Below, piece after piece: positions 1-64,000 of a stretch of 64,000 nt of DNA. Under the pieces are notes generated by a model. It was not told where the DNA came from. It did no database searches and worked only from the letters and a program-made list of their open reading frames with translations. A program made the translations under genes and the position numbers. This DNA is from Bacillota bacterium (lineage in GTDB: Bacteria > Bacillota > JADQBR01), in contig JADQBR010000006.1 of the NCBI GenBank assembly GCA_016278515.1, positions 1-64,000 of the forward strand, in the 5' to 3' direction. Positions within the stretch are counted from its first letter, which is position 1; each line of letters starts with the position of its first letter.

Positions 1-100
1 GCCAGCTAAAAATTTCTTTGCTGCCGGTAAAAAATCTCTCAATTAATCAGGGTTTAATCAGGGTTTGTGGGTTTGAATCAATTATAAATTTATACAAAAC

Positions 101-136
101 AAAAAGACCTTTGAGTTAATCAAAGGTCTTTATTTT
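101..136 (-). terminator. Rho-independent terminator after the tandem structured RNAs
   Basis: A 12-bp perfect stem (AAAGACCTTTGA, loop about 5 nt, TCAAAGGTCTTT) is followed on the minus strand by a T-rich tail (TTTTTGTTTTG). It sits 8 nt beyond the second structured RNA. The minus-strand transcript that includes the DUF3800 gene and both RNAs would therefore end here. Confidence 0.85.
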
Positions 137-143
137 AAAAATA

Positions 144-224
144 TAAGTTAATTGCCTGAACACGATGATAACACATATCACTTACCTAGAGAATGGCGTG
201 CCCTCAGGACTTACTGTTAACCTA
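144..224 (-). ncRNA. Structured RNA element B (second of a tandem pair) downstream of DUF3800
   Basis: Read on the minus strand, three helices can be drawn. P1 pairs UAGGUUAA (224-217) with UUAACUUA (151-144). P2 pairs CCUGAG with UUCAGG. P3 is a hairpin UGAUA-UGUGU-UAUCA. The unpaired blocks UAAGUCC, GGUAAG and GGCAAUU are the same as in element A, while the helix bases differ but still pair. That is compensatory covariation seen within one locus. A terminator follows directly. Published structured-RNA surveys named several 'DUF3800' RNA motifs found near DUF3800 genes. I infer this belongs to that group but cannot assign a specific Rfam family. Confidence 0.7.
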
Positions 225-296
225 CTTATAGACTATATTATTTTGTAGCCTTTGTCAACACGTGTGTTTACAATATTTCAAGAAAAATTTATTTAA

Positions 297-380
297 GTAA
301 CATCAATTGCCCATGTATGACACTAACACATAGTGCTTACCGAGAAAAAGGCATAACATAGGACTTATTGTTGATGCTAC
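297..380 (-). ncRNA. Structured RNA element A (first of a tandem pair) downstream of DUF3800
   Basis: Minus-strand RNA starting 35 nt after the DUF3800 stop codon. P1 pairs GUAGCAUCAA (380-371) with UUGAUGUUAC (306-297), 10 bp including one G-U. P2 pairs CCUAUGU with ACAUGGG. P3 is a hairpin CACUA-UGUGU-UAGUG. It shares loop and joining sequences with element B (UAAGUCC, GGUAAG, UGUGU, GGCAAUU) while every helix carries different but complementary bases. The spacing to element B is about 72 nt. Confidence 0.7.
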
Positions 381-414
381 AGTATATATTATTCAGAAAT
401 TTATAAAATGTTAT

Positions 415-1101
415 TCATGATGGGGGAAATTTAAATATATCTATCAAATAACCATTGTCTTCCATGTAACTAATTTGGTCGTTATAGGCTCCATCTGTCA
501 AAATATTTGAATAAAGTATATTTGAAAATACATCTGCCACTTGGATGAGTCTATTATTACAAGAATCAAAATAGTGTACAGAAATTTCATCAACAATATC
601 TTTGCCCGCGGATAATTCCGTATATAAAAACTCTTTCAATTGATGTTTGGCTTCGGTTTTTACATTTCTTTCATCAATGTTTAGAACCCAAGTTCTGCCA
701 ACTATACTTCTATTGTTTAGATATTCAAATGCTAATTTTAAGATGTAATTAAAAGCTCTAGCCTTATTTTTATAAAGATTTTGAGTGGCCTTCGAGTTTT
801 CAATTTTTATGTAGAGTACTTCAAAATAATTATTTCTGCAAAAATAGTTTACAAAGTTCTTTTTCATTTCGGGAGTAAAAACAGAACCTTTTAATTCAAA
901 AAATTTATTACCAGTAAACATTTTATTATTTTTATCTATATTTTTCAATTCATTATGGTATTTCTGAACAAATCTCTTGTATACCCTTTTTAGCTTGTCT
1001 GGTTTTTCAACTAATATTAAAGTAATTATAAAAAATTTATTTTTTTCTATTCTTATGTCATGAGTCATGCTTCCAGACTCATCAATGTATACATTTGCCA
1101 C
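415..1101 (-). CDS. DUF3800 domain protein (predicted RNase H-fold nuclease)
   Basis: A 228-residue protein with the DUF3800 hallmarks: YIDESG at the extreme N-terminus, a central acidic segment (LNIDERN) and QVAD near the C-terminus. These positions suggest a metal-binding active site of an RNase H-like fold. I chose a GTG start at 1101 because AGAGGTG lies 5 nt upstream; a TTG eight codons earlier lacks a ribosome site. The gene is A+T-rich compared with the neighbouring core genes, fitting recent acquisition. It is followed on the same strand by two related structured RNAs and a terminator. DUF3800 proteins are often found in defence or mobile contexts, and a role in RNA-linked defence is inference. 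The exact activity is unknown. Confidence 0.85.
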   Translation of the reverse strand: MANVYIDESGSMTHDIRIEKNKFFIITLILVEKPDKLKRVYKRFVQKYHNELKNIDKNNKMFTGNKFFELKGSVFTPEMKKNFVNYFCRNNYFEVLYIKIENSKATQNLYKNKARAFNYILKLAFEYLNNRSIVGRTWVLNIDERNVKTEAKHQLKEFLYTELSAGKDIVDEISVHYFDSCNNRLIQVADVFSNILYSNILTDGAYNDQISYMEDNGYLIDIFKFPPS

Positions 1102-1610
1102 AAAACACACCTCTATTTCTGTCAAATTTACATGTTCGACAAAATAGAGGTAAATCCTTCCTGAAAAGAGAATTATTATATACTGGATACCTTTTTATTT
1201 TTACCTGATTAAGACGGAAAAGAGCGGCGTATAACATCGTAGTAAAAGGATGGAGATATACATTGCCCAATACAAAAAGTAGTCTGGTTTATATCTGGTG
1301 CCTTTGTTTTGCCTGATTATAGGGGCAAAGGGGATAATGAAGTAGCTTGATCAATTCCTATTATCCTATTTTCGAGATAAAGGTCTTAAATATGCTGTTT
1401 TAAATGTGTTATCAAGAAACCTTATAGGAAAGAAAAGGGGAAAAAGTTCGGGTATAAAACTTTTAGAGAACAGATGAGAAAAAAGAAATAAGGACTGCAG
1501 TTTTAAGGGCTATTGTGAACAAGTGTTACTGGTGAAGTTGATGATAATAACATTTGAGAATACCAGCTAAAATGATAACAATTGTGTTATATAATTGCGA
1601 AGTGAAGCTC
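1102..1610. other. Intergenic stretch with no convincing gene
   Basis: About 500 bases upstream of the DUF3800 gene. Frames are short and broken and I could not match any to a family. The base composition is A+T-rich and gene-decay-like, and the stretch runs into the Mrr-like remnant. A promoter for the DUF3800 gene should lie near 1110-1200, but I cannot point to a clean -35/-10 pair. Confidence 0.4.
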
Positions 1611-1742
1611 ATGAAAAAATGGTGGATGATTCGTGCAGGAGATAATAATGAACTAATCCCAATTTGGAAAGAAAAAGTTATTGCTTCTATTGGGTGGCCT
1701 AGACTAGGGGATCCAAAGCAGTACAAACAAAAAAAGAAATGA
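1611..1742 (+). pseudogene. Remnant of an Mrr-like restriction endonuclease N-terminal domain
   Basis: An open frame of 43 codons beginning MKKWWMIRAGDNNELI and containing ASIGWPRLGD. The pattern WMxRAG...IGW..xGD is typical of the N-terminal domain that precedes the catalytic domain in many Mrr-type restriction proteins, as remembered from the family. The frame then runs into a lysine-rich stretch and stops, with no catalytic domain downstream before tsaD. It is best read as a truncated defence gene. Only the N-terminal motif supports the assignment, so another protein carrying the same domain is possible. Confidence 0.5.
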
Positions 1743-1826
1743 CTGTTAAGTCTGATGAGGTTTTTGCTGAAAGTAAACCTAATACAATTTGCTAGTGATA
1801 ATCAGCAAGTTATTCGGTAAATTTAT

Positions 1827-2849
1827 CTAACGCAAAAAATCCATGGGTAAATTGGGTACAGCATTTAATTCTAATGGCGATTTATTTCCTTCCAATAATG
1901 CATAATATCCCGCACACGCAATCATTGCCCCATTATCTGTACAAAATATCGGCGATGGGATCAAAACCTCAAGATCTGCTTTACCTGCTTTTCGTTTTAT
2001 AGTTTCCTTCAAAGCGCTATTGGCCGCCACTCCCCCCGCAACAGCCATCTGTTTTGTTCCAATCCTTTCAGCTGCGGTTACCGCCTTTGTAACCAAGACA
2101 TCAATAATTGCTTGTTGGAAAGATGCAGCAACGTCAGCCTTATTTATCTCTAGGCCTTTCTGGCCAGCCCTGTTCAAATAGTTTAATACTGATGACTTAA
2201 GTCCGCTGAAGCTAAAGTCCAAACTACCCTTCTCAAGCCATGCTCGGGGAAAATCTATGGCTTGGGGGTCACCTTTTCTAGCTAATTCCTCAATTTCCGG
2301 CCCACCGGGATATGGGAGCCCAAGTGCTCGAGCTACCTTATCAAACGCCTCGCCCGCAGCATCGTCTCTTGTTTGTCCCAGCAGACGCATCCTGCCATAA
2401 CTTTCTAGCTGTATCAAGCTAGTATGTCCCCCCGACACAACTAAGCATAATAATGGCAGCTTAATACCAGGGTGTTCCAAAAAAGTTGCATAAATATGTC
2501 CCATTAAATGATGAACACCCAATAACGGCACATTAAGAGAGTATGCCATTGCTTTTGCTGTAGATACACCGACCAATAAAGCCCCAACCAACCCTGGTCC
2601 ACGCGTAACGGCAATTCCATTTAGATCCTTAAGCGATATTTTTGCATCTTGGAGAGCTTGATCAACTACCATCGCAATATTTTCCACATGTTTTCGCGAA
2701 GCAATTTCCGGTACCACACCGCCATAACGGCGATGTGTGGGTATCTGGGACGCAATTATGTTTGAATATATTTCCTTGCCATCAGCCACTATAGCAACCG
2801 ATGTCTCATCACAACTAGTTTCAATCCCCATAATCAATTGTCTGCCCAC
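1827..2849 (-). CDS. tsaD: tRNA N6-adenosine threonylcarbamoyltransferase TsaD
   Basis: 340 residues, the usual size for TsaD (Kae1/Gcp). It transfers the threonylcarbamoyl group to A37 of tRNAs that read ANN codons, acting in the cytoplasm with TsaB and TsaE. Visible marks are the ASKHA-type start GIETSCDETSVAIV, the metal-binding HxxxH in VHHLMGHIYA, the VSGGHTSL loop and the C-terminal FCTDNGAMIA. The GTG start has GGGTGA upstream. It is the last gene of tsaE-tsaB-rimI-tsaD, the standard arrangement in Firmicutes, with 5 bases between the rimI stop and this start. Confidence 0.97.
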   Translation of the reverse strand: MGRQLIMGIETSCDETSVAIVADGKEIYSNIIASQIPTHRRYGGVVPEIASRKHVENIAMVVDQALQDAKISLKDLNGIAVTRGPGLVGALLVGVSTAKAMAYSLNVPLLGVHHLMGHIYATFLEHPGIKLPLLCLVVSGGHTSLIQLESYGRMRLLGQTRDDAAGEAFDKVARALGLPYPGGPEIEELARKGDPQAIDFPRAWLEKGSLDFSFSGLKSSVLNYLNRAGQKGLEINKADVAASFQQAIIDVLVTKAVTAAERIGTKQMAVAGGVAANSALKETIKRKAGKADLEVLIPSPIFCTDNGAMIACAGYYALLEGNKSPLELNAVPNLPMDFLR

Positions 2850-2854
2850 TATTG

Positions 2855-3355
2855 TTAATCACCCTTCCCATCCTCCAACAGGTGTTTCCACATGATTATT
2901 GCGTCTTCATTGTCATCTGTATAGTAACCTTTCCTAATTCCCGCCTCTTCAAATCCCAATGCTTTATACAGTCGTTTAGCATGAGTATTTGAAGGTCGAA
3001 CCTCTAAAGTCATTTTATCCGCACCCTTAGCTAGCGCCTGCTGCATTAGATAAAGCATCAGCTGGCATCCAATCTTCTTTTGACGAAACTCCGGTGCTAC
3101 AGCAACCGTAGTCACATGGGCTTCATCCAAGACCGCCCAGATGCCGCCATAGCCAATTACCTGTTGGTCATCCAGACAAACGTAGTAATGAGCAAATTGA
3201 TTTTGTCGGATTTCGCCAAAAAATGCTCTCTTGGACCAAGGTGTAGAAAAAGAAGCTTGTTCTATTTGCATAACCATTGAGAGGTGTCGAGAATGCATAT
3301 TACTAAATGCTAAATCTAAATCTTTTTCATTATCATTGGTCCCTGAGAGAGTCAT
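2855..3355 (-). CDS. rimI: Ribosomal protein S18-alanine N-acetyltransferase RimI
   Basis: 166-residue GNAT acetyltransferase. It is predicted to acetylate the N-terminal alanine of ribosomal protein S18 using acetyl-CoA. The GNAT fold is visible as VTTVAVAPEFRQKKIGCQLM (acetyl-CoA pyrophosphate loop, Q/R-x-x-G-type) followed by LEVRPSNTHAKRLYKALGF. I start it at ATG 3355, where GGGAGG lies 6 nt upstream. Frame upstream of this is open but lies inside tsaB. It overlaps the end of tsaB by 23 bases, implying translational coupling. RimI is a customary partner of tsaB/tsaD. Confidence 0.93.
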   Translation of the reverse strand: MTLSGTNDNEKDLDLAFSNMHSRHLSMVMQIEQASFSTPWSKRAFFGEIRQNQFAHYYVCLDDQQVIGYGGIWAVLDEAHVTTVAVAPEFRQKKIGCQLMLYLMQQALAKGADKMTLEVRPSNTHAKRLYKALGFEEAGIRKGYYTDDNEDAIIMWKHLLEDGKGD

Positions 3356-4049
3356 GCTTTTCCTCCCAACGTATTTCCGCCTCTGAACGACGGATATATA
3401 ACGGTGCAAGTTTAAAAAGGTCATCCCTCTCCCCTCTTTCCAGACGTTCTTGAGCAATCGCCGCTATCTGGGCAGCCCTAGGAAAACGATTGGCTTGACT
3501 TGCAATAGAAATGCTGCTTTCGCCGTTAATCAGCAGTTGACCAAAAGGTGCTACTGCATCTCCCAAAATAGTTATTTCTCTATCAAACTTTGCAAATCGT
3601 TCACTCAATTGTTGTGGCGATAATGCCATGTAGTCCGTAATCCGTTCACAAACATGTTCATGGCAATTATATACAGCCGTATATAATTCATTTTTTCTGG
3701 CATCCAGGATAGGACAAACCAGCCCGTTAACATCTATTAAGTTACGTGCCAGACCGTCTAGTGTCGGCACCCCTATGACGGGCTTGTTTAACGCCTGAGC
3801 CATACCCTTTGCAGTAGCCAAACCAATCCTTAAACCAGTAAAGGAGCCAGGCCCTATTGCTACAGCGAACGCTTCCATATCAGTTATTTCTCTATTAATA
3901 AACTTAAGAAGCTTATCCACTATTGGCATTAACACTTCCGAATGATTTTTCCTTGTATTTAAGAATACCTCACCTAAAACTTTATCTTGGTCTATAATAG
4001 CTATACTTGCAACCGTAGTAGCCGTTTCCAAAGCAAGAATCACGAACAA
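3333..4049 (-). CDS. tsaB: tRNA threonylcarbamoyladenosine biosynthesis protein TsaB
   Basis: 238 residues. It is a catalytically inactive ASKHA paralogue of TsaD that scaffolds the TsaB-TsaD-TsaE complex for t6A synthesis. Family marks are ILALETATTVASIAI at the N-terminus, NHSEVLMP, and AIGPGSFTGLRIGLATAKGM. The TTG start at 4049 has GGAGG four bases upstream; a GTG two codons later is a reasonable alternative. The start overlaps the tsaE end by 10 bases. Confidence 0.95.
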   Translation of the reverse strand: MFVILALETATTVASIAIIDQDKVLGEVFLNTRKNHSEVLMPIVDKLLKFINREITDMEAFAVAIGPGSFTGLRIGLATAKGMAQALNKPVIGVPTLDGLARNLIDVNGLVCPILDARKNELYTAVYNCHEHVCERITDYMALSPQQLSERFAKFDREITILGDAVAPFGQLLINGESSISIASQANRFPRAAQIAAIAQERLERGERDDLFKLAPLYIRRSEAEIRWEEKHDSLRDQ

Positions 4050-4504
4050 TTTACCTCCAATTCTTTTTCCACCCGATCATAAATCCCACCATGAGATATA
4101 ACCACTATCTCTCTCCCCGGTCTATTATCTAGATAACTCAACCTAACCTCCAAAAATTCCCGGGGAAGAAGTGGACTGACACTTTCCGGCCATTCAATAA
4201 TTGTTATGCCCATACCAGGCAAGTATTCTTCCAGTCCAGCATCATATCCTTCATCAGAAGTCCTTAGTCGATATGCGTCAATATGCGCTACCTCTACCCT
4301 GCCATAATATATATTAAGCAAAGAAAACGTGGGGCTTGTGACCATATCCTGTACACCTAGAGCAGCAGCTATCCCTTTTGTCAGAGTCGTTTTGCCGGCA
4401 CCTAGATCTCCTCTAAGGGCTATTACCATTGGTGGTTCCAAATGTTTACCCAGACAAACGCCGACCGCTATGGTATCTTTTTCATCCATCAAATATCTGC
4501 GCAT
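4040..4504 (-). CDS. tsaE: tRNA threonylcarbamoyladenosine biosynthesis ATPase TsaE
   Basis: 154-residue P-loop ATPase that drives turnover of the TsaBD complex. Walker A is GDLGAGKTT, followed by the family motif TSPTFSLLN. The later IIEWPES segment is typical of the C-terminal half. The ATG at 4504 is preceded by GAGGTAGGGGG. It is the first gene of the t6A cluster in the direction of transcription. The approximately 200-base gap upstream separates it from spo0F, which has its own terminator. Confidence 0.95.
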   Translation of the reverse strand: MRRYLMDEKDTIAVGVCLGKHLEPPMVIALRGDLGAGKTTLTKGIAAALGVQDMVTSPTFSLLNIYYGRVEVAHIDAYRLRTSDEGYDAGLEEYLPGMGITIIEWPESVSPLLPREFLEVRLSYLDNRPGREIVVISHGGIYDRVEKELEVNCS

Positions 4505-4673
4505 AGAATGTACCCCCTACCTCTTTTGCCTTTAGTATTGCCATCAGCGGTTAGCTACAATCAATCTACCGTAATGTTACATTGAAAAGGCCACCTCTAA
4601 CCAAGATATTTTTCTAGATAAGAGCAAGAATTCCTGCATTCCTTTTGAAACGTGCTTTAACATTATTTACTTA

Positions 4674-4702
4674 TAAAAAAACACCTCGAACTTTCGAGGC
4701 AT
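4674..4702 (-). terminator. Rho-independent terminator of spo0F
   Basis: On the minus strand CCTCGAA-AG-TTCGAGG is followed by TGTTTTTTT, starting about 10 bases beyond the spo0F stop. The structure separates spo0F from the tsaE cluster. Confidence 0.88.
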
Positions 4703-4710
4703 TAAGTAAA

Positions 4711-5094
4711 CTATCCGTAAGACTGATCTCCTTGACTTAATAGTTCCTTTAATTTCACCCTTACTTCATCTATATCAAACGGCTTATACCAGACATCCAC
4801 GACACCTGTCTCCTTAGCAATTTTCAAGCTTTTCTCCTCTGCATAGGCTGTCATGATGATAACAGGCAGATCAGAGTAGTGTTTCTTTATCCATTGTAAT
4901 GCGGCTATCCCATCCATCACTGGCATTCTGACATCCATTACAACCATCTTGGGTCTAACTTCTTTAATTTTATTTATAGCATCCAAACCGTTTACGGCTG
5001 TATCTGCCATCAGCCCCTCTTCTTGACAAAGAAGACTCAGAAGCGTTCGTACTCCGGGTTGGTCATCCACAATCAAAATTGCTTTTTGCGCCAT
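4711..5094 (-). CDS. spo0F: Sporulation phosphorelay response regulator Spo0F
   Basis: 127-residue stand-alone receiver domain with no output domain. In the sporulation phosphorelay such a protein accepts phosphate from sensor kinases and passes it to Spo0B or directly onward. Visible residues are the acidic pair DD in ILIVDDQPGVRTLLSL, the phosphoacceptor D in VVMDVRMPVMDG, T in MTAYAEEKS, and K in YKPFDIDEVR. The IVDDQxGxR and KPFDIDE strings match Spo0F more closely than CheY. A good ribosome site (GGAGGG) precedes the ATG. It is monocistronic, with its own terminator. Many Clostridia lack the full phosphorelay, so the partner is uncertain. Confidence 0.85.
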   Translation of the reverse strand: MAQKAILIVDDQPGVRTLLSLLCQEEGLMADTAVNGLDAINKIKEVRPKMVVMDVRMPVMDGIAALQWIKKHYSDLPVIIMTAYAEEKSLKIAKETGVVDVWYKPFDIDEVRVKLKELLSQGDQSYG

Positions 5095-5234
5095 GGATTT
5101 CCCTCCATTCTTTTATGTATCGTTAGTTCTACAAATAACGATACATCCCCTGCCATAATTTAGAAACTTTACGTATTTTTTGCAAAAAGCATCCTAAGCT
5201 CCGCTATAAAAAGCGTCTTCCGAATTTATCCGGG

Positions 5235-5294
5235 CTAACCGCCACTAACATCCCGCTTCAGTTAAAGTAGTGCTAAGCTCCTGGATATGCTTAA
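5235..5294 (-). repeat. Dispersed repeat, copy 1
   Basis: On the minus strand this holds AAGCATATCCAGGAGCTTAG, and the same 20 bases plus one flanking base occur at 30443-30463 in the same orientation. The neighbouring block GCGGGATGTTAGTGGCGG (minus strand) resembles the flank of the second copy in inverted form. The repeat lies between the DUF362 gene and spo0F, in non-coding DNA. Two imperfect copies in one window suggest a family of short dispersed elements. Confidence 0.6.
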
Positions 5295-5302
5295 CTTGCA
5301 TC

Positions 5303-6481
5303 TTATTTTCGTTTCCTTTGCTTAAGTAGTTTTACAATGCTTCTTGCTGCCGGATTTTGCTGTTTAAGTTCAAAAGCATGTTCAGGGCACAATTCATGAC
5401 AGCATAGACAATCAATACACTCCTGGTAATTTACAGAAGGCATCTTATCAAAACTAATGGCACCGGCAGGACAGCTATTAACACAAATCCGACAGCCAGT
5501 ACACTTATCCTCTGCAGCAACCGGGCGCCCCTTTAACAAGCCCAATAGATAACTACCAATAAACGATGGCACCTTATCCAATATTGCGTTGGAAGGAAGC
5601 ACAAAATCATTCGTTCCGACATCCTCCAGTCGCATACCGACTAACTCAATATCTGCGATGTTTGCTTGTCCTAGCCCAGCTTCTTCAGCTTGTTTAATAG
5701 TGGAAACCCTCTGCGGATTCAATCCAATGCAAGTACACGCAACAGCATCTAACGCAACGCAATCGGAACTAGCCAAAATCAACCCAAGCTGTTTAGGCGA
5801 CCCGGCAGCCGGGCCATTCCCCTCCATAGCTAATACCCCATCCATTATTGCCAAATGTGGCCTAGTCACCTGAAAAATGTCCACTAAAATTCTGGTGAAA
5901 TCACTAGGTCTCGGTGCTATACGATGATACTCCATTTTTAATGCTCCCGGTATAGCACCATACATATTCTTTATTGCACCGGTATAGAGAGCGGCACTAT
6001 GAGTTTTTAACTTGGGAACACTGATTACTACATCCGCTTCTAATACGGGCAGCGCAATTTGCAGCGGATTGGGCTCAACCCCACGAGGATTAATTATTCT
6101 TTTTACACCTGCAGTATCAAAGTTTACAACCTCCGCGCCTAATCCTTCTGCAGCTTCCTTTATTCCTGTTTTAATTAAACTCATATTTGTCCGAGAGCGC
6201 TCAACCATCATACCCCCAGAACTATCGCCTACAATAGGATTGGCTCCCAAAGCTTGTACCGCTTTTATTAACGCAGCTACCACGGCTGGGTGAGTAGTGA
6301 TTGCCTTCTCCGGCGGTTCAGGACTCAGTAAATTTACTTTTAATAAAACCCTATCTCCTTTATTAACAAACCTATCTAACCCGCCAATAAGTTCAAGGCA
6401 TTTGTTAACTTGTTCGTCAACTAATGACTGACTATAGCTATTGCACCGAACCACAGCTACCTTTGACTTTAATTTCTTCAT
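5303..6481 (-). CDS. DUF362 domain protein with two [4Fe-4S] ferredoxin motifs
   Basis: 392 residues. The first about 300 residues are a DUF362 domain (LLKVNLLSPEPPEKAITTHP, VPKLKTHSAALYTGAIKNMY, GPAAGSPKQLG). The C-terminus carries two ferredoxin motifs, CTGCRICVNSCP and CIDCLCCHELCP, for two [4Fe-4S] clusters. DUF362-ferredoxin proteins are common in anaerobes, and a redox or metal-handling role is assumed but not established. I start at ATG 6481, which sits five bases after AAGGAGG; the GTG two codons earlier lies inside the ribosome site. It is flanked by the MazF terminator upstream. Confidence 0.9.
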   Translation of the reverse strand: MKKLKSKVAVVRCNSYSQSLVDEQVNKCLELIGGLDRFVNKGDRVLLKVNLLSPEPPEKAITTHPAVVAALIKAVQALGANPIVGDSSGGMMVERSRTNMSLIKTGIKEAAEGLGAEVVNFDTAGVKRIINPRGVEPNPLQIALPVLEADVVISVPKLKTHSAALYTGAIKNMYGAIPGALKMEYHRIAPRPSDFTRILVDIFQVTRPHLAIMDGVLAMEGNGPAAGSPKQLGLILASSDCVALDAVACTCIGLNPQRVSTIKQAEEAGLGQANIADIELVGMRLEDVGTNDFVLPSNAILDKVPSFIGSYLLGLLKGRPVAAEDKCTGCRICVNSCPAGAISFDKMPSVNYQECIDCLCCHELCPEHAFELKQQNPAARSIVKLLKQRKRK

Positions 6482-6572
6482 AAGCACCTCCTTGATATGG
6501 TTTTCGATGAGTTACACTTAATTTGCGAAGGAGATTCTGGCAATAACTGTGTATCTTACGCAAAATACGGTT

Positions 6573-6601
6573 TAAAAAAAGCACCTTTCAAAAGGTACCT
6601 C
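6573..6601 (-). terminator. Terminator of the acpS-nnr-alr-ndoAI-ndoA run
   Basis: On the minus strand AGGTACCTTT-TG-AAAGGTGCTT forms a stem with G-U pairs and ends in a run of seven T, shortly after the ndoA stop. Confidence 0.85.
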
Positions 6602-6614
6602 TTAATTAAATAAT

Positions 6615-6965
6615 CTATACTCTAGTTAAGCCTAAACTGATTTCTAACGCTTTATCCACTTTTTCCATATACTCTTCATCTAAGACTGCAATTTTTTGTC
6701 TTAACCGGCTCTTATCAATAGTCCTTACCTGTTCTGTTAAGATAACTGATTTCCGATCTAAGCCGCTTTTTTGTGCCGGCATTTCTACATGAGTAGGTAA
6801 CTTGGCTTTGGATATTTGAGATGTAATCGCAGCTATAATGGTTGTGGGACTGTATTGGTTGCCTATATCATTTTGAATCACTAATACCGGTCGCGTTCCC
6901 CCTTGCTCTGAGCCAACCACCGGATTTAATTCAGCATAGAAAATGTCCCCACGTTTAACTTGCAT
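6615..6965 (-). CDS. ndoA: MazF-family mRNA endoribonuclease toxin EndoA
   Basis: 116 residues, the standard length of Bacillus EndoA/MazF. It cleaves single-stranded mRNA at short sequence motifs and is held inactive by the adjacent antitoxin. Family marks are [40 protein letters not shown] and the C-terminal [13 protein letters not shown] with the catalytic-region residues of the family. It starts 2 bases after the antitoxin stop and is likely translationally coupled. The placement after alr matches the Bacillus locus. Confidence 0.95.
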
Positions 6966-6967
6966 AC

Positions 6968-7243
6968 TTACTTACACTCCGCCAATTTATTTTCATAGTA
7001 ATTCTGTACTTCACTTTCTATCTCATAGTTTTCCACAGCAAGCGCAAGGTTTATATCCGCCATTTCCTGGTAACCCTTCTTCATCTGCTCTCTCAATGTT
7101 CTTTTTTTCCTTTCTGAAATATACAACTTCATAGCCTCACGGATAAATTCGCTCCTATTACGTTGTTCAATGGATACCAAATCATCTACTTCTTTCAATA
7201 GTTTTTCGGGAATACTAATCATAATCCGTTTTACTCCAGGCAC
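6968..7243 (-). CDS. ndoAI: Ribbon-helix-helix antitoxin EndoAI
   Basis: 91 residues. The N-terminal half is a CopG/ribbon-helix-helix domain ([32 protein letters not shown]), which would bind DNA and repress its own operon. The C-terminal acidic tail wraps and inhibits the MazF toxin in characterised relatives. The GTG start has GGAGG seven bases upstream. The 222-base gap to alr may hold a separate promoter, since toxin-antitoxin pairs are usually autoregulated. No operator could be defined by eye. Confidence 0.92.
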
Positions 7244-7465
7244 AAAGGCACCTCCAGTAGCTACAAAATGTTAAATTAGATGTTCAAAAATCCCGGCCAG
7301 GATAACCCTTTAAGTCTGCTTCAGAACAGGTGTCAGTATCTTATTGAACATCCTCTAATGATTTCATCGGCACAAGAATATATACTACATTATATCTATT
7401 AATAAATACCAATGCAAACATATATGGCAATAAATGCTCAATATGTTACTAGTAATTTATTCCAT

Positions 7466-8584
7466 TTATTTGTACACCCTAGGTATGCGGGAACCAAACA
7501 TACAAACAACCTCATAGTTAATTGTTCCTATTCTTGAGGCTATCTCATCTGCAGAAATAAATTCATTTTCCTGCCGCCCCATCAGTACTACTTCATCCCC
7601 CATTGATACACCTTCAATACCAGTAACATCAACCATACACTGATCCATACATACTCGCCCAACAATTGGTGCTCTTTGTCCTTTAATCAATACGTCAGTA
7701 TTATTAGATAGTAATCGTGTGTATCCGTCTGCATACCCCAGGGGAAGTGAAGCAATTTGGGACTTCCTAGCTGTGACAAATGTACAACCATAGCTGATGG
7801 CAGTTCCTTTTTCAACCTGCTTTACATAGGATACCTCGGCCTTCAATGACATAGCCTGCCTTAATTGAAGCTTCTTTTTTTTCACTTCATTCGAAGGATA
7901 CATGCCATAAAGAATTAGTCCCGGTCGCACCAAATCAAAATGCGCTTCCGGCAGGTCAATCACCGCAGCACTATTTGCAGCATGCCTAATGGGAATACGC
8001 AAACCGCTTTTTGCCAATTGATCCAACACCCAGTAAAAATATTGCAACTGTTCTAAAGTATAATCCTTATCTTCTGCATCGGCAATAGCAAAGTGAGTAT
8101 AAGCACCTTCTATTTCAAGATTCGGCAGCCGAGCAATCTTCATGATGGAATCAATACCTTCCCGCTTAGGCAAAAAACCTATTCGACCCATGCCCGTATC
8201 TATCTTTATATGCACTGTTGCTTTCCTACCCGCCTTACCCGCAGCAGAAGAAAGAGCCTCTGCCTGTTCTAGTGTATAAATAGTTTGCCGCAAGTCATTG
8301 GCAATAACCAGTTCCATTTGTTCCAGAGGAGTATAACCCAGTATTAAAATCGGCACGGAAAATCCGGCTTCTCTTAACTCTAAAGCTTCCTGCAGTAGTG
8401 CTACGGCCAACCAGTCCGCACCGTTAGCAAGCACAGCTTTACTTACCGCCACTGCGCCGTGCCCATATGCGTTAGCCTTGACGACAGCCATAACTTTGGC
8501 AGATGACTTTGTCAGTTGTCGAATTTCTCGAATATTACTTTCAATGGCTGATAAATCGATTTCTGCCCAGACAGGACGCAACAT
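7466..8584 (-). CDS. alr: Alanine racemase
   Basis: 372-residue PLP enzyme that interconverts L- and D-alanine for peptidoglycan. In sporeformers it also affects alanine-triggered germination. The PLP lysine is in [13 protein letters not shown], and the second catalytic tyrosine lies in [22 protein letters not shown] is a conserved segment of the C-terminal domain. AGGAG precedes the ATG. It follows nnr by 28 bases in the conserved acpS-nnr-alr-ndoAI-ndoA order. Confidence 0.97.
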
Positions 8585-8612
8585 CTAATCATTTCTCCTT
8601 TCCTAAAACTTG

Positions 8613-10160
8613 TTATCTATTTATTGATCGTAACACCTTTGAAATACCGCCTAGGACATCACTGGCAGTCAACCCCATAACGCTAGAATCTTCCAATGCT
8701 GCATCTGCTGCCCATCCGTGTATAAATGTCGACACTGCCGCAGAGCCATCTGCCGTTAACCCTTGAGCCAATAAGGAGCCTATCATTCCCGCCAGCACGT
8801 CCCCTGTCCCTGCCGTTGCCATGCCAGGATTGCCCGTTGTATTAACATAGAGGCCTTCTTCGGGGGTCGCTGTTAAACTTCTAGTTCCCTTTAAGACAGT
8901 TACAGCCTTATATTTCTTTGCCGCTTGAAATACCGCCTGCAGTCTATCACTTTGAACTTGGGCTGTGCTTATCCCCAACAGCCTTCCCATTTCACCCGGA
9001 TGTGGAGTTATCACCAACTTTCTCGGCAATTCCACAGTACCGATACTAGCTAGAATATTCAGGCCATCAGCATCCACCACCGTCGGTTTATGCATCTTTG
9101 ATATTAAAGGAATGAACAACGTTTTTACAGACTCTTCAGTAGATAATCCAGGACCAATAACAACAGCGGAGGCCTTGCCAGTGATAGAAAGAAGTTCAGA
9201 TAACGCTTCTTGAGAAAATGTGCCGTTTCCCGTCTCGGGTAGTCCTTTGGTCAAGGCTTCGGGAACCTGAGCCGCTACTAATTGCTGCAAAGATTTAGGA
9301 ACGGCTATAGTAACCAGCCCCGCACCGAATTTCAATGCAGCCTTACCAGCCAAGACAGGGGCCCCTGACATCCCATTACTACCGCCAATGACCACAACGT
9401 GCCCGAAGGTACCCTTATGGCTGGTGCTGATACGCTCCGCCAGCTGTCGCTTACACCAAATTCTAGTGGGCATCTCTGTTTGTAATTTCATTCGATCTAT
9501 TATACTAGCAGGGATGGATATGTCCACAATCTCTAGCCTGCCTGTCATACTTGCACCAGGTTCTATCAAAAGACCAATCTTAGGTAAGCCGAAAGTAACA
9601 GTAATATCCGCTTTTATGCTTTGACCTCGAACCTTGCCGGTATCCGCTTCCAGCCCTGAAGGAATGTCAACGGATATTACCGGCAATTCGGAACTATTAA
9701 TGTCCCGGATAATGTTACTGACCCTCCCCTTAGGAACTCCTTTAAAACCTGTACCAAATAGAGAATCTACTACCAAATCCGCTTTTTTCATTGCTACATT
9801 CATCCGTGTCATACTTGCTTCATTATCCAATTGGTATACCGGGATATGCATTTTACTTATTATTGACATATTAACTGCGGCATCTCCCGCAAACAAGCCA
9901 GAGTCAGCCGAAAGGTAGACCTTCACTCTCGCTTTTTTATTATGGAGATGTCTGGCTGCAACAAGACCATCTCCACCATTATTGCCTTTTCCCACGAATA
10001 TCATTATTCTTTTGCCTGCTATGTCAGAATTAAAAAATCTCTCAATATTTTCCACAACTTTCAAACCCGCATTCTCCATTAATACTATCCCAGGAATTCC
10101 GCACTCTTCAATAGTCAAACTATCCAGCTGTTTCATTTGTGCAGCAGTTGCAACCTTCAT
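8613..10160 (-). CDS. nnr: Bifunctional NAD(P)HX epimerase / ADP-dependent NAD(P)HX dehydratase
   Basis: 515 residues with two domains. The N-terminal YjeF_N domain (about 1-215) epimerises damaged NAD(P)H hydrates; see VGKGNNGGDGLVAARHL. The C-terminal carbohydrate-kinase-like domain (about 230-510) restores NAD(P)H using ADP; see GPGLSTEESV, TPHPGEMGRLL and the NTTGNPGMATAGTGDVLAG block. The fused form is the usual one in bacteria. It follows acpS by 14 bases. Confidence 0.96.
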   Translation of the reverse strand: MKVATAAQMKQLDSLTIEECGIPGIVLMENAGLKVVENIERFFNSDIAGKRIMIFVGKGNNGGDGLVAARHLHNKKARVKVYLSADSGLFAGDAAVNMSIISKMHIPVYQLDNEASMTRMNVAMKKADLVVDSLFGTGFKGVPKGRVSNIIRDINSSELPVISVDIPSGLEADTGKVRGQSIKADITVTFGLPKIGLLIEPGASMTGRLEIVDISIPASIIDRMKLQTEMPTRIWCKRQLAERISTSHKGTFGHVVVIGGSNGMSGAPVLAGKAALKFGAGLVTIAVPKSLQQLVAAQVPEALTKGLPETGNGTFSQEALSELLSITGKASAVVIGPGLSTEESVKTLFIPLISKMHKPTVVDADGLNILASIGTVELPRKLVITPHPGEMGRLLGISTAQVQSDRLQAVFQAAKKYKAVTVLKGTRSLTATPEEGLYVNTTGNPGMATAGTGDVLAGMIGSLLAQGLTADGSAAVSTFIHGWAADAALEDSSVMGLTASDVLGGISKVLRSINR

Positions 10161-10174
10161 TCCAAAGACCCCCC

Positions 10175-10546
10175 TTACCCTTTTGCCATTACCATAGCAA
10201 CAGCATGACTTTTAGAATGGGACAAAGATATGTACCAAGTTGTAAATCCCAATGTTTCAGACAATTCTTTAGCAAGACCCGTTAATTCCAGATTTGGCTG
10301 CCCGCCTGGATCATTAATAACCCCGATATTGTTTAATGGGCACGCACCCAGGCCCTTACCCATAGCCTTGAGAACAGCTTCTTTGGCGGCAAACCTAGCA
10401 GCCAATGATGGTGCTGGATTAGATTTATTTAAACAGTATAATATTTCTTGTTCCGTAAAAACGCGCCCAAAAAACTTGTCCCTTCTTTTTTCGATAATTT
10501 TACTTATTCGTTCTATTTCAACAATGTCCACGCCAACACCTTCCAT
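10175..10546 (-). CDS. acpS: Holo-[acyl-carrier-protein] synthase
   Basis: 123 residues. It transfers 4'-phosphopantetheine from CoA to acyl carrier protein. The motif GVGVDIVEIERI gives the first metal ligand region, and ARFAAKEAVLKAMGKGLG is the second signature. LSHSKSHAVAMVMA closes the fold. It is the first gene of the minus-strand operon that continues into nnr and alr. Confidence 0.96.
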   Translation of the reverse strand: MEGVGVDIVEIERISKIIEKRRDKFFGRVFTEQEILYCLNKSNPAPSLAARFAAKEAVLKAMGKGLGACPLNNIGVINDPGGQPNLELTGLAKELSETLGFTTWYISLSHSKSHAVAMVMAKG

Positions 10547-10958
10547 ATATATCGCCCCTCTGTACTATTCCAATATCTATTAACTTTCTTCGTTCTTCTT
10601 AATGCACCTGCATAATGTAATTTGTTTTTCCTTCACTTCCCTTTTAGCAGTATAACCGAATGGTCACATTTAAGTCTTAAACTGTTATATAGATGTTTAA
10701 CTGGTAGAAAAGACTGTTTTGTTATGTTTTTTACCGACAGTAGTATGCCTTTTTTAGTCTTCTAACAACTCGCTGCACTTTATAATACAACTCACAGTCA
10801 TGTTTCTCCCATTTGCGGAATTGTACTTAACTAACGCCTCTTCTCCGCTTATAATAGAATCACAGAATCACTTAGAGGCCATCGAGGCATATTTGTTTCC
10901 ATCACATGGATAATATTCAGAATTTTATAATAACACGTTAAAGGAGCGGGTAACCGGT
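10547..10958. promoter_or_regulatory. Divergent intergenic region between acpS and the exonuclease gene
   Basis: A 412-base A+T-rich gap with divergent genes. It should hold promoters for both directions. TATAAT occurs at two places on the plus strand (near 10780 and 10850), but I cannot pair either with a good -35 at 16-18 bases. No structured leader or open frame with a ribosome site was found. Confidence 0.4.
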
Positions 10959-11687
10959 ATGTTTTCGTTATTCCTACAAACTTTATCATCTGCTTCCGGT
11001 CTTTCCTCACGGACTATAACACAACAAGAACTTAAATCCAATGTCAAGGGTGGCAAAAAAATTAATCCTGCAAAACTGTTAAGAGACATTCGTTTTGTCG
11101 TTTTAGATACCGAAACAACCGGGCTAAGGGCTTACAAGGGAGATGAAGTTCTTTCTTTAGGTGCTGTAGTTATTGAGAATGGTCGCATCCAAAAGGAACA
11201 GACTTTTTATCAAGTGGTTAACCCCGGCAGAGCAGTACCAAAAAAGATTACAAAATTGACAGGTATTACAGAAGAAATGGTCCAAAACAAGCCTGACCTA
11301 ACCACTGTTCTAAATGATTTTGTTTCCTGGGCCGACCACAGCGTTTTGGTAGGGCATGTATTAAATTTTGACTTAACATTTATTAACAAGCATCTACTTA
11401 CCCACTGCGGCACTAAGCTTAGGCATAGCTATATTGATACTTATAAAATGGCCAAATGTATTTTTCCCTGTCTAAGAAGTTATTCGTTGGAAGACCTATG
11501 TGCATACTTAAGCATTACCTGCGCTAAAAGGCACCATGCATTAAATGACGCTATTTCAGCTGCCAGATTATTGGAGATATTTTTAGCGATGTTGGAGCGT
11601 GAAGGGTTGGAAACCTACAAAGACTTCGAAAGTTTTTTTCATTATCACCAACTGTTTAGTCCGACTCTAGCTCCCCTTAAACATTAA
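10959..11687 (+). CDS. DnaQ-like 3'-5' exonuclease
   Basis: 242 residues. The exonuclease domain (about 45-230) shows ExoI FVVLDTETTGL, ExoII LVGHVLNFDLTFI and ExoIII-epsilon HHALNDAISAARLL, so all four acidic metal ligands and the histidine are present. It resembles the exonuclease module of DNA polymerase III epsilon/PolC but lacks any polymerase part. Genes of this type are often found next to the DUF4212-symporter pair, as here. The functional link with solute uptake is unclear. About 135 bases follow before the next gene, with no terminator. Confidence 0.88.
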   Translation: MFSLFLQTLSSASGLSSRTITQQELKSNVKGGKKINPAKLLRDIRFVVLDTETTGLRAYKGDEVLSLGAVVIENGRIQKEQTFYQVVNPGRAVPKKITKLTGITEEMVQNKPDLTTVLNDFVSWADHSVLVGHVLNFDLTFINKHLLTHCGTKLRHSYIDTYKMAKCIFPCLRSYSLEDLCAYLSITCAKRHHALNDAISAARLLEIFLAMLEREGLETYKDFESFFHYHQLFSPTLAPLKH

Positions 11688-11824
11688 ATTTTTTTTAAAG
11701 GGAGGTGTGTTAATGACGTAGCTTATTAGCATTGAAATGGGAACACCCACAACAGCCGTTGTTCAGGAAAGGAAGAAACGCATAGCCTCATGTCTAAATA
11801 CTAAATCTAATGGAGGTGCTAGTT

Positions 11825-12130
11825 TTGAGCAAGACGAAGGAAATTACGGAACAACAAAAGGCATACTGGCGTAAGAATATGGGCCTAATTCGTATTCTGC
11901 TAATTATCTGGGCTCTCGTCTCCTACGTAGGTGGTATTATCCTTGCCATACCTTTTAGTAACATCCCTTTCTTCGGCGTAACTCTATCATTTTGGATAGC
12001 CCAACAAGGATCAATCTTGGTTTTTATCGCCCTTATTATCACCTACGCAGTCCGCATGGATAAACTTGATAGAGAATACGATTTCCATGAAATTAAACTA
12101 ACTGACCAGAAGAAGGGGGCCTCCTTATGA
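11825..12130 (+). CDS. DUF4212 small membrane protein, symporter partner subunit
   Basis: 101 residues with two membrane segments. The family marks are an N-terminal WRKNMGLIRILLIIW, then FWIAQQGSILVFI and YAVRMDKLDREYDF. DUF4212 proteins are encoded directly before SSS-family symporters of the VC_2705 type and are thought to be an accessory subunit. I start at TTG 11825, eight bases after GGAGG; the ATG at 11810 overlaps that ribosome site. Its stop overlaps the symporter start by 4 bases (ATGA), which implies coupled translation. Confidence 0.9.
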   Translation: MSKTKEITEQQKAYWRKNMGLIRILLIIWALVSYVGGIILAIPFSNIPFFGVTLSFWIAQQGSILVFIALIITYAVRMDKLDREYDFHEIKLTDQKKGASL

Positions 12131-13818
12131 GTGTTGAAACCTTAACGCTGATTATAATTGCTATCACGTTTGCCTTTTATCTTTGGATTGGTTGGTGGGC
12201 ACGCGTAAGGGACACCAAAGGATTTTATGTTGCCGGCGGCGAAATCCCCGCAATAGCAAATGGTGCAGCCATTGCTGCAGACTGGATGTCCGGTGCCTCC
12301 TTTATCTCCATGGCAGGACTTATCTCCTTTATGGGTTTTGACGGTACAGTTTACCTGATGGGTTGGACCGGCGGTTACGTTTTACTGACATTGCTGTTGG
12401 CCCCATATCTACGAAAATATGGAAAATATACTGTTCCTGACTTCATTGGCGACCGATATTATTCCAACAAAACCCGTGCCGTAGCAGCACTAGCTACAAT
12501 ATTTATTTCTATGACTTATGTGGCTGGGCAGATGCGCGGTGTGGGTATCGTCTTCAGCCGCTTCCTCCAGGTAGACATTACGGTGGGTGTGTTCATAGGT
12601 ATGGCCATCGTCGCTTTCTTCGCTATCTTAGGTGGTATGAAAGGTATTACCTGGACCCAGGTTGCCCAGTATTCAGTATTAATTATTGCATATCTGATTA
12701 CCGCCGGAGCCATTTCAGCCATGCTGACTGGCATACCGGTTCCCCAGCTTGCATTAACCTTTTCAGGTTTTGCTCAAAGGTTGACGGATTTACAGATTGA
12801 TCTGGGGCTCATGGAATACATCAAGCCGTTCCAGTACATGTCGGGTCTAAACGTATTTGCGGTAACTTTAGCGTTGATGATTGGTACCGCAGGTTTACCC
12901 CACGTTATTGTCCGCTTCTATACAGTTAAAACTGTCCGAGCAGCTCGTTGGTCTGGAGTTTGGGCAATTATTTTCATCTCACTGCTTTATACCACAGCGC
13001 CGGCGCTGGGTGTTTTTGCCAAATATAATTTGATAAATACCCTGAATAATAGGACAGTAGCAGAAGTGCAAGAAATCGAATGGGCCTCAAAGTGGGCAGA
13101 GACGGGTCTATTCAAATTTGAAGACAAAAATGGTGATGGCGTTCTTAATATGACTAATGATGAAACAAATGAAATAACTATTGACAGAGATACCATTGTT
13201 CTTTCTACCCCCGAGGTAGCGCAACTGGCACCTTTTGTTATTGCTCTGGTAGCAGCCGGAGGTCTAGCCGCAGCCCTATCTACTGCAGCAGGTCTGCTAA
13301 TGGCCATGTCCAGTGCAGCTTCACACGACATATATTTCCGCATCATGCGGCCGAATGCCAGCGAAGAACAAAGGTTAAAAGTTGCTCGCATCAGCATCCT
13401 TGTGGCAGTTTTAGTTGCTGGATGGTTTGGAATAAATCCGCCAGGATTTGTGGGAGAGGTGGTGGCTTTCGCCTTCGGCTTAGCTGCGGCCAGTCTATTC
13501 CCGGCAATTCTCTTGGGCATCTTTGACAAACGGATGAACCGAGAAGGGGCAACTTGGGGTATTGCCGTCGGGCTGGTTTTCACCTTCACAATGATTATAT
13601 TAATGCGATCTCCACAAATTTTTGGCACAGCTAAACCTATTCTTAACAGTTTCTTCGGCATTAACGCCCAAGGCGTCGGTTCAGTTGGAGCACTTCTCAA
13701 CTTTGTAATATCTTACTTTGTATCCCGCTCTACTGAACCACCGCCTCAGGAAATCCAAGAACTTGTAGAGGAAATTCGTATCCCCAGAGGCGTTGGCGAG
13801 GCACAGTCTCACTATTAA
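12127..13818 (+). CDS. Sodium:solute symporter, VC_2705/ActP-like (acetate or short-chain acid uptake)
   Basis: 563 residues with about 13 membrane segments. SSS signatures are DWMSGASFISMAGLI and YVAGQMRGVGIVFSRF near the N-terminus, and AGGLAAALSTAAGLLMAMSS for the conserved middle helix. An extra-membrane loop carries DKNGDGVLN, an EF-hand-like calcium-loop pattern (13123-13149). Neighbours (DUF4212 before; DUF294 regulator and acetyl-CoA synthetase after) argue for acetate or a similar carboxylate as substrate. The substrate is inferred from context only. A strong terminator follows. Confidence 0.9.
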   Translation: MSVETLTLIIIAITFAFYLWIGWWARVRDTKGFYVAGGEIPAIANGAAIAADWMSGASFISMAGLISFMGFDGTVYLMGWTGGYVLLTLLLAPYLRKYGKYTVPDFIGDRYYSNKTRAVAALATIFISMTYVAGQMRGVGIVFSRFLQVDITVGVFIGMAIVAFFAILGGMKGITWTQVAQYSVLIIAYLITAGAISAMLTGIPVPQLALTFSGFAQRLTDLQIDLGLMEYIKPFQYMSGLNVFAVTLALMIGTAGLPHVIVRFYTVKTVRAARWSGVWAIIFISLLYTTAPALGVFAKYNLINTLNNRTVAEVQEIEWASKWAETGLFKFEDKNGDGVLNMTNDETNEITIDRDTIVLSTPEVAQLAPFVIALVAAGGLAAALSTAAGLLMAMSSAASHDIYFRIMRPNASEEQRLKVARISILVAVLVAGWFGINPPGFVGEVVAFAFGLAAASLFPAILLGIFDKRMNREGATWGIAVGLVFTFTMIILMRSPQIFGTAKPILNSFFGINAQGVGSVGALLNFVISYFVSRSTEPPPQEIQELVEEIRIPRGVGEAQSHY

Positions 13819-13840
13819 GCAAAAGATGAATCTGTTCCCC

Positions 13841-13875
13841 AAGCCGGGAAGGGGTACCCCTTCCCGGCTTTCTAT
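13841..13875 (+). terminator. Terminator after the symporter
   Basis: A perfect 30-base palindrome built on AAGCCGGGAAGGGG, starting about 20 bases after the stop and followed by TCTATAT. It is very stable. The U-tract is short, so partial read-through to the next gene is possible. Confidence 0.75.
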
Positions 13876-14073
13876 ATAGCTAGAAATAATATTATTTTAT
13901 GCTGCATGCCTGAGAGTTGGTAAGGTTTTTTAGAATACTAAAATAATTTGCAGGTAAAGTTTCGAAAATAATGAATACTCTTTTATTAAGGCAGTTGCCC
14001 AACTAAAAGAGCACTTCTCTTGGTGATTTGTCAAACCGATCTTGGTAGTTAATTTAGATAAGGGGGTTTTGAA

Positions 14074-14496
14074 GTGACAATTTGGACTCTTGTATTCTCA
14101 CTGCTGTTAGTACTGCTTTACTGGTTTCACCCATACTTAAGTACATTAGTAATCCGTAAGGCCGTAGGCATTGCACTGTTTCTGGATATTTTTTATGTTA
14201 TTGGTGCCCTTCTTTCTGAAAGTTGGCCTTTCCCTACTCCACTTGTTCTCCTTCAAATCCTAATTGTTGTAGGTCTTGGTGTGGCTTTAGGAGTGGTTTT
14301 TTCACGTATCTGGCCCCTGGCCCCGAAGCCAGGTTTTGAACGGATAATGCGAACGCTTCTTATTTTTATCCCTTCACTTGGGCTAGGAATAGGATTGCAA
14401 TTAGCACTGCAAGGAAAACAGCCAACTCAAGCCATCTACTTAATTTTTGCACTGTCAGCATGGCTCGGCTCGGGCCATTTTATTCGTAAAGATTAA
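14074..14496 (+). CDS. Small membrane protein in the symporter-DUF294 cluster
   Basis: 140 residues with four hydrophobic segments and few charged residues. I do not recognise the family with certainty. The GTG start is preceded by AAGGGGGT. It lies 24 bases before the DUF294 gene and so is probably co-transcribed with it. Small four-helix proteins are often found between VC_2705-type symporters and their DUF294 regulators, so a role with the transport system is likely but unproven. Confidence 0.7.
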   Translation: MTIWTLVFSLLLVLLYWFHPYLSTLVIRKAVGIALFLDIFYVIGALLSESWPFPTPLVLLQILIVVGLGVALGVVFSRIWPLAPKPGFERIMRTLLIFIPSLGLGIGLQLALQGKQPTQAIYLIFALSAWLGSGHFIRKD

Positions 14497-14520
14497 ATAA
14501 GTACCAGGAGGTGCAGTCCC

Positions 14521-16443
14521 TTGGACAACCAAATAATCCCAAGTAAAAAGACTTACAATATTCTGGAGGAGGCCCAACCTTTTAATTTGCTGGATAAGTC
14601 TACTCTGGATCACCTGGTTCCGAAAATTACTTCTGCTACATTTCCGGCAGATAGCTTTGTCTTCACCCAAGGAGAACGTTCAAAAAAAGTACTCTTCATC
14701 ATTATTTCCGGTATGGCTGAAATAAGGGTCAAAACTGAAAAAGGTAGGGAAACAGTGGCCGGCTATAGAAAACAAGGGGAGTTTTTTGGTGAAACAGTAG
14801 TGCTATCTGATAAAACTTACCCTGCGTCTGTAAAAGCCTTAACGAACTTAGAGTGCATGCTGGTTAAAGCAGAAGATTTTGAAACCCTTTTAACTTCTAA
14901 CGCCAGTTTTGCCAGTTTCTTCACGCAGGAGGTCGCGGACCGTTTTCGCAGTTTATTTCATGAGATATCTTTTGAATTGGGACCGGCCTTTTTCTATGAG
15001 GGCAATGCAGCACTCAAAAGGGCCAGTGAGTTAATGAGTAAGCCTGTCATAACATGCTCCCCCGAGGAAACCAGCGACCGGATTGCAAAAGTAATGGAAA
15101 ATAACCATATTAGCGCCGTTGTATTAACTGACGACGACGGCGTTGTTTCAGGCTTAGTTACCGAAAAAGAATTAGTCCAAAGAGTTGTCGCTAAAAATCA
15201 GACTCCCAGTAGCATAATTGCATCAGAAATTTCGGTTAGTCATCCGGTATGCATCAGTGCCGAGGTATACTACTATCAAGTACTACTTGAACTCATTAAA
15301 GCAAAAGAAAAACATGCTATCGTTACTGAGGAAAAGAAAGCGGTTGGCATCATTACCATCCGGGACCTAATACGCGCGCGGAATACCGGTGTTATCAGCA
15401 TCCTTGACAGGCTGGAATCCACATTAAATCTACAAGACCTAGCTCTGGTCGGCAAAGAAATCGACCAAGTATTGATCGGACTTGCCGCGGAAAAAGCTCC
15501 CATACCAGAAATACTGGACATTATTACAGAGTTTTATGACCGATTAACCAGACAAATAATTGATCTATCTATTGAAAAAATGCAGCCTGACTATGGACCG
15601 CCCCCCGTAAAATTTTGTTGGCTTAATTTAGGGAGCAGCGGACGGAGAGAACAGTTTTTGAGAACCGATCAAGACAACGCGCTTATCTATGAAGATACAG
15701 ATGATGTTAACCTGGGAAATGAAGCAAAACGTTATTTTGAAAAATTAGCCGGTTTGATAGTATCCGGCCTAACTGACTGCGGTTTCAAACCTTGTCCCGG
15801 CGGCGTGATGGCCTCCAACAGTTTGTGGCGGGGAAACCAATCATCTTGGCATTCGAAGGTATCCGACTGGGTACATGGAGCAGAGACTGACCATATAAGG
15901 CTATTAAGTATTTTCTTAGATTTCAGACCGGTCTATGGCTACTTCCCACTAGCGGAACAATTACGTGACCTTACTAATGAATTATTCTCCACACAATCTC
16001 TTACTATCGGATTTTTGGCTGAAGATGCAGCCCATGGAAGAGTTCCATTGGGACTTCGAGGACAGCCTGTAGGCGAACGTTCCGGTGAGCACAGGGCTGA
16101 AATTAACCTTAAAACCTCCGCTTCAGTTCATTTGATTGATTGTGCCAGACTGCTCTCTTTAAAGAAGAAGGCCACTGTTACAAATACCTTGGAACGATTA
16201 GCCTATTTAAGAGAAACCAATACTTTGTCAAAAGAATTAATCGACCTGGTTGAAACAGCCCATAAAACTATTATGCTGTTTAGACTCCGCTCCAATGTGG
16301 AAAAAATGAAGAAAGAGCTTCCACCTGATAACTACCTTGACCTGAAAACTTTAACCCCGCGGGAGAAATCCTTGCTTAAGGATGCGTTAAAAGCAATAGA
16401 TAAATTAATGACAATTACCAGGGAGGCCAACCTAGTCTACTAA
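14521..16443 (+). CDS. cNMP-binding / CBS / DUF294 nucleotidyltransferase-like regulatory protein
   Basis: 640 residues. Domain order: cyclic-nucleotide-binding-like (about 15-135; GEFFGETVVLSD), a CBS pair (about 165-285; HISAVVLTDDDGVVSGLVTE and KAVGIITIRDLI), a DUF294 nucleotidyltransferase-like domain (about 295-430; LNLGSSGRREQFLRTDQDNA) and a C-terminal helical domain. The GSxGR...DxD nucleotidyltransferase pattern is intact, similar to GlnD. It is predicted to sense nucleotides and control the adjacent symporter or acetyl-CoA synthetase. TTG start, with GGAGG nine bases upstream. Confidence 0.9.
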   Translation: MDNQIIPSKKTYNILEEAQPFNLLDKSTLDHLVPKITSATFPADSFVFTQGERSKKVLFIIISGMAEIRVKTEKGRETVAGYRKQGEFFGETVVLSDKTYPASVKALTNLECMLVKAEDFETLLTSNASFASFFTQEVADRFRSLFHEISFELGPAFFYEGNAALKRASELMSKPVITCSPEETSDRIAKVMENNHISAVVLTDDDGVVSGLVTEKELVQRVVAKNQTPSSIIASEISVSHPVCISAEVYYYQVLLELIKAKEKHAIVTEEKKAVGIITIRDLIRARNTGVISILDRLESTLNLQDLALVGKEIDQVLIGLAAEKAPIPEILDIITEFYDRLTRQIIDLSIEKMQPDYGPPPVKFCWLNLGSSGRREQFLRTDQDNALIYEDTDDVNLGNEAKRYFEKLAGLIVSGLTDCGFKPCPGGVMASNSLWRGNQSSWHSKVSDWVHGAETDHIRLLSIFLDFRPVYGYFPLAEQLRDLTNELFSTQSLTIGFLAEDAAHGRVPLGLRGQPVGERSGEHRAEINLKTSASVHLIDCARLLSLKKKATVTNTLERLAYLRETNTLSKELIDLVETAHKTIMLFRLRSNVEKMKKELPPDNYLDLKTLTPREKSLLKDALKAIDKLMTITREANLVY

Positions 16444-16607
16444 ATAGTAATAACCGCTTAACCGTTCACCGCTCCTTTCTGCAATTCAACCGCCAATATA
16501 TGTCGTTCACAGAAAACCCTTTTAAAAATCTCAACGATCTTGTTATTATGTAATTACCTAATTATTTTGAATGCTTCAATAACTAAATTTATCGGAGGTG
16601 CTCATTT

Positions 16608-18548
16608 ATGACAAATAAATCTCAAGGATTAGAAGACTTATTAAAGGAAAACCGGGTGTTTTCTCCTCCTCAAAAATTTACTGATCAAGCTAATGCCAAT
16701 GATAACAGTATTCATGAGAAAGCACAGAACGATCGCTTAGGGTTTTGGGCCAAGCAGGCTGAACGAATTGATTGGTTCCAGCCATACGATAAAGTACTAG
16801 ATTGGGATGATGCCCCTTTCGCAAAATGGTTTGTTAATGGAAAACTCAACGTGTCTCATAACTGTATAGATCGACATTTAGAAACTCATCGACGCAACAA
16901 AGCAGCTATTATATGGGAAGGCGAACCTGGCGACAGTGTTACCCTGACGTACCAAGACCTGCACCGAGAGGTTAGTAAGTTTGCCAATGTTTTAAAAGAG
17001 TTGGGCGTAAAAAAAGGGGATTGTGTCACCATCTACTTACCAATGATTCCAGAGCTTGCTATTGCCATGTTAGCGTGCACTCGTATTGGAGCGCCACATA
17101 GTATCGTATTTGGCGGTTTTAGCGCTGATTCTCTCCGTGATAGGATTGAAGACGCCGAGTCTAAGTTACTAATAACTGCCGATGGCGGATGGCGCAGAGG
17201 GAACGTTGTTCCTTTAAAAGAAAATGCCGATAAAGCCTTAGAAGGCTGCTCAGTTGTGGAAAACGTTGTAGTAGTGGAAAGGGTCGGTCTAGAAAAATCT
17301 CAAGCTAATATGCTTGGAGGGCGCGACTTGCTGTGGAACGAATTAATGGCAAAGGCCTCCCACAAATGCAAACCTGAAATTATGGATGCTGAAGATATGT
17401 TGTTTATACTTTATACCAGTGGCACAACCGGCAAACCCAAAGGTGTAGTTCATACTACCGGCGGTTATCTGGTAGGTGTTTCTACAACACACAATTATGT
17501 TTTTGACATCAAGGAAAATGACGTTTACTGGTGTACTGCTGACATAGGTTGGGTTACCGGGCATAGCTATATTGTTTACGGACCGCTGGCTAATGGTGCG
17601 ACCACTGTTATGTACGAAGGGGGCCCGGATTATCCCCAAAGAGATCGTTTCTGGGAGTTAGTAGAAAAATATGGGGTAAACATCTTCTACACAGCCCCCA
17701 CTGCAATTAGAGCCTTCATGAAGTGGGGAACTAAATGGCCGGAGAATCGTGATCTATCGTCACTCCGCCTGCTTGGCACAGTCGGAGAACCTATTAACCC
17801 TGAAGCATGGATATGGTACAATAAATATATTGGCGGCGAAAAATGTCCCATAGTCGATACATGGTGGCAGACAGAAACCGGCCACATTATGATTACCCCT
17901 CTACCCGGCATAACCCCCACTACTCCTGGTACTGCAACCGTACCATTCCCAGGAATCGATGTAGATGTAGTGGATGAACAAGGCAATAGCTGCGACTCAG
18001 GTTATCTGGTAGTTAAATCTCCATGGCCTGGTATGTTGCGCACAATCTACCGTGACCCTGACCGATACAAAGACACATACTGGAGCAGATTTGAAAATAT
18101 GTATTTTGCCGGTGACGGTGCAAAACGCGATGAACATGGTTATATTTGGATTCTTGGTCGGGTGGACGATGTTATAAACGTCTCAGGTCACCGTTTAGGT
18201 ACTATGGAAGTGGAAAGTGCTCTAGTTGACCACCCCAGTGTAGCAGAAGCAGCGGTTATTGGAAAAACACATGAGCTGAAAGGGCAAGCAGTTTCAGCAT
18301 TTGTAACTCTTAGAGATGGTTTTGAAGGCGACGAACAACTGCTAAATGATTTAAAGAAACACGTAACCAAAAAAATTGGTGCTATCGCACGCCCTGAAGA
18401 TATCTTTTTCACTGCTGAACTCCCGAAAACGCGAAGTGGAAAAATCATGCGGCGCTTGTTGCGCGATATCGCTGAAGGCCGTGCATTAGGAGATACGACA
18501 ACCTTAGCAGATCCTTCCGTTGTGAAAAAACTTATGGAACAGGGTTAA
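16608..18548 (+). CDS. acs: Acetyl-CoA synthetase (AMP-forming)
   Basis: 646 residues, full length. It activates acetate with ATP and CoA through acetyl-AMP. Visible motifs are [18 protein letters not shown] (P-loop), [16 protein letters not shown], the hinge [16 protein letters not shown] and the C-terminal [11 protein letters not shown], whose lysine is the acetylation-controlled residue in known Acs. GGAGGTG precedes the ATG. It lies in the same direction as the symporter-DUF294 genes, has its own 164-base leader, and ends at a terminator. Confidence 0.96.
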
Positions 18549-18549
18549 A

Positions 18550-18582
18550 TTTTTAGGGTCCCTACGTAGGGACCCTAAAAAA
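18550..18582. terminator. Bidirectional terminator after acs
   Basis: TTTTTAGGGTCCCTACG and its mirror form a perfect palindrome ending in AAAAAA. It reads as a U-tailed hairpin on both strands. It starts 2 bases after the acs stop. Confidence 0.85.
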
Positions 18583-18731
18583 GATCCTCTAATTTCCATT
18601 TGCCTTCCCTGGGTTAAAATAGTAAGATTCTATCCATACACTATAAATCATAACTTCTTACAGATGCAGGAAACAGAAGCAATAGTAGCGAAACCTAGTT
18701 AAGATTCATTGCCCCGGATTGGAGGGTCGTT

Positions 18732-20081
18732 ATGCCTATAAAACTGGTATTGATTGGTTTGACTTTAAGTGGAATACAAACAATTATCTTTGTCAAATTG
18801 TTATTTTTGGGTCATTTGAAGGTAATCTTGTTTATGACCTTATTTAACACCTTAGCCCTATATTTAGCCCACGAGTGGTTGTCTGAACGGAGAGGTAAAA
18901 ATAACAGTGCAGAAGAATCATTTACTTCTTATGACCCAACCTTAAAGATTGCAAACGAAACTTTGCCAATTTTGCGAGGAGGATTAACAGAAGTATCTGC
19001 CCAGCAGATAGCTGAAATTATTCAGAAAATTACTGAGGTACCAGCAGTAGCCGTAACAAACAAGGAACAGGTGCTTTCTTATCTTGGTGCAGGCTGCGAA
19101 AAACATCAGCCAGGGGATCAAATCCTGACTGAAGCCACTAAGGAAGTTATCCGGACGGGTCACCATAAAGTTGTTAGAACATCGAAACAGTTAAACTGCA
19201 CTATTCAAAACTGCGATTGTCCATTGGAATCAGCAATCATAGTTCCATTAAAAAATCGCAATGAAGTAGTCGGTTCAATTAAATTATATCAAACGGAACA
19301 CGGTCAACTGCCACCCCATCTTATTAGATTGGCCATTGGGATTGGTCAGCTTTTAAGTATGCAGGTTGAGTTAGCTGAACTAGACAGACAAACCCAACTA
19401 TTAACTGTAGCAAAATTGGATGCCCTACACGCGCAAATCAACCCTCATTTCTTCTTTAACACTCTTAACACTATTATTATGTACAGCCGTACTAATCCCG
19501 ACCGGGCCCGCCACCTTTTAATTAGTTTGGCTGAATTCTTTAGGCAAACGTTAAAACGTCATGGGCACTTCATAACGCTCAGCGAAGAGTTAGAATGTGT
19601 TAATACCTACTTAGAGTTAGAAAAGGCACGTTTTGGCAATAAGCTACAAATTATTGAGGAAATTCCGGAAGAATTGATTAATTATAAAATTCCCGTCTTA
19701 AGCATTCAACCCCTGGTAGAAAATTCCGTAAAACACGGAATAACTCCGAAGGTAGGTAAGGGTATTGTAAGAATTATAGCCTTTAAAGAGAAAAATCATC
19801 TAGTCTTAACTATTTCTGATGACGGTATAGGAATTGCTCCGGATAAAATAGACAAGGTGCTTAAACCTGGTTACGGGTCAGGTAATGGTGTAGGGTTAAG
19901 CAACGTACATCAAAGAACCCAGAACTTATTTGGTGAAGATTATGGCTTAAAGATTACCAGCAACCTTGATGTAGGCACATCTATAAAAATGCGCATTCCT
20001 CTAATAGTTGACAGCGAAAATATAATCACCTCAAATAGAGGGGGCCCCAGTTATTATGAAATTGAAAGCGCTCATCGTTGA
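18732..20081 (+). CDS. LytS-type sensor histidine kinase with GAF domain
   Basis: 449 residues. Two N-terminal membrane helices (about 1-52), a GAF-like region (about 75-215), then the His_kinase domain with LHAQINPHFFFNTLNTI, whose histidine is the phosphorylation site, and an HATPase with QPLVENSVKHG and GSGNGVGLSNVHQRT. It lacks the five-helix LytS sensor and is closer in plan to short LytS/YehU-like kinases. GGAGGG precedes the ATG. It overlaps the following LytTR regulator by 26 bases. Position just after acs suggests it controls the acetate module, as such systems do for carboxylate uptake in other bacteria (inference). Confidence 0.9.
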   Translation: MPIKLVLIGLTLSGIQTIIFVKLLFLGHLKVILFMTLFNTLALYLAHEWLSERRGKNNSAEESFTSYDPTLKIANETLPILRGGLTEVSAQQIAEIIQKITEVPAVAVTNKEQVLSYLGAGCEKHQPGDQILTEATKEVIRTGHHKVVRTSKQLNCTIQNCDCPLESAIIVPLKNRNEVVGSIKLYQTEHGQLPPHLIRLAIGIGQLLSMQVELAELDRQTQLLTVAKLDALHAQINPHFFFNTLNTIIMYSRTNPDRARHLLISLAEFFRQTLKRHGHFITLSEELECVNTYLELEKARFGNKLQIIEEIPEELINYKIPVLSIQPLVENSVKHGITPKVGKGIVRIIAFKEKNHLVLTISDDGIGIAPDKIDKVLKPGYGSGNGVGLSNVHQRTQNLFGEDYGLKITSNLDVGTSIKMRIPLIVDSENIITSNRGGPSYYEIESAHR

Positions 20082-20799
20082 CGATGAATATCCTGCTCGC
20101 AAAGAATTACGTTATATGTTGGAACAATTTGATAATATAGAAGTTGTAGGAGAGGCTGCCAATGCCCGGGAAGCCCTTAAGTTGGTTTCGGCATTGGATT
20201 ACTCAATTATTTTCTTAGATATTGAAATGCCCGGTATGAACGGATTAGAACTAAGTATTTTACTTAAAGAACACCCGAAAAGACCATACGTCATTTTTGT
20301 TACAGCTTATGAAGAATATGCTGTTAAGGCGTTCGAGGTAAATGCCATTGACTATATACTTAAACCTTTCGACGCAAAACGCTTTTATCAGTCTATGCAA
20401 AAGTTGTTCACGTTAGTTGAAAAGAATAAACAAAGCAAACAAGCCCCCAACAAAATCATACCCAATCTGGGCCGCCTCCCCGTAGAACGAGATGATAAAA
20501 CTCTGCTTATCCCAGAGGAAGATATTATATTTGCTTTTACAGAAAACGAAAATGTCTATCTAAAAACAACTAACGAAAAACTCTTGTCCAAATACACTTT
20601 AAAGGAACTAGAAAATAAGCTGAGTGACCAATCCTTCTTTCGTACGCATAGGCGATTTATAGTAAACCTTACCAAAGTAGAAGAAATCATTCCGTTCTTC
20701 AATGGCACCTACAACCTTATAGTTAATGATGATGAGCGCAATGAAGTACCTGTCAGTCGCAATCAAGCTAAAAAACTCAAACGCTTTCTCGGTATGTGA
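20056..20799 (+). CDS. LytTR-type response regulator
   Basis: 247 residues. The N-terminal receiver shows LIVDDEYPARKELRYML, the phospho-aspartate in IIFLDIEMPGMNG, and YILKPFDAKRFYQSM. The C-terminal LytTR DNA-binding domain (about 145-245) shows FRTHRRFIVNLTKVEEI and VPVSRNQAKKLKRFL. It is the cognate regulator of the overlapping LytS-type kinase. Confidence 0.93.
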   Translation: MKLKALIVDDEYPARKELRYMLEQFDNIEVVGEAANAREALKLVSALDYSIIFLDIEMPGMNGLELSILLKEHPKRPYVIFVTAYEEYAVKAFEVNAIDYILKPFDAKRFYQSMQKLFTLVEKNKQSKQAPNKIIPNLGRLPVERDDKTLLIPEEDIIFAFTENENVYLKTTNEKLLSKYTLKELENKLSDQSFFRTHRRFIVNLTKVEEIIPFFNGTYNLIVNDDERNEVPVSRNQAKKLKRFLGM

Positions 20800-20808
20800 G
20801 AAAGCGTT
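20780..20808 (-). terminator. Second hairpin, possible back-up terminator for typA
   Basis: AACGCTTTCTC and GAGAAAGCGTT form an 11-bp perfect stem across the LytTR stop codon. The U-rich tail (TTTGAGTTTTTT) is on the minus strand only, so it would stop transcripts reading through from typA rather than the LytTR gene. Confidence 0.55.
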
Positions 20809-20833
20809 AAAAGGATATTAAGCACAATAAACC

Positions 20834-20873
20834 AAAAATGCTAAAATCCCCTTGAAAGGAGACTTTAGCATTA
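20834..20873 (-). terminator. Terminator of typA
   Basis: On the minus strand AATGCTAAA...TTTAGCATT with inner C/G-rich pairing is followed by TTTTTGG, about 11 bases after the typA stop. Confidence 0.78.
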
Positions 20874-20883
20874 GCTATCTATA

Positions 20884-22662
20884 TTATTTTTTTCTCATCC
20901 GGAGACTTTGCGGTGTCACTTCCAACAGTTCATCATCTGAAATAAACTGTAGGCATTGCTCAAGGCTCATAATTTGTGGTGGTATTAATTTTACGCTAAC
21001 ATCCGACGTGGAGCTGCGTATATTCGTGAGATGTTTTTTCTTGCAAACGTTTATTGCCAAGTCTGCACCTCGAGAATTTTCGCCAACAACCATGCCCCTG
21101 TAAACAGGCACCCCTACACCAATAAACAAGCCTCCTCTTTCCTGAGCATTTTCCAAACCGTAAGCATTGCTTTCTCCTCCTTCAAAAGCTACCAGCGCCC
21201 CACGACTGCGGGTTTCGATATCGCCGACAAAAGGTTCGTAGCCTTTGAAAGAATGGTACATGATTCCTTCTCCCTTAGTATCTGTTAAAAATTCTGACCG
21301 AAAACCAAAGAGCCCCCTGGTAGCAATATCATATACTAACCGCACAATGCCATCCTGCTTTTGAACCATGTTCTGCATTGAAACCTTGCGTTGCCCCAAA
21401 TTCTCCATCACCGAACCCATATATTGTTCGGGTACTTCTATAACTAATTCCTCAACCGGCTCGCATTTAACACCGTCTACTACCTTTAGAACTACTTGCG
21501 GGCGAGATACCTCAAATTCAAATCCTTCTCGCCGCATTTTTTCTATTAAAATACCTAAATGTAATTCCCCTCTGCCAAAAACATTAAAGGCATCCGGGCT
21601 GTCCGTTTCCTCAACTTGCAAGGCAACATCTGATTCTGTTTCCCTAAACAATCTTTCATTTAATTTACGTGAAGTAACAAACTTACCTTCCCTTCCTGCG
21701 AAAGGGCTCTTATTTACCTGGAATTTCATAGATACAGTCGGTTGGTCAATGGCGACAAAGTTCAACGGTACAGGGTGCTCCGAGCAGGCAATGGTATCAC
21801 CAACGTTTATCGGGTCTAACCCGGACACTACTACGATATCGCCAGTAGATGCCTCTGAAACAGGTACTTTTTTTAAACCTTCAAATGAAAATAAACCAGA
21901 AATTTCCTTCCGATAGCTTTTCTGGTGATCAGCATTAATTACAGTAACCGCCTGCTTATTTTTCAGAACACCATTGGATATTCTCCCAATTGCTTGTCGG
22001 CCCAAGTATGTGTCATAGCTTACAAGAGTCACCCCTAGTTGAAGTGGAAGCATCTTGTCACCAAGGGGACAAGGAATATACTCCGCTATCATTTCAAACA
22101 ATGGTTCTAGACTGCCGCTTTCACAATCCTCATGTGCAAGGCTTGCCGTACCCTTCTGAGCACTAGCAAAAACTGTTGGAAATTCTAATTGTTCGTCATC
22201 TGCTCCCAAATCTATAAACAGTTCTAATATCTCATCCATTACTTCCGTTGGACGTGCGTTTGGACGGTCCACCTTATTAATCACAACAACCGGTTTCAAG
22301 CCAGCCTCTAAAGCCTTTCCCAGCACAAAACGAGTCTGAGGCATAGGGCCTTCAACAGCATCAACTACCAATAGTACCCCATCCACAATTTGCACTATAC
22401 GTTCAACTTCTCCGCCAAAGTCTGCGTGACCTGGCGTATCCACAATGTTAAATTTCATATCTTTATAAAAAATAGCTGTATTCTTGGACATAATAGTAAT
22501 GCCCCGTTCGCGCTCTAAGTCGTTAGAATCCATAACCCTATCTTCCACTACCTGTTTCTCATGAAAAACACCACTCTGTTTTAGCATGCAATCCACCAAA
22601 GTAGTTTTCCCATGATCAACGTGTGCAATAATTGCTAAGTTTCGTAATTGATTTTGTTCCAT
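20884..22662 (-). CDS. typA: Translational GTPase TypA/BipA
   Basis: 592 residues, near the usual 600-615. It is a ribosome-associated EF-G-like GTPase involved in ribosome assembly under stress. G1 is AHVDHGKTTL, G2-G3 are RERGITIMSKN and DTPGHADFGGEV, and G4 is NKVDRP. The family-specific C-terminal region is present (GRGELHLGILIEKMRREGFE). The ATG has GGAAGGGAAG upstream. It stands alone between convergent and divergent neighbours. Confidence 0.96.
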   Translation of the reverse strand: MEQNQLRNLAIIAHVDHGKTTLVDCMLKQSGVFHEKQVVEDRVMDSNDLERERGITIMSKNTAIFYKDMKFNIVDTPGHADFGGEVERIVQIVDGVLLVVDAVEGPMPQTRFVLGKALEAGLKPVVVINKVDRPNARPTEVMDEILELFIDLGADDEQLEFPTVFASAQKGTASLAHEDCESGSLEPLFEMIAEYIPCPLGDKMLPLQLGVTLVSYDTYLGRQAIGRISNGVLKNKQAVTVINADHQKSYRKEISGLFSFEGLKKVPVSEASTGDIVVVSGLDPINVGDTIACSEHPVPLNFVAIDQPTVSMKFQVNKSPFAGREGKFVTSRKLNERLFRETESDVALQVEETDSPDAFNVFGRGELHLGILIEKMRREGFEFEVSRPQVVLKVVDGVKCEPVEELVIEVPEQYMGSVMENLGQRKVSMQNMVQKQDGIVRLVYDIATRGLFGFRSEFLTDTKGEGIMYHSFKGYEPFVGDIETRSRGALVAFEGGESNAYGLENAQERGGLFIGVGVPVYRGMVVGENSRGADLAINVCKKKHLTNIRSSTSDVSVKLIPPQIMSLEQCLQFISDDELLEVTPQSLRMRKK

Positions 22663-22975
22663 TAAATCTTCCCTTCCTACTGTTAATCCTTCAACCTACT
22701 TATTATAACCTAAATCAGCTAAAATGCAATAGCAGCAATCACAGATCGACACCCGTAGAAACACTACAGATATATTGCGGCAAAAACCACCTTTACTTTA
22801 TGTATTTCTAATTTGTTTAGAAAATACTGCAGGAATGATCTGCCAATCTACCGAAGATTAAGAAGAATTAGACTGCCGACTTAAGAATAGACCCTAATTT
22901 GAGCTTAATCATTCATAAGAATATGGAATACATTTATATGAATATTTAAATCATATTATACGAGGAGGGATTAAA
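22663..22975. other. Divergent intergenic region between typA and the tautomerase
   Basis: A 313-base A+T-rich gap that must hold promoters in both directions. I see no structured leader or small open frame with a ribosome site. Confidence 0.35.
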
Positions 22976-23176
22976 ATGCCAATCATAACAATCGAAGCAG
23001 GCAAAATGGAGAAGCAGCAAAAAGAAGCTTTAATTAAAGGCTTCACAATGACTGCCAGCAAAAACCTTGAACTACCGGAAGACGCATTTGTAGTGGTTAT
23101 TAAGGAAAATAATCCAGATAATATCGGCAGCGGTGGAGTCATGTTAAGTAAAAAATTAGCTGAACAACAAAAGTAA
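22976..23176 (+). CDS. 4-oxalocrotonate tautomerase family protein (DmpI-like)
   Basis: 66 residues. The N-terminus is MPIITIEAGKM; removal of Met exposes the catalytic Pro-1 of this superfamily. The size and the GKMEKQQKEALIKGFT segment fit the DmpI-like branch. The substrate is unknown. GGAGGG precedes the ATG. It is monocistronic, ending at a hairpin. Confidence 0.88.
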   Translation: MPIITIEAGKMEKQQKEALIKGFTMTASKNLELPEDAFVVVIKENNPDNIGSGGVMLSKKLAEQQK

Positions 23177-23180
23177 AATA

Positions 23181-23208
23181 CAATAGCCCAGCTAAGCTGG
23201 GCTATTGT
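23181..23208. terminator. Hairpin after the tautomerase gene
   Basis: CAATAGCCCAGC-TAA-GCTGGGCTATTG is a 12-bp perfect stem starting 4 bases after the stop. The plus-strand tail TATAAAAC is poor in T, so termination may be partial. Confidence 0.6.
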
Positions 23209-23342
23209 ATAAAACTCAAATTATTAAAGGGGTGGGGCACTCATAACTTAGGGTGCTATCTATATAATGCCATGAAACTATGAAAGAACTTTGATCGATC
23301 TGTTAAGATTTTGTGAATTTTTTCCGACATCTAAAAATTATT

Positions 23343-23379
23343 AAAAAGAGGAATGCTATTTTTAAGCATCCCTCTTTTA
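23343..23379 (-). terminator. Terminator of the hexahaem lipoprotein gene
   Basis: On the minus strand AAAAGAGG(G)ATGCT pairs with AGCAT(T)CCTCTTTTT, a 13-bp stem with one mismatch and a U tail, within 10 bases of the stop codon. Confidence 0.85.
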
Positions 23380-23385
23380 TATTTA

Positions 23386-24267
23386 CTACAATTTCGTTGT
23401 CATTTTACCACTATCATTTAAGTCGTGACAGTTGAGACAACTTCCACCATAGTTAGCTACAAAACTATTTTCTTCTCCGGTCAAGTGTGCCTTATGCAAC
23501 ACCTTATCCAAAGGTATATCACCATCTGCTTTGTGGCACATTAAGCAGTCTTCACCGCTAGATATTTCCATTTTAGGATGGCCAAACTCTTCATTCATTT
23601 TAGTTAATTCGTTAGTTAAGCTGTAATCGTTCTGATGGCAAGTGCCACAGCTTTCTGTTTCAAGATCCAAACTGGCAGACTTAATTACCTGCAATTCAGC
23701 ATCCTTAGCCAAACCTTTAACGACCATTTCATTTTCGTCGGTTAAAGCATGACATTGGAGACAACTACCTTCGTAACTGGTGATAAAATGGTTCTCTTCA
23801 CCACCGGTCAGGTGAATCTTATGAGCTACCTTATCGAAGGAGATTTCACCGTCCGGGTGGCACATTTGACATTGCTCCGGACCTTGAATATCCATCTTGG
23901 GATGCCCAAATTCGTCACTCATAGCGGTTAGTTCAGCAGTAAGTGAATAATCTTTCTCTTCACTTTCCTTGGTATGACAGCTCACACAACCTTCAGGCTT
24001 CTCGTCAGAGGATACGTAAACCATTTTCCCCTCTTCTTTAGAAGAATCTTCCGTGGCTTCTTCTTTATCCTGTTCAGCCGGCTCTTCGGTGGCCTCTTCT
24101 TTCTGGCCTTCCTGCTTGTCAGCCTTTTGCTCATCAGCTTTTGGTTCTTCAGCCTGCTGTTGATCTTCTTTAGGTTCTTCAGCTTGACCACCGCCGCAGC
24201 CCGCTATAAACAATGCCGTTATAAACAGTATACCTAACAAGAGAATTAGAATTTTACCTTTTCGCAA
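23386..24267 (-). CDS. Hexahaem c-type cytochrome lipoprotein with duplicated trihaem module
   Basis: 293 residues. A signal peptide with lipobox FIAGC puts the lipidated cysteine at about residue 24, so the protein should be anchored outside the membrane. Next comes an about 55-residue Glu/Lys-rich linker. Six CxxCH sites follow: CVSCH, CQMCH, CLQCH, CGTCH, CLMCH, CLNCH. They form two repeats of about 90 residues, each with YSLT..LT.M..EFGHPKM, H.AHLTG/HKIHLTG and a closing CLQCH/CLNCH. It probably carries electrons across or outside the wall. TTG start at 24267, eight bases after AAGGAGG; the GTG three codons earlier touches the ribosome site. The neighbours do not reveal a partner reductase. 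Confidence 0.9.
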   Translation of the reverse strand: MRKGKILILLLGILFITALFIAGCGGGQAEEPKEDQQQAEEPKADEQKADKQEGQKEEATEEPAEQDKEEATEDSSKEEGKMVYVSSDEKPEGCVSCHTKESEEKDYSLTAELTAMSDEFGHPKMDIQGPEQCQMCHPDGEISFDKVAHKIHLTGGEENHFITSYEGSCLQCHALTDENEMVVKGLAKDAELQVIKSASLDLETESCGTCHQNDYSLTNELTKMNEEFGHPKMEISSGEDCLMCHKADGDIPLDKVLHKAHLTGEENSFVANYGGSCLNCHDLNDSGKMTTKL

Positions 24268-24410
24268 TCTAGTCACCTCCTTTTATTTATTTCAAGGAAC
24301 ATCTTTCGCCAAAATAGCAGCTATCTCCTTCTCGATAATTTATAAAATTACTTTAATCCTAAAATAGAATTTTATCAATAAAGGTTTTTCCTAAGTACCA
24401 GCCTAATAGC

Positions 24411-25985
24411 CTAATTTGCATTCGGCCCGGCCTCTAAAATCTTTTCTGGAATTCCACTAAACTTAGAAAAATTATTAAAGAAACTTTTGGCAAGCTCAAT
24501 AGTCTTTCTGTCGTAGGCCTCTTGGTCCTGCCAAGTATTACGGGGATTTAGTAGGTAATCAGGCACGCCGGGGCAATTATTAGGAACACCCAAATTAAAT
24601 ACTGGATCGGCAATATACTCTACTTGATCCAATTGACCGTTCAAAACAGCGGTCACCATGGAGCGAGTATAGTCTAGATTCATTCTTTGCCCAACACCAT
24701 AAGGACCACCAGTCCACCCGGTATTAACTAAATAAACTCTTGTATTATGCTGCTTAATTCGTTTCCCCAGCATCTCCGCATAAACCATAGGTGGTAACGG
24801 TAAAAAGGGTGCTCCAAAGCATGACGAAAACGTGGCTTCCGGCTCGACAATACCGCGTTCCGTACCTGCTAATTTACTAGTATAACCTGACAAAAAGTAA
24901 TACATCGCCTGATCTGAATTAAGTTTTGCAATGGGAGGTAGAACACCAAACGCATCAGCAGTTAAGAATATTACGGTATTTGGGTGTCCGCCTCTTCCTG
25001 GTATAACAACATCAGGAATAAATTCAACCGGATAACCTGCCCGAGTGTTTTCCGTAAACCTGTCATTATCAAAGTCCATTTTGCGCGACTGAGGGTCAAC
25101 AACTACATTTTCTATCACAGAGCCAAAGCGCACTGCACCCCAAATCTGCGGTTCCTTTTCCTCCGACAGTTTTATGCATTTTGCATAGCAACCACCCTCA
25201 AAATTAAAAACTCCTTCACTAGACCAACCGTGCTCATCATCGCCTATCAGTCGTCTGGAAGGATCAGCAGATAAAGTGGTCTTTCCTGTGCCGGATAAAC
25301 CAAAAAATAGAGCGACATCACCATCATCACTAACGTTAGCTGAACAATGCATGGGCAATACGTGCTGGGTGGGCAGTAAATAATTCATTACACTAAACAT
25401 AGATTTTTTCATTTCACCCGCATATTGAGTTCCACCAATGATAATAATCTTTTTTGTGAAATTAACGATTATGAAAGTTTCAGATTGGGTTTTATCCACT
25501 TTGGGGTTAGCTTTAAAACCTGGTGCTGCGATTAAAGTAAATTCGGGTTGGAAATTAGCCAATTCCTTTTCATCTGGTTTCACAAACAACTGGTGAACAA
25601 AAAGATTCTGCCAGGCATATTCATTAATGAAACGAACAGGCAGTCGATACTCATTCTCTGCCCCGGCATATCCGTCAAATACGAATAATTCTTTTCCTTG
25701 AAGATAAGCTAGCACTCTGCCATATAAGTTATCAAATGCCCCTTCACTGATGGGCCTGTTAACCGTTCCCCAATCAATTTTATCCTTTGTCCCGCTATCC
25801 TCAACAATGAATTTATCATGAGGAGACCTTCCGGTATATTTACCTGTCAAAACAGATAATGCACCACGCTCTGTAATAATCCCCTCACCTCTAATAAGCG
25901 CTTTTTCCACTAGTCCTGAAACTGATAAATTAAAATTAACCTTGCCCGCGTTAGCTAAACCTAATAATAGAACTTTTTTCTCCAT
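24411..25985 (-). CDS. pckA: Phosphoenolpyruvate carboxykinase (ATP)
   Basis: 524 residues, matching Bacillus PckA. It interconverts oxaloacetate and PEP with ATP/ADP, so it links the TCA acids with gluconeogenesis and would let the cell grow on acetate imported by the nearby module. The P-loop is [15 protein letters not shown], followed by LIGDDEHGW, and the N-terminal TGRSPHDKF and [10 protein letters not shown] segments are family marks. ATG 25985 has GGGGAGG three bases upstream; the frame is open further but without a ribosome site. Confidence 0.97.
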
Positions 25986-26151
25986 AAGCCTCCCCTTCAT
26001 GTACCAGTATCTTGTATACATCAATGATTGCTTCTCAAAAGTTCTATACTACTTATGCATTTCCTGCTAAATATGTTACATTATTTCACTCTTTTTCGAC
26101 ATTTAGTTATACTTTTACTAAATATAATCCGTTTTACGCCCAAAACCAAGC

Positions 26152-26188
26152 AAAAAAAAACCTTATCAAAATTCATAGACAAGGTCCT
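26152..26188 (-). terminator. Terminator of tatA
   Basis: On the minus strand ACCTTGTC with GATAAGGT forms the stem, followed by nine T. It begins about 18 bases past the tatA stop. Confidence 0.8.
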
Positions 26189-26205
26189 AATCTTTTAATT
26201 TGCGT

Positions 26206-26403
26206 TTATTTCTCTTTATTTTTTCCTTCTTCCTCTTCCTCTTCCTCTTCTTCCTCTTGAACCGATTCTTTAAATTCTTTTACGCTAGTACCCAATGCCT
26301 TACCGACACCGGATAACTTTCCGGCACCGAAAATGACCAATGCCAAAACTAAAACAATCGCTAATTCTGGAATACCGATAGGACCAAACAAGCCCAACAC
26401 CAT
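26206..26403 (-). CDS. tatA: Twin-arginine translocase subunit TatA with a poly-glutamate tail
   Basis: 65 residues. The N-terminal helix and hinge FGPIGIPELAIVLVLALVIF are typical of TatA, followed by the conserved FGAGKLSGVGKALG amphipathic helix and KEFKES. The C-terminus is a run of ten glutamates then GKNKEK, encoded by a GAG/GAA repeat that could be replication-slippage prone. ATG 26403 has AGGGGGT upstream. No tatC is adjacent, so the partner is elsewhere. Confidence 0.92.
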   Translation of the reverse strand: MVLGLFGPIGIPELAIVLVLALVIFGAGKLSGVGKALGTSVKEFKESVQEEEEEEEEEEGKNKEK

Positions 26404-26516
26404 ATGAATACCCCCTGAACAATGTGTGATTTCTTCCCGACACTTTGAACATGTTTTCACTTATTCTATTCTCGCAAAAACCTGTTTTCCCTTTAATAAA
26501 AATTTTTTTCAGCTTC

Positions 26517-27230
26517 TTACTCTTTAAGTTTAATACCCATGTGCATCGCCGCTACACCGCCAGCATAACTCCTAACTGTCACATCCCTCAGCCCAGCTTC
26601 GAAAAACATTCGTACCAATTCTTGTCGCCCTGGGAAATCTTTAGTAGATTCGTGCAACCAAGAGTATTGCTTATAACTTCGCGCAAAAATCTTTCCTAAC
26701 AGCGGCATAATTGCACCAAAGTAAAAATAATATAGCTGCCTAAATATAGGAGTCGTTGGCTGGGATGTCTCAAGACAAACTACCTTCCCGCCTGGCTTGG
26801 TTACACGATGCATTTCCTTTAATACCTTTATATAATCGGGTACATTCCGCAATCCAAAACCAATAGTAACATAATCAAAAGTATTATCCTCAAAAGGCAG
26901 CTGCATGGCATTCCCGGCCAACAACTCTACATGCTCCGCAAAATCTTTACCCAGTAATTTTTTTTGAGCAACTTGCAACATGTTCCGGCTAAAATCTATC
27001 CCATATACTTTACCGCTGCTGCCAACTGCCTTTGCCATATTTATGGTCCAGTCCCCCGTCCCACAGCAAACATCCAGTACTATGGCACCCTGCTCAACCA
27101 TCATCCGCCTCATTGTATCCCTCCGCCAAGCCTTATGGCGTTGAAAGCTAATTATGGAATTCATAACGTCATATTTTCCGGAAATAGTTTCAAATACAGT
27201 ATGGACGCGTTCTTCCTTAGATTGCCGCAT
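26517..27230 (-). CDS. menG: Demethylmenaquinone methyltransferase
   Basis: 237 residues. It methylates demethylmenaquinone with S-adenosylmethionine, the last step of menaquinone synthesis. SAM-binding motif I is [16 protein letters not shown]; the family block [18 protein letters not shown] and the C-terminal GGVAAMHMG fit UbiE/MenG. Menaquinone implies a respiratory chain, in keeping with the cytochrome encoded nearby. CAGGAATTA precedes the ATG. Confidence 0.95.
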
Positions 27231-27365
27231 TAATTCCTGGCCCCCAATTACTGATTTCTAGTATCTTAATTTCTATGACAATATGCTACTTCTGTATTCC
27301 TTAAAATAAGTCCTGCTAAGAACACCCATATCACCAATATAGTTAGGTGCCCGCTGCAAATAGGA

Positions 27366-27412
27366 TAACTATACGCTTAAACAGCAACCAGTTAAGTGAT
27401 ATACTATAGTTA
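27366..27412 (+). promoter_or_regulatory. Possible LysR operator: spaced inverted repeat
   Basis: TAACTATA (27366-27373) and TATAGTTA (27405-27412) are inverted copies separated by 31 bases, just upstream of the LysR gene. LysR regulators often bind their own promoters. The spacing is larger than the usual single LysR site, so this is tentative. Confidence 0.3.
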
Positions 27413-27440
27413 AATTATATAACTTTATTTCGGGAGAGTC

Positions 27441-28337
27441 ATGTCAATGGATTTTAAACAATTACAGTCCTTTGTTTCGGTAGTTAAATTAAAAAGTTTC
27501 TCCAAAGCAGCAGATATGATGTATCTTACCCAGCCAACTGTAAGTGGCCACATCCAAGCTTTGGAAAATGAACTAGGTGCAATACTACTTAACAGAAACG
27601 GCAATAAGAATATTTCAGCAACAAAAGCAGGGGGAATTCTATTCAGCTACGCTTTAGATATATTGAACAAACGTGAAAATGTTTTGTTTGACTTAAGCAA
27701 GTTTCAAGGCAGCATTGCAGGGATTTTAGAAATATCAGCTAGCACAATTCCAGAACAATATGTCCTGCCACAACTGATTACCAATTTTAACAATCTCTAT
27801 CCTGATGTGCATTTCAATTTAATGCGATATGATTCCCAACAAGTCATTGACAAGATTTTATGTGGAGAAATAGACTTTGGTATTGTTGGTTTCAAAAAAG
27901 AACTACCTCAACTAACCTATATGGAATTAATGAAAGACAAAATTATTTTAATTGCGCCTGCCAGAAAACCTTATCTAAGCATGGAAAATATTGATATACA
28001 ATCTTTACTTGAACTTAAAATACTGTTGAGAGAGGCAGGTTCCGGCACAAGAAAATCATTGGAAAATGCTTTGGGAAAACACAACTTTTCAGTGAAAGAT
28101 TTTAACGTAATTGCCTATATAGAAAATACTGAAACCATAAAAGAATGTGTTAAGAATGGTCTCGGTTTAAGCTTTATTTCTGAAAAAGCTGTTGAGCAAG
28201 AGATCGAACACAATGTATTAAAGATCCTCCCCGTTAAAAACATGGAAATAGAAAGGAAATTCTATTTTGTTTACCATAAAACAAGGGCTCTTTCACCACT
28301 GGCAGAAACTTTTAAATTATTTATTTTAAATTGTTAA
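27441..28337 (+). CDS. LysR-family transcriptional regulator
   Basis: 298 residues, standard length. The N-terminal winged helix-turn-helix is FKQLQSFVSVVKLKSFSKAA with TQPTVSGHIQALENELG. The C-terminal half is the substrate-binding domain (FGIVGFKKELPQLTY). The effector is unknown. It is divergent from menG and followed by the M23 gene in the same direction after a 105-base gap. Confidence 0.92.
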   Translation: MSMDFKQLQSFVSVVKLKSFSKAADMMYLTQPTVSGHIQALENELGAILLNRNGNKNISATKAGGILFSYALDILNKRENVLFDLSKFQGSIAGILEISASTIPEQYVLPQLITNFNNLYPDVHFNLMRYDSQQVIDKILCGEIDFGIVGFKKELPQLTYMELMKDKIILIAPARKPYLSMENIDIQSLLELKILLREAGSGTRKSLENALGKHNFSVKDFNVIAYIENTETIKECVKNGLGLSFISEKAVEQEIEHNVLKILPVKNMEIERKFYFVYHKTRALSPLAETFKLFILNC

Positions 28338-28442
28338 ATGTTTCTTAGATAAAATTACTAATAAAGGAGGAATTTTGCACTATATAACTAAATAATAGTA
28401 ATGGGGTTGACTTTTTTAATTTTGACAGCTTGGAGTGTTGAA

Positions 28443-29492
28443 ATGTTACGGCAAAAATTAAAGGCAATTCAATCAAAAATTCCACCATCTTTTACGATTA
28501 TGTTCATCCCACATTCGGAACAATCGGTTTTCCGTGCAAAGGTACCTCGCTTTGTTATTCAGGGATCATTAGTTCTTTTGATTGGTTTAATAATTTCTAC
28601 ATATTATTTCTATACGGATTATCACAAAATGAAAGCAAACATGTCAGAACTCTACAGGTTAGAGACTGTTAATAAAGAGCAAGAATATCATCTTCAGGAA
28701 CTTGAAACTAAAACTGAACAACTGCAAGAAAAGATACCGGAACTTAACAAATTGGAAAACAACGTTAGAAATATGCTAGAGGAAAACGATAGACCCGGTA
28801 GAGAAGAGTTGCTCAGCAGATCAGATGCTTTACTATCTCGCAATTCCGTACGCATGTCTCAAGCTAACGAGCTTTCGGTGAAGCACGTAATGCCCAGCCC
28901 CGGTTCAGCCTACGGTGGTACTGGCAATTTTACTGCTGCACCGGCTGATAACAATTCTATCAACGAAGGCGATGACTGGGGCACAAGATACTCAGAAATT
29001 GATAGTACCTTGGAAAATCTACTGGTACAATATGATAATTCAAAACAAACCTTAATGGTATTAAACGGTGAATTAGAAACCACCATAGAATATTTGGACG
29101 CTAAACCATATGGCTGGCCTACTACCGAACAAAGAATTACTTCCAGTTATGGCTGGCGGCGCTCCCCATTTACTAGGCGCAGAGAATTCCACGACGGCCT
29201 AGATATCGCAGCGCCTTACGGTTCACCTGTAGAAGCAACTCACAGCGGCACCGTAGTTTATGTAGGTTATACATGGATATATGGCAGAACAGTTATGATT
29301 GAAAATAAAAAGTATGATTTTAAAACCTTTTACTCTCACAACTCCAAAATCCTTGTTGACGAAGGCGATGAGGTATCCAGGGGAGATATTATCGCTAAAA
29401 TCGGCAGCACTGGTCGTTCCACTGGACCCCACACACATTATGAAGTACAGGTGAACGGAGTAAGAGTTAATCCTACAGACTACTTGCAATAA
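28443..29492 (+). CDS. M23-family cell-wall metallopeptidase with membrane anchor and coiled coil
   Basis: 349 residues. One membrane helix (about 40-60), a coiled coil (about 70-130), a linker, and a C-terminal LytM domain. Zn ligands are in FHDGLDIAAPYG (H..xD) and GPHTHYE (HxH). Start ATG 28443 has GGAG seven bases upstream; the earlier ATG at 28401 lacks one. It is followed 29 bases later by a bactofilin gene. M23-bactofilin pairs are common and shape the wall locally. Confidence 0.92.
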   Translation: MLRQKLKAIQSKIPPSFTIMFIPHSEQSVFRAKVPRFVIQGSLVLLIGLIISTYYFYTDYHKMKANMSELYRLETVNKEQEYHLQELETKTEQLQEKIPELNKLENNVRNMLEENDRPGREELLSRSDALLSRNSVRMSQANELSVKHVMPSPGSAYGGTGNFTAAPADNNSINEGDDWGTRYSEIDSTLENLLVQYDNSKQTLMVLNGELETTIEYLDAKPYGWPTTEQRITSSYGWRRSPFTRRREFHDGLDIAAPYGSPVEATHSGTVVYVGYTWIYGRTVMIENKKYDFKTFYSHNSKILVDEGDEVSRGDIIAKIGSTGRSTGPHTHYEVQVNGVRVNPTDYLQ

Positions 29493-29521
29493 TATTTCAG
29501 CAGTTTCAAGGAGGGAAATTA

Positions 29522-29974
29522 ATGTTTAATAAAAAACAAACTACCCCGGCACCACGAAGCATGCATACTATCATAGGTAATGGCAGTAACTTTAACGGCA
29601 ACCTAAATGTTGAGGGAACTCTACGAATTGACGGTGAAGTCAAAGGCGAAATAACCGTGAAAAATGGTTCTGTGATAGTCGGGAAAACAGGTATGGTAAA
29701 AGCGGAAATCAGAGGGAAAGACGCAACCATTGGCGGAGAGGTACATGGTAACATCTTTCTTGACGGCAAACTGGAACTGCTTAGTACGGCAAAAATATTT
29801 GCGGACATTATTGTTGCCAAGTTTACTATTAACGAAGGCGCAATCTTTAAGGGGCGTTGCGAAATGTCTACTGACATGGATGATCCCATTGAAAATAGCA
29901 TGACTGAGAAAACTGCTAAAGAAGAATTCTTTACTGAGACGGAGACAGATGGGAAAGATAAGCACGTTTCTTAG
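29522..29974 (+). CDS. Bactofilin
   Basis: 150 residues. A central beta-helix core (about 17-115) with repeating glycine pattern (IIGNGSNFNGNLNVEGTLRIDG and later GGEVHGNIFLDGKLELL). Bactofilins self-assemble into membrane-associated filaments that can anchor M23 peptidases. The preceding M23 gene supports this. AAGGAGG precedes the ATG. Confidence 0.93.
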   Translation: MFNKKQTTPAPRSMHTIIGNGSNFNGNLNVEGTLRIDGEVKGEITVKNGSVIVGKTGMVKAEIRGKDATIGGEVHGNIFLDGKLELLSTAKIFADIIVAKFTINEGAIFKGRCEMSTDMDDPIENSMTEKTAKEEFFTETETDGKDKHVS

Positions 29975-29976
29975 TG

Positions 29977-30014
29977 TAAAAATGGCCACATAATAAAGTG
30001 GCCATTTTATTTAT
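29977..30014 (+). terminator. Terminator of the M23-bactofilin operon
   Basis: AAAATGGCCAC-loop-GTGGCCATTTT is followed by ATTTAT. The stem of 11 bp begins five bases after the bactofilin stop. Confidence 0.85.
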
Positions 30015-30077
30015 ATCTAAAATGATTTTTACATTAGTCATTCCGTATGATAATATTTCCCCTATCCGTCCCAAGGT

Positions 30078-30473
30078 TTAGTTTGAATTCTCCGTTTCCA
30101 AGCAAGCCCTTGCTGTATGGCCCTGTTCATTAGGAACTTCTTCAATCTCCAGCGGCAACCTCGTCAGTATCTTACCAGATTGCGTTTCCGCACTTATTTC
30201 ATATCCTTCATTCCCCTCTGATAACTCAATACGAACATCACCAGACTGGGTCTGAACCATAATATCACCCTTTATCTGACTCAGTTCCAAATTTGCATCG
30301 TTGCTACCCTTAACATTAATAGGCCCTACCACATTCTTAGCTCTAAATTCCCCACGGTACTCTTGATTTGCTTCAATGCTTCCTTCGATATTTCTTACTT
30401 CAAGTCTGGACAGGAATGTCCCCGATGCAAGGGGATAAGTGGCGCTAAGCTCCTGGATATGCTTTACTAAACA
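30078..30473 (-). pseudogene. C-terminal remnant of a DUF4097 (beta-strand repeat) protein
   Basis: Open frame of about 130 codons without a start codon at its beginning. It encodes repeats such as LEVRNIEGSIEAN and VQTQSGDVRIELSEG, typical of DUF4097/YvlB-like proteins. Frame is open from just inside the dispersed repeat at 30443-30463, whose sequence becomes the first codons. This looks like a truncated gene whose 5' part was replaced by the repeat. A short product from GTG 30332 is possible but has no clear ribosome site. Confidence 0.55.
30443..30463 (-). repeat. Dispersed repeat, copy 2
   Basis: The minus strand carries AAGCATATCCAGGAGCTTAG (plus one base), identical to copy 1 at 5270-5293. 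It is followed by GCCACTTATCCCC, which resembles GCCACTAACATCCC near copy 1 in the opposite orientation. Copy 2 marks the upstream break point of the DUF4097 remnant. Confidence 0.6.
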
Positions 30474-30503
30474 TCAGATGGGGTAGTAAAACCCCACCTG
30501 ATG
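30472..30503. other. Hairpin next to repeat copy 2
   Basis: CATCAG(AT)GGGG and CCCC(AC)CTGATG can fold into a 10-bp stem with an internal mismatch, directly beside the repeat. It lacks a T tract on either strand and so is probably part of the repeat element rather than a terminator. Confidence 0.45.
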
Positions 30504-30593
30504 CAAGTTTCACTTTGCATGCCCCATATGTCACAACCCGTCGAATTTTTACATACTATGGAACTATAGTACACATTTATAAGGAGGTTAACC

Positions 30594-30809
30594 ATGTCCA
30601 ATAATAATATGAACCCTCAATTCCCATGGGAAGAGTATCCGGAGCATAAGCATATGCATATGCAGTACCCGTATTACCCCGGGGCGGATTTGGCCGAAGC
30701 TTTTGTCATCTGGCAAGAGTTAAACCAATTGTATCCCTTGGAAGAAGCATTAATGAAAGGAACAGTATTTCCTGAACTTTGGAAGCCTTACCCTTATCCA
30801 GAGAAATAA
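30594..30809 (+). CDS. cotJA: Spore coat-associated protein CotJA
   Basis: 71 residues, small acidic/aromatic protein. FPWEEYPEHKHMHMQYPYYP followed by GADLAEAFVIWQELNQLY is the CotJA family pattern. In sporeformers it assembles in the inner coat with CotJB and CotJC. AAGGAGG precedes the ATG. It is the first gene of the three-gene operon, normally under mother-cell sigma-E control (family knowledge). Confidence 0.92.
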   Translation: MSNNNMNPQFPWEEYPEHKHMHMQYPYYPGADLAEAFVIWQELNQLYPLEEALMKGTVFPELWKPYPYPEK

Positions 30810-30834
30810 AACTATTTAACAGGAGGTGATTTGC

Positions 30835-31131
30835 ATGTCTCGGAAAGAAATGTGCGAGCCTAAAGACCCATGTCTAAATGAATATGAATTGTTGGAGCAG
30901 TTAATGGAAGTACAGTTTTTGGTTGTTGAGCTGCAGTTGTATTTGGATACCCATCCAAATGATATGGAAGCATTAAGACTATACAATGAAGCTGCTATGT
31001 TCGCTCATAGGCTTATGCAGCAGTACCAACGGGAATATGGCATGTTGATGGCACATGCACCTAATGGTCGAGAGAAGTGGGAGTGGATAGATAGTCCGTG
31101 GCCTTGGGAAATAGATTATAAAAAACTTTAA
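30835..31131 (+). CDS. cotJB: Spore coat protein CotJB
   Basis: 98 residues. It carries LMEVQFLVVELQLYLDTHPN and LRLYNEAA, with a C-terminal tryptophan-rich WIDSPWPWE, all typical of CotJB. ATG 30835 is eight bases after AGGAGG; the GTG three codons earlier lies in the ribosome site. It lies between cotJA and cotJC. Confidence 0.92.
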   Translation: MSRKEMCEPKDPCLNEYELLEQLMEVQFLVVELQLYLDTHPNDMEALRLYNEAAMFAHRLMQQYQREYGMLMAHAPNGREKWEWIDSPWPWEIDYKKL

Positions 31132-31149
31132 TAAGGAGGGAAGTACTTT

Positions 31150-31722
31150 ATGTGGATTTATGAAAAGAAATTGGAATATCCTGTTAGGGTAAGTAGAACT
31201 GACTTGGGAATGGCAAAGTACCTTTTTGCTCAGTACGGCGGCCCTGATAGCGAACTCTCTGCAGCAGTCAGGTATCTTAACCAAAGATATACCATACCAA
31301 CTAACAGGGCAAAAGGCTTGCTGACAGATATAGGAACTGAGGAAATGGCGCATTGGGAAATTATCGCTACTATGATCTATAAATTAACCCGGGGGGTTTC
31401 CCCAGAGCAAATGGAGAACGCAGGCTTAGGAGCGCATTTCACACAGCACGACACAGCCTTGTTCCCTCATGACGCAGCAGGAGTGCCTTGGACTGCTGCT
31501 TATATCCAAGCTCATGGCGATCCGATTACTGACTTACACGAAAACATGGCCGCTGAGCAAAAAGCCCGGTCCACTTATGAACACTTAATACGACTAAGCG
31601 ATGACCCTGGTATAATTGATACTTTAAGATTCTTAAGAGAAAGGGAAGTGGTTCATTTCCAACGTTTTGGTGAAGCATTAAACTATGTTCACGAATATAT
31701 GGAAAAAGATAAGTGCTACTAA
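31150..31722 (+). CDS. cotJC: Manganese catalase-like spore coat protein CotJC
   Basis: 190 residues. It is a ferritin-like protein related to manganese catalase. Glutamate/histidine metal ligands are visible in IGTEEMAHWEII (E..H) and AAEQKARSTYE with REREVVHFQRF (E..H). It may protect the spore from peroxide. GGAGGG precedes the ATG, and the operon ends at a terminator six bases later. Confidence 0.95.
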   Translation: MWIYEKKLEYPVRVSRTDLGMAKYLFAQYGGPDSELSAAVRYLNQRYTIPTNRAKGLLTDIGTEEMAHWEIIATMIYKLTRGVSPEQMENAGLGAHFTQHDTALFPHDAAGVPWTAAYIQAHGDPITDLHENMAAEQKARSTYEHLIRLSDDPGIIDTLRFLREREVVHFQRFGEALNYVHEYMEKDKCY

Positions 31723-31727
31723 CAAGA

Positions 31728-31756
31728 GTCAGAGGAAATTTTCCTCTGACCTTTCC
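31728..31756 (+). terminator. Terminator of cotJABC
   Basis: GTCAGAGGAAA and TTTCCTCTGAC form a near-perfect stem, followed by CTTTCC. The U tract is weak. It begins a few bases after the cotJC stop. Confidence 0.65.
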
Positions 31757-31795
31757 ATTATTCTGAGTTGAGAACCACAATCGAGACCAAACAAT

Positions 31796-32095
31796 TTACT
31801 TTTTCCCTGAAACCATTCCCAAAAGGGCCCTGTAAGGTCCTGGTGTGCCCGGTGGAACAAATCCTACCCTGTCACCGGCTTTCACCATGGCTTCTTCGAA
31901 GGGCATGGCTCGGCCATTAATAAAAACCGCTTCAATTTTTTCTCTTGGCAGTTCCAGCAGTTCTATCAACTTCATAGCAGAGCATTCTTCTTTTAACTGA
32001 TAGTAAAATGGGAAAGGCCAATCTCTCTCATCACAAATCGTTTTCAAAAATGAAAAGCATCGTATTTCTACTTGCCCACTATCATTACTTTCCAT
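31796..32095 (-). CDS. Ubiquitin-like MoaD/ThiS-family protein without a C-terminal GG
   Basis: 99 residues. The C-terminal half has the MoaD/ThiS fold pattern (EAVFINGRAMPFEEAMVKAGDRVG). Instead of the catalytic di-glycine, it continues FVPPGTPGPYRALLGM and ends GKK. It therefore cannot be thiocarboxylated in the usual way unless processed. Proteins of this form occur in Desulfotomaculum-like bacteria as remembered; function is unknown. It stands alone, convergent with cotJC. Confidence 0.7.
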   Translation of the reverse strand: MESNDSGQVEIRCFSFLKTICDERDWPFPFYYQLKEECSAMKLIELLELPREKIEAVFINGRAMPFEEAMVKAGDRVGFVPPGTPGPYRALLGMVSGKK

Positions 32096-32377
32096 ACAAC
32101 ATCCCCCCGTTAAATTATACTCTTAGTTCTTTTTTCTATGAAGAATCCCTGACTTCCTTTATGGAATTTATTATTCTCATATATTGTTAGACCTATGATG
32201 ACATTCTAAACTTTGTCTTACAGGTAGACTCTACTCAAAAATTTTTTCGGATGTGAAAAACATACAGGAAAGGACTTTATAATGCCGAATATAGCATAAT
32301 CACAAAGTAGTTGTAAAAATTATTAACTATAAAGAAAAGCCTTTAAACTTTTTAATTACTATTATGGGGTGAATATT

Positions 32378-34534
32378 TTGAAAATAGCAATTATCTACAA
32401 TCGGGAAAGCCAAGCTGTCATAAACCTTTTCGGCGTTCCAAATAGGGAAAAGTATGGATTGCAAACTATTAATATGATTAAAACCGCACTAAAATCCCGC
32501 GGACACCAGGTTCGTGCTTTTGAAGGTGATAAAACCATAATTCACAAATTGGAGGAATTTATGCCCTCCGTTATTTCGGGAGAACGGCCCGGATTGGTCC
32601 TAAACCTTAGTTACGGAATTCAGGGTAGAGCTCGTTATACCCATATTCCTAGCATTCTAGAAATGTTAGGTATCCCTTATGTAGGTTCTAGTCCCTTAAC
32701 CCAGGCGATTGCTTTAGACAAAGTAGTTACGAAAATGATACTAACGGAAAAAGGGTTACCTACTCCCAAATTCACTCTACTAAACAAACCCGATGACCCG
32801 TTAACTGAAAACTTAAACTATCCCTTAATCGTTAAACCGAAAGATGAAGCTGTTTCCTTTGGCCTAAGAATTGTAAACAACGAAAATGAATTACGAGAAG
32901 GAGCTCGTGTTATTTATGATATGTTTAAAACCCCGACGCTGGTTGAAGAGTATATTGAAGGTAGAGAAGTCAATGTTGCCTTATTGGGCAATGACCCTGT
33001 TAGAGCCCTGCCGCCAGTAGAACTCATATTCCCTGAGGGGGAAAAAATTTACACCTACGAAGACAAAACTCATACCAGTGGTAGAAGTGTAGACAAAATC
33101 TGCCCGGCTCCATTAACTCCTGAAGAAACAGAGCATGTTCAATCCTTAGCATTATCTGCCTTTAATGCCCTTGGCTGTTATGACAGCGCCCGAGTTGATT
33201 TTCGGATTGACCAAAATGGAGAGCCTTATATTTTAGAAATCAATTCTTTAGCTAGTTTAGGACCTGAGGGGTCATTTGTTTATGCAGCTAATAACATAGG
33301 CCTTAACTACAATGACGTTGTTAATGAGTTGGTTGAAATAACAAGCAAACGCTATTTCGGCGATACTGAAATTACTAACCACGACCAAGTAATGGATGAA
33401 AACAACAAAAATATCTTTAACTTTTTAACTGAAAGCCGAGATAAAATTGAAGAAACATTAAAGTATTGGACTAATATGCCCAGTCGAACCGATGATCCCG
33501 TTGCCCTAAGCAGCGTAGTAAGAAAGCTGGATAATCGATTTAGAAAATATCACTTAGTTCCAGCAGAGAACTTTACTAATATGCATTCTGCTTGGACCTG
33601 GGAAACCAAGGCCGGACTGGAAGGTGGAACCCTATTGGTGGTTCCAATTGACGTGCCCGAAACTAAGGAAGGATACCCTATACCTTTTAGGCGAGACCCC
33701 GAATGGCTTTATGGTGAAGGAATTGCCTCCAGCAGGGCAGGTCTAGTCTGCATCATTCAAACAATTGAAGCATTAGCAAAAATAGATAAGCTTGCTTCAA
33801 CCAAATTAGGTATTTTTATCTACTCCGATGAAGGAAGAGGCATGCGATATAGCGGACAAGTTTTACACCGTTTGGGAAATAGCGCCAACGATGTACTTGT
33901 CATGCAGCCTGGCTACCGGGGGGGTAAAATAGTAAACCAGCGCCGCGGTTCCCGCAAATTTAGCGTCTTGGTTGAAAGCGGTTCTTTTCGTATAGGCTAT
34001 CGCAGCACCAAAACAGATGCCTTAACATGGTTCTTGCAAAAAATAGAAAAAATAAATAAACTTAGTCAGATTGAAAAACACCTAACCGTAGCTGTCCAAG
34101 ATGTTCATTCAGACAGATACGGCATGCTTTTGCCTCATAGAGTGCGGGCAACCATATATGTCACATATCTAAATTTCCAAGAGGCGGACGATGCGGAAAA
34201 TCAACTTAAAAACATCTTTAATACTAGCAAAAAAGGTATTCAATCGTACATTGAAAAAATAGAGGAAAGACCCCCTCTTTCGACTAGTAAAGAAAATGAT
34301 GAACTAATCTCTGCCCTGGAAAAATTAAGCGAAGAATGGAAACTGCCTTTCGGCACTGAATCCAGTTTAATCCCATCCGCCGCGGGAGAAATAAGTTTGA
34401 ATACGCCGGTAGTTTGTGGAGTGGGGCCAACTGCCCGGAATTTGCACACCCCTAATGAGGCTGTCCACAGAGGCGAGTTATTACAAAAAGCATTGTTGCT
34501 AACACTATTCTTATTGGACAGAAGTACTAAGTGA
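32378..34534 (+). CDS. Fusion of a D-Ala-D-Ala ligase-like ATP-grasp domain and an M20 peptidase-like domain
   Basis: 718 residues. The first about 330 follow the D-alanine-D-alanine ligase plan: HIPSILEMLGIPYVGSSPL, PLIVKPKDEAVSFG (ATP lysine) and ARVDFRIDQNGEPYILEINS with the Mg-binding E and N. The remainder (about 355-718) follows the M20 plan, YGEGIASSRAGL and VCGVGPTARNLHTPNEAV, but typical metal ligands look altered: the HxD site reads PID, the GxGxxD site has serines, and DEE reads DEG. So the peptidase half may be inactive. TTG 32378 has GGGGTGA five bases upstream. Substrate is unknown; ligation or sensing of a peptide or amino acid is possible. Confidence 0.8.
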   Translation: MKIAIIYNRESQAVINLFGVPNREKYGLQTINMIKTALKSRGHQVRAFEGDKTIIHKLEEFMPSVISGERPGLVLNLSYGIQGRARYTHIPSILEMLGIPYVGSSPLTQAIALDKVVTKMILTEKGLPTPKFTLLNKPDDPLTENLNYPLIVKPKDEAVSFGLRIVNNENELREGARVIYDMFKTPTLVEEYIEGREVNVALLGNDPVRALPPVELIFPEGEKIYTYEDKTHTSGRSVDKICPAPLTPEETEHVQSLALSAFNALGCYDSARVDFRIDQNGEPYILEINSLASLGPEGSFVYAANNIGLNYNDVVNELVEITSKRYFGDTEITNHDQVMDENNKNIFNFLTESRDKIEETLKYWTNMPSRTDDPVALSSVVRKLDNRFRKYHLVPAENFTNMHSAWTWETKAGLEGGTLLVVPIDVPETKEGYPIPFRRDPEWLYGEGIASSRAGLVCIIQTIEALAKIDKLASTKLGIFIYSDEGRGMRYSGQVLHRLGNSANDVLVMQPGYRGGKIVNQRRGSRKFSVLVESGSFRIGYRSTKTDALTWFLQKIEKINKLSQIEKHLTVAVQDVHSDRYGMLLPHRVRATIYVTYLNFQEADDAENQLKNIFNTSKKGIQSYIEKIEERPPLSTSKENDELISALEKLSEEWKLPFGTESSLIPSAAGEISLNTPVVCGVGPTARNLHTPNEAVHRGELLQKALLLTLFLLDRSTK

Positions 34535-34578
34535 TTGGTAAGTTACAAGATTATCTTACGATGAAGCTGAACCAAGTT

Positions 34579-34624
34579 AAAAAGTCATCGGGAACCCCTT
34601 AATGGGGTCCCCGATGACTTTTTA
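34579..34624. terminator. Bidirectional terminator
   Basis: AAAAAGTCATCGGGAACCCC and its mirror GGGGTCCCCGATGACTTTTT form a very stable hairpin with A and T tracts on both sides. It serves the ATP-grasp/M20 gene on the plus strand and the 35-residue gene on the minus strand. Confidence 0.9.
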
Positions 34625-34729
34625 ATATTCATTATTATAAATCATGTCATACATTTTCATTATCCTTCTCAGTTTTCTTTGTTCTCTCTCGCCTTTGGGC
34701 TGAACATCTGCTCTCATTTTAATTATCAT
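34622..34729 (-). CDS. Small basic protein, unknown function
   Basis: 35 residues: starts MIIKMRADVQPKGEREQRKL and ends IMKMYDMIYNNEY, rich in Arg/Lys. AAGGGGG lies about eight bases upstream of the ATG, and a strong bidirectional terminator begins at the stop codon. A ribosome site plus its own terminator argues for a real expressed gene. No family is recognised. Confidence 0.5.
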   Translation of the reverse strand: MIIKMRADVQPKGEREQRKLRRIMKMYDMIYNNEY

Positions 34730-34881
34730 GCTAATTTCCCCCTTTTTCGATTATAATTTATATATTTGAATGAATAGCTTGTTGTTGTACTTATTATATG
34801 ATATTTATTCTCATTTGTAAATAGTTATCAATTAAAATTTTTGAAAAATTTGCCCGCCAATCTTGACGACCAAACAAAGAC

Positions 34882-35019
34882 TTATTCCGGCAAAGACTTG
34901 GTATCCAAATTTATTTCAACAGAATTATCTTTTTCCAGAAGACTATACACAACCGGAATGACAACCAACGTAAGAAAAGTTGATATTAACAAGCCGCTTA
35001 TACCCCGACTTAAATTCAA
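34882..35019 (-). pseudogene. C-terminal remnant of an RND-type efflux transporter
   Basis: An open frame of about 45 codons without a start, encoding GISGLLISTFLTLVVIPVVY then SLLEKD, the classic last membrane helix and tail of AcrB/HME-like RND pumps. A stop codon (35020-35022) closes the frame just upstream, so the first about 1000 residues are missing. A transporter gene was once here, adjacent to the MATE exporter that is now intact. Confidence 0.7.
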
Positions 35020-35030
35020 TTAAAAGATAA

Positions 35031-35059
35031 TTGCATTTGCAACCATTTTATTCTATAAT
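35031..35059 (+). promoter_or_regulatory. Sigma-A promoter of the MATE-MarR operon with overlapping palindrome
   Basis: -35 TTGCAT (35031-35036), 17-base spacer, -10 TATAAT (35054-35059). TTGCATTTGCAA (35031-35042) is a perfect inverted repeat overlapping the -35, a plausible operator for the MarR protein encoded downstream. The gene starts 39 bases after the -10. Confidence 0.7.
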
Positions 35060-35097
35060 GGTTTTTATGCAAAAGAAGCCAGCTTAGGAGGTATAGT

Positions 35098-36468
35098 ATG
35101 AATCAACCAGCTCAGTTAGGTACAGAAAAAATCCCCAAACTACTATGGAAATTTTCCATTCCTGCTATCGTAGGGATGTTGGTCAATGCAATATATAATG
35201 TAATAGATAGGATTTTTATCGGTCACGGAGTAGGCTCACTGGGGATAGCCGGGGTTACCGTAGGCTTTCCGTTCATGTTAGTCATCATGGCCTTTTCCAT
35301 GCTAATTGCGATCGGGGCCACCTCGCTGATATCAATTAAACTAGGTGAACAAAACAAAGCAGAAGCTGAACTGATATTAGGAAATGGAATTGTATTGCTC
35401 ATATTGATATCCTTAGTAATGTCAGTAATCGGGACCATATCATTAACCCCTCTGCTACGCCTTTTTGGTGCTAGTGAAGCAGTACTGCCTTACGCCAGGG
35501 ATTACATGAGAATAATTGTATTTGGAACAGTCTTAATGTCTACCGGTTTTGGAATGAGTAACTTTATCAGGGCTGAAGGAAACCCAAAATTTTCCATGTA
35601 TACCATGCTGCTGGGAGCGGTATTAAATATAATATTAAACCCTATCTTTATTTTTGTCTTAGACTGGGGAGTAGCAGGAGCCGCCATAGCAACTGTGTTA
35701 GCACGAACTGTGGCTACAGGCTGGATACTATACTATTACTTAACAGGTAAAAGTATTTTAAGAGTTTCTTTAGCCAATTTTAAGCTGCGTCTTCCAATTA
35801 TTAAACAAATTCTAGCCATTGGTATGGCACCTTTCGCCATGCAACTCTCCAACAGTCTGCTACAAGTCATCATGAACAACAGCCTAGGTTATTACGGAGG
35901 CGATATAGCTATTGCAGGTATGGGGATCACCATGAGCATCGCTACGCTTATGTTTATGCCTATCATTGGTATTACCCAGGGTGCCCAACCCATTATTGGT
36001 TACAACTATGGTGCCAAACAGTATGACCGGCTAAAAGAGACCCTAAAACTAGCAATTTTAGCAGCAACTGCAATTGCCACTATTGGTTCAGTTGCAATTC
36101 AACTGTTTCCCGGACAATTCATCGGCTTATTTAACAATGAAGATATGCAGTTGCTGGAATTAGGTACGCACACTTTAAAGATTTTTCTCATTGCTTTCCC
36201 AATCGTAGGTTTCCAAATTGTCGGAGCCAACTATTTCCAGGCAGTGGGCAAGCCAAGACAAGCAATGTTCTTAGGCTTATCCCGCCAAGTATTGGTATTA
36301 ATACCCTTACTCTTAATTATGCCGAGGTTTTTGGGTTTAAATGGCATTCTTTATTCCGGCCCAATCTCAGACTTGATTTCATCGATCTTAGTAGCCATCT
36401 GGTTAGGAAAAGAAATACGAAATCTAAATGAACATCATAAGGCCGCAACTGCACCGCAATTGGATTAG
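35098..36468 (+). CDS. MATE-family multidrug efflux transporter
   Basis: 456 residues and about 12 membrane segments. MATE marks are FSIPAIVGMLVNAIYNVIDR near the N-terminus, GHGVGSLGIAGVTVGFP, and GAQPIIGYNYGAKQYDRL. It exports cationic compounds using a Na+ or H+ gradient. GGAGG precedes the ATG. It overlaps the frame before marR, so the two are co-transcribed. Confidence 0.94.
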   Translation: MNQPAQLGTEKIPKLLWKFSIPAIVGMLVNAIYNVIDRIFIGHGVGSLGIAGVTVGFPFMLVIMAFSMLIAIGATSLISIKLGEQNKAEAELILGNGIVLLILISLVMSVIGTISLTPLLRLFGASEAVLPYARDYMRIIVFGTVLMSTGFGMSNFIRAEGNPKFSMYTMLLGAVLNIILNPIFIFVLDWGVAGAAIATVLARTVATGWILYYYLTGKSILRVSLANFKLRLPIIKQILAIGMAPFAMQLSNSLLQVIMNNSLGYYGGDIAIAGMGITMSIATLMFMPIIGITQGAQPIIGYNYGAKQYDRLKETLKLAILAATAIATIGSVAIQLFPGQFIGLFNNEDMQLLELGTHTLKIFLIAFPIVGFQIVGANYFQAVGKPRQAMFLGLSRQVLVLIPLLLIMPRFLGLNGILYSGPISDLISSILVAIWLGKEIRNLNEHHKAATAPQLD

Positions 36469-36508
36469 ACAACAGATTACAAGTTTTTATCCAAAAGGAG
36501 CGAAAGCA

Positions 36509-36973
36509 ATGACCATAACCAACAGCAATTCCATCGGTAAATGGATCTCTGTTTTATACCGATACTCCCAAATTTATATAGATAAAGAACTAAAGTCCTA
36601 TAATATTGGCCCAGGTCAGTTTCCATTTTTGATTCTTCTATTAAAAAGTAACGGGATAACTACACAAGATTGGCTGTCTAAGTGCCTTAACATTGATAAA
36701 GCAACCACGACCAGAGCTTTAACTAAGTTGGAAAGGTCAGGTTACATTACTCGAAAGGTTAATCCCATTGACAAACGAGCCAGGATAGTTACAGTTACGG
36801 ATAAAGCAGTTAAATTAAAACCGATACTTCATCAGATATCGGAAACATGGACAACAAAACTTACTGCTGGTTTTAGCGATTGGGAAAAGGAACTGATTGC
36901 AACAATGTTAGAAAAATTGGCGGGTAATGCAGAGCATATTATCCGTGAAGAACTATCTATTGATGAAAAGTAA
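36509..36973 (+). CDS. MarR-family transcriptional regulator
   Basis: 154 residues. The winged helix-turn-helix contains TTQDWLSKCLNIDKATTTRA and LERSGYITRKVNPIDKRARI with the wing. It is likely an autoregulated repressor of the MATE gene; a palindrome overlaps the promoter. ATG 36509 is six bases after GGAG; the longer frame starts inside the MATE gene without a ribosome site. Confidence 0.9.
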   Translation: MTITNSNSIGKWISVLYRYSQIYIDKELKSYNIGPGQFPFLILLLKSNGITTQDWLSKCLNIDKATTTRALTKLERSGYITRKVNPIDKRARIVTVTDKAVKLKPILHQISETWTTKLTAGFSDWEKELIATMLEKLAGNAEHIIREELSIDEK

Positions 36974-37091
36974 TCTATTATTCATATACATAAACTGTTT
37001 ACTCCTCACCCGGTCAGTAACGAATTCCTTCTCTGCTTCATAGTATGTATTGTATCTGTTTACGTACGAAGTAAGAGAAAGGAGGGTAAAT

Positions 37092-37193
37092 ATGCCTGCT
37101 GAAAGTGGTAGTTACTATGGTGGTAGCAGTTTTATTTGGATTTTCTGTATAATTATTTTCTTCATCTTCTTTACCGGCCTATTTGATTATTAA
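37092..37193 (+). CDS. Very small hydrophobic protein, YjcZ-like
   Basis: 33 residues: MPAESGSYYGGSSFIWIFCI then a phenylalanine/isoleucine-rich membrane segment and GLFDY. The Gly/Tyr N-terminus plus single helix resembles the small YjcZ-type sporulation proteins of Firmicutes. GGAGGG is six bases upstream. It is too short for routine prediction. A terminator follows. Confidence 0.65.
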   Translation: MPAESGSYYGGSSFIWIFCIIIFFIFFTGLFDY

Positions 37194-37210
37194 GAAAGCT
37201 CAGTATACCT

Positions 37211-37248
37211 AAAGAAACCGGTGCTATCCGTAGATAGCCTGGTTTCTT
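37211..37248. terminator. Terminator hairpin between the small protein and the sigma-54 regulator
   Basis: AAGAAACC...GCTATC-CGTA-GATAGC...GGTTTCTT makes a long imperfect stem between convergent genes. The flanks are short of a T tract on the plus strand, so strength is uncertain. Confidence 0.6.
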
Positions 37249-37284
37249 CGTTAAATAACTTTCCATTTCCAAACATTTCTTCAG

Positions 37285-38994
37285 TTACTCTTCCTGGTAT
37301 TGGTTTAACTTATAATACAAAGTGGACAGGGAAATGTTTAGGGCTTTAGCAGCCGCTTTCTTCCCCACAACCGACCTGCCGTATTTATTTAGAGCTTTAA
37401 ATAACATCTTCTTTTCTAGTTTATCCAGAGGGAAAATTTCATCAGTCTCGTCAGTAAATTCATCAACAGCAGTTTCCAACTCCAAGTAACTACTTACTGT
37501 GTTTACTTTTATATAATTGCCCTCAGTTAATAACATTGCTCTCTCAAGTATATTCTCCAATTCCCTAATATTTCCCGGCCAATGATACTTTTTAAATATG
37601 TCTAAGGCTTGTAAATCAACCCCTAATATATTTTTACTCAACTTAAAGTTAAGCTTTTTTATAATGTGGTTAACCAACAAGGGAATATCTTCTACTCTAT
37701 CCTTTAATGATGGCAGGAAAATCTCAAGCACATTGAGCCGATAATAAAGATCCTGCCTAAAATCACCATCTTGAACCATCCGTTCAAGGTTCCTGTTGGT
37801 CGCAGCGATAATACGGACATCTACTTTAATTGTCTGAGTCCCTCCAACTCTTTCAAACTCCCTTTCTTGCAATACACGCAATAGTTTAGCCTGCAACGAG
37901 AGCGAAAGGTCTCCAATTTCGTCTAAAAAGATGGTCCCATTGTTAGCCAGTTCAAACTTTCCTTCTTTGCTTTTGACCGCACCAGTATATGCACCCTTCT
38001 CATAGCCAAATAATTCGCTTTCCAAGAGATTTTCCGGAATGGCAGCACAATTAATTTTCACAAAAGGGTGGTCCCTCCTTGAACTTTCGTGATGAATGGC
38101 ATTGGCAATAACTTCTTTTCCGGTACCACTTTCCCCAAGCAATAAAGCGTTGGCATTCGCTTTTGAGGCCATTTCGGCAAGCTTAATAACTTTTTTAAAA
38201 GCGGGGCTCCGCCCGATGACATCATGTAAATTAAAACTGACGGGTCTGAAGTGGTCCAATTCCTCATGCAAACTTCTAATCACGCTATTGCTACGTTCCA
38301 ATTCCTTTGTTAAACGAGCAACATCAGATATATCTTGGAAGATTACAACCGCACCTGTCATCTTACCATCTACAGTAATGGGTGACGCGTTAGAAACAAC
38401 CTCGATGTCAGTGCCTTTAACAACGTTCCGTAATTGCTTGACCTGACGCCCAGACTTTAATACCTTAGCCAAAGCACCATCAGGTGAAATATTAAACACA
38501 TTTTTCCCAATTCTATCTTCTCTTTTTACCCCAGTAATATGTTCGAAAGCAGGGTTGACATATTTGACGCTTCCATCTGAATCCGCTACCTGTATCCCTT
38601 CCTGTGCAGAATTTAGGATAGTGCTTAGCTCCTCTTTAATTTCTTTGTGACTAAGCAAGTGCTCACGTTCAATAACTAATAGCATCATCAAATTCGCTGC
38701 ATCTGCCTCAATGAGGGTTATTCCTGGCTTCAGGCACTGACGAATACTATTTTGGACCGACACCATTCCTGTCGCCTCAATAATTACATCCAGTTTGGGA
38801 AGTGAAAACAAATCTATAAAATCCAAGGTAACAAAAATACCTTTTTTTTGTGCTAATGCTATGCCTGGTGCGTGCAAGTTGCTATCCGCTACCGCAACAA
38901 CCTTTATTTGAGTTAAACCATCTAAATTACGAAGTACCGTAGTTCCTCCCCTGCCCATACCAACAATACCTACATTTATAACCTTTTTTGTCAA
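37285..38994 (-). CDS. Sigma-54-dependent activator with an N-terminal NAD-binding-like domain and PAS domain
   Basis: 569 residues. Domain order: a Rossmann-like start (GIVGMGRGGTTVLRNL, VVAVADSN, LDVIIEATG; about 1-115) like homoserine/aspartate dehydrogenase cofactor domains; a PAS domain (about 120-235; ADSDGSVKYVNPAF); the AAA+ core with Walker A GESGTGKE, sigma-54 contact loop GAYTGA and Walker B FLDEIGDL; and a FIS-type helix-turn-helix (VGKKAAAKALNISLSTLYYK). The GAYTGA loop replaces the more usual GAFTGA. TTG start with AGGTGAG upstream. It is transcribed in the same direction as the dehydrogenase operon upstream and is the natural activator of its -24/-12 promoter. Confidence 0.9.
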   Translation of the reverse strand: MTKKVINVGIVGMGRGGTTVLRNLDGLTQIKVVAVADSNLHAPGIALAQKKGIFVTLDFIDLFSLPKLDVIIEATGMVSVQNSIRQCLKPGITLIEADAANLMMLLVIEREHLLSHKEIKEELSTILNSAQEGIQVADSDGSVKYVNPAFEHITGVKREDRIGKNVFNISPDGALAKVLKSGRQVKQLRNVVKGTDIEVVSNASPITVDGKMTGAVVIFQDISDVARLTKELERSNSVIRSLHEELDHFRPVSFNLHDVIGRSPAFKKVIKLAEMASKANANALLLGESGTGKEVIANAIHHESSRRDHPFVKINCAAIPENLLESELFGYEKGAYTGAVKSKEGKFELANNGTIFLDEIGDLSLSLQAKLLRVLQEREFERVGGTQTIKVDVRIIAATNRNLERMVQDGDFRQDLYYRLNVLEIFLPSLKDRVEDIPLLVNHIIKKLNFKLSKNILGVDLQALDIFKKYHWPGNIRELENILERAMLLTEGNYIKVNTVSSYLELETAVDEFTDETDEIFPLDKLEKKMLFKALNKYGRSVVGKKAAAKALNISLSTLYYKLNQYQEE

Positions 38995-39343
38995 TCTTGC
39001 TCACCTCATCTGCTACTTCTAATAATTGTAATTAGATTCGACAGATCCATCTCCAGTTCCTTCATTTCCATCAACAGCTTTATAATGCATTAACGAGATA
39101 CTCTTCGCTAAACAGGAACTCACATTGCTTCTTGGACAGACAGTATTTTCCTTATAAAACTCTCCTTGCATACTTTATTATCTATTTTGTAAACTCTCAA
39201 AAGAAAAAATGGCCGTCATTATTATTTACGACATGCCAAAGAATCAAACCTTTTCAATTAGGAAATTTAGTTTATTCGACGTAAAATTTAAATATATTTT
39301 GGAAGGTAAGGGATTACTGTATCCCATACCTTCCTTATTACTG
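38995..39343. other. Intergenic gap between symporter and activator genes
   Basis: A 349-base A+T-rich gap. A hairpin (39301-39334) close to the symporter stop is the only structure found. The promoter for the activator should lie within 38995-39200 on the minus strand, but no clear -35/-10 or -24/-12 was seen. Confidence 0.4.
39301..39334 (-). terminator. Hairpin after the symporter gene
   Basis: GGAAGGTA(A)GGGAT and ATCCC(A)TACCTTCC pair with one mismatch. The downstream tail on the minus strand is A-rich, so it may stabilise the mRNA rather than end it. Confidence 0.5.
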
Positions 39344-40780
39344 TTATTCTTCGTCTTTTACTTCAGTTTCGTATGCCAATTCTGATTGAGGTGTCATAAG
39401 AGAAACTATAATAGTAGATAAAGCAGAAATAGCCACACCCCATAAAATACCAATTGTTAGGGAAACAACTGCACCTACCACTAAACCAACACGAGATCCC
39501 CATGGGGTAACTTTGCTATTATGAACTCCCATAGTGAACATCTCACTGCTATCACGCTTCCAGAGCAGCCCTACCAAAAGTACTGGAACTACACTACCAC
39601 CGGCCATCGTATAGGCTTTAGAGAATAAGCTAATGATGCTAGAAGCATATATTGCAGCAATAGCAGCAAATATACCAACAACGATTGTTATGTTCTTAGC
39701 ATACTTTACTAACTGCTGATCTGGAATGTCGGGAGCAAAGGGACGAATTAAATCGTTTACAATAATAACAGAAGCCGAATTTAAATTAGAATCCGCACTT
39801 GACATGGCCGCAGCCAGAATAAGTGCAAACACCATCGCGGTAATGCCCATAGGCACTTGGTTTGTCATAAGCCAAGGCATAGCATTAGCAGCGTCCATAG
39901 TAGGATTTAAAGCTTTTGCTACAAGACCAACAATAGCTGTTAAAGAAACCGCTGTTATTGCAAGTACCCCACTAATAAACATTCCACGCCTAGCTGTTTT
40001 GCTATCTTTTGATGCAAAGCATCGCTGCCAATAAATCTGCGCAGCCAGCACACCAAATGAACCGGTAATAAATTTATTCAATATTGTCCCCATGGGAATC
40101 TTGGTATTAGTCAGTTCTGCTGCACCAACTGCAACTAACTTTTCATTTAGAACTGTTAGGCTAAAATCAATTGGCGCTAAGGCATAAATGTAGAAAATAA
40201 CCCCAAAAATTATAACCATTATGCCCTGAATCAGATCAGTCCAGACTACTGCATATATTCCTCCTAGGTAAGTATAAAGAATGAAAACGGCTGAAAACAC
40301 AATAATTACTGGAAGCGGATCTAACCCTGTAAATTGGGCGAATATTGCGCCTAAACCTTTCCCCTGGCCACCAACCCAAGCGATCATAATAGAGGCAGTC
40401 AGCACACCAATAATTGCCCTCGATGCCTTATCCCGAATAATCAGGTCGTCCATCATTTCTGAAATAGAAATGTAAGTAAACCGGCCTGCCAAACCGGCAA
40501 ATGCCAAAGCAAATAGTATCTTAGAACCTTGTTCACCAAAAATAAACGGAATTTGAGTATACCCTATCTCATAAGCTTTTGAAGCATGGCCGATAAAATT
40601 ACCGGCACCCATAATTGTAGAAACGTCTGTAAAAAGCACCATAATCAAAGGTAGACTTCCACCGGCAATAGCGTACTGTACAAAACTACTGCTGGCATTA
40701 TCTTTTACCCGCCAGGAAATCCAGAAAAACACGGCACAAAAAACAATAGTGATAATCCAAGTCATTGTTGCTAAACTCAT
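39344..40780 (-). CDS. Sodium:solute symporter (SSS family), amine or imino-acid uptake
   Basis: 478 residues and about 13 membrane segments. The family marks are TDVSTIMGAGNFIGHASKAY early and MVFALILAAAMSSADSNLNS in the middle. The substrate is not visible in the sequence, but its place in the dehydrogenase locus suggests it imports the compound that the pathway oxidises. ATG with AGGAGGG upstream. Confidence 0.88.
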   Translation of the reverse strand: MSLATMTWIITIVFCAVFFWISWRVKDNASSSFVQYAIAGGSLPLIMVLFTDVSTIMGAGNFIGHASKAYEIGYTQIPFIFGEQGSKILFALAFAGLAGRFTYISISEMMDDLIIRDKASRAIIGVLTASIMIAWVGGQGKGLGAIFAQFTGLDPLPVIIVFSAVFILYTYLGGIYAVVWTDLIQGIMVIIFGVIFYIYALAPIDFSLTVLNEKLVAVGAAELTNTKIPMGTILNKFITGSFGVLAAQIYWQRCFASKDSKTARRGMFISGVLAITAVSLTAIVGLVAKALNPTMDAANAMPWLMTNQVPMGITAMVFALILAAAMSSADSNLNSASVIIVNDLIRPFAPDIPDQQLVKYAKNITIVVGIFAAIAAIYASSIISLFSKAYTMAGGSVVPVLLVGLLWKRDSSEMFTMGVHNSKVTPWGSRVGLVVGAVVSLTIGILWGVAISALSTIIVSLMTPQSELAYETEVKDEE

Positions 40781-40928
40781 TAATAGCCCTCCTATCGATA
40801 ACAGTTTTCAAACAATTGCGACTCTTTCTGTAAAAAAATTTCCCTGTTCCTTTATCTTTTTAATCACCACCTTTACTTGCGGCCGGATGAAACCACTTCC
40901 CCACCGCGTCTTTTGAAATACATTTATT

Positions 40929-40963
40929 TGGTAGTTTCGAGTGTTTTACACCCGAAACTACCA
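40929..40963 (-). other. Strong hairpin between moaD and the symporter gene
   Basis: TGGTAGTTTCGGGTGT and ACACTCGAAACTACCA (minus strand) pair over 16 bp with one G-U. No T tract follows on either strand. It may be an mRNA processing or stability element that sets different expression of the upstream enzymes and the downstream symporter. Confidence 0.6.
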
Positions 40964-40971
40964 TATGACTA

Positions 40972-41205
40972 CTACCCACCGGCTAAAGGAGGTAGTAAAG
41001 TTATTTCATCTCCCGGGTTTATAATATCAAGCTGATTTGCCTTTAATCCGTTTACCAAAACCCACATTACTTCATTGTTAGGTATGTAAAGTTTAGCAAG
41101 AACCTCACCAACAGTTGTGTCCTGCTCAACAAGAAGTCCTATCCTTTCTTTTTTGCCTAAATAGTCTTTCAGATAGGCAATGGCTTTAATTTGCACAGAT
41201 ACCAT
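40972..41205 (-). CDS. moaD: MoaD/ThiS-family sulfur carrier
   Basis: 77 residues ending in PPLAGG. The C-terminal di-glycine is the thiocarboxylate site for making the dithiolene of molybdopterin/tungstopterin. It lies 16 bases after the AOR-type frame, the common place for the MoaD that serves tungsten aldehyde oxidoreductases. AGGTGA precedes the ATG. Confidence 0.88.
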   Translation of the reverse strand: MVSVQIKAIAYLKDYLGKKERIGLLVEQDTTVGEVLAKLYIPNNEVMWVLVNGLKANQLDIINPGDEITLLPPLAGG

Positions 41206-41221
41206 GGGTCACCTCATGTAT

Positions 41222-42322
41222 TTAAGAAAATAGTTTGGTCATTTCAGATGCCGGTACGTCAAATACCGTCCCATGGGGAATATTTTTTTCAGTTAGCATA
41301 AATTCAGGCAATCGATCATGCGATTCGTTAAAGCCCGCACGTTTGTTGAAATCTTTTTCAACCCTAAGAATCATTTTTCCTAGATTCACAATGTCCTCCG
41401 GAGCCCACTCAGTGCCGAGTAAGGAATTTGCAATTTCCGTTACTATCGTCAAATCACCTAAGATCGGAGCGCGTGTGAACCAACATAACCCAAGGCTGTC
41501 AAAGTAGGCTGCGGCCTCTTGAAACTTTATAGAGTATTCAATCTGACCTTCAGGCTTTAATGGGTCGGCATCACCACCCAATCCATTACCGCCAGTATGG
41601 TCAGCTCCCATTGGCGAAGTAGCATAAGTTACCCCTGCACCTTTCAAAGTTCGAGGATCATAGGCGGCCAAACTTTGACCTTTGACTGCCGGAATCCTGG
41701 CAACACCTAGTACCCTGCCGGTTATTACCGAGCCATGGCCCAATAAGCGGCCCATGATAGTTCCTTTACCTACTTCCCTAATGAGACTTAACATAGCCTC
41801 TCCATCGCCGAAATCAAGAATTCCTGCTTCCATAGCAATACCAATGGCTGCCCCGGTTTCAACAGTATCTAATCCCAGGTCATCGCAAATCCTATCTGCC
41901 TGAGCTATAACGTCTAAACTACTTACCCCGCAGTTGGCCCCCAACATACCGATTGTTTCATACTCTAAGCCTGCCGTTACATAATTACCTTCACTGCTGT
42001 TAAAAATATTAGAACATTTTATAACACGTCCCGGATGGCAAGCATGCCCAGTTTTTCCACCGCGTTTTGAAATCAATTTAAGAAAAGCATCACCACTAAT
42101 TTCATCAGCCTGTTCGAATTGACCTGAGGAATAATTTCGTGTCGGTAATGCACCCAGTTCATTAACCATTTTTACCAGTGTAGTAGTTCCATAGGTCGGA
42201 AGCACTTTCCCAGTAGTGGGATGACTTTTCAATGCAAGAGCAAACCTTTTGATTGCCGTCTTATACCGTTCAGGTTGTTGCGGTGCAAGACTTGTTTTAG
42301 AATTTGGTTTAGCTATAAGATA
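41222..42322 (-). pseudogene. N-terminally truncated tungsten aldehyde:ferredoxin oxidoreductase (AOR)
   Basis: The frame gives about 366 residues of the AOR C-terminal domains (PTYGTTTLVKMVNELGALPT, MGADHTGGNG, FNKRAGFN), whereas full AORs have about 580-620. The N-terminal pterin-binding domain is absent: frame upstream of the AOR-like APQQPERYKTAIKRFALALK segment is closed by a TAA (42323-42325) inside the end of dapA, so there is no start codon in front. The candidate start TTG 42232 has no ribosome site. In the conserved cysteine cluster one position reads Arg (GHACHPGRVIKC; CGT at 42026-42028, one base from TGT). Probably non-functional. The intact neighbouring moaD is what remains of a working AOR unit. 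Confidence 0.75.
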
Positions 42323-43191
42323 TTATTAACTGTCAATGATTCTCGGATAATTTCTAGTTTAGATTGTGGTATATTGATTAAAGGCAGCCGCAAACCGCCA
42401 ACATCGTGTCCTAGTAAATTCAAAGCCGCTTTCACAGGTACCGGGTTAGTATCAATAAACATTGCTTTAAAAATTCTGTTCAACCGGCCATGGTCCTCTG
42501 CAGCCTGCTTAACATTTCCCTCTAGATAATTTGCAATCATCTTTGCCATTTTGTTTCCAGCCACATGTGCCGCTACACTAATTACTCCGTAACCACCTAC
42601 TGCAAGCATAGGGAGAGTTAGTGCATCGTCTCCGGAATAAACGAGAAAATCCTTAGGACATTGATCCACTATGTCAGCAGCTTGATCAACGTTTCCAGTT
42701 GCGTCTTTCACTGCCACAATATTGTTTATTTCTGCCAAGCGTGCTGTTGTTTCCGGCAGTAAATTAACCCCGGCGCGGCCTGGTACGTTATACAATATGA
42801 CCGGTATGCTAACACTTTCTGCTACTGCCCGAAAATGCTGGTATAAACCTTCCTGATTTGGCTTGTTGTAATACGGGTTGACAATTAACAAGCCATCTAC
42901 GCCTAGCTGCTCCGCTTCCTGACTAAAGCTGATAGTTTGGGAAGTATTATTCGAACCGGTGCCAGCAATTACCGGTATTTCGCCAACTGCCTTTTTTATC
43001 GTCTTAAATAATTCCACCTTCTCATCATGGGTTAGCGTTGGTGACTCTCCGGTAGTACCCGCAACAACCAGGCCGTCGGATCCGTTATCAACTAAAAACC
43101 GTGCTAGTTTTTCCGCTTTTTCAAAATCCACTTGCAAATGTTGATCCATCGGTGTAACCATAGCCGTTAGTATTCGGCCCCATTTAACCAC
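42313..43191 (-). CDS. dapA: 4-hydroxy-tetrahydrodipicolinate synthase family protein (DapA)
   Basis: 292 residues. All canonical DHDPS residues are present: Thr46-Thr47 in GTTGE, Tyr108 in NPYYNKPNQEG, Tyr134 and the carboxylate-binding Arg139 in YNVPGR, and Schiff-base Lys162 in VKDATG. GVISVAAH is also typical. So it could be a genuine lysine-pathway enzyme, although the setting (dehydrogenase operon) suggests a paralogue acting as a catabolic deaminase or aldolase such as those for hydroxyproline. It starts 13 bases after the FAD gene stop. Confidence 0.85.
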   Translation of the reverse strand: MVKWGRILTAMVTPMDQHLQVDFEKAEKLARFLVDNGSDGLVVAGTTGESPTLTHDEKVELFKTIKKAVGEIPVIAGTGSNNTSQTISFSQEAEQLGVDGLLIVNPYYNKPNQEGLYQHFRAVAESVSIPVILYNVPGRAGVNLLPETTARLAEINNIVAVKDATGNVDQAADIVDQCPKDFLVYSGDDALTLPMLAVGGYGVISVAAHVAGNKMAKMIANYLEGNVKQAAEDHGRLNRIFKAMFIDTNPVPVKAALNLLGHDVGGLRLPLINIPQSKLEIIRESLTVNNIL

Positions 43192-43204
43192 ACTAAAACA
43201 CTCC

Positions 43205-44386
43205 TTAACGCTTCAATTTTTGATCGCCAAACCTTGAAATATGGAATAAACTCAAATCTATGGATGACTTACCATGGCATATCAATTCTGTCATAAGCTG
43301 CCCTGTGATAGGCGCTAATGCAATCCCGTCCCCTTCATGACCCGCAGCAATATAATATCCGTTTAATTCCGTTCCCCCTAGAATGGGTAGCCCATCCGTG
43401 GTAGAAGGCCTAAGACCGGCAAAATTTCTAATCATGTTAATATTTCTTAAAGCAGGAATAATTCTAATCGCATTTTGAATAATGGCACTTAATGCATCAT
43501 AAGTAGTGCTCTTATCATATCCGACAAATTCCCTAGAGGCCCCGATTAGTAAATTACCGCTGTCTGATTGACCCAAGGACAAGCCTATACCCATTTGGGT
43601 AGCTTTATCTTTCGCCTTTTCGACAATATCGGGATTATGCTTGGCTGCAATATATTTTGCACTCAGCATGTCTCCCTTTATCAACTTTGGCATCGGTTCG
43701 GATATGACTATTTGACCCCTCCGGGGGCGGATCGGTATATTTATACCTACCATGCGTCCTAGAAACGGTGCATAGGCACCCGTACAATTAACAATATTTC
43801 TTGTTGATATTTGTCCTCGATTAGTCTCTACCGCGGTGATTGCGCCGCTTTCTACCTTAATTCCCGTGACCTCTGTTTGTTGATATATTTCTACTCCCAA
43901 ACGTTTTGCAGACGTTGCAAAGCCTAAGGTTGCATATATCGGATTAACCTGTGCATCCTGATCACTATGAGTTGCACCGATAATGTGCTTGGCTAAAGCC
44001 GGTTGGATGCTCCTAGCTTGCTTGCCGTCTAACAAATCTACTTTCAGCCCTATTTCCCGCTGTTTCTTTACGAACTGTTTCATCACAGCCAATTCTTCTT
44101 CAGTTTCAATGACTATCATGCCACCATCATTAGCATATTCAATGGGATACTCCAGTTCGTCCGCCAATGTTTTATAAATCTCAGCGCTTTTTAGAGCCAA
44201 CTCCAGATGAATGCCCGGCTTCTTGGATTGCATCAATATTGCTTTATCGCAAGCTCCGGATGATTCCGAAGCCAAATCACCCTTCTCAAGTATTACAACA
44301 TCTCGACCTTCCTTTGCCAGGTAATATGCTATTGAGGTTCCGATAACTCCGCCGCCTATTACTACAATCTCCGCTGTCTTTCTCAT
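43205..44386 (-). CDS. DadA/HcnC-like FAD-dependent amine dehydrogenase, catalytic subunit
   Basis: 393 residues. FAD-binding Rossmann motif VVIGGGVIGTSIAYYLAKEG and the late FAGLRPSTTDGLPILG and GHEGDGIALAP segments. It matches the catalytic subunits of hydrogen cyanide synthase-like and D-hydroxyproline dehydrogenase (LhpB-like) complexes that oxidise a C-N bond. It overlaps the [2Fe-2S] gene by 4 bases. Confidence 0.9.
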   Translation of the reverse strand: MRKTAEIVVIGGGVIGTSIAYYLAKEGRDVVILEKGDLASESSGACDKAILMQSKKPGIHLELALKSAEIYKTLADELEYPIEYANDGGMIVIETEEELAVMKQFVKKQREIGLKVDLLDGKQARSIQPALAKHIIGATHSDQDAQVNPIYATLGFATSAKRLGVEIYQQTEVTGIKVESGAITAVETNRGQISTRNIVNCTGAYAPFLGRMVGINIPIRPRRGQIVISEPMPKLIKGDMLSAKYIAAKHNPDIVEKAKDKATQMGIGLSLGQSDSGNLLIGASREFVGYDKSTTYDALSAIIQNAIRIIPALRNINMIRNFAGLRPSTTDGLPILGGTELNGYYIAAGHEGDGIALAPITGQLMTELICHGKSSIDLSLFHISRFGDQKLKR

Positions 44387-44664
44387 TGATCTTCCCCCTC
44401 AAATGCGCCCATGATTATAGGTCTGACCGGCGGTCGCGTAGTTGGCAGTAATATCTCTTCCATACTCTTACCCGTCTCTTGAGCAATAATCCTGGCAACT
44501 AACTTTTGACATGTACGCCCTTGACATAAACCCATACCAGTCCTAAGGCGTTTTTTAATAGCATTAATTGTAGTAAATCCTTCTTCTATGGCCTGCTTAA
44601 TCTCCACTTCTGAGACATCTTCACAACGGCAAATGATGACTTCCTTTTTATTTGTTTCGGTCAT
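44383..44664 (-). CDS. BFD-like [2Fe-2S] protein of the dehydrogenase complex
   Basis: 93 residues. Ligand cysteines CRCEDV and GMGLCQGRTCQ fit the BFD-type [2Fe-2S] domain. In related dehydrogenases this domain is fused or is a small subunit that passes electrons between the FAD subunits. It overlaps both neighbours by 4 bases, so the four subunits are translationally coupled. Confidence 0.9.
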   Translation of the reverse strand: MTETNKKEVIICRCEDVSEVEIKQAIEEGFTTINAIKKRLRTGMGLCQGRTCQKLVARIIAQETGKSMEEILLPTTRPPVRPIIMGAFEGEDQ

Positions 44665-46241
44665 TTTGTACCCCCCTTTGCCATACTGCGAACTTCCATA
44701 GCATATTCTTCAGGAACAGCAAGAGAGATAGCAACAGTACCATCTGCTTTTTTATTATTACGTACCTTTACAACCTGACCATAACATATTCTTTCACCTT
44801 GCCTGTTAACAGCATGAACAGTAGCTCCGGTTTCTGGCAGAGGCAGATATTCGTAAGGAAAAGTTACCAACGCCTTGTTTTCATCATAAGTCCGATCGAC
44901 CGTCACTATTGCCAAGCCGGGGCAAGCCGTAACGCAGCTTGCACAACCGTTACAGGCATTCTCCGTCAATTGGGGTAATGATGTTATAGGCTTACCCACT
45001 TTTATTGCTCCTTTAGGACATACTTGCTCGCAGGGGTTACATGGTATTTCTTGAACACACTCTATTACCGCAACAGGTCCCTTTGCCAATCGTCCCTCAC
45101 TAGGAACTCCCGGACAGCTATCCAACTCGTCCTTAGAAGGCGTCCCAGAAAACCTTAAACCTAGTGTATTCTCTTCTTTAACTTTATCCTTAAGATGCTC
45201 TTTATTACCAAATGTCCCGTTTCTTATGGCTGATAGTTGTTCTCTGATTAGTGCTTTTCTGTCTGCCGCAGCTTTACCAGCAATGTGTTTTAGATACTCC
45301 GCGGCAGTAACGCCCGCCAATCTTCCCTCTTCCATTGCGGACGAGGCTTCCTCCACCCCGCAAACGTCCCCCGCAACAAACATTCCGGTAATACTTGTTT
45401 CCATATTGTCATTATTAACCGGCACATGGCCGCCTAATTTTGGAACGTATTTTAATTCCGCACCCGCCATACGAGCCAATTCCATCATCGGAGTCAGCCC
45501 CACAGCAATGCAAATTGTATCTACTTCCAATGTTATCTCTGATCCGGGGATGGGCTGAAAACTCTCATTAAGCTTTGTCAGTACCGCAGACTCTACCTGA
45601 TGTTCTCCAATGGCTTCAGCTATTGTATGGCCTAAAAAGAGTGGTACCCCTGCTCTTTTAATCTTAGCAGCATGGACACCATAACCACCGATACTGGGTG
45701 CTGCTTCAACCAACCCTACTACCTCAGCCCCAGCCTGCATCAGTTGATACGAAACAATAAGGCCAACGTTGCCAGAACCGACCATTAGCACCTTTTTCCC
45801 CGGTAATACTCGGTGGAGATTGATAAAGGTCTGGGCAGCACCTGCGGTCATAACACCCGGAAGAGTGGAACCCGGAAAAGCCAGGGCATTTTCAGAGGCC
45901 CCTGCTGCAACAATGACAGCATCAGCTTGATAAACCTCAGTCTTTCCTTCTTTTAAAACCCATAAATTGCGTTTATCTAAACCAAAAACTGTGGATCCAA
46001 GATTAACTTTTACTCCCAGCTCCTCAGTTTGAGCCAATAATTCTTGTCCTATTCTAAACCCTCTGGTTCCAGCCCTATGCTCTCGAGAGCCAAAAAACTT
46101 ATGAATTTGCTTAAAAAGCTGCCCCCCCGGCTGAGCGTTTTCATCAAACACTACTACTTTCACACCCAATTGAGCAGCCTCTATGGCAGCAGCCAAACCT
46201 GCCGGCCCCGCACCAATTACTGCTAATTCAACCTTATTCAT
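44661..46241 (-). CDS. FAD/NAD(P)-binding subunit with two [4Fe-4S] motifs (HcnB/LhpF-like)
   Basis: 526 residues. The N-terminus has the dinucleotide fold AVIGAGPAGLAAAIEAAQLG, and VLMVGSGNVGLIVSYQLMQAG gives a second Rossmann motif. Around residues 385-450 are CVQEIPCNPCEQVCP and CNGCASCVTACP, two [4Fe-4S] sites. This adds a ferredoxin-like segment to the usual subunit, so electrons may leave to ferredoxin or another anaerobic carrier. ATG 46241 has GGAGGG upstream; the open frame before it lies in the next gene. Confidence 0.9.
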   Translation of the reverse strand: MNKVELAVIGAGPAGLAAAIEAAQLGVKVVVFDENAQPGGQLFKQIHKFFGSREHRAGTRGFRIGQELLAQTEELGVKVNLGSTVFGLDKRNLWVLKEGKTEVYQADAVIVAAGASENALAFPGSTLPGVMTAGAAQTFINLHRVLPGKKVLMVGSGNVGLIVSYQLMQAGAEVVGLVEAAPSIGGYGVHAAKIKRAGVPLFLGHTIAEAIGEHQVESAVLTKLNESFQPIPGSEITLEVDTICIAVGLTPMMELARMAGAELKYVPKLGGHVPVNNDNMETSITGMFVAGDVCGVEEASSAMEEGRLAGVTAAEYLKHIAGKAAADRKALIREQLSAIRNGTFGNKEHLKDKVKEENTLGLRFSGTPSKDELDSCPGVPSEGRLAKGPVAVIECVQEIPCNPCEQVCPKGAIKVGKPITSLPQLTENACNGCASCVTACPGLAIVTVDRTYDENKALVTFPYEYLPLPETGATVHAVNRQGERICYGQVVKVRNNKKADGTVAISLAVPEEYAMEVRSMAKGGTK

Positions 46242-46560
46242 GTGGTATCTCCCTCCAGCTGCCCAATCCAATTTGAGTCTCTACAACCATTCCCTCAGCA
46301 ACCGAGGTAACACACGTACGAACATTAGGCTCGCCATTGACAGTCATCATGCAATCGGTGCAGCGACCTATGCCGCAAAAAATACCACGGTCCTGCTGTT
46401 TTCTAGCAGTCTGCCTAAAAGATTTTATGCCGACGGCCATTAACGCGGCAGCGATAGGTTGTCCTTCATAAGCTTCTATAGAACGACCATTGACAAATAA
46501 TGTGACTTTTCTTTTTGCAGCTTCTACTTCACCTAAAATTGGATGATCTAGGATATTCAT
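46234..46560 (-). CDS. [2Fe-2S] small subunit (HcnA/LhpE-like)
   Basis: 108 residues. The ferredoxin-like cluster motif CGIGRCTDCMMTVNG plus a later cysteine (RTCVT) coordinates [2Fe-2S]. It is the first gene of the operon and overlaps the next by 8 bases. The ATG has GGAGG upstream. Confidence 0.9.
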   Translation of the reverse strand: MNILDHPILGEVEAAKRKVTLFVNGRSIEAYEGQPIAAALMAVGIKSFRQTARKQQDRGIFCGIGRCTDCMMTVNGEPNVRTCVTSVAEGMVVETQIGLGSWREIPHE

Positions 46561-46663
46561 AAGGGTCCTCCTAAGAAAAATATTTGATCTTTTTAGAGTA
46601 ACAATCTCTATAATAATGCGACTATTTATTCAATTTTAAAAATCTAGTTACTAAAAATAATAT

Positions 46664-46679
46664 AGCAAATCACATGCCA
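46664..46679 (-). promoter_or_regulatory. Sigma-54 (-24/-12) promoter
   Basis: TGGCATGTGATTTGCT on the minus strand fits TGGCAYG-N4-TTGCW exactly. The -24 TGGCA lies at 46679-46675 and the -12 TTGCT at 46668-46664. The first gene begins about 105 bases downstream. Confidence 0.88.
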
Positions 46680-46792
46680 ATGGCAATGTTTTATTCTGTA
46701 AAAACAGGCCCACCTTAGTCAAGCAGTGATAAATTGGTATCATAGTGCTTGTTCTTTTCCTTAATTTATAAATAACTTTCGGGTAATGTCTT

Positions 46793-46823
46793 AGAATGTA
46801 TTCCGAGTTTCGGAATACATTCT
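46793..46823. promoter_or_regulatory. Upstream activator site 1 (31-bp perfect palindrome)
   Basis: AGAATGTATTCCGA and its reverse complement TCGGAATACATTCT flank GTT. Its core ATTCCGAGTTTCGGAAT (46800-46816) is shared with sites 2 and 3. It has no T tract and stands about 130 bases upstream of the -24/-12 promoter, as activators of sigma-54 bind. Confidence 0.75.
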
Positions 46824-46863
46824 ATTCCTGCGTGGATTAAGACTAGTATAAAAGGATAAAGTG

Positions 46864-46880
46864 ATTCCTATTTTAGGAAT
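46864..46880. promoter_or_regulatory. Upstream activator site 2
   Basis: ATTCCTATTTTAGGAAT, a perfect palindrome with the same outline as site 1 (WTTCCKANNNTMGGAAW). The centre is 64 bases from site 1, about six helical turns. Confidence 0.72.
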
Positions 46881-46885
46881 TCGCG

Positions 46886-46902
46886 TTTCCTAAGCTCGGA
46901 AA
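46886..46902. promoter_or_regulatory. Upstream activator site 3
   Basis: TTTCCTAAGCTCGGAAA fits the same outline with one imperfect pair. The centre is 22 bases from site 2, about two helical turns, so sites 2 and 3 would face the same side of the DNA. Confidence 0.6.
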
Positions 46903-47030
46903 TTTATTCTTAGCAGCTCCATTGGCCCCAACAGCCGTTTATTCCAAAACTACGTTTTATGCCATTCCTGCATATTAAAAATTATCCAGAATAATTATGT
47001 AGTAAAACCGCACTAACGGAAAGGATTTTC

Positions 47031-47999
47031 ATGAAACTATTAGTTCTGAGAAAAAGAACCCTTACTTACCTGTTAGCCAGCAGTTTTATCATCATAGTCA
47101 CCATCCCCCTCTATATTTTTAGCAACTACCATTTATCAATAAATTCTCCAGATAACTTAATAAAACAATTAGATTCAAGTCAACACATTGCAAAAGGACC
47201 ACTTCCATGGGAATATAACTCTGATTTTAGGAAACTTTGCTTGGAAAATGATGCCACAGTGAGAATGTCCGCATTTAAAATTGACCTGCCCGATTTATTA
47301 TCCGGGGGTAATTTTAATATTGACCATGGCGCAGATTTGCTGGCAGGGAAAGTCGTTCAACCCGGAGCAGTCTTTTCACTAAACGCTTCCGTCGGACCAT
47401 ATTCAAAGGTGCGCGGTTATAGAGAAGGCCCTTCCTATCATAGTGGGCAAGTGAAACAAACCGAAGGCGGCGGAATATGTAAACTTGCTGCCGCTTTGTT
47501 TAACGCAGCAGTTCTTGCAGATCTTACTATATTGGAACGGCATGCCCATAGCATGGTAGTACCATACGTACCGCCCGGTCAGGACGCTGCAGTAACATTC
47601 TTGGGTGGTAAAGATTTAAAATTCAAAAATGTTACCCAGTCCCCTTTGGTAATTTGGTCAGATACCGTGGATAAAACACTTTTTGTGGCAATTTACGGAA
47701 TTAAATCCCCCGACAAAGTTTCATGGCACCACAAAGTACTTAAGCGTCAGAAAACCTCAACAGTATACCACCGGAATGATTCGTTAGGTCCTGGTGAAAC
47801 TCGCGTTGTTATCCCAGGCGCGGACGGATTAACGGTCAAATCTTGGTTACTAATTGAGCCTAAAAATGACAAACCCTACATCAAGGAGTTAGGCATAGAC
47901 CATTATCAGCCACTTCCGCAATTAATTGAGCACAATCCTCAATACAGCGGGACTTACATGAACCTTATAATTTTAAACGATAAAGGTGTGTATCTATGA
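47031..47999 (+). CDS. VanW-family protein
   Basis: 322 residues. It has an N-terminal membrane helix (about 8-30), then the VanW domain (PGAVFSLNASVGPYSKVRGY, REGPSYHSGQ, GGGICKLAAALFNAAV). VanW proteins are wall-linked and unknown in mechanism. Its end overlaps spmA by 4 bases, so it is coupled to spore maturation genes here. Confidence 0.88.
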   Translation: MKLLVLRKRTLTYLLASSFIIIVTIPLYIFSNYHLSINSPDNLIKQLDSSQHIAKGPLPWEYNSDFRKLCLENDATVRMSAFKIDLPDLLSGGNFNIDHGADLLAGKVVQPGAVFSLNASVGPYSKVRGYREGPSYHSGQVKQTEGGGICKLAAALFNAAVLADLTILERHAHSMVVPYVPPGQDAAVTFLGGKDLKFKNVTQSPLVIWSDTVDKTLFVAIYGIKSPDKVSWHHKVLKRQKTSTVYHRNDSLGPGETRVVIPGADGLTVKSWLLIEPKNDKPYIKELGIDHYQPLPQLIEHNPQYSGTYMNLIILNDKGVYL

Positions 48000-48580
48000 A
48001 CCTGGTATTTGCTTTACTAGTTATATTAGGATTATTAACCGGTATTTTTACTGGTGACTTACAAGTTATAAATGAAGAAATTCTTTTATCAGCCCAAGCC
48101 GCTGTTGAGAGAATTATGAGTCTAATGGGAGTATTCACATTGTGGTTGGGCATTGCAAAAGTGGCTGAAAAATCGGGTTTACTAGCTGCTTTTACTAAGT
48201 ATATGAGCCCGTTAGTAAAAATTCTCTTTCCTTCCATCCCAAAAGGCCACCCTGCTATGGGAGCAATTTTAATGAACATGAGCGCCAACCTATTTGGGTT
48301 TGGTAGTGCAGCGACCCCATTTGGCCTAAAAGCAATGGAAGAATTGCAGAAATTAAATCCAGAACGAGAAAATGCTAGTGAGGCCATGTGTACTTTTCTT
48401 GCCATCAATACTTCCAGCATCACCTTAATACCTACCACCATTATTGCCCTTCGCGTAAACGCCGGTTCCACTAACCCTTTTGAAATAATAGGCACTATAT
48501 TCTTTGCAACAACAGTATCTACAATCTGTGCCATTTCAGCAGATTATATATTTCGTTCACTGTCGAGAAGGAGAAAATAG
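47996..48580 (+). CDS. spmA: Spore maturation protein A
   Basis: 194 residues and about five membrane segments. The nucleoside-recognition-like domain is VERIMSLMGVFTLWLGIAKV and later FSPYMSPLVK-like LLAAFTKYMSPLVKI, with NMSANLFGFGSAATPFGLKA. In Bacillus spmA and spmB are needed for normal spore core dehydration. ATGA overlap with vanW. Confidence 0.92.
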   Translation: MNLVFALLVILGLLTGIFTGDLQVINEEILLSAQAAVERIMSLMGVFTLWLGIAKVAEKSGLLAAFTKYMSPLVKILFPSIPKGHPAMGAILMNMSANLFGFGSAATPFGLKAMEELQKLNPERENASEAMCTFLAINTSSITLIPTTIIALRVNAGSTNPFEIIGTIFFATTVSTICAISADYIFRSLSRRRK

Positions 48581-48582
48581 CT

Positions 48583-49119
48583 ATGCTTTTCAAAATTATT
48601 AGCACAATTTCAGTATGGATAGTTCCTCTATTCCTCTTAATAGTCTTTTTGCACGCTCAATATAAAGGAATTAAAATTTATGATACTTTTATCGAAGGGG
48701 CTAAGGAAGGCTTTTGGCTGGTCGTAAGGTTAATCCCTTATATTGTAGGTATCTATGTTGCTATAGGCATTTTCCGTAGTTCTAGTGCCTTGTCCATATT
48801 GACCAGAGGTTTAACACCTGTTTTAAATTTGTTCGGAATACCCGGAGAAGTTATTCCGTTGCTGATTACCAGGCCCCTGTCGGGCCCGGCCACACTGGGT
48901 CTGGTATCAGAGCTTATCGATAAATTTGGCCCGGATACCTTTATTGGCAAATTAGCTTCCACTATTGATGGAAGCACAGATACGACATTATATATTTTGG
49001 CCGTCTATTTTGCCTCCGTTGGTGTAAAAAATGCACGGTACTCTCTGCCAGTAGGGCTGTTAGCTGATGTGACAGGTTTTGTGGCGGCAGTATATATTTG
49101 TCTGCGGATTTTCGGGTAG
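48583..49119 (+). CDS. spmB: Spore maturation protein B
   Basis: 178 residues, the partner of spmA. GAKEGFWLVVRLIPYIVGIY and LITRPLSGPATLGLVSEL are family marks. It follows spmA by 2 bases. It is normally co-transcribed during sporulation. Confidence 0.93.
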   Translation: MLFKIISTISVWIVPLFLLIVFLHAQYKGIKIYDTFIEGAKEGFWLVVRLIPYIVGIYVAIGIFRSSSALSILTRGLTPVLNLFGIPGEVIPLLITRPLSGPATLGLVSELIDKFGPDTFIGKLASTIDGSTDTTLYILAVYFASVGVKNARYSLPVGLLADVTGFVAAVYICLRIFG

Positions 49120-49213
49120 CAAAACTGCATATTCCACTCTACGCCATGGGTCAATGTGGTATACTTATTATTGTTTATTTCGGTAATCCTCTTAAAAGGA
49201 GAAATGTTGAGTA

Positions 49214-50116
49214 ATGGATAGTGGATTATGGGGAACAATATTTGGTATATTGGCTTATACTGCATGGGGAGTTTTACCTTTATATTGGAAACTGCTGGAT
49301 AGCATACCTGCCCTTGAAATACTTGCACACAGAGTTTTTTGGTCTTTTCTGTTTCTAAGTCTTATTATCTTACTCTCAAAGCAACTGACTTCCCTAAGGA
49401 TAGCTTGTAAAAATAAAACAAACACGTTTTACACTTTTTTAAGTGCAATAATAATTAGTATAAACTGGTTTACTTTTATTTGGGCGGTTACTTCCGGCAG
49501 AGTCGTGGAAGCTAGTATGGGGTATTATATTAACCCGTTAATTGTTGTATTGTTGGGAACAGTAGTATTAAAAGAACAACTTAACACAATGCAAAAAATA
49601 GCTATTGTTTTTGCATCGGTTGGGGTTATTATTATGACTTTGCAATACGGCGGCATACCATGGGTTGCTATTACCTTGGCTTTAAGCTTTGCTTGTTACG
49701 GGTTAATTAAGAAAACAGTTGATATAAGTTCCTTAAATGGCCTTACCTTAGAGACGGCCATAACTGCTCCAATTGCCTTAGCCTATATTCTGTATTTACA
49801 TTTTAACGGAACTAGCTCGCTAGATGTCATCCCCCTGCCGACGATGCTTACTCTGTTTGCTTCAGGAATAGCCACAGCTATACCATTATTGCTGTTCGCT
49901 CAAGCAGCTAAAAACATTAAATTCTCTACTATGGGCTTTATGCAGTACATTGCTCCTTCACTTAGTCTTGCAATTGGTGTATTTCTATTTCATGAACCAT
50001 TTACGAAAGCTCATTTGTTAGGTTTTGGCTTTATTTGGGTTGCCTTAATTATCTATTCTTTATCACAGATATCCATAAAAAAACCCACCCACAATATCTT
50101 GGAAGAAAAAATTTAA
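49214..50116 (+). CDS. rarD: RarD-type EamA-family transporter
   Basis: 300 residues and ten membrane segments. The N-terminus (ILAYTAWGVLPLYWKLLDSI) and SGRVVEASMGYYINPLIVVL are typical of RarD. Substrate is unknown. The stop lies five bases from the end of the convergent spoVAEb gene, with no terminator in between. Confidence 0.9.
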   Translation: MDSGLWGTIFGILAYTAWGVLPLYWKLLDSIPALEILAHRVFWSFLFLSLIILLSKQLTSLRIACKNKTNTFYTFLSAIIISINWFTFIWAVTSGRVVEASMGYYINPLIVVLLGTVVLKEQLNTMQKIAIVFASVGVIIMTLQYGGIPWVAITLALSFACYGLIKKTVDISSLNGLTLETAITAPIALAYILYLHFNGTSSLDVIPLPTMLTLFASGIATAIPLLLFAQAAKNIKFSTMGFMQYIAPSLSLAIGVFLFHEPFTKAHLLGFGFIWVALIIYSLSQISIKKPTHNILEEKI

Positions 50117-50121
50117 AATTA

Positions 50122-50478
50122 TTATCCCTTTGGCTTAAAAAAGAACGCCGCAAAAAAGGAAAATATTATAGCAGAAGAAATACCAGCACTGGTTACTTCG
50201 AATATTCCCGTGATTACACCAACAAATCCATTTAATTTTAATTCCGATAGTGCTCCTTGCACTAAGGAATTTCCAAAGCTGGTAATGGGCACTGTAGCCC
50301 CGGCACCTGCAAATTTTATGAAAGGCTCATATAATCCTAGTCCGCCCGCCGCTGCCCCCAGTACTACTAACAAGCTCATGGTATGAGCCGGACTTAATTT
50401 AAATACGTCAAAACAAATTTGCCCAAAAACGCAAATCAACCCACCAATAACGAATGCCCAAAAAAAGTCCATAAACAT
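50122..50478 (-). CDS. spoVAE: Stage V sporulation protein AE (SpoVAEb type)
   Basis: 118 residues, hydrophobic. FFWAFVIGGLICVFGQICFD and FIKFAGAGATVPITSFGNSL are typical of SpoVAEb. With SpoVAC and SpoVAD it forms the inner-membrane channel for dipicolinic acid. ATG 50478 is seven bases after GGAGG and two bases after the spoVAD stop. Confidence 0.92.
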   Translation of the reverse strand: MFMDFFWAFVIGGLICVFGQICFDVFKLSPAHTMSLLVVLGAAAGGLGLYEPFIKFAGAGATVPITSFGNSLVQGALSELKLNGFVGVITGIFEVTSAGISSAIIFSFFAAFFFKPKG

Positions 50479-50480
50479 TT

Positions 50481-51494
50481 CTATTCCTCCCCTCTCTCTA
50501 GGGCTACAGCGTGAGCAATACAAGGAATGCTTTCGCCTTGCTGGAAAGATAAAGGAGATAATAAAGCACCGGTAGCTACAACAAGGATACGCTTGAACTC
50601 ACCTTTTTGCAGCCTTTTTAGTAGATGCCCGTAGGTAACAACAGCAGAACAGCCACAGCCACTTGCTCCGGCCTGCACCTCTTGTTTTTCATAGTCATAG
50701 ATCATCATACCGCAGTCGAAGTATTGACTTTCTTTTATTGGCACATTATGTTTCTTAAACAATTCACTGGCTATTTTATACCCTACTTTAGCTAGATCTC
50801 CGGTTACTATTAGGTCGTAATAACCAGGTTCAATATTTAAGTCTCTAAAATGTGCTTCAATGGTATCTACTGCTGCAGGAGCCATAGCTGCACCCATATT
50901 AAATGGGTCCTTTACACCCATGTCAATAACCCGTCCGATGGTGGCTGAAGTGATTTGGGGACCTTTCCCTTCCTTACTGACTACCGCCGCTCCCGCCCCC
51001 GTTACCGTAAACTGGGCAGTAGGCGGCTTTTGCGATCCATATTCTGTTGGGTAACGAAATTGCTTCTCTACACTGGCGTTATGACTACAGGCTGACGCTA
51101 AAGTGTACTCTGCAAAGCTTGAATCTACAATTAATGAGGCAATGGCCAAACTTTCCATAGACGTTGAACATGCTCCAAAAATGCCGATATAGGGAACTGA
51201 TAAGGTTCTGGCGGCAAAACTGCTGCTGATAATTTGGTTCATTAGGTCCCCACCAATATTAAAGTTAATCTGCTCTTTAGTTAATCCCGAATTCTCTATA
51301 GCCAGCTTATGTGATTCTTCCAGCAGTGATTTTTCAGCCTTTTCCCAACTTTTTTGTCCCACCATTAATTCACCATGAATAATATCAAAGTCCTCAGCCA
51401 AAGGCCCTTGCCCTTCAAAGGGCCCAACCACCGTGGCTCTACCCATAATTACAGGTCGATTATTAAATTTCCAACTCTGGTATCCTTGTAACAT
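50481..51494 (-). CDS. spoVAD: Stage V sporulation protein AD
   Basis: 337 residues with a thiolase fold. The thiolase-type cysteine motif GIFGACSTSMESLAIA and GASGCGCSAVVTYG are visible. It binds dipicolinic acid for loading into the spore. ATG 51494 has AGGGGAG upstream; the longer frame would overlap spoVAC. Confidence 0.94.
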   Translation of the reverse strand: MLQGYQSWKFNNRPVIMGRATVVGPFEGQGPLAEDFDIIHGELMVGQKSWEKAEKSLLEESHKLAIENSGLTKEQINFNIGGDLMNQIISSSFAARTLSVPYIGIFGACSTSMESLAIASLIVDSSFAEYTLASACSHNASVEKQFRYPTEYGSQKPPTAQFTVTGAGAAVVSKEGKGPQITSATIGRVIDMGVKDPFNMGAAMAPAAVDTIEAHFRDLNIEPGYYDLIVTGDLAKVGYKIASELFKKHNVPIKESQYFDCGMMIYDYEKQEVQAGASGCGCSAVVTYGHLLKRLQKGEFKRILVVATGALLSPLSFQQGESIPCIAHAVALERGEE

Positions 51495-51507
51495 GTTTAC
51501 ATCTCCC

Positions 51508-51981
51508 CTAAATAGTTGGGTTAAATAACCAGTGTAGAATTCCAACCGCAAAAGCAGATACGGTACCAAATACAATAACCGGTCCTGCAAGTTCGAACAT
51601 TCTTGCACCTACCCCTAAAACCATACCCTCACTCTTATGTTCTAGCGCTGAACTGGCCATGGTATTAGCAAACCCTGTGACAGGAACTGTAGAGCCGGCA
51701 CCGGCCCATTGGGCAATCTTGTCGTATACACCAAGAATAGTCAAAATGGTTGCAATAATAATTAGTACTGCAACGGTAGGATTCCCCGCCGACTTCTGGT
51801 CAAATCCGCCCCATCGGATAAATGCTTCTTGTATACCTTGTCCGATTAAGCAAATTACTCCCCCTGCCAAAAAAGCACGTATGGAATTCCTGAAAAGGGG
51901 CCTTTTGGGTTCCTCCTGTTTTGCTAATTCCTGATATTCCTGTTGAACCGGCGTTAAATTTTTCATCCTATTATTGGGCAT
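51508..51981 (-). CDS. spoVAC: Stage V sporulation protein AC
   Basis: 157 residues with about four membrane segments. It carries AFLAGGVICLIGQGIQEAFI and IAQWAGAGSTVPVTGFANTM. In Bacillus SpoVAC acts as a mechanosensitive channel. AAGGAGG precedes the ATG. Confidence 0.93.
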   Translation of the reverse strand: MPNNRMKNLTPVQQEYQELAKQEEPKRPLFRNSIRAFLAGGVICLIGQGIQEAFIRWGGFDQKSAGNPTVAVLIIIATILTILGVYDKIAQWAGAGSTVPVTGFANTMASSALEHKSEGMVLGVGARMFELAGPVIVFGTVSAFAVGILHWLFNPTI

Positions 51982-51993
51982 TTAGGCTCCTCC

Positions 51994-52854
51994 TTACCTT
52001 GATAATATTGGCTTTACTGATGCTATTACTTCCTGCAGTTCTTTTGAACACTGTTGATACATTTCTTTTGCCTTTTTATCCTTACTTCCTAAGGCAAACA
52101 TTTCTATATCTGCCTCACATTTCTTTAAAGTTGCTAGTAACTTAGCTTTTGACTGGGGCTTAGGAACCTTAATTTGGTCATCAAATAGGTCTACAGTCAA
52201 CTGCCCGTAAGAGTCAACCTGCCCAATAAAGACGTTTTCTATTGAAACTCCAATTTTTTTAAGTTCTGTATCTAGCCAATGACGGTTCAGCCCTATCGTT
52301 GCAAGCGGCTCGTCCAAAATCTTCCCATCCATAATTACAGTTTGTGGTTCTTGTTCAGGGGCTACCTTAATACCTAAATTCTTAGAAGTCAGCGGTTGAG
52401 TTGCCTTATTTAATAAGACATTTAGTTTACCATCCGCCTCTAATACGGCAAATTCCACATCGGAAAAACTAAAAGCATTTTTCCCCCGCAGTTCCTCCAA
52501 GAGGTCATCACTTGTAAAACGAACTTTTCTTAGGTTATCCTCAAGTACTTTTCCTTCTTTGATAAGGACTACCCCCTGGCCATTAATTATGTTCCGCGCA
52601 ACTTTACTCTTTAAGCTTATATATTCTAATCCTAATGCAACGGTTGCCCAAACAATTAAAGCAACGGGACCATAATACCAGGTTATTCTTAAATCCAGGG
52701 ACATTATGGCTGCAATCCCACCAACAGTTATACCGGTTATGTATTCAAAATATGAGAGCTGAGTAATCTGCCTTTTGCCCAATATTTTAGTTATGACAAA
52801 CAACACAACTGCTGCCAGTAAAGTTCGTAGAGCAATTTCTATCCATTGTGGCAC
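51994..52854 (-). CDS. YetF-like DUF421 membrane protein with C-terminal DUF1657
   Basis: 286 residues. Three membrane segments (about 10-80), the DUF421 region (RTLLAAVVLFVITKILGKRQ, ITGITVGGIAA), then a DUF1657 segment (about 238-286; LLATLKKCEADIEMFALGSK). The same DUF1657 appears in the divergent small gene. It lies 12 bases before spoVAC in the operon. DUF421 and DUF1657 occur in spoVA2mob-type operons of other sporeformers. Confidence 0.85.
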   Translation of the reverse strand: MPQWIEIALRTLLAAVVLFVITKILGKRQITQLSYFEYITGITVGGIAAIMSLDLRITWYYGPVALIVWATVALGLEYISLKSKVARNIINGQGVVLIKEGKVLEDNLRKVRFTSDDLLEELRGKNAFSFSDVEFAVLEADGKLNVLLNKATQPLTSKNLGIKVAPEQEPQTVIMDGKILDEPLATIGLNRHWLDTELKKIGVSIENVFIGQVDSYGQLTVDLFDDQIKVPKPQSKAKLLATLKKCEADIEMFALGSKDKKAKEMYQQCSKELQEVIASVKPILSR

Positions 52855-52877
52855 CTAATTTTCACTCCCTAATAATG

Positions 52878-52903
52878 GCATATTGCTAATGCTACTCATA
52901 TTA
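52878..52903 (+). promoter_or_regulatory. Possible forespore (sigma-G/F) promoter for the DUF1657 gene
   Basis: GCATA (52878-52882) and CATATTA (52897-52903) are separated by 14 bases, near the sigma-F/G pattern GHATR-N15-CATNNTA. The distance to the gene start is about 105 bases, so this is weakly supported. Confidence 0.3.
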
Positions 52904-53007
52904 TGCCGTCATAATAGTTTTAACATTCGTAAAATTATTTCCTACATTTACCACTCATTAGTTTTATAAATGTAGTCAAGATTAAGTATGGTAGGGAGGT
53001 GAAAAAA

Positions 53008-53214
53008 GTGACTATTTCATCAGATGTTAAAACTTGTTTAGCTTCCTTAAAAAGTGCTCAGGCCAGCCTAGAACAGTTTGCTTTGGGCACCCAAAATAAA
53101 GAAGCTAAAAGCTTATTTGAAAATGCCGCAAAGTCAACCCATCAAATAGTTGAACAGGTGGAAAGCAGGGTTCAACAGATTGAACAACAAGAACCTCAAT
53201 TTAAGGGTTTTTAA
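53008..53214 (+). CDS. DUF1657 small protein, spoVA-associated
   Basis: 68 residues with a helical DUF1657 domain (SLKSAQASLEQFALGTQNKE). It resembles the C-terminus of the divergent DUF421 protein. GTG 53008 lies eight bases after GGAGG. Proteins of this family belong to the spoVA2mob operons. It is divergent from the spoVA operon with about 150 bases between. Confidence 0.82.
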   Translation: MTISSDVKTCLASLKSAQASLEQFALGTQNKEAKSLFENAAKSTHQIVEQVESRVQQIEQQEPQFKGF

Positions 53215-53424
53215 CAAAACTTGTAAAGCCTTTTTTCTAAGTAATATTTTGATAAACGGGTCAAGGATACATACTCCAGATCATAGTCCCGGACATTTTC
53301 TCTATTCCGTGAAAGTGATGGAGTGTTAATTGCGGGTTTTTCAATGAATTCAAAAAATATAGATGAGTGTTACTATAACATGAATGAGTTAATCAAACTC
53401 AATCTTAACAGGTGGCAAACAAAA

Positions 53425-53460
53425 CGTCCCCATGGCTATTCCCGTCCCCATGGCTATTCC
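53425..53460. repeat. 18-bp tandem repeat, two copies
   Basis: CGTCCCCATGGCTATTCC occurs twice head to tail without a gap (53425-53442 and 53443-53460). No open frame with a ribosome site covers it. Confidence 0.8.
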
Positions 53461-53519
53461 TTAGCTAGGTGACAGGTTTTCTTTCAAACCATCGGCTCGG
53501 CAACATGCCTCGCAAACCA

Positions 53520-53548
53520 AAAAAGCCTCAATCGCAATTGAGGCTTTA
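53520..53548 (-). terminator. Hairpin with minus-strand U tract, related to the hairpin at 54289
   Basis: AAAGCCTCAAT and ATTGAGGCTTT form an 11-bp stem; the minus-strand tail is TTTTTT. The outside flank ATGTAATCTC also appears after the hairpin at 54289-54325. Confidence 0.65.
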
Positions 53549-53799
53549 AACATGTAATCTCCAATCATTTAAAGTTTTATTCCCTATTTGTCCGTATCCT
53601 GCAGTAGTACTTTGGATAAAATAAATTAATAAGATTTTTGACTGGCCTAATTGTAAGATGATTAGGTGCTTTAGGCGATAGCATACATTCCATGTCCTAT
53701 ATTTTTAATTGGCTCTTCAATGACGGCTCATAATATATCGCAACTAATATTTCCAACCTAGACCCTTTTTATATAGGACGTAAAAAAGGAGCATTCTTT

Positions 53800-54249
53800 A
53801 TGTATGATCGACTTAATACTGGGGCCGCAAGTGGAATAATTGCCGGTATTATAATGGGATTAATCAGCATGACATTATTTGCAGTTGGAATTTGTGAGTT
53901 ATGTATAATTGCTATTGGTGGTGGAATTTTTACGAGTCAGCTAATGGAAAAATTGTTTATCGATGGTGTTATATTGGCATGGCTGATTCACTTTGCGTTA
54001 AGTGGGGCATTTGGAATAATGATAGCTATAATGTTGAAGTATTCTGGCACTAGATATCATATACTTAAAGGAGCAGGTTTATTAACCTTAGTATATTTAG
54101 TTAATATCGGCTTTTTGGCTCCAATTAGAGGAGTCTTCCCTGATAACCAGGAATATTTTGATTTACTTTTAATACTTTTATATCATATTTTATTTGGAAG
54201 TTTAGCTAGCTTTTTAATTGTTAAATATGAACAGAAAAAGGTTGTATAA
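53800..54249 (+). CDS. Small membrane protein, unknown function
   Basis: 149 residues and four membrane helices. GAASGIIAGIIMGLISM opens the protein and HFALSGAFGIMIAIML is a later helix. I do not recognise the family. AAAGGAG precedes the ATG. It is flanked by two related hairpins with the same outside bases. Confidence 0.65.
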   Translation: MYDRLNTGAASGIIAGIIMGLISMTLFAVGICELCIIAIGGGIFTSQLMEKLFIDGVILAWLIHFALSGAFGIMIAIMLKYSGTRYHILKGAGLLTLVYLVNIGFLAPIRGVFPDNQEYFDLLLILLYHILFGSLASFLIVKYEQKKVV

Positions 54250-54288
54250 AGAAATAATTAAATCTATTGAGGCTTAGAAATAAACTAC

Positions 54289-54325
54289 AAAAGCCTCAAT
54301 CAAAAAAATTTGATCGAGGCCTTAA
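54289..54325 (-). terminator. Terminator of the ABC exporter operon
   Basis: On the minus strand GCCTCGATCAAA pairs with TTTGATTGAGGC (one G-U), followed by TTTTGTAGTTT, about 55 bases after the adaptor stop. It may also serve the convergent membrane-protein gene. Confidence 0.75.
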
Positions 54326-54381
54326 CGATGTAATCTCTGTTCTATATAGTACTGCCCTATAGTTATGACATGGATTACAAG

Positions 54382-55647
54382 TTATTCTTTCCCTTTCCCC
54401 ACTACCTTCTGCCCTTCTTGAAGTCCCTCTAACTGGGGATTTAAAATAACTAGGTCCCCGGACTTTAACCCTTTGCTGATTACTACCTCAATATCGTTTT
54501 CAAAACCTTTTTCCACAGGTTGCACTGCTGCTTCGCCCTGACGTACAATCCATAACGCTTCACCCTTTTCGTACGGAAATAAAGCAGTTTTCGGAACAAC
54601 TAATTTGTTCTGTTGTTTCCCTACCGTAAAGATAACTTCTAAAGTATACCCTGGTCTCAAGTGCATATTTGCAGGTATATTAGGTTCCAACGTAACTTTT
54701 ACTCTTCTTTCGTTTAAACCTAAAGGAGACATTTTTTCAACAGCTGAGGGGGCAATCCGACTGACAATTCCCTCGAAAGGCACATTTCCGCCTTGCTTAT
54801 CTTGAACTAATTGAACCTTTTCCCCCTTCTTTACATTGACCAGATCTTCAGTAAGCACGTATACTTCTACCTGATAGGCATCCCTTTGAAAAATAGTCAT
54901 GATAGGCATATTGGGGCTTACTGTCATACCTTCTTTAACGGTTAAGTCTGATACAACCCCATCTACCGGCGATGCAATCTTATAGTTTGCCAGTTGGTAC
55001 TTCAATAAATCTATTTGGGCCTGCAATGCCTCTCTTCTACCGGCATAAAACTGCTTTGTTCCACCGCTGGGGCTGTGAGATTCATATAGCAAATCCAAAG
55101 CTTCTTTTTGCTGCTTGAGATTAATTCGGGCTCTTTCTACAGCATCTTGGGCCTCCTCGTACTCACTCTTAGTCGTAATTCCTGCCTCGAACAGTTCTTC
55201 AACCCTTCCAAAGTTATTCTCAGCCGTTTTCAGACCATTACTAGCCTGTTCCACCGCCAGCTGCTGGCTTCTGATTTGAGCTTCATAAGGTTCTTGAGAA
55301 GATTGTTTCTGTTCACCTTCTAAGCTGACTAGCTGCCCTTGAAGCTGTTTTATTTGATACATTAATTCTTTAGACTCCAGAACTGCCAGCACTCCACCCT
55401 TATCCGTCGTGTCACCCTCCGCCACAGGCAGTTGGGCAATCTTTCCACCATAGGCAGGGTATATGGGACGCTCTATCTTAGAAACAACTGCCCCATCCTC
55501 TACAAAAGTCTTAGCAATATTGCTGGGTTGCACTTGCAGCAAGTCTGCCTCTAATGGCCTAGTATTTTGGAATAAGATGGTTCCAATAACGGCCGCCCCA
55601 ATTAATACTCCCAATATGATTTTCCATCTAGTCTTCATATTACTCAC
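54382..55647 (-). CDS. HlyD/MacA-like membrane fusion adaptor protein
   Basis: 421 residues. One N-terminal membrane helix (about 8-28), a biotinyl-lipoyl-like half (GGKIAQLPVAEGDTTDKGGV and YKIASPVDGVVSDLTVKEGM), a coiled coil between them (about 90-190), and a C-terminal beta-barrel. It connects an ABC exporter to the exterior. It is last in the ATPase-permease-adaptor operon, 12 bases after the permease. Confidence 0.9.
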   Translation of the reverse strand: MSNMKTRWKIILGVLIGAAVIGTILFQNTRPLEADLLQVQPSNIAKTFVEDGAVVSKIERPIYPAYGGKIAQLPVAEGDTTDKGGVLAVLESKELMYQIKQLQGQLVSLEGEQKQSSQEPYEAQIRSQQLAVEQASNGLKTAENNFGRVEELFEAGITTKSEYEEAQDAVERARINLKQQKEALDLLYESHSPSGGTKQFYAGRREALQAQIDLLKYQLANYKIASPVDGVVSDLTVKEGMTVSPNMPIMTIFQRDAYQVEVYVLTEDLVNVKKGEKVQLVQDKQGGNVPFEGIVSRIAPSAVEKMSPLGLNERRVKVTLEPNIPANMHLRPGYTLEVIFTVGKQQNKLVVPKTALFPYEKGEALWIVRQGEAAVQPVEKGFENDIEVVISKGLKSGDLVILNPQLEGLQEGQKVVGKGKE

Positions 55648-55659
55648 CCTACCTCTCCT

Positions 55660-58026
55660 TTATTCTCTTGCCTTAAGGGTATCCGCCAAATTCAATCTTT
55701 TTATCTTCTGTGCCGCCATCTGTTGAGCAATCCAAATAGATAAAGCAGTTACTAAAAATGCCATTACAAAAGATGAAGATGTCAAATTTGTAGGCATTGT
55801 ATACACATCATTACTCATAGATTGAGATATCCCAACAAGAAATGCTTTAGATAAAGGTATCCCGCCAATCATGCCGAGCACTCCAATGAACCACTGCTCA
55901 AAAGTTATCACGGATAGCACCTCTCTAGGCGTCATACCCAATACGCGCATAGAAGCCAATTCATGACTCCGTTCTGACAGAGTAATGATGGATGAGTTAT
56001 AAATTATTGCAAACCCAATAATTATTCCAATTAACGCATAAATGTAAATCATACTGCCAAAGGATGCCATCAGTTCCTGGGACTGTCTAAGTCTCTTCCC
56101 CAGGTCATCAACTCCGGCTATCACCGCACTTTCCCTATATTTATTCTGAAGCGCAGAGATATTTTCCGGATTTATACTTATCATATAGGAAGTGGTGAAT
56201 CCTTTGTAACCCAGAGACTCCTGCAAAGCTCCAATTTCCATGTATGCGTTGACCCCGAGATACTGGGGAATAATCCCTACTACTTCCAATTCCGTATTAT
56301 CTTCATCTTGGCTCAGCCGGTCGGTTAAATGCAATCGAGTTCCAACATGAGCGTTCAAGAGCCGTGCTAACCGCTCGGAAAGAAGCAAACCATTCGTAGG
56401 AGGAGCAACCTTATTATAATCCTTATCCATTATGTTATAGAGCAAACTGTCTTCCTGAATACCAAGTATGGCAACGTCCTTCTTAAGCCATTTGTTTTTT
56501 AAGGTTGCCGGGACCTCAGCCATCGGCTCTACCCTCTTTACTCCAGGAAAGTTGTATAGTTCTCCCTCAGCACTTTTCTGATTAGAAGGAGCGGATAAAG
56601 TTACCTTAACATCATAAGTTTCCACCTTCTGGTACTGGTCAAAAAGCATCACTTTAATCAGGTCGTTCATGGACCAAGTAAAAGCCAAAATTGCAAAAGT
56701 AAACATAATACCGACAAATATAAAAGCACTTCTGCCTTTATTCCGCGCCATATTTCGCACTGCCATCTTACCTTGAGCAGTAAGAATGCTCCAAAAAAAT
56801 CTAACTTTTTCCAACCATATTTTTCTCCCTATTGGAGGCGCTGGCGGTCTCATAGCTTCTGCCGGTTCTAAGGTAAGAATCTTTTTTGAACCTTGGTATC
56901 CTGCAAACAACGAAAATATTATGGATAGCATTAGCCCCAGCAAGAGATATCTGGGAGAAAACTGGCCGTTAAGTCCAGGCATGTTAAAAAATAATTGATA
57001 CATTGAGGTAAACGGGTATGAAAGAGCAATACCCGATAACCCTCCCAAAAGACCACCCGCAACACCAAGCACCAACGCATATGATAAATAATGCCCCAGC
57101 ACTTCTCTTTCGGTATAGCCAAATGCCTTAAGTATCCCTATTTGGCCGCGCTGCTGCTCAACCATTCTTTTCAGCATAATATAAAGAATTACACCGGCAA
57201 TTGACAGAAATAATATAGGCATACCCTGGGCCGCAGCCTCCAACCCCTTTAATTCCTCAGATAATAGCATGTGACTCACCTGATCTTTACGGGGATAGAT
57301 AGCCTCTAGGCCATAAGTCTTTAATTTGGGTTTAAGTAGTTCTTCCACATCTTTATAACTTGCTCCTGGCTCCAAAGTAAACACTACGTTATTTGCCACT
57401 TCCTGATACGAAAATAACGCTTTCATTACATCGTAGGGCAGAAAAGCAATTCCAAAGGTTTCAGGGTTAGGAAACAAGTCACTAGAGGTGCGTAATGCAT
57501 AAATAAATTCAGGACTTCTGCCATAGCCTACCACTCGCAAACTTTTCTTGGCACCTTGGGCTATCACATCAATCTGTTGATTTATTTCGATCTTGTTTGC
57601 GTCATAAAACTTATTGTCCACCCAGACATTCATTTCCTTACTGTTCAAAGGAATGCCTTGGAGTAAATCCACTCCGTTAATAAGAGAAGAATTCTGCGTC
57701 GACGGCAAAGACACTAGTCGCAGGTAAACGTTTTCATCCCTGTTTGGAAAAAGTACCCTGGCATCCTTCACCAACCGCCCTTGAATGCTCTTTATACCAT
57801 CAATATTTTGTAATTTCTTAACTTCCGACATGGGCATACTTCGAACCTTAATAAACCCGTCAGCAAAATTTTGATTAGAGTAAAAGTTTTTCTGAGAAAG
57901 TTTCAGGTTATCTATAACCATTGAAAAAGCACTGAAAACCATCAACCCTATGATAATTATGATTATGCAAGCTATATATGCACCTTTATTTTCCTTTATG
58001 TCGCGCCATGTTTTCTTCCATAACAT
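55660..58026 (-). CDS. FtsX-like ABC transporter permease
   Basis: 788 residues with ten or so membrane segments in two FtsX-like repeats. The N-terminus has WRDIKENKGAYIACIIIIII, and ARNKGRSAFIFVGIMFTFAI starts the second repeat, followed by SERSHELASMRVLGMTPREV. These pump lipids, peptides or drugs. The start codon overlaps the ATPase stop by one base (TGATG). Confidence 0.93.
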   Translation of the reverse strand: MLWKKTWRDIKENKGAYIACIIIIIIGLMVFSAFSMVIDNLKLSQKNFYSNQNFADGFIKVRSMPMSEVKKLQNIDGIKSIQGRLVKDARVLFPNRDENVYLRLVSLPSTQNSSLINGVDLLQGIPLNSKEMNVWVDNKFYDANKIEINQQIDVIAQGAKKSLRVVGYGRSPEFIYALRTSSDLFPNPETFGIAFLPYDVMKALFSYQEVANNVVFTLEPGASYKDVEELLKPKLKTYGLEAIYPRKDQVSHMLLSEELKGLEAAAQGMPILFLSIAGVILYIMLKRMVEQQRGQIGILKAFGYTEREVLGHYLSYALVLGVAGGLLGGLSGIALSYPFTSMYQLFFNMPGLNGQFSPRYLLLGLMLSIIFSLFAGYQGSKKILTLEPAEAMRPPAPPIGRKIWLEKVRFFWSILTAQGKMAVRNMARNKGRSAFIFVGIMFTFAILAFTWSMNDLIKVMLFDQYQKVETYDVKVTLSAPSNQKSAEGELYNFPGVKRVEPMAEVPATLKNKWLKKDVAILGIQEDSLLYNIMDKDYNKVAPPTNGLLLSERLARLLNAHVGTRLHLTDRLSQDEDNTELEVVGIIPQYLGVNAYMEIGALQESLGYKGFTTSYMISINPENISALQNKYRESAVIAGVDDLGKRLRQSQELMASFGSMIYIYALIGIIIGFAIIYNSSIITLSERSHELASMRVLGMTPREVLSVITFEQWFIGVLGMIGGIPLSKAFLVGISQSMSNDVYTMPTNLTSSSFVMAFLVTALSIWIAQQMAAQKIKRLNLADTLKARE

Positions 58027-58730
58027 CACCAAGTCACCTTCTCCGGCGATACGGGTTCACTATTTCTCTCTATGCGATCAATCGTTCCATCCTTTAAGTA
58101 AAATACCCGGTCTGCAATTTCTGCAATCGCTGTATTGTGAGTTATTATGACAGCAGTCTTGCCAAAATCTCGGCAGGATTCTTTTAGCAGTTTTAAGACT
58201 TGAACACTTGTTTGGGAATCCAAGGCTCCCGTGGGTTCGTCACATAACAGCATAGTAGGATTTTTGGCCAAAGCACGTGCTAGTGCGATACGCTGCTGCT
58301 CTCCACCTGACAGCTGAGATGGGAAATGGTCAGCCCTGTCAGCCAAGCCCACCTTTTGCAGCAGTTCATCAATGGGCAGCGGATCTTTAGAAATTTGCGC
58401 AGCCAAGTGGATATTCTCTTTTGCCGTTAGATTAGGCATTAAATTATAAAATTGGAATACAAAGCCAACATCATTTCTTCTATAAAGAGTAAGCTGTTTA
58501 GCGTCCGCTTGGTGTAGCGGTACACCTTGATAAAATAATTCGCCGCCGCTTGCATTATCCATGCCTCCGATAATATTAAGCAATGTACTTTTTCCCGATC
58601 CGCTTGGTCCTAAAATGACCAATAGCTCGCCTTCATAGAGTTCAAAATTTGCATCCTTCAAGGCTGCCACCGTTACCTCACCCATTTGATATTCTTTAGA
58701 CAAATTTTTCCCTACCATAATTGGCTCCAT
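58026..58730 (-). CDS. ABC transporter ATP-binding protein (MacB/LolD type)
   Basis: 234 residues. Walker [17 protein letters not shown], signature [17 protein letters not shown] and Walker [13 protein letters not shown] are present. ATG 58730 has GGGAGGG upstream. First gene of the exporter operon. Confidence 0.95.
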
Positions 58731-58927
58731 TGCAGTTCCCTCCCGGAGGCACTGATTTCCTTTATTTTTCATACTACTCCACTAACATTTTCTCGCACTT
58801 TTAAATATAAATCAATATAATTATTATAAACTTATTATAAACTGTAGCCAATATCACTTAATTAGAGGATTATTGTACTAATAAGGGAAAACTTTAGTAC
58901 AGTCTACATCAGAAGAAGGTGAACAAC

Positions 58928-60223
58928 GTGGGCCATCTAATTGGCAAAGATATATATCGTAAAGTAGGCAGTAAAATAGATAATCTTAATACTAGAGCAC
59001 CTTGGAACGATTCTCTGGGAAACATTGTAAAGGAACTGTACAGCGAGGAAGAAGCTAACTTGTTGGTGCAAATGCCTTACTCCTTATCAACTGCTGACAG
59101 GATTGCTAAGGTTACCAATTATGAATTGAAGAAAGCCCTGGGGATATTAGAAAACATGGCCAATAAAGGACTGGTAATAGACCTATATCATAACCATCAG
59201 TATCATTATATGCCGTCTCCTGTAATGATAGGCATTTTTGAATTTACTATGATGCGAACAGATCATCATGGGATAAAACACCGCGCTGAACTGTTTAACG
59301 AATATTTATCTAATAGTGATGAATACTATCGGGCAAACTTTAACAAAAATCACAAAGTGTCAATTGCTAGAGCGCTTCCCCATTCAGGGACAGTGGCGCC
59401 GGAAGATAATGTAGAAATTCTATCCTATGAAAAAGCAGAGGCAATTGTTGCAAGTCACGACAAATTTGCCATTGGCACTTGCGCGTGCCGTCACGAAAAG
59501 CTTCACGCCAACCAAAAAAAATGTGATACTCCCCTTGAAACTTGTTCCTCATTTGGTTATGCAGCGGACTATTTAATCAGACATGGTCTAGGCAGAGAAG
59601 TAAGCCGCGAAGAAATGTCAGCAAACCTGGAACGCTGTAAAGACTTAGGCTTAGTCTTTACAGCAGATAACGTTCAAAGAAACGTTTCCTTCATTTGCTG
59701 CTGTTGCTCTTGTTGCTGCAATTTACTTCAAGGCATAAATAAATACGGCTACCCAAATACCGTAGTAACTTCTACTTTTATCGCGACAGTTGATAATAAC
59801 AAATGTACGGGTTGCGGGAAATGTGCGAAAGAATGCCCAATTAATGCAATTACGATGATAAAAGAGGGACCGAACCCGCTGGCTGAGATAAATAAGGAGA
59901 TTTGCTTAGGCTGTGGTGTCTGCAGTCTCAAATGTCCAAACGATAGTCTTAAGCTAAAAAAGCGTCAACAACAAGTCATTCACCCGGAAACCATTTTCGA
60001 AAGAATTATTCTTTCAAGCCTTGAGCGAAATTCTCTGCAAAACCTTATCTTTGATAACCCACAGTCCATTACTCACAAGGTTATGAGAGGTTTTATCGGC
60101 GGCTTCCTTGGACTACCGCCTGTTAAAAAAACATTGATGAGCAATTTGTTCCGTTCAAGGTTTCTATCCTTACTAGCTGCAGGTACGGGTTTACAAGGGA
60201 ATAAATTTTTAACAAAACTTTAG
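58928..60223 (+). CDS. 4Fe-4S ferredoxin-type protein with winged-helix start and cysteine cluster
   Basis: 431 residues. Residues about 50-105 look like a winged helix (STADRIAKVTNYELKKALG). The middle part has TCACRH and SFICCCCSCCCNLL, seven cysteines within eight residues. Two ferredoxin motifs follow (CTGCGKCAKECP, CLGCGVCSLKCP). The C-terminal tail is basic and partly hydrophobic. GTG 58928 was chosen because AGAAGGTG is just upstream; a GTG three codons earlier overlaps it. Family members occur in anaerobes; the role is unknown. Confidence 0.85.
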   Translation: MGHLIGKDIYRKVGSKIDNLNTRAPWNDSLGNIVKELYSEEEANLLVQMPYSLSTADRIAKVTNYELKKALGILENMANKGLVIDLYHNHQYHYMPSPVMIGIFEFTMMRTDHHGIKHRAELFNEYLSNSDEYYRANFNKNHKVSIARALPHSGTVAPEDNVEILSYEKAEAIVASHDKFAIGTCACRHEKLHANQKKCDTPLETCSSFGYAADYLIRHGLGREVSREEMSANLERCKDLGLVFTADNVQRNVSFICCCCSCCCNLLQGINKYGYPNTVVTSTFIATVDNNKCTGCGKCAKECPINAITMIKEGPNPLAEINKEICLGCGVCSLKCPNDSLKLKKRQQQVIHPETIFERIILSSLERNSLQNLIFDNPQSITHKVMRGFIGGFLGLPPVKKTLMSNLFRSRFLSLLAAGTGLQGNKFLTKL

Positions 60224-60400
60224 TATGAAATAGAAAGCGTCGTATGTTAGTGAGTAATGGGTTCAATTTTTGAGGATAAAATTATAATTGTCATCAGTTT
60301 TTTGTAAAGATTAGTATTTCGATCGTAAAAGTATAGCGTTATATATCGCCTAATCATGCTATGATAGGCATATAAGTAGCGGTATTGAGGAGCTTAGAAT

Positions 60401-63061
60401 ATGACTCAATCTAAACTGATAAAACATGAAAATATAACAAGAGGTAAAATTACAATATTTTTAGGATATGCATCCGGAGTAGGTAAAACTTATGCCATGT
60501 TCCAAAAAGCTAAAGAGCAATTAGTCCAAGGGGTGGATATTGTTGTTGCCTGGCCAGATACCTATGAAGTGGCCGAAAATGCTAACTTCCTAGAAGATTT
60601 ACCCCTAATTCCACCCAACAGACTAGAATATGAAGGTGAAAAGCATAAGGAAATGGACTTAACAGAACTTCTAAAACGTAGACCTAAGCTAGCGATAATA
60701 GATGACCTTGCCCATATTAATGCCCCAGGTTCCTGTCATTTGCACAGATACCAGGATATAGAAGAGGTCCTGCAGGCAGGAATAAGTGTATACACCACCT
60801 TAAATATTCAAAGTGTTGAAAGCCTAGTTGATATTGTTGCACAAATTACTGGAATTGAAGTAACAGAAACTGTGCCGGATTACTTATTGGAAAATGCAGA
60901 TCAGATTAAGTTTATTGATCTACCCCCAGAAGAATTAATAGACCGTTTAAAAAAGGCAGAGATACCAAGATCACTACAGGAGAAGAAGGCTTTATCTAAA
61001 CTGGGTAATATTAATGCGCTAAGAGAACTAGCATTTCGTTATACTGCCCAAAATGTGGATAAAAAATTGATTAACTATATGAAAGAACATAATATAAAGG
61101 GCCCTTGGCCTGTTGGTGATAAAATAATGGCATGTATAGGGCCTAGTCCATTCTCCGCACAAGTACTTAGAACTGCACGACGTATGGCGGCAGGATTGAA
61201 GGCGCAGCTAGTTGTTGCTTATGTGGAAACTCCTTATAAATATCCAGCTAAAGAAAGCGAACAAGATCAGTTAAGTTATAATCTTCGATTAGCAGAGGAA
61301 TTGGGAGCGGAGATTGTGCATTTAGCTGGAAATAGTGTTTCAGATGAATTAATAGCTTTAGCCGGGCGTAAAAATGTTACTCAAATCGTAATAGGCAAAC
61401 CCCTTCATTCGCGTTTCCGAGATTTTTGGCGAGAATCTATTGTGAACGATGTTATACGAGGCAGCCATGGAATAAGCGTACATGTCATTCCAGGAAAACC
61501 TAAAAAAATTAAAAAGGCAAAACAAGTACATGGGTCTGCTAAAAGCCAAAGAGATTCTATCTGGCCTTATGTTGGAACTAATCTCTTTATTATAGCAATT
61601 ACTATATTTAATAAGCTACTCGAACCCGCCTTTGATTTAACAAACATAGCATTACTTTATTTACTCCCTGTTTTATTTAGTGCAGTTTATTGGGGGCAAG
61701 GGCCTTCAATTATGGCATCTCTAGTAGGTGTACTGGCTTTTGATATCTTTTTTGTGCCGCCGGTGCTTAGCATTACTGTTGCAGATCTACGTTATTTATT
61801 GAGCTTTGCAATTTTTCTTTTAGTAGCTTTAATTACAAGTAACATGGCCATAAGGTTAAGTAACCAAGCCAATCTCGCCCGTGTTAGAGAAGCAAGAACG
61901 GGTGCACTTTATGCACTAAGTCGTAAAATTGTTGCTGAAACTGATATTGAAGGTGTTTTGAATACGGCGGTAAATGTTGTTTCAGAAACTATTGGTGGTA
62001 AGGCCATAATATATATTTCTAACAAGGACAAGCTTGAAATAGGCACTACTACGGCACTGCCTTCAGGGGCCCTTCTTGGAGTAAATGAACGGGAAACGGC
62101 TGATTGGGTCTTTAAGCACGGGGAAGCAGCTGGCAAAGGCACAGGGACCTTTAACAAGGCAAATGCTTCATACTTACCGCTTAGATCTGACGAGGAGAAC
62201 TTAGGTGTTCTGGGGGTACAAACGGAAACACCTAAAGAGTATCTTTCGCAAGAGCAAAGAAGATTGCTTGAAGCATTTGCAAACCTCATAGCGGTTGCAG
62301 TTATTAGACTGCAGTTGGCAGAAGAAGCACAAAAGGCTCAATACTTAGCCAAATCAGAGAAACTACGCACGGTTTTATTTAACTCAATATCCCATGAGAT
62401 ACGAACTCCCTTAGCATCAATCATCGGTGCAGTAAGTAGCCTGCTTGAACAAGGGGATGTTTTTAGCAAGAAGGATGAGATAGCCCTTTTACGAACAGTT
62501 AACGAAAGTGCGCATCGCATGGATAGGTTGGTCCGAAATATGTTTGATATGGCACGCTTGGAAAGTGGTAAATTAAAACTAAAACTGGAATGGTGTGACA
62601 TCCAAGATATTATAGGAGTTGCATTACGCAGGATGAAAGAATCTACAGTGTATCATAAACTAAGAGTTAAAGTTAACCCTAACCTACCTCTTGTTAAAGC
62701 TGATTTTGCCCTGCTAGAACAAGTCCTTATTAATCTCATTGAAAATGCTATAAAATACACCCTAAGCGGAAACGAAATTTTACTTGAGGTAGTTCGCCAG
62801 GGAAATGAAGTAAAATGGACAGTTGCCAACCAGGGAGAGGTAATTCCTGACAAAGAAAAAGAGAAAATATTTAACGAGTTTTATAGATCATACAATCCAG
62901 AGAGAAAAACCGAAGGAACAGGGCTAGGGTTAGCAATCTGCAAAGGGATTATTGAGGCTCACGGCGGTCGGATATGGCTTGAGAATGGACCAAATCAGTG
63001 GAACGTATTTGCATTTACCTTACCTTTGCAAGACAATCCTCCTAATCAAATCTTAGAGTAA
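60401..63061 (+). CDS. kdpD: Osmosensitive potassium-channel sensor histidine kinase KdpD
   Basis: 886 residues, full length. N-terminal KdpD domain with Walker A GYASGVGKTYAMF and IDDLAHINAPGS; a universal-stress-like domain (about 240-360); four membrane helices (about 385-490); a GAF-like part; and a histidine kinase with FNSISHEIRTPLASI and NLIENAIKYT. It senses K+ shortage. GAGGAG precedes the ATG. KdpE follows immediately. Confidence 0.95.
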   Translation: MTQSKLIKHENITRGKITIFLGYASGVGKTYAMFQKAKEQLVQGVDIVVAWPDTYEVAENANFLEDLPLIPPNRLEYEGEKHKEMDLTELLKRRPKLAIIDDLAHINAPGSCHLHRYQDIEEVLQAGISVYTTLNIQSVESLVDIVAQITGIEVTETVPDYLLENADQIKFIDLPPEELIDRLKKAEIPRSLQEKKALSKLGNINALRELAFRYTAQNVDKKLINYMKEHNIKGPWPVGDKIMACIGPSPFSAQVLRTARRMAAGLKAQLVVAYVETPYKYPAKESEQDQLSYNLRLAEELGAEIVHLAGNSVSDELIALAGRKNVTQIVIGKPLHSRFRDFWRESIVNDVIRGSHGISVHVIPGKPKKIKKAKQVHGSAKSQRDSIWPYVGTNLFIIAITIFNKLLEPAFDLTNIALLYLLPVLFSAVYWGQGPSIMASLVGVLAFDIFFVPPVLSITVADLRYLLSFAIFLLVALITSNMAIRLSNQANLARVREARTGALYALSRKIVAETDIEGVLNTAVNVVSETIGGKAIIYISNKDKLEIGTTTALPSGALLGVNERETADWVFKHGEAAGKGTGTFNKANASYLPLRSDEENLGVLGVQTETPKEYLSQEQRRLLEAFANLIAVAVIRLQLAEEAQKAQYLAKSEKLRTVLFNSISHEIRTPLASIIGAVSSLLEQGDVFSKKDEIALLRTVNESAHRMDRLVRNMFDMARLESGKLKLKLEWCDIQDIIGVALRRMKESTVYHKLRVKVNPNLPLVKADFALLEQVLINLIENAIKYTLSGNEILLEVVRQGNEVKWTVANQGEVIPDKEKEKIFNEFYRSYNPERKTEGTGLGLAICKGIIEAHGGRIWLENGPNQWNVFAFTLPLQDNPPNQILE

Positions 63062-63074
63062 AGTGGTGACCAAT

Positions 63075-63770
63075 ATGGTTAATAATGGTGGTGCGCGCAT
63101 ACTGATAATTGACGACGAAAGTCAGATTAGAAAAATGCTTAAGGTTGCTTTGTCGGCACATGGTTATGAAATTAAAGAAGCATCTTTTGGCAAAGACGGT
63201 ATTGATAAAGCCGCTTTATACCATCCCGACATGGTAATACTTGATCTTGGATTGCCAGATATAACCGGATTTGAAGTAATAAAACAGTTAAGAGAGTGGT
63301 CACAAGTTCCAGTTATAATTCTGTCAGTAAAGGAACAAGAAGAAGATAAAATAAAAGCTTTGGATGCCGGAGCAGATGATTATATCACTAAGCCCTTTGG
63401 TATGGGTGAATTACTAGCAAGAATAAGGGTAGCTTTGCGACATGCTGCAAAATCAGAAGATGAGCCTATTATCAGTATCGGAGAGCTCACAGTGGATTTG
63501 GCACATCGGATAGTAACCGTGGAAGGTAATGAAGTGAAACTAACTCCAACAGAATACGAGATCTTAAAAAAACTAATTTTACATGCCGGTCGAGTGCTAA
63601 CTCATCAGCAGTTGCTCCTATCCATTTGGGGCAAGAAATATCAAGGGGAAAATCACTATTTAAGAGTATATATAGGGCAGCTGCGACGGAAAATAGAACC
63701 TGACCCTACTCAACCTATATATATTGTAACTGAACCAGGGGTAGGGTATCGTTTGATGGGTAGTGAGTAA
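63075..63770 (+). CDS. kdpE: KDP operon response regulator KdpE
   Basis: 231 residues. Receiver domain (LIIDDESQIRKMLKVAL, VILDLGLPDITGFEV, YITKPFGMGELLARI) and an OmpR-type winged helix (LTPTEYEILKKLILHAGRVL, HYLRVYIGQLRRKIE). ATG 63075 follows GGTGA; two GTG codons just before lie in the ribosome site. It is coupled with kdpD, 13 bases after the stop. Confidence 0.94.
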   Translation: MVNNGGARILIIDDESQIRKMLKVALSAHGYEIKEASFGKDGIDKAALYHPDMVILDLGLPDITGFEVIKQLREWSQVPVIILSVKEQEEDKIKALDAGADDYITKPFGMGELLARIRVALRHAAKSEDEPIISIGELTVDLAHRIVTVEGNEVKLTPTEYEILKKLILHAGRVLTHQQLLLSIWGKKYQGENHYLRVYIGQLRRKIEPDPTQPIYIVTEPGVGYRLMGSE

Positions 63771-63789
63771 TATTCGGGATAAGTTTATT

Positions 63790-63820
63790 AGCTTTGGTGA
63801 TACCACCGGAGCTTTTTTGA
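63790..63820 (+). terminator. Terminator of kdpDE
   Basis: AGCTTTGGTG-loop-CACCGGAGCT forms a ten-base stem with G-U pairs, followed by TTTTTTG. It ends the sensor-regulator operon before the next promoter. Confidence 0.78.
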
Positions 63821-63897
63821 TTCCAGCTGTAATGTTTTTTCACCTTAACTAATGCTAATGGTAATTGGGAGCAAGATTCATAACTAACCCTGCTTTC

Positions 63898-63963
63898 TTT
63901 ACATTTTCTTTATGTTTTAGAAAACATTTTTAACAACTTCTTTATGGATACCAGACTTATAAT
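63898..63963 (+). promoter_or_regulatory. Candidate KdpE operators and promoter at the window edge
   Basis: Two direct repeats TTTACA-N5-TTTATG (63898-63914) and TTAACA-N5-TTTATG (63930-63946) lie 32 bases apart, about three turns. The known E. coli KdpE box is TTTATA-N5-TTTACA, so both have the same half-site outline in a different order. A -10 TATAAT (63958-63963) follows without a good -35, as expected of an activator-dependent promoter. Confidence 0.5.
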
Positions 63964-64000
63964 TAATATAAGTAAAGATATTAAAAGTAAAATTACGGGT

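Follow-up and report, generated by a model that had tools for sequence, protein, structure and literature searches.

A structured RNA accompanying a subfamily of DUF3800 genes and its possible role as antidote to an RNase-H-like protein

The window analysed here, the whole stretch of 64,000 nt at the start of contig JADQBR010000006.1 of a Bacillota bacterium (assembly GCA_016278515.1), contains a DUF3800 gene followed by two structured RNAs, and raises the question of what these RNAs do for the gene or for its protein. DUF3800-associated RNAs have, to our knowledge, been carried on lists for years without a function. A first interpretation of the bare sequence (hereafter, the sequence-only reading) had proposed that the protein and the tandem RNAs form one unit, possibly resembling a toxin-antitoxin pair. 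Here, we approach the question through homologous loci, 73 bacterial and 44 viral, which were fetched by protein for RNA comparison.

The locus and its signals

On the minus strand of the window, copy A of the RNA starts 35 nt past the stop codon of the DUF3800 gene and is followed by copy B and by a terminator (Table 1), in the order that the sequence-only reading had described. The start of the gene was picked by agreement with a homologue (L011) and by a Shine-Dalgarno-like agaggtg, and is thus presumed. Both RNAs are recognised by the covariance model R1 and, again as proposed earlier, the helices P1, P2 and P3 pair in A and in B with different bases, around constant UAAGUCC, GGUAAG, UGUGU and GGCAAUU. 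Compared with shuffled sequences, single-sequence folding gave z = -3.3 for copy A and an only moderate z = -1.9 for copy B, so the two copies alone are not decisive and covariation within one locus is suggestive, not proof. Since A and B are 58.5% identical inside a locus, against 58.9% across loci, they are, on this measure, old paralogues and not a fresh repeat. Elsewhere in the window, a short cut-off frame on the plus strand (1554-1742; WWMIRAGDNNELIPIWKEKVIASIGWPRLGDP), which had no match in Pfam, may resemble the start of a restriction or defence gene.

Table 1. Coordinates of the DUF3800 gene, the RNA copies and their signals in the window
Feature	Positions	Strand	Remarks
DUF3800 protein, 228 aa	415..1101	-	GTG start at 1101; mechanical ORF 415-1125
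RNA copy A	291..379	-	covariance model R1, 85.5 bits
RNA copy B	136..225	-	covariance model R1, 94.1 bits
Copy A helices	P1 371-377/300-306; P3 hairpin 331-336/320-325	-	
Copy B helices	P1 217-223/145-151; P2 197-208/155-164; P3 hairpin 176-181/165-170	-	
Copy B promoter	230..258	-	perfect -35 TTGACA at 258-253; site conserved in 57/60 loci
Rho-independent terminator 3' of copy B	103..131	-	12-bp stem, 5-nt loop, T-rich tail; folding z = -5.7

A promoter of the pattern TTGACA-N16-18-TATAAT, with at most two mismatches, ends 1-6 bases upstream of the RNA in 57 of the 60 single or B copies sampled (50 single RNAs and 10 B copies), and no such positioned promoter precedes the A copies of tandem loci, which suggests that copy B is transcribed independently, whereas copy A is probably carried at the 3' end of the DUF3800 mRNA. 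In the window the -10 element of copy B is weak (TAGTCT after 17 nt, 235-230, or TATAGT after 15 nt, 237-232), and for this reason a generic promoter scan missed it. A terminator-like site lies 3' of the RNA in 61 of 73 cases. RNAs downstream of the gene predominate (65 cases, against 8 upstream), the median distance to the gene being 49 nt, and at two loci, in Gemella and Peptostreptococcus (L116 and L124, minus strand near 4737 and 4731), the RNA is convergent, on the strand opposite to DUF3800.

These positions bear on the simplest explanation, that the RNA is only a cis element which governs how stable the DUF3800 mRNA is, where it ends or how well it is translated, perhaps with autoregulation by the bound protein. 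Copy A, which has no promoter of its own and probably belongs to the 3' end of the mRNA, and the mostly downstream placement at this distance are what it would predict; however, single and B copies are equipped with promoters, and the RNA is also found upstream, convergent, on another contig or without the gene, so that we consider this explanation highly improbable. On account of its own promoter and of its placement behind, before or opposite the gene, these sequence signals mark the RNA as the conserved, folded product of a separate gene, equipped with promoter and terminator and bound to no fixed position or strand, rather than as a regulatory 3' end. A small promoter-bearing RNA beside a possible toxin gene could, furthermore, be the antisense partner of a type I toxin-antitoxin pair, acting by pairing with the DUF3800 mRNA. 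Nevertheless, the RNA pairs about as well with the start regions of other loci (-26.4 kcal/mol) as with that of its own (-27.1 kcal/mol), which on average ranks 17th of 39, and the RNA is under strong structural constraint; an antisense role was rejected on these energies and its probability is next to negligible.

Fold and relatives of the RNA

The RNA was first recovered next to close homologues in two further genomes, and 61 homologous RNAs are compared in alignment A2. The consensus consists, in order, of P1, the constant CAGUAAGU, P2 (5+5 pairs, interrupted on the 5' side by a two-base bulge), a short stem, UAA, P3 and CAA. The short extra stem, formed by a C-G pair and by a C-G/U-A pair that covaries, turns P2 and P3 into a three-way junction; the P3 hairpin carries a UGUGU loop and is followed by the constant CAA, and P1, all 7 pairs of which covary, encloses the core. 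The covariation that had been noticed between the two copies extends across homologous loci, with double-sided changes in 22 of the 25 pairs. When scored on the structure taken from A2 itself, 92.6% of paired cells are filled by pairs, against 73.5% after shuffling and at most 45% with the 3' side slid, and the covariation score is 0.62, against 0.25 in shuffled alignments, none of 500 of which reaches it. RNAalifold, run unguided, returns the same fold plus a covarying pair at columns 16-86.

The same three-way junction is also the unguided consensus fold of 16 Bacilli-type RNAs (alignment A4) from Streptococcus satellite phages, Listeria phage PSA, Enterococcus and others, which mostly have UAAUUC instead of UAAGUC and in many of which the short stem is longer. 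R1, built from Clostridia-type RNAs, detects two RNAs of the Bacilli type (L137 and L165). RNAs of this type lie 3' of DUF3800 genes in Listeria phage PSA (gp21; L009:3208-3400) and in Streptococcus satellite phages (also L005-L008 and L010), and no Rfam family matched at those Listeria PSA and Streptococcus satellite loci.

The comparison with Rfam DUF3800 motifs that the sequence-only reading had advised gave no match at cut-off in the window, where no family of Rfam 15 reached its gathering score and permissive E-values yielded only chance matches. The DUF3800-I model (RF02969) scores below its cut-off of 44.2 bits at L011 (31.4 bits) and L023 (28.7 bits), and none of the further Rfam DUF3800 families matched these RNAs. 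Conversely, R1 aligns with the true DUF3800-I RNA of L213 over positions 18-71 (26.8 bits, E 1.6e-5) and does not detect that of L214. Like the window RNA, DUF3800-I RNAs adjoin a DUF3800 gene (L213, L214) and have a three-way-junction core made of P2 with a two-base 5' bulge, a short stem, UAAG and a hairpin with a UGU-type loop; unlike it, they have a separate 5' hairpin and a core without an enclosing helix, whereas in the window RNA P1 closes around everything and a UAAGU/GGCAA internal loop is present. The sub-cut-off scores and the match of R1 to the core at L213, but not at L214, place the RNA outside RF02969, with which it probably has the core in common; relative to that family, the enclosing P1 and the UAAGU/GGCAA loop appear to be new. 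In the broader sense, the window RNA fits the group of DUF3800-associated motifs, being a conserved structured RNA beside DUF3800 genes.

Conservation along the RNA is also relevant to its function, since in the core unpaired positions (1.44 bits) are more conserved than paired ones (1.05 bits) and the aligned RNAs hold no variable unpaired segment. The variable guide segment of RNA-guided nucleases (OMEGA, Argonaute) is thus absent, and a guide RNA was rejected on this basis.

The protein and its pairing with the RNA

The window protein matches the Pfam family DUF3800 (PF12686) with 50.8 bits, against a cut-off of 21, and in 48 homologues the D and E of DESG, the E of ELKG, the D, R and N of DERN and the D of QIAD are invariant. 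In structural searches with its AlphaFold2 model (pLDDT 94.8), the closest solved folds are RNase HII (1eke, E 7e-4, probability 0.99, TM 0.40-0.48) and then RNase H3, a moderate match, and the model thus suggests an RNase-H-like fold with invariant acidic residues. Sequence profiles gave no link between DUF3800 and the RNase HII of this genome, so the assignment rests on the predicted fold and on a published one, which places DUF3800 among RNase H folds whose catalytic residues are rearranged and remarks on the putative ncRNAs associated with it (PMC10910872). Searching solved structures by sequence returned only chance DnaJ hits. The DUF3800 proteins of type V-A2 and VI-F CRISPR systems share the Pfam domain and a predicted RNase H fold with a rearranged active site (PMC10910872, PMC12669027), but neither a CRISPR array nor a Cas gene was seen in the window unit, and no model of PADLOC-DB 2.0, in which neither DUF3800 nor its RNA is represented, matches the window protein or three relatives.

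How strictly gene and RNA go together was counted from both sides. Of 61 intact homologous DUF3800 genes of Clostridia and Bacilli that have 300 bp or more of sequence on each side, 59 adjoin the RNA; the two exceptions are L115, which continues downstream as a run of N, and L075, where the RNA lies elsewhere in the genome. Starting from the RNA, a scan of 399 genomes across the phylum gave strong matches in three only (G000, G097 and G359), exactly those with a close homologue of the DUF3800 protein; a match of 30 bits in G393, standing alone with no DUF3800 nearby, was rejected as a probable chance match. The scan was widened to 391 genomes of a class and 130 genomes of a family, and in these whole-genome searches 19 of 20 RNA sites adjoin a DUF3800 gene or its remnant. 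The RNA is nearly obligately paired with this DUF3800 subfamily. Most loci hold one RNA, so that the tandem arrangement, on which the sequence-only reading had placed weight, is true of the window but is not general. In viral contigs, a single protein query found no relatives and a query with a protein alignment did.

Protein and RNA have also diverged together (Mantel r 0.54 between their distances, a value reached in none of 2000 permutations), and with the co-occurrence seen from gene and RNA sides this strongly supports the earlier proposal that the two form one unit. Such co-divergence would equally be expected of a housekeeping or regulatory ribonucleoprotein without toxin or defence role that hitches on mobile elements. 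However, occurrence is patchy (the three genomes above out of 399), the gene occupies cargo sites in phages and satellites, and loss almost never leaves the gene without the RNA, which makes a housekeeping role quite improbable. The cargo sites of homologues are beside integrases in Streptococcus satellite phages, behind lysis genes in Listeria phage PSA, between terminase and portal, and between lysis genes and integrase. In Clostridium sp. ZS2-4 (L052), the gene directly after the DUF3800 stop (1205) and RNA B has a Card1 CARF domain (PF23400), a kind found in accessory proteins of type III CRISPR systems, and the surroundings of the unit in this strain may thus be a defence region.

Loss, separation and a proposed antidote

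The loci in which the unit is damaged are the most informative on the direction of dependence. The N-terminal part of the protein, DESG included, is lost at L111, L112, L118 and L289, everything beyond the first 25 residues at L192/L195; a frameshift breaks L107, and in-frame stops interrupt L083 and L285. Each of these loci keeps an RNA of at least 80 bits, and no intact gene was seen in a genome without any RNA, except at the gapped L115. This is the order of loss expected if the protein is a toxin and the RNA its antitoxin, as the toxin may go before the antitoxin and not after, and it is not predicted for a mere cofactor RNA; young gene remnants may mimic the asymmetry.

Gene and RNA can also be separated. 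At L075 the gene is intact, with every motif residue present, and no RNA is nearby; the genome (G782, a metagenome bin) has one RNA (81.3 bits), with a strong promoter-like sequence upstream, on another contig between uracil-DNA glycosylase and patatin genes, and no DUF3800 gene within the 14 kb fetched around it. In three relatives (L059, L062 and L079) a homologous patatin gene, 79-86% identical, comes after DUF3800 and the RNA. In this bin, gene and RNA are therefore physically apart in one genome, as a partner acting in trans allows.

An element occurring without DUF3800 genes had been named as an outcome that would speak against a unit, and such RNAs do occur, at low frequency: one of the 20 genomic RNAs, the split G782 and four phage contigs. 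The RNA-first scans with the covariance model found the RNA in 19 viral contigs, of which 13 also hold an intact DUF3800 gene, two a remnant and four neither. L179 has no DUF3800 across a whole record of 124 kb, and its RNA lies among small genes; L023 has none in 19.6 kb, and its RNA, with a promoter of its own, adjoins an Abi_2 gene between terminase and portal; in L198 the RNA lies between portal and scaffold genes and in L182 3' of the tail tube gene, these two contigs being short fragments whose missing parts could hold the gene. The RNAs of L179, L198 and L182 lack a promoter and would be read with the phage genes. The sole bacterial orphan, in G738, overlaps a SocA/Panacea frame of antitoxin type at the 5' end of that frame, the two lying on opposite strands (L212:5587-6223); the only DUF3800 gene of that genome belongs to a different subfamily and was rejected as its partner. 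BLASTN of two orphan RNAs and of the window RNAs against annotated phages returned nothing. A broader DNA pattern occurs in 54 further viral contigs without a match to the model, and the covariance model is therefore specific. Taken together, the orphans, several of them within phage operons, speak less against a unit than for an antitoxin that is open to borrowing by phages.

The terminase-portal gap appears to be a recurring cargo site, holding DUF3800 and RNA in L127 and L133 and the orphan RNA and Abi_2 in L023, where the Abi_2/AbiD gene (L023:7209-8379) seems to have its own terminator and where abiF RNA (RF03085) gave no match. At L213, a DUF3800-I RNA and DUF3800 lie directly 3' of a terminase gene.

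The main rival to an antitoxin remains an RNA-activated or RNA-guided nuclease, to which the RNA would be a required cofactor or guide and with which it would attack invaders (compare OMEGA, TnpB and Argonaute). Obligate pairing would be expected of a cofactor too, the RNase H fold is common to several RNA-guided nucleases (PMC10910872), and cargo sites in prophages and satellite phages would suit it. On the other hand, the RNA has no variable single-stranded stretch, its unpaired bases being the best conserved, and it persists beside defective genes and, within phage operons, on its own, although a cofactor would serve no purpose there; we consider this rival unlikely, the cofactor form being the one that has to be taken seriously.

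The patterns of loss, separation and phage uptake suggest instead that the RNA is an antidote restraining a toxic enzyme. We propose, with a probability of roughly 0.6, that gene and RNA form a toxin-antitoxin unit of a type-III-like kind or an abortive-infection unit, the RNA acting in trans to neutralise an RNase-H-like nuclease. The reasons are the asymmetry of loss, the trans case, the phage RNAs, the own promoter and the free position, together with the precedents of AbiF and pseudo-ToxI; from these we infer binding, toxicity and defence. Of the relation suggested by the sequence-only reading, what has been gained is thus indirect support, from an RNA that has its own promoter, stands in any position or on another contig and outlives broken genes. 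According to this proposal, the RNA would block the nuclease by binding it, the invariant UAAGU/GGCAA internal loop and the UAA junction being the probable contact sites; a phage disturbing transcription, or loss of the carrying element, would deplete the RNA, and the freed nuclease would damage nucleic acid, with abortive infection or addiction as the outcome. Each DUF3800 mRNA would carry, with copy A at its 3' end, a built-in antidote or feedback site, copy B, with its own promoter, would supply free antidote, and RNAs within phage operons would be borrowed antidotes. That this is a new RNA-antitoxin defence unit, a nuclease of RNase H type silenced by a three-way-junction RNA in Clostridia, Bacilli, prophages and satellite phages, which phages counter with the RNA alone, is a more tentative proposition, to which we give slightly less than even odds.

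Among known systems, AbiF/Abi_2 with abiF RNA (RF03085) is similar in being prophage cargo that joins a nuclease-type protein to an adjacent structured RNA with its own promoter, and in Clostridioides difficile this RNA (RCd22) neutralises the AbiF toxin in cis and in trans (PMC12373285). However, AbiF is a HEPN protein and DUF3800 is RNase-H-like in its model, and the abiF RNA consists of hairpin motifs of 33-37 nt upstream of the gene, whereas the DUF3800 RNA is an 85-nt three-way junction that lies mostly downstream. The type III system ToxIN likewise has an RNA beside a nuclease-type gene (PMC5086642, PMC5449768), and the pseudo-ToxI RNA mimic of phage PhiTE resembles the phage-borne RNAs described here (PMC5449768); unlike them, ToxI is a pseudoknot repeat of 34-36 nt (PMC12373285), upstream of a toxin of another fold. 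Two traits of type III pairs are absent in our unit, the ToxN or HEPN fold, for which the model gives an RNase-H-like one, and short upstream RNA repeats.

The comparative evidence turns the observation of an RNA near a gene into a specific question, whether the protein is toxic and silenced in trans by an RNA of 85 nt. The RNA-controlled toxins that we know of otherwise have a ToxN or HEPN fold, and, if the proposal is true, an RNase-H-like toxin would join them. Cas13 is considered to descend from one of them, AbiF (PMC12737573), so a second nuclease fold under RNA control would bear on the origin of RNA-guided systems. Phage-borne RNAs would be natural candidates for RNA anti-defence, part of the group of DUF3800-associated RNAs would gain a role, and the shared core would extend the antitoxin role to DUF3800-I RNAs.
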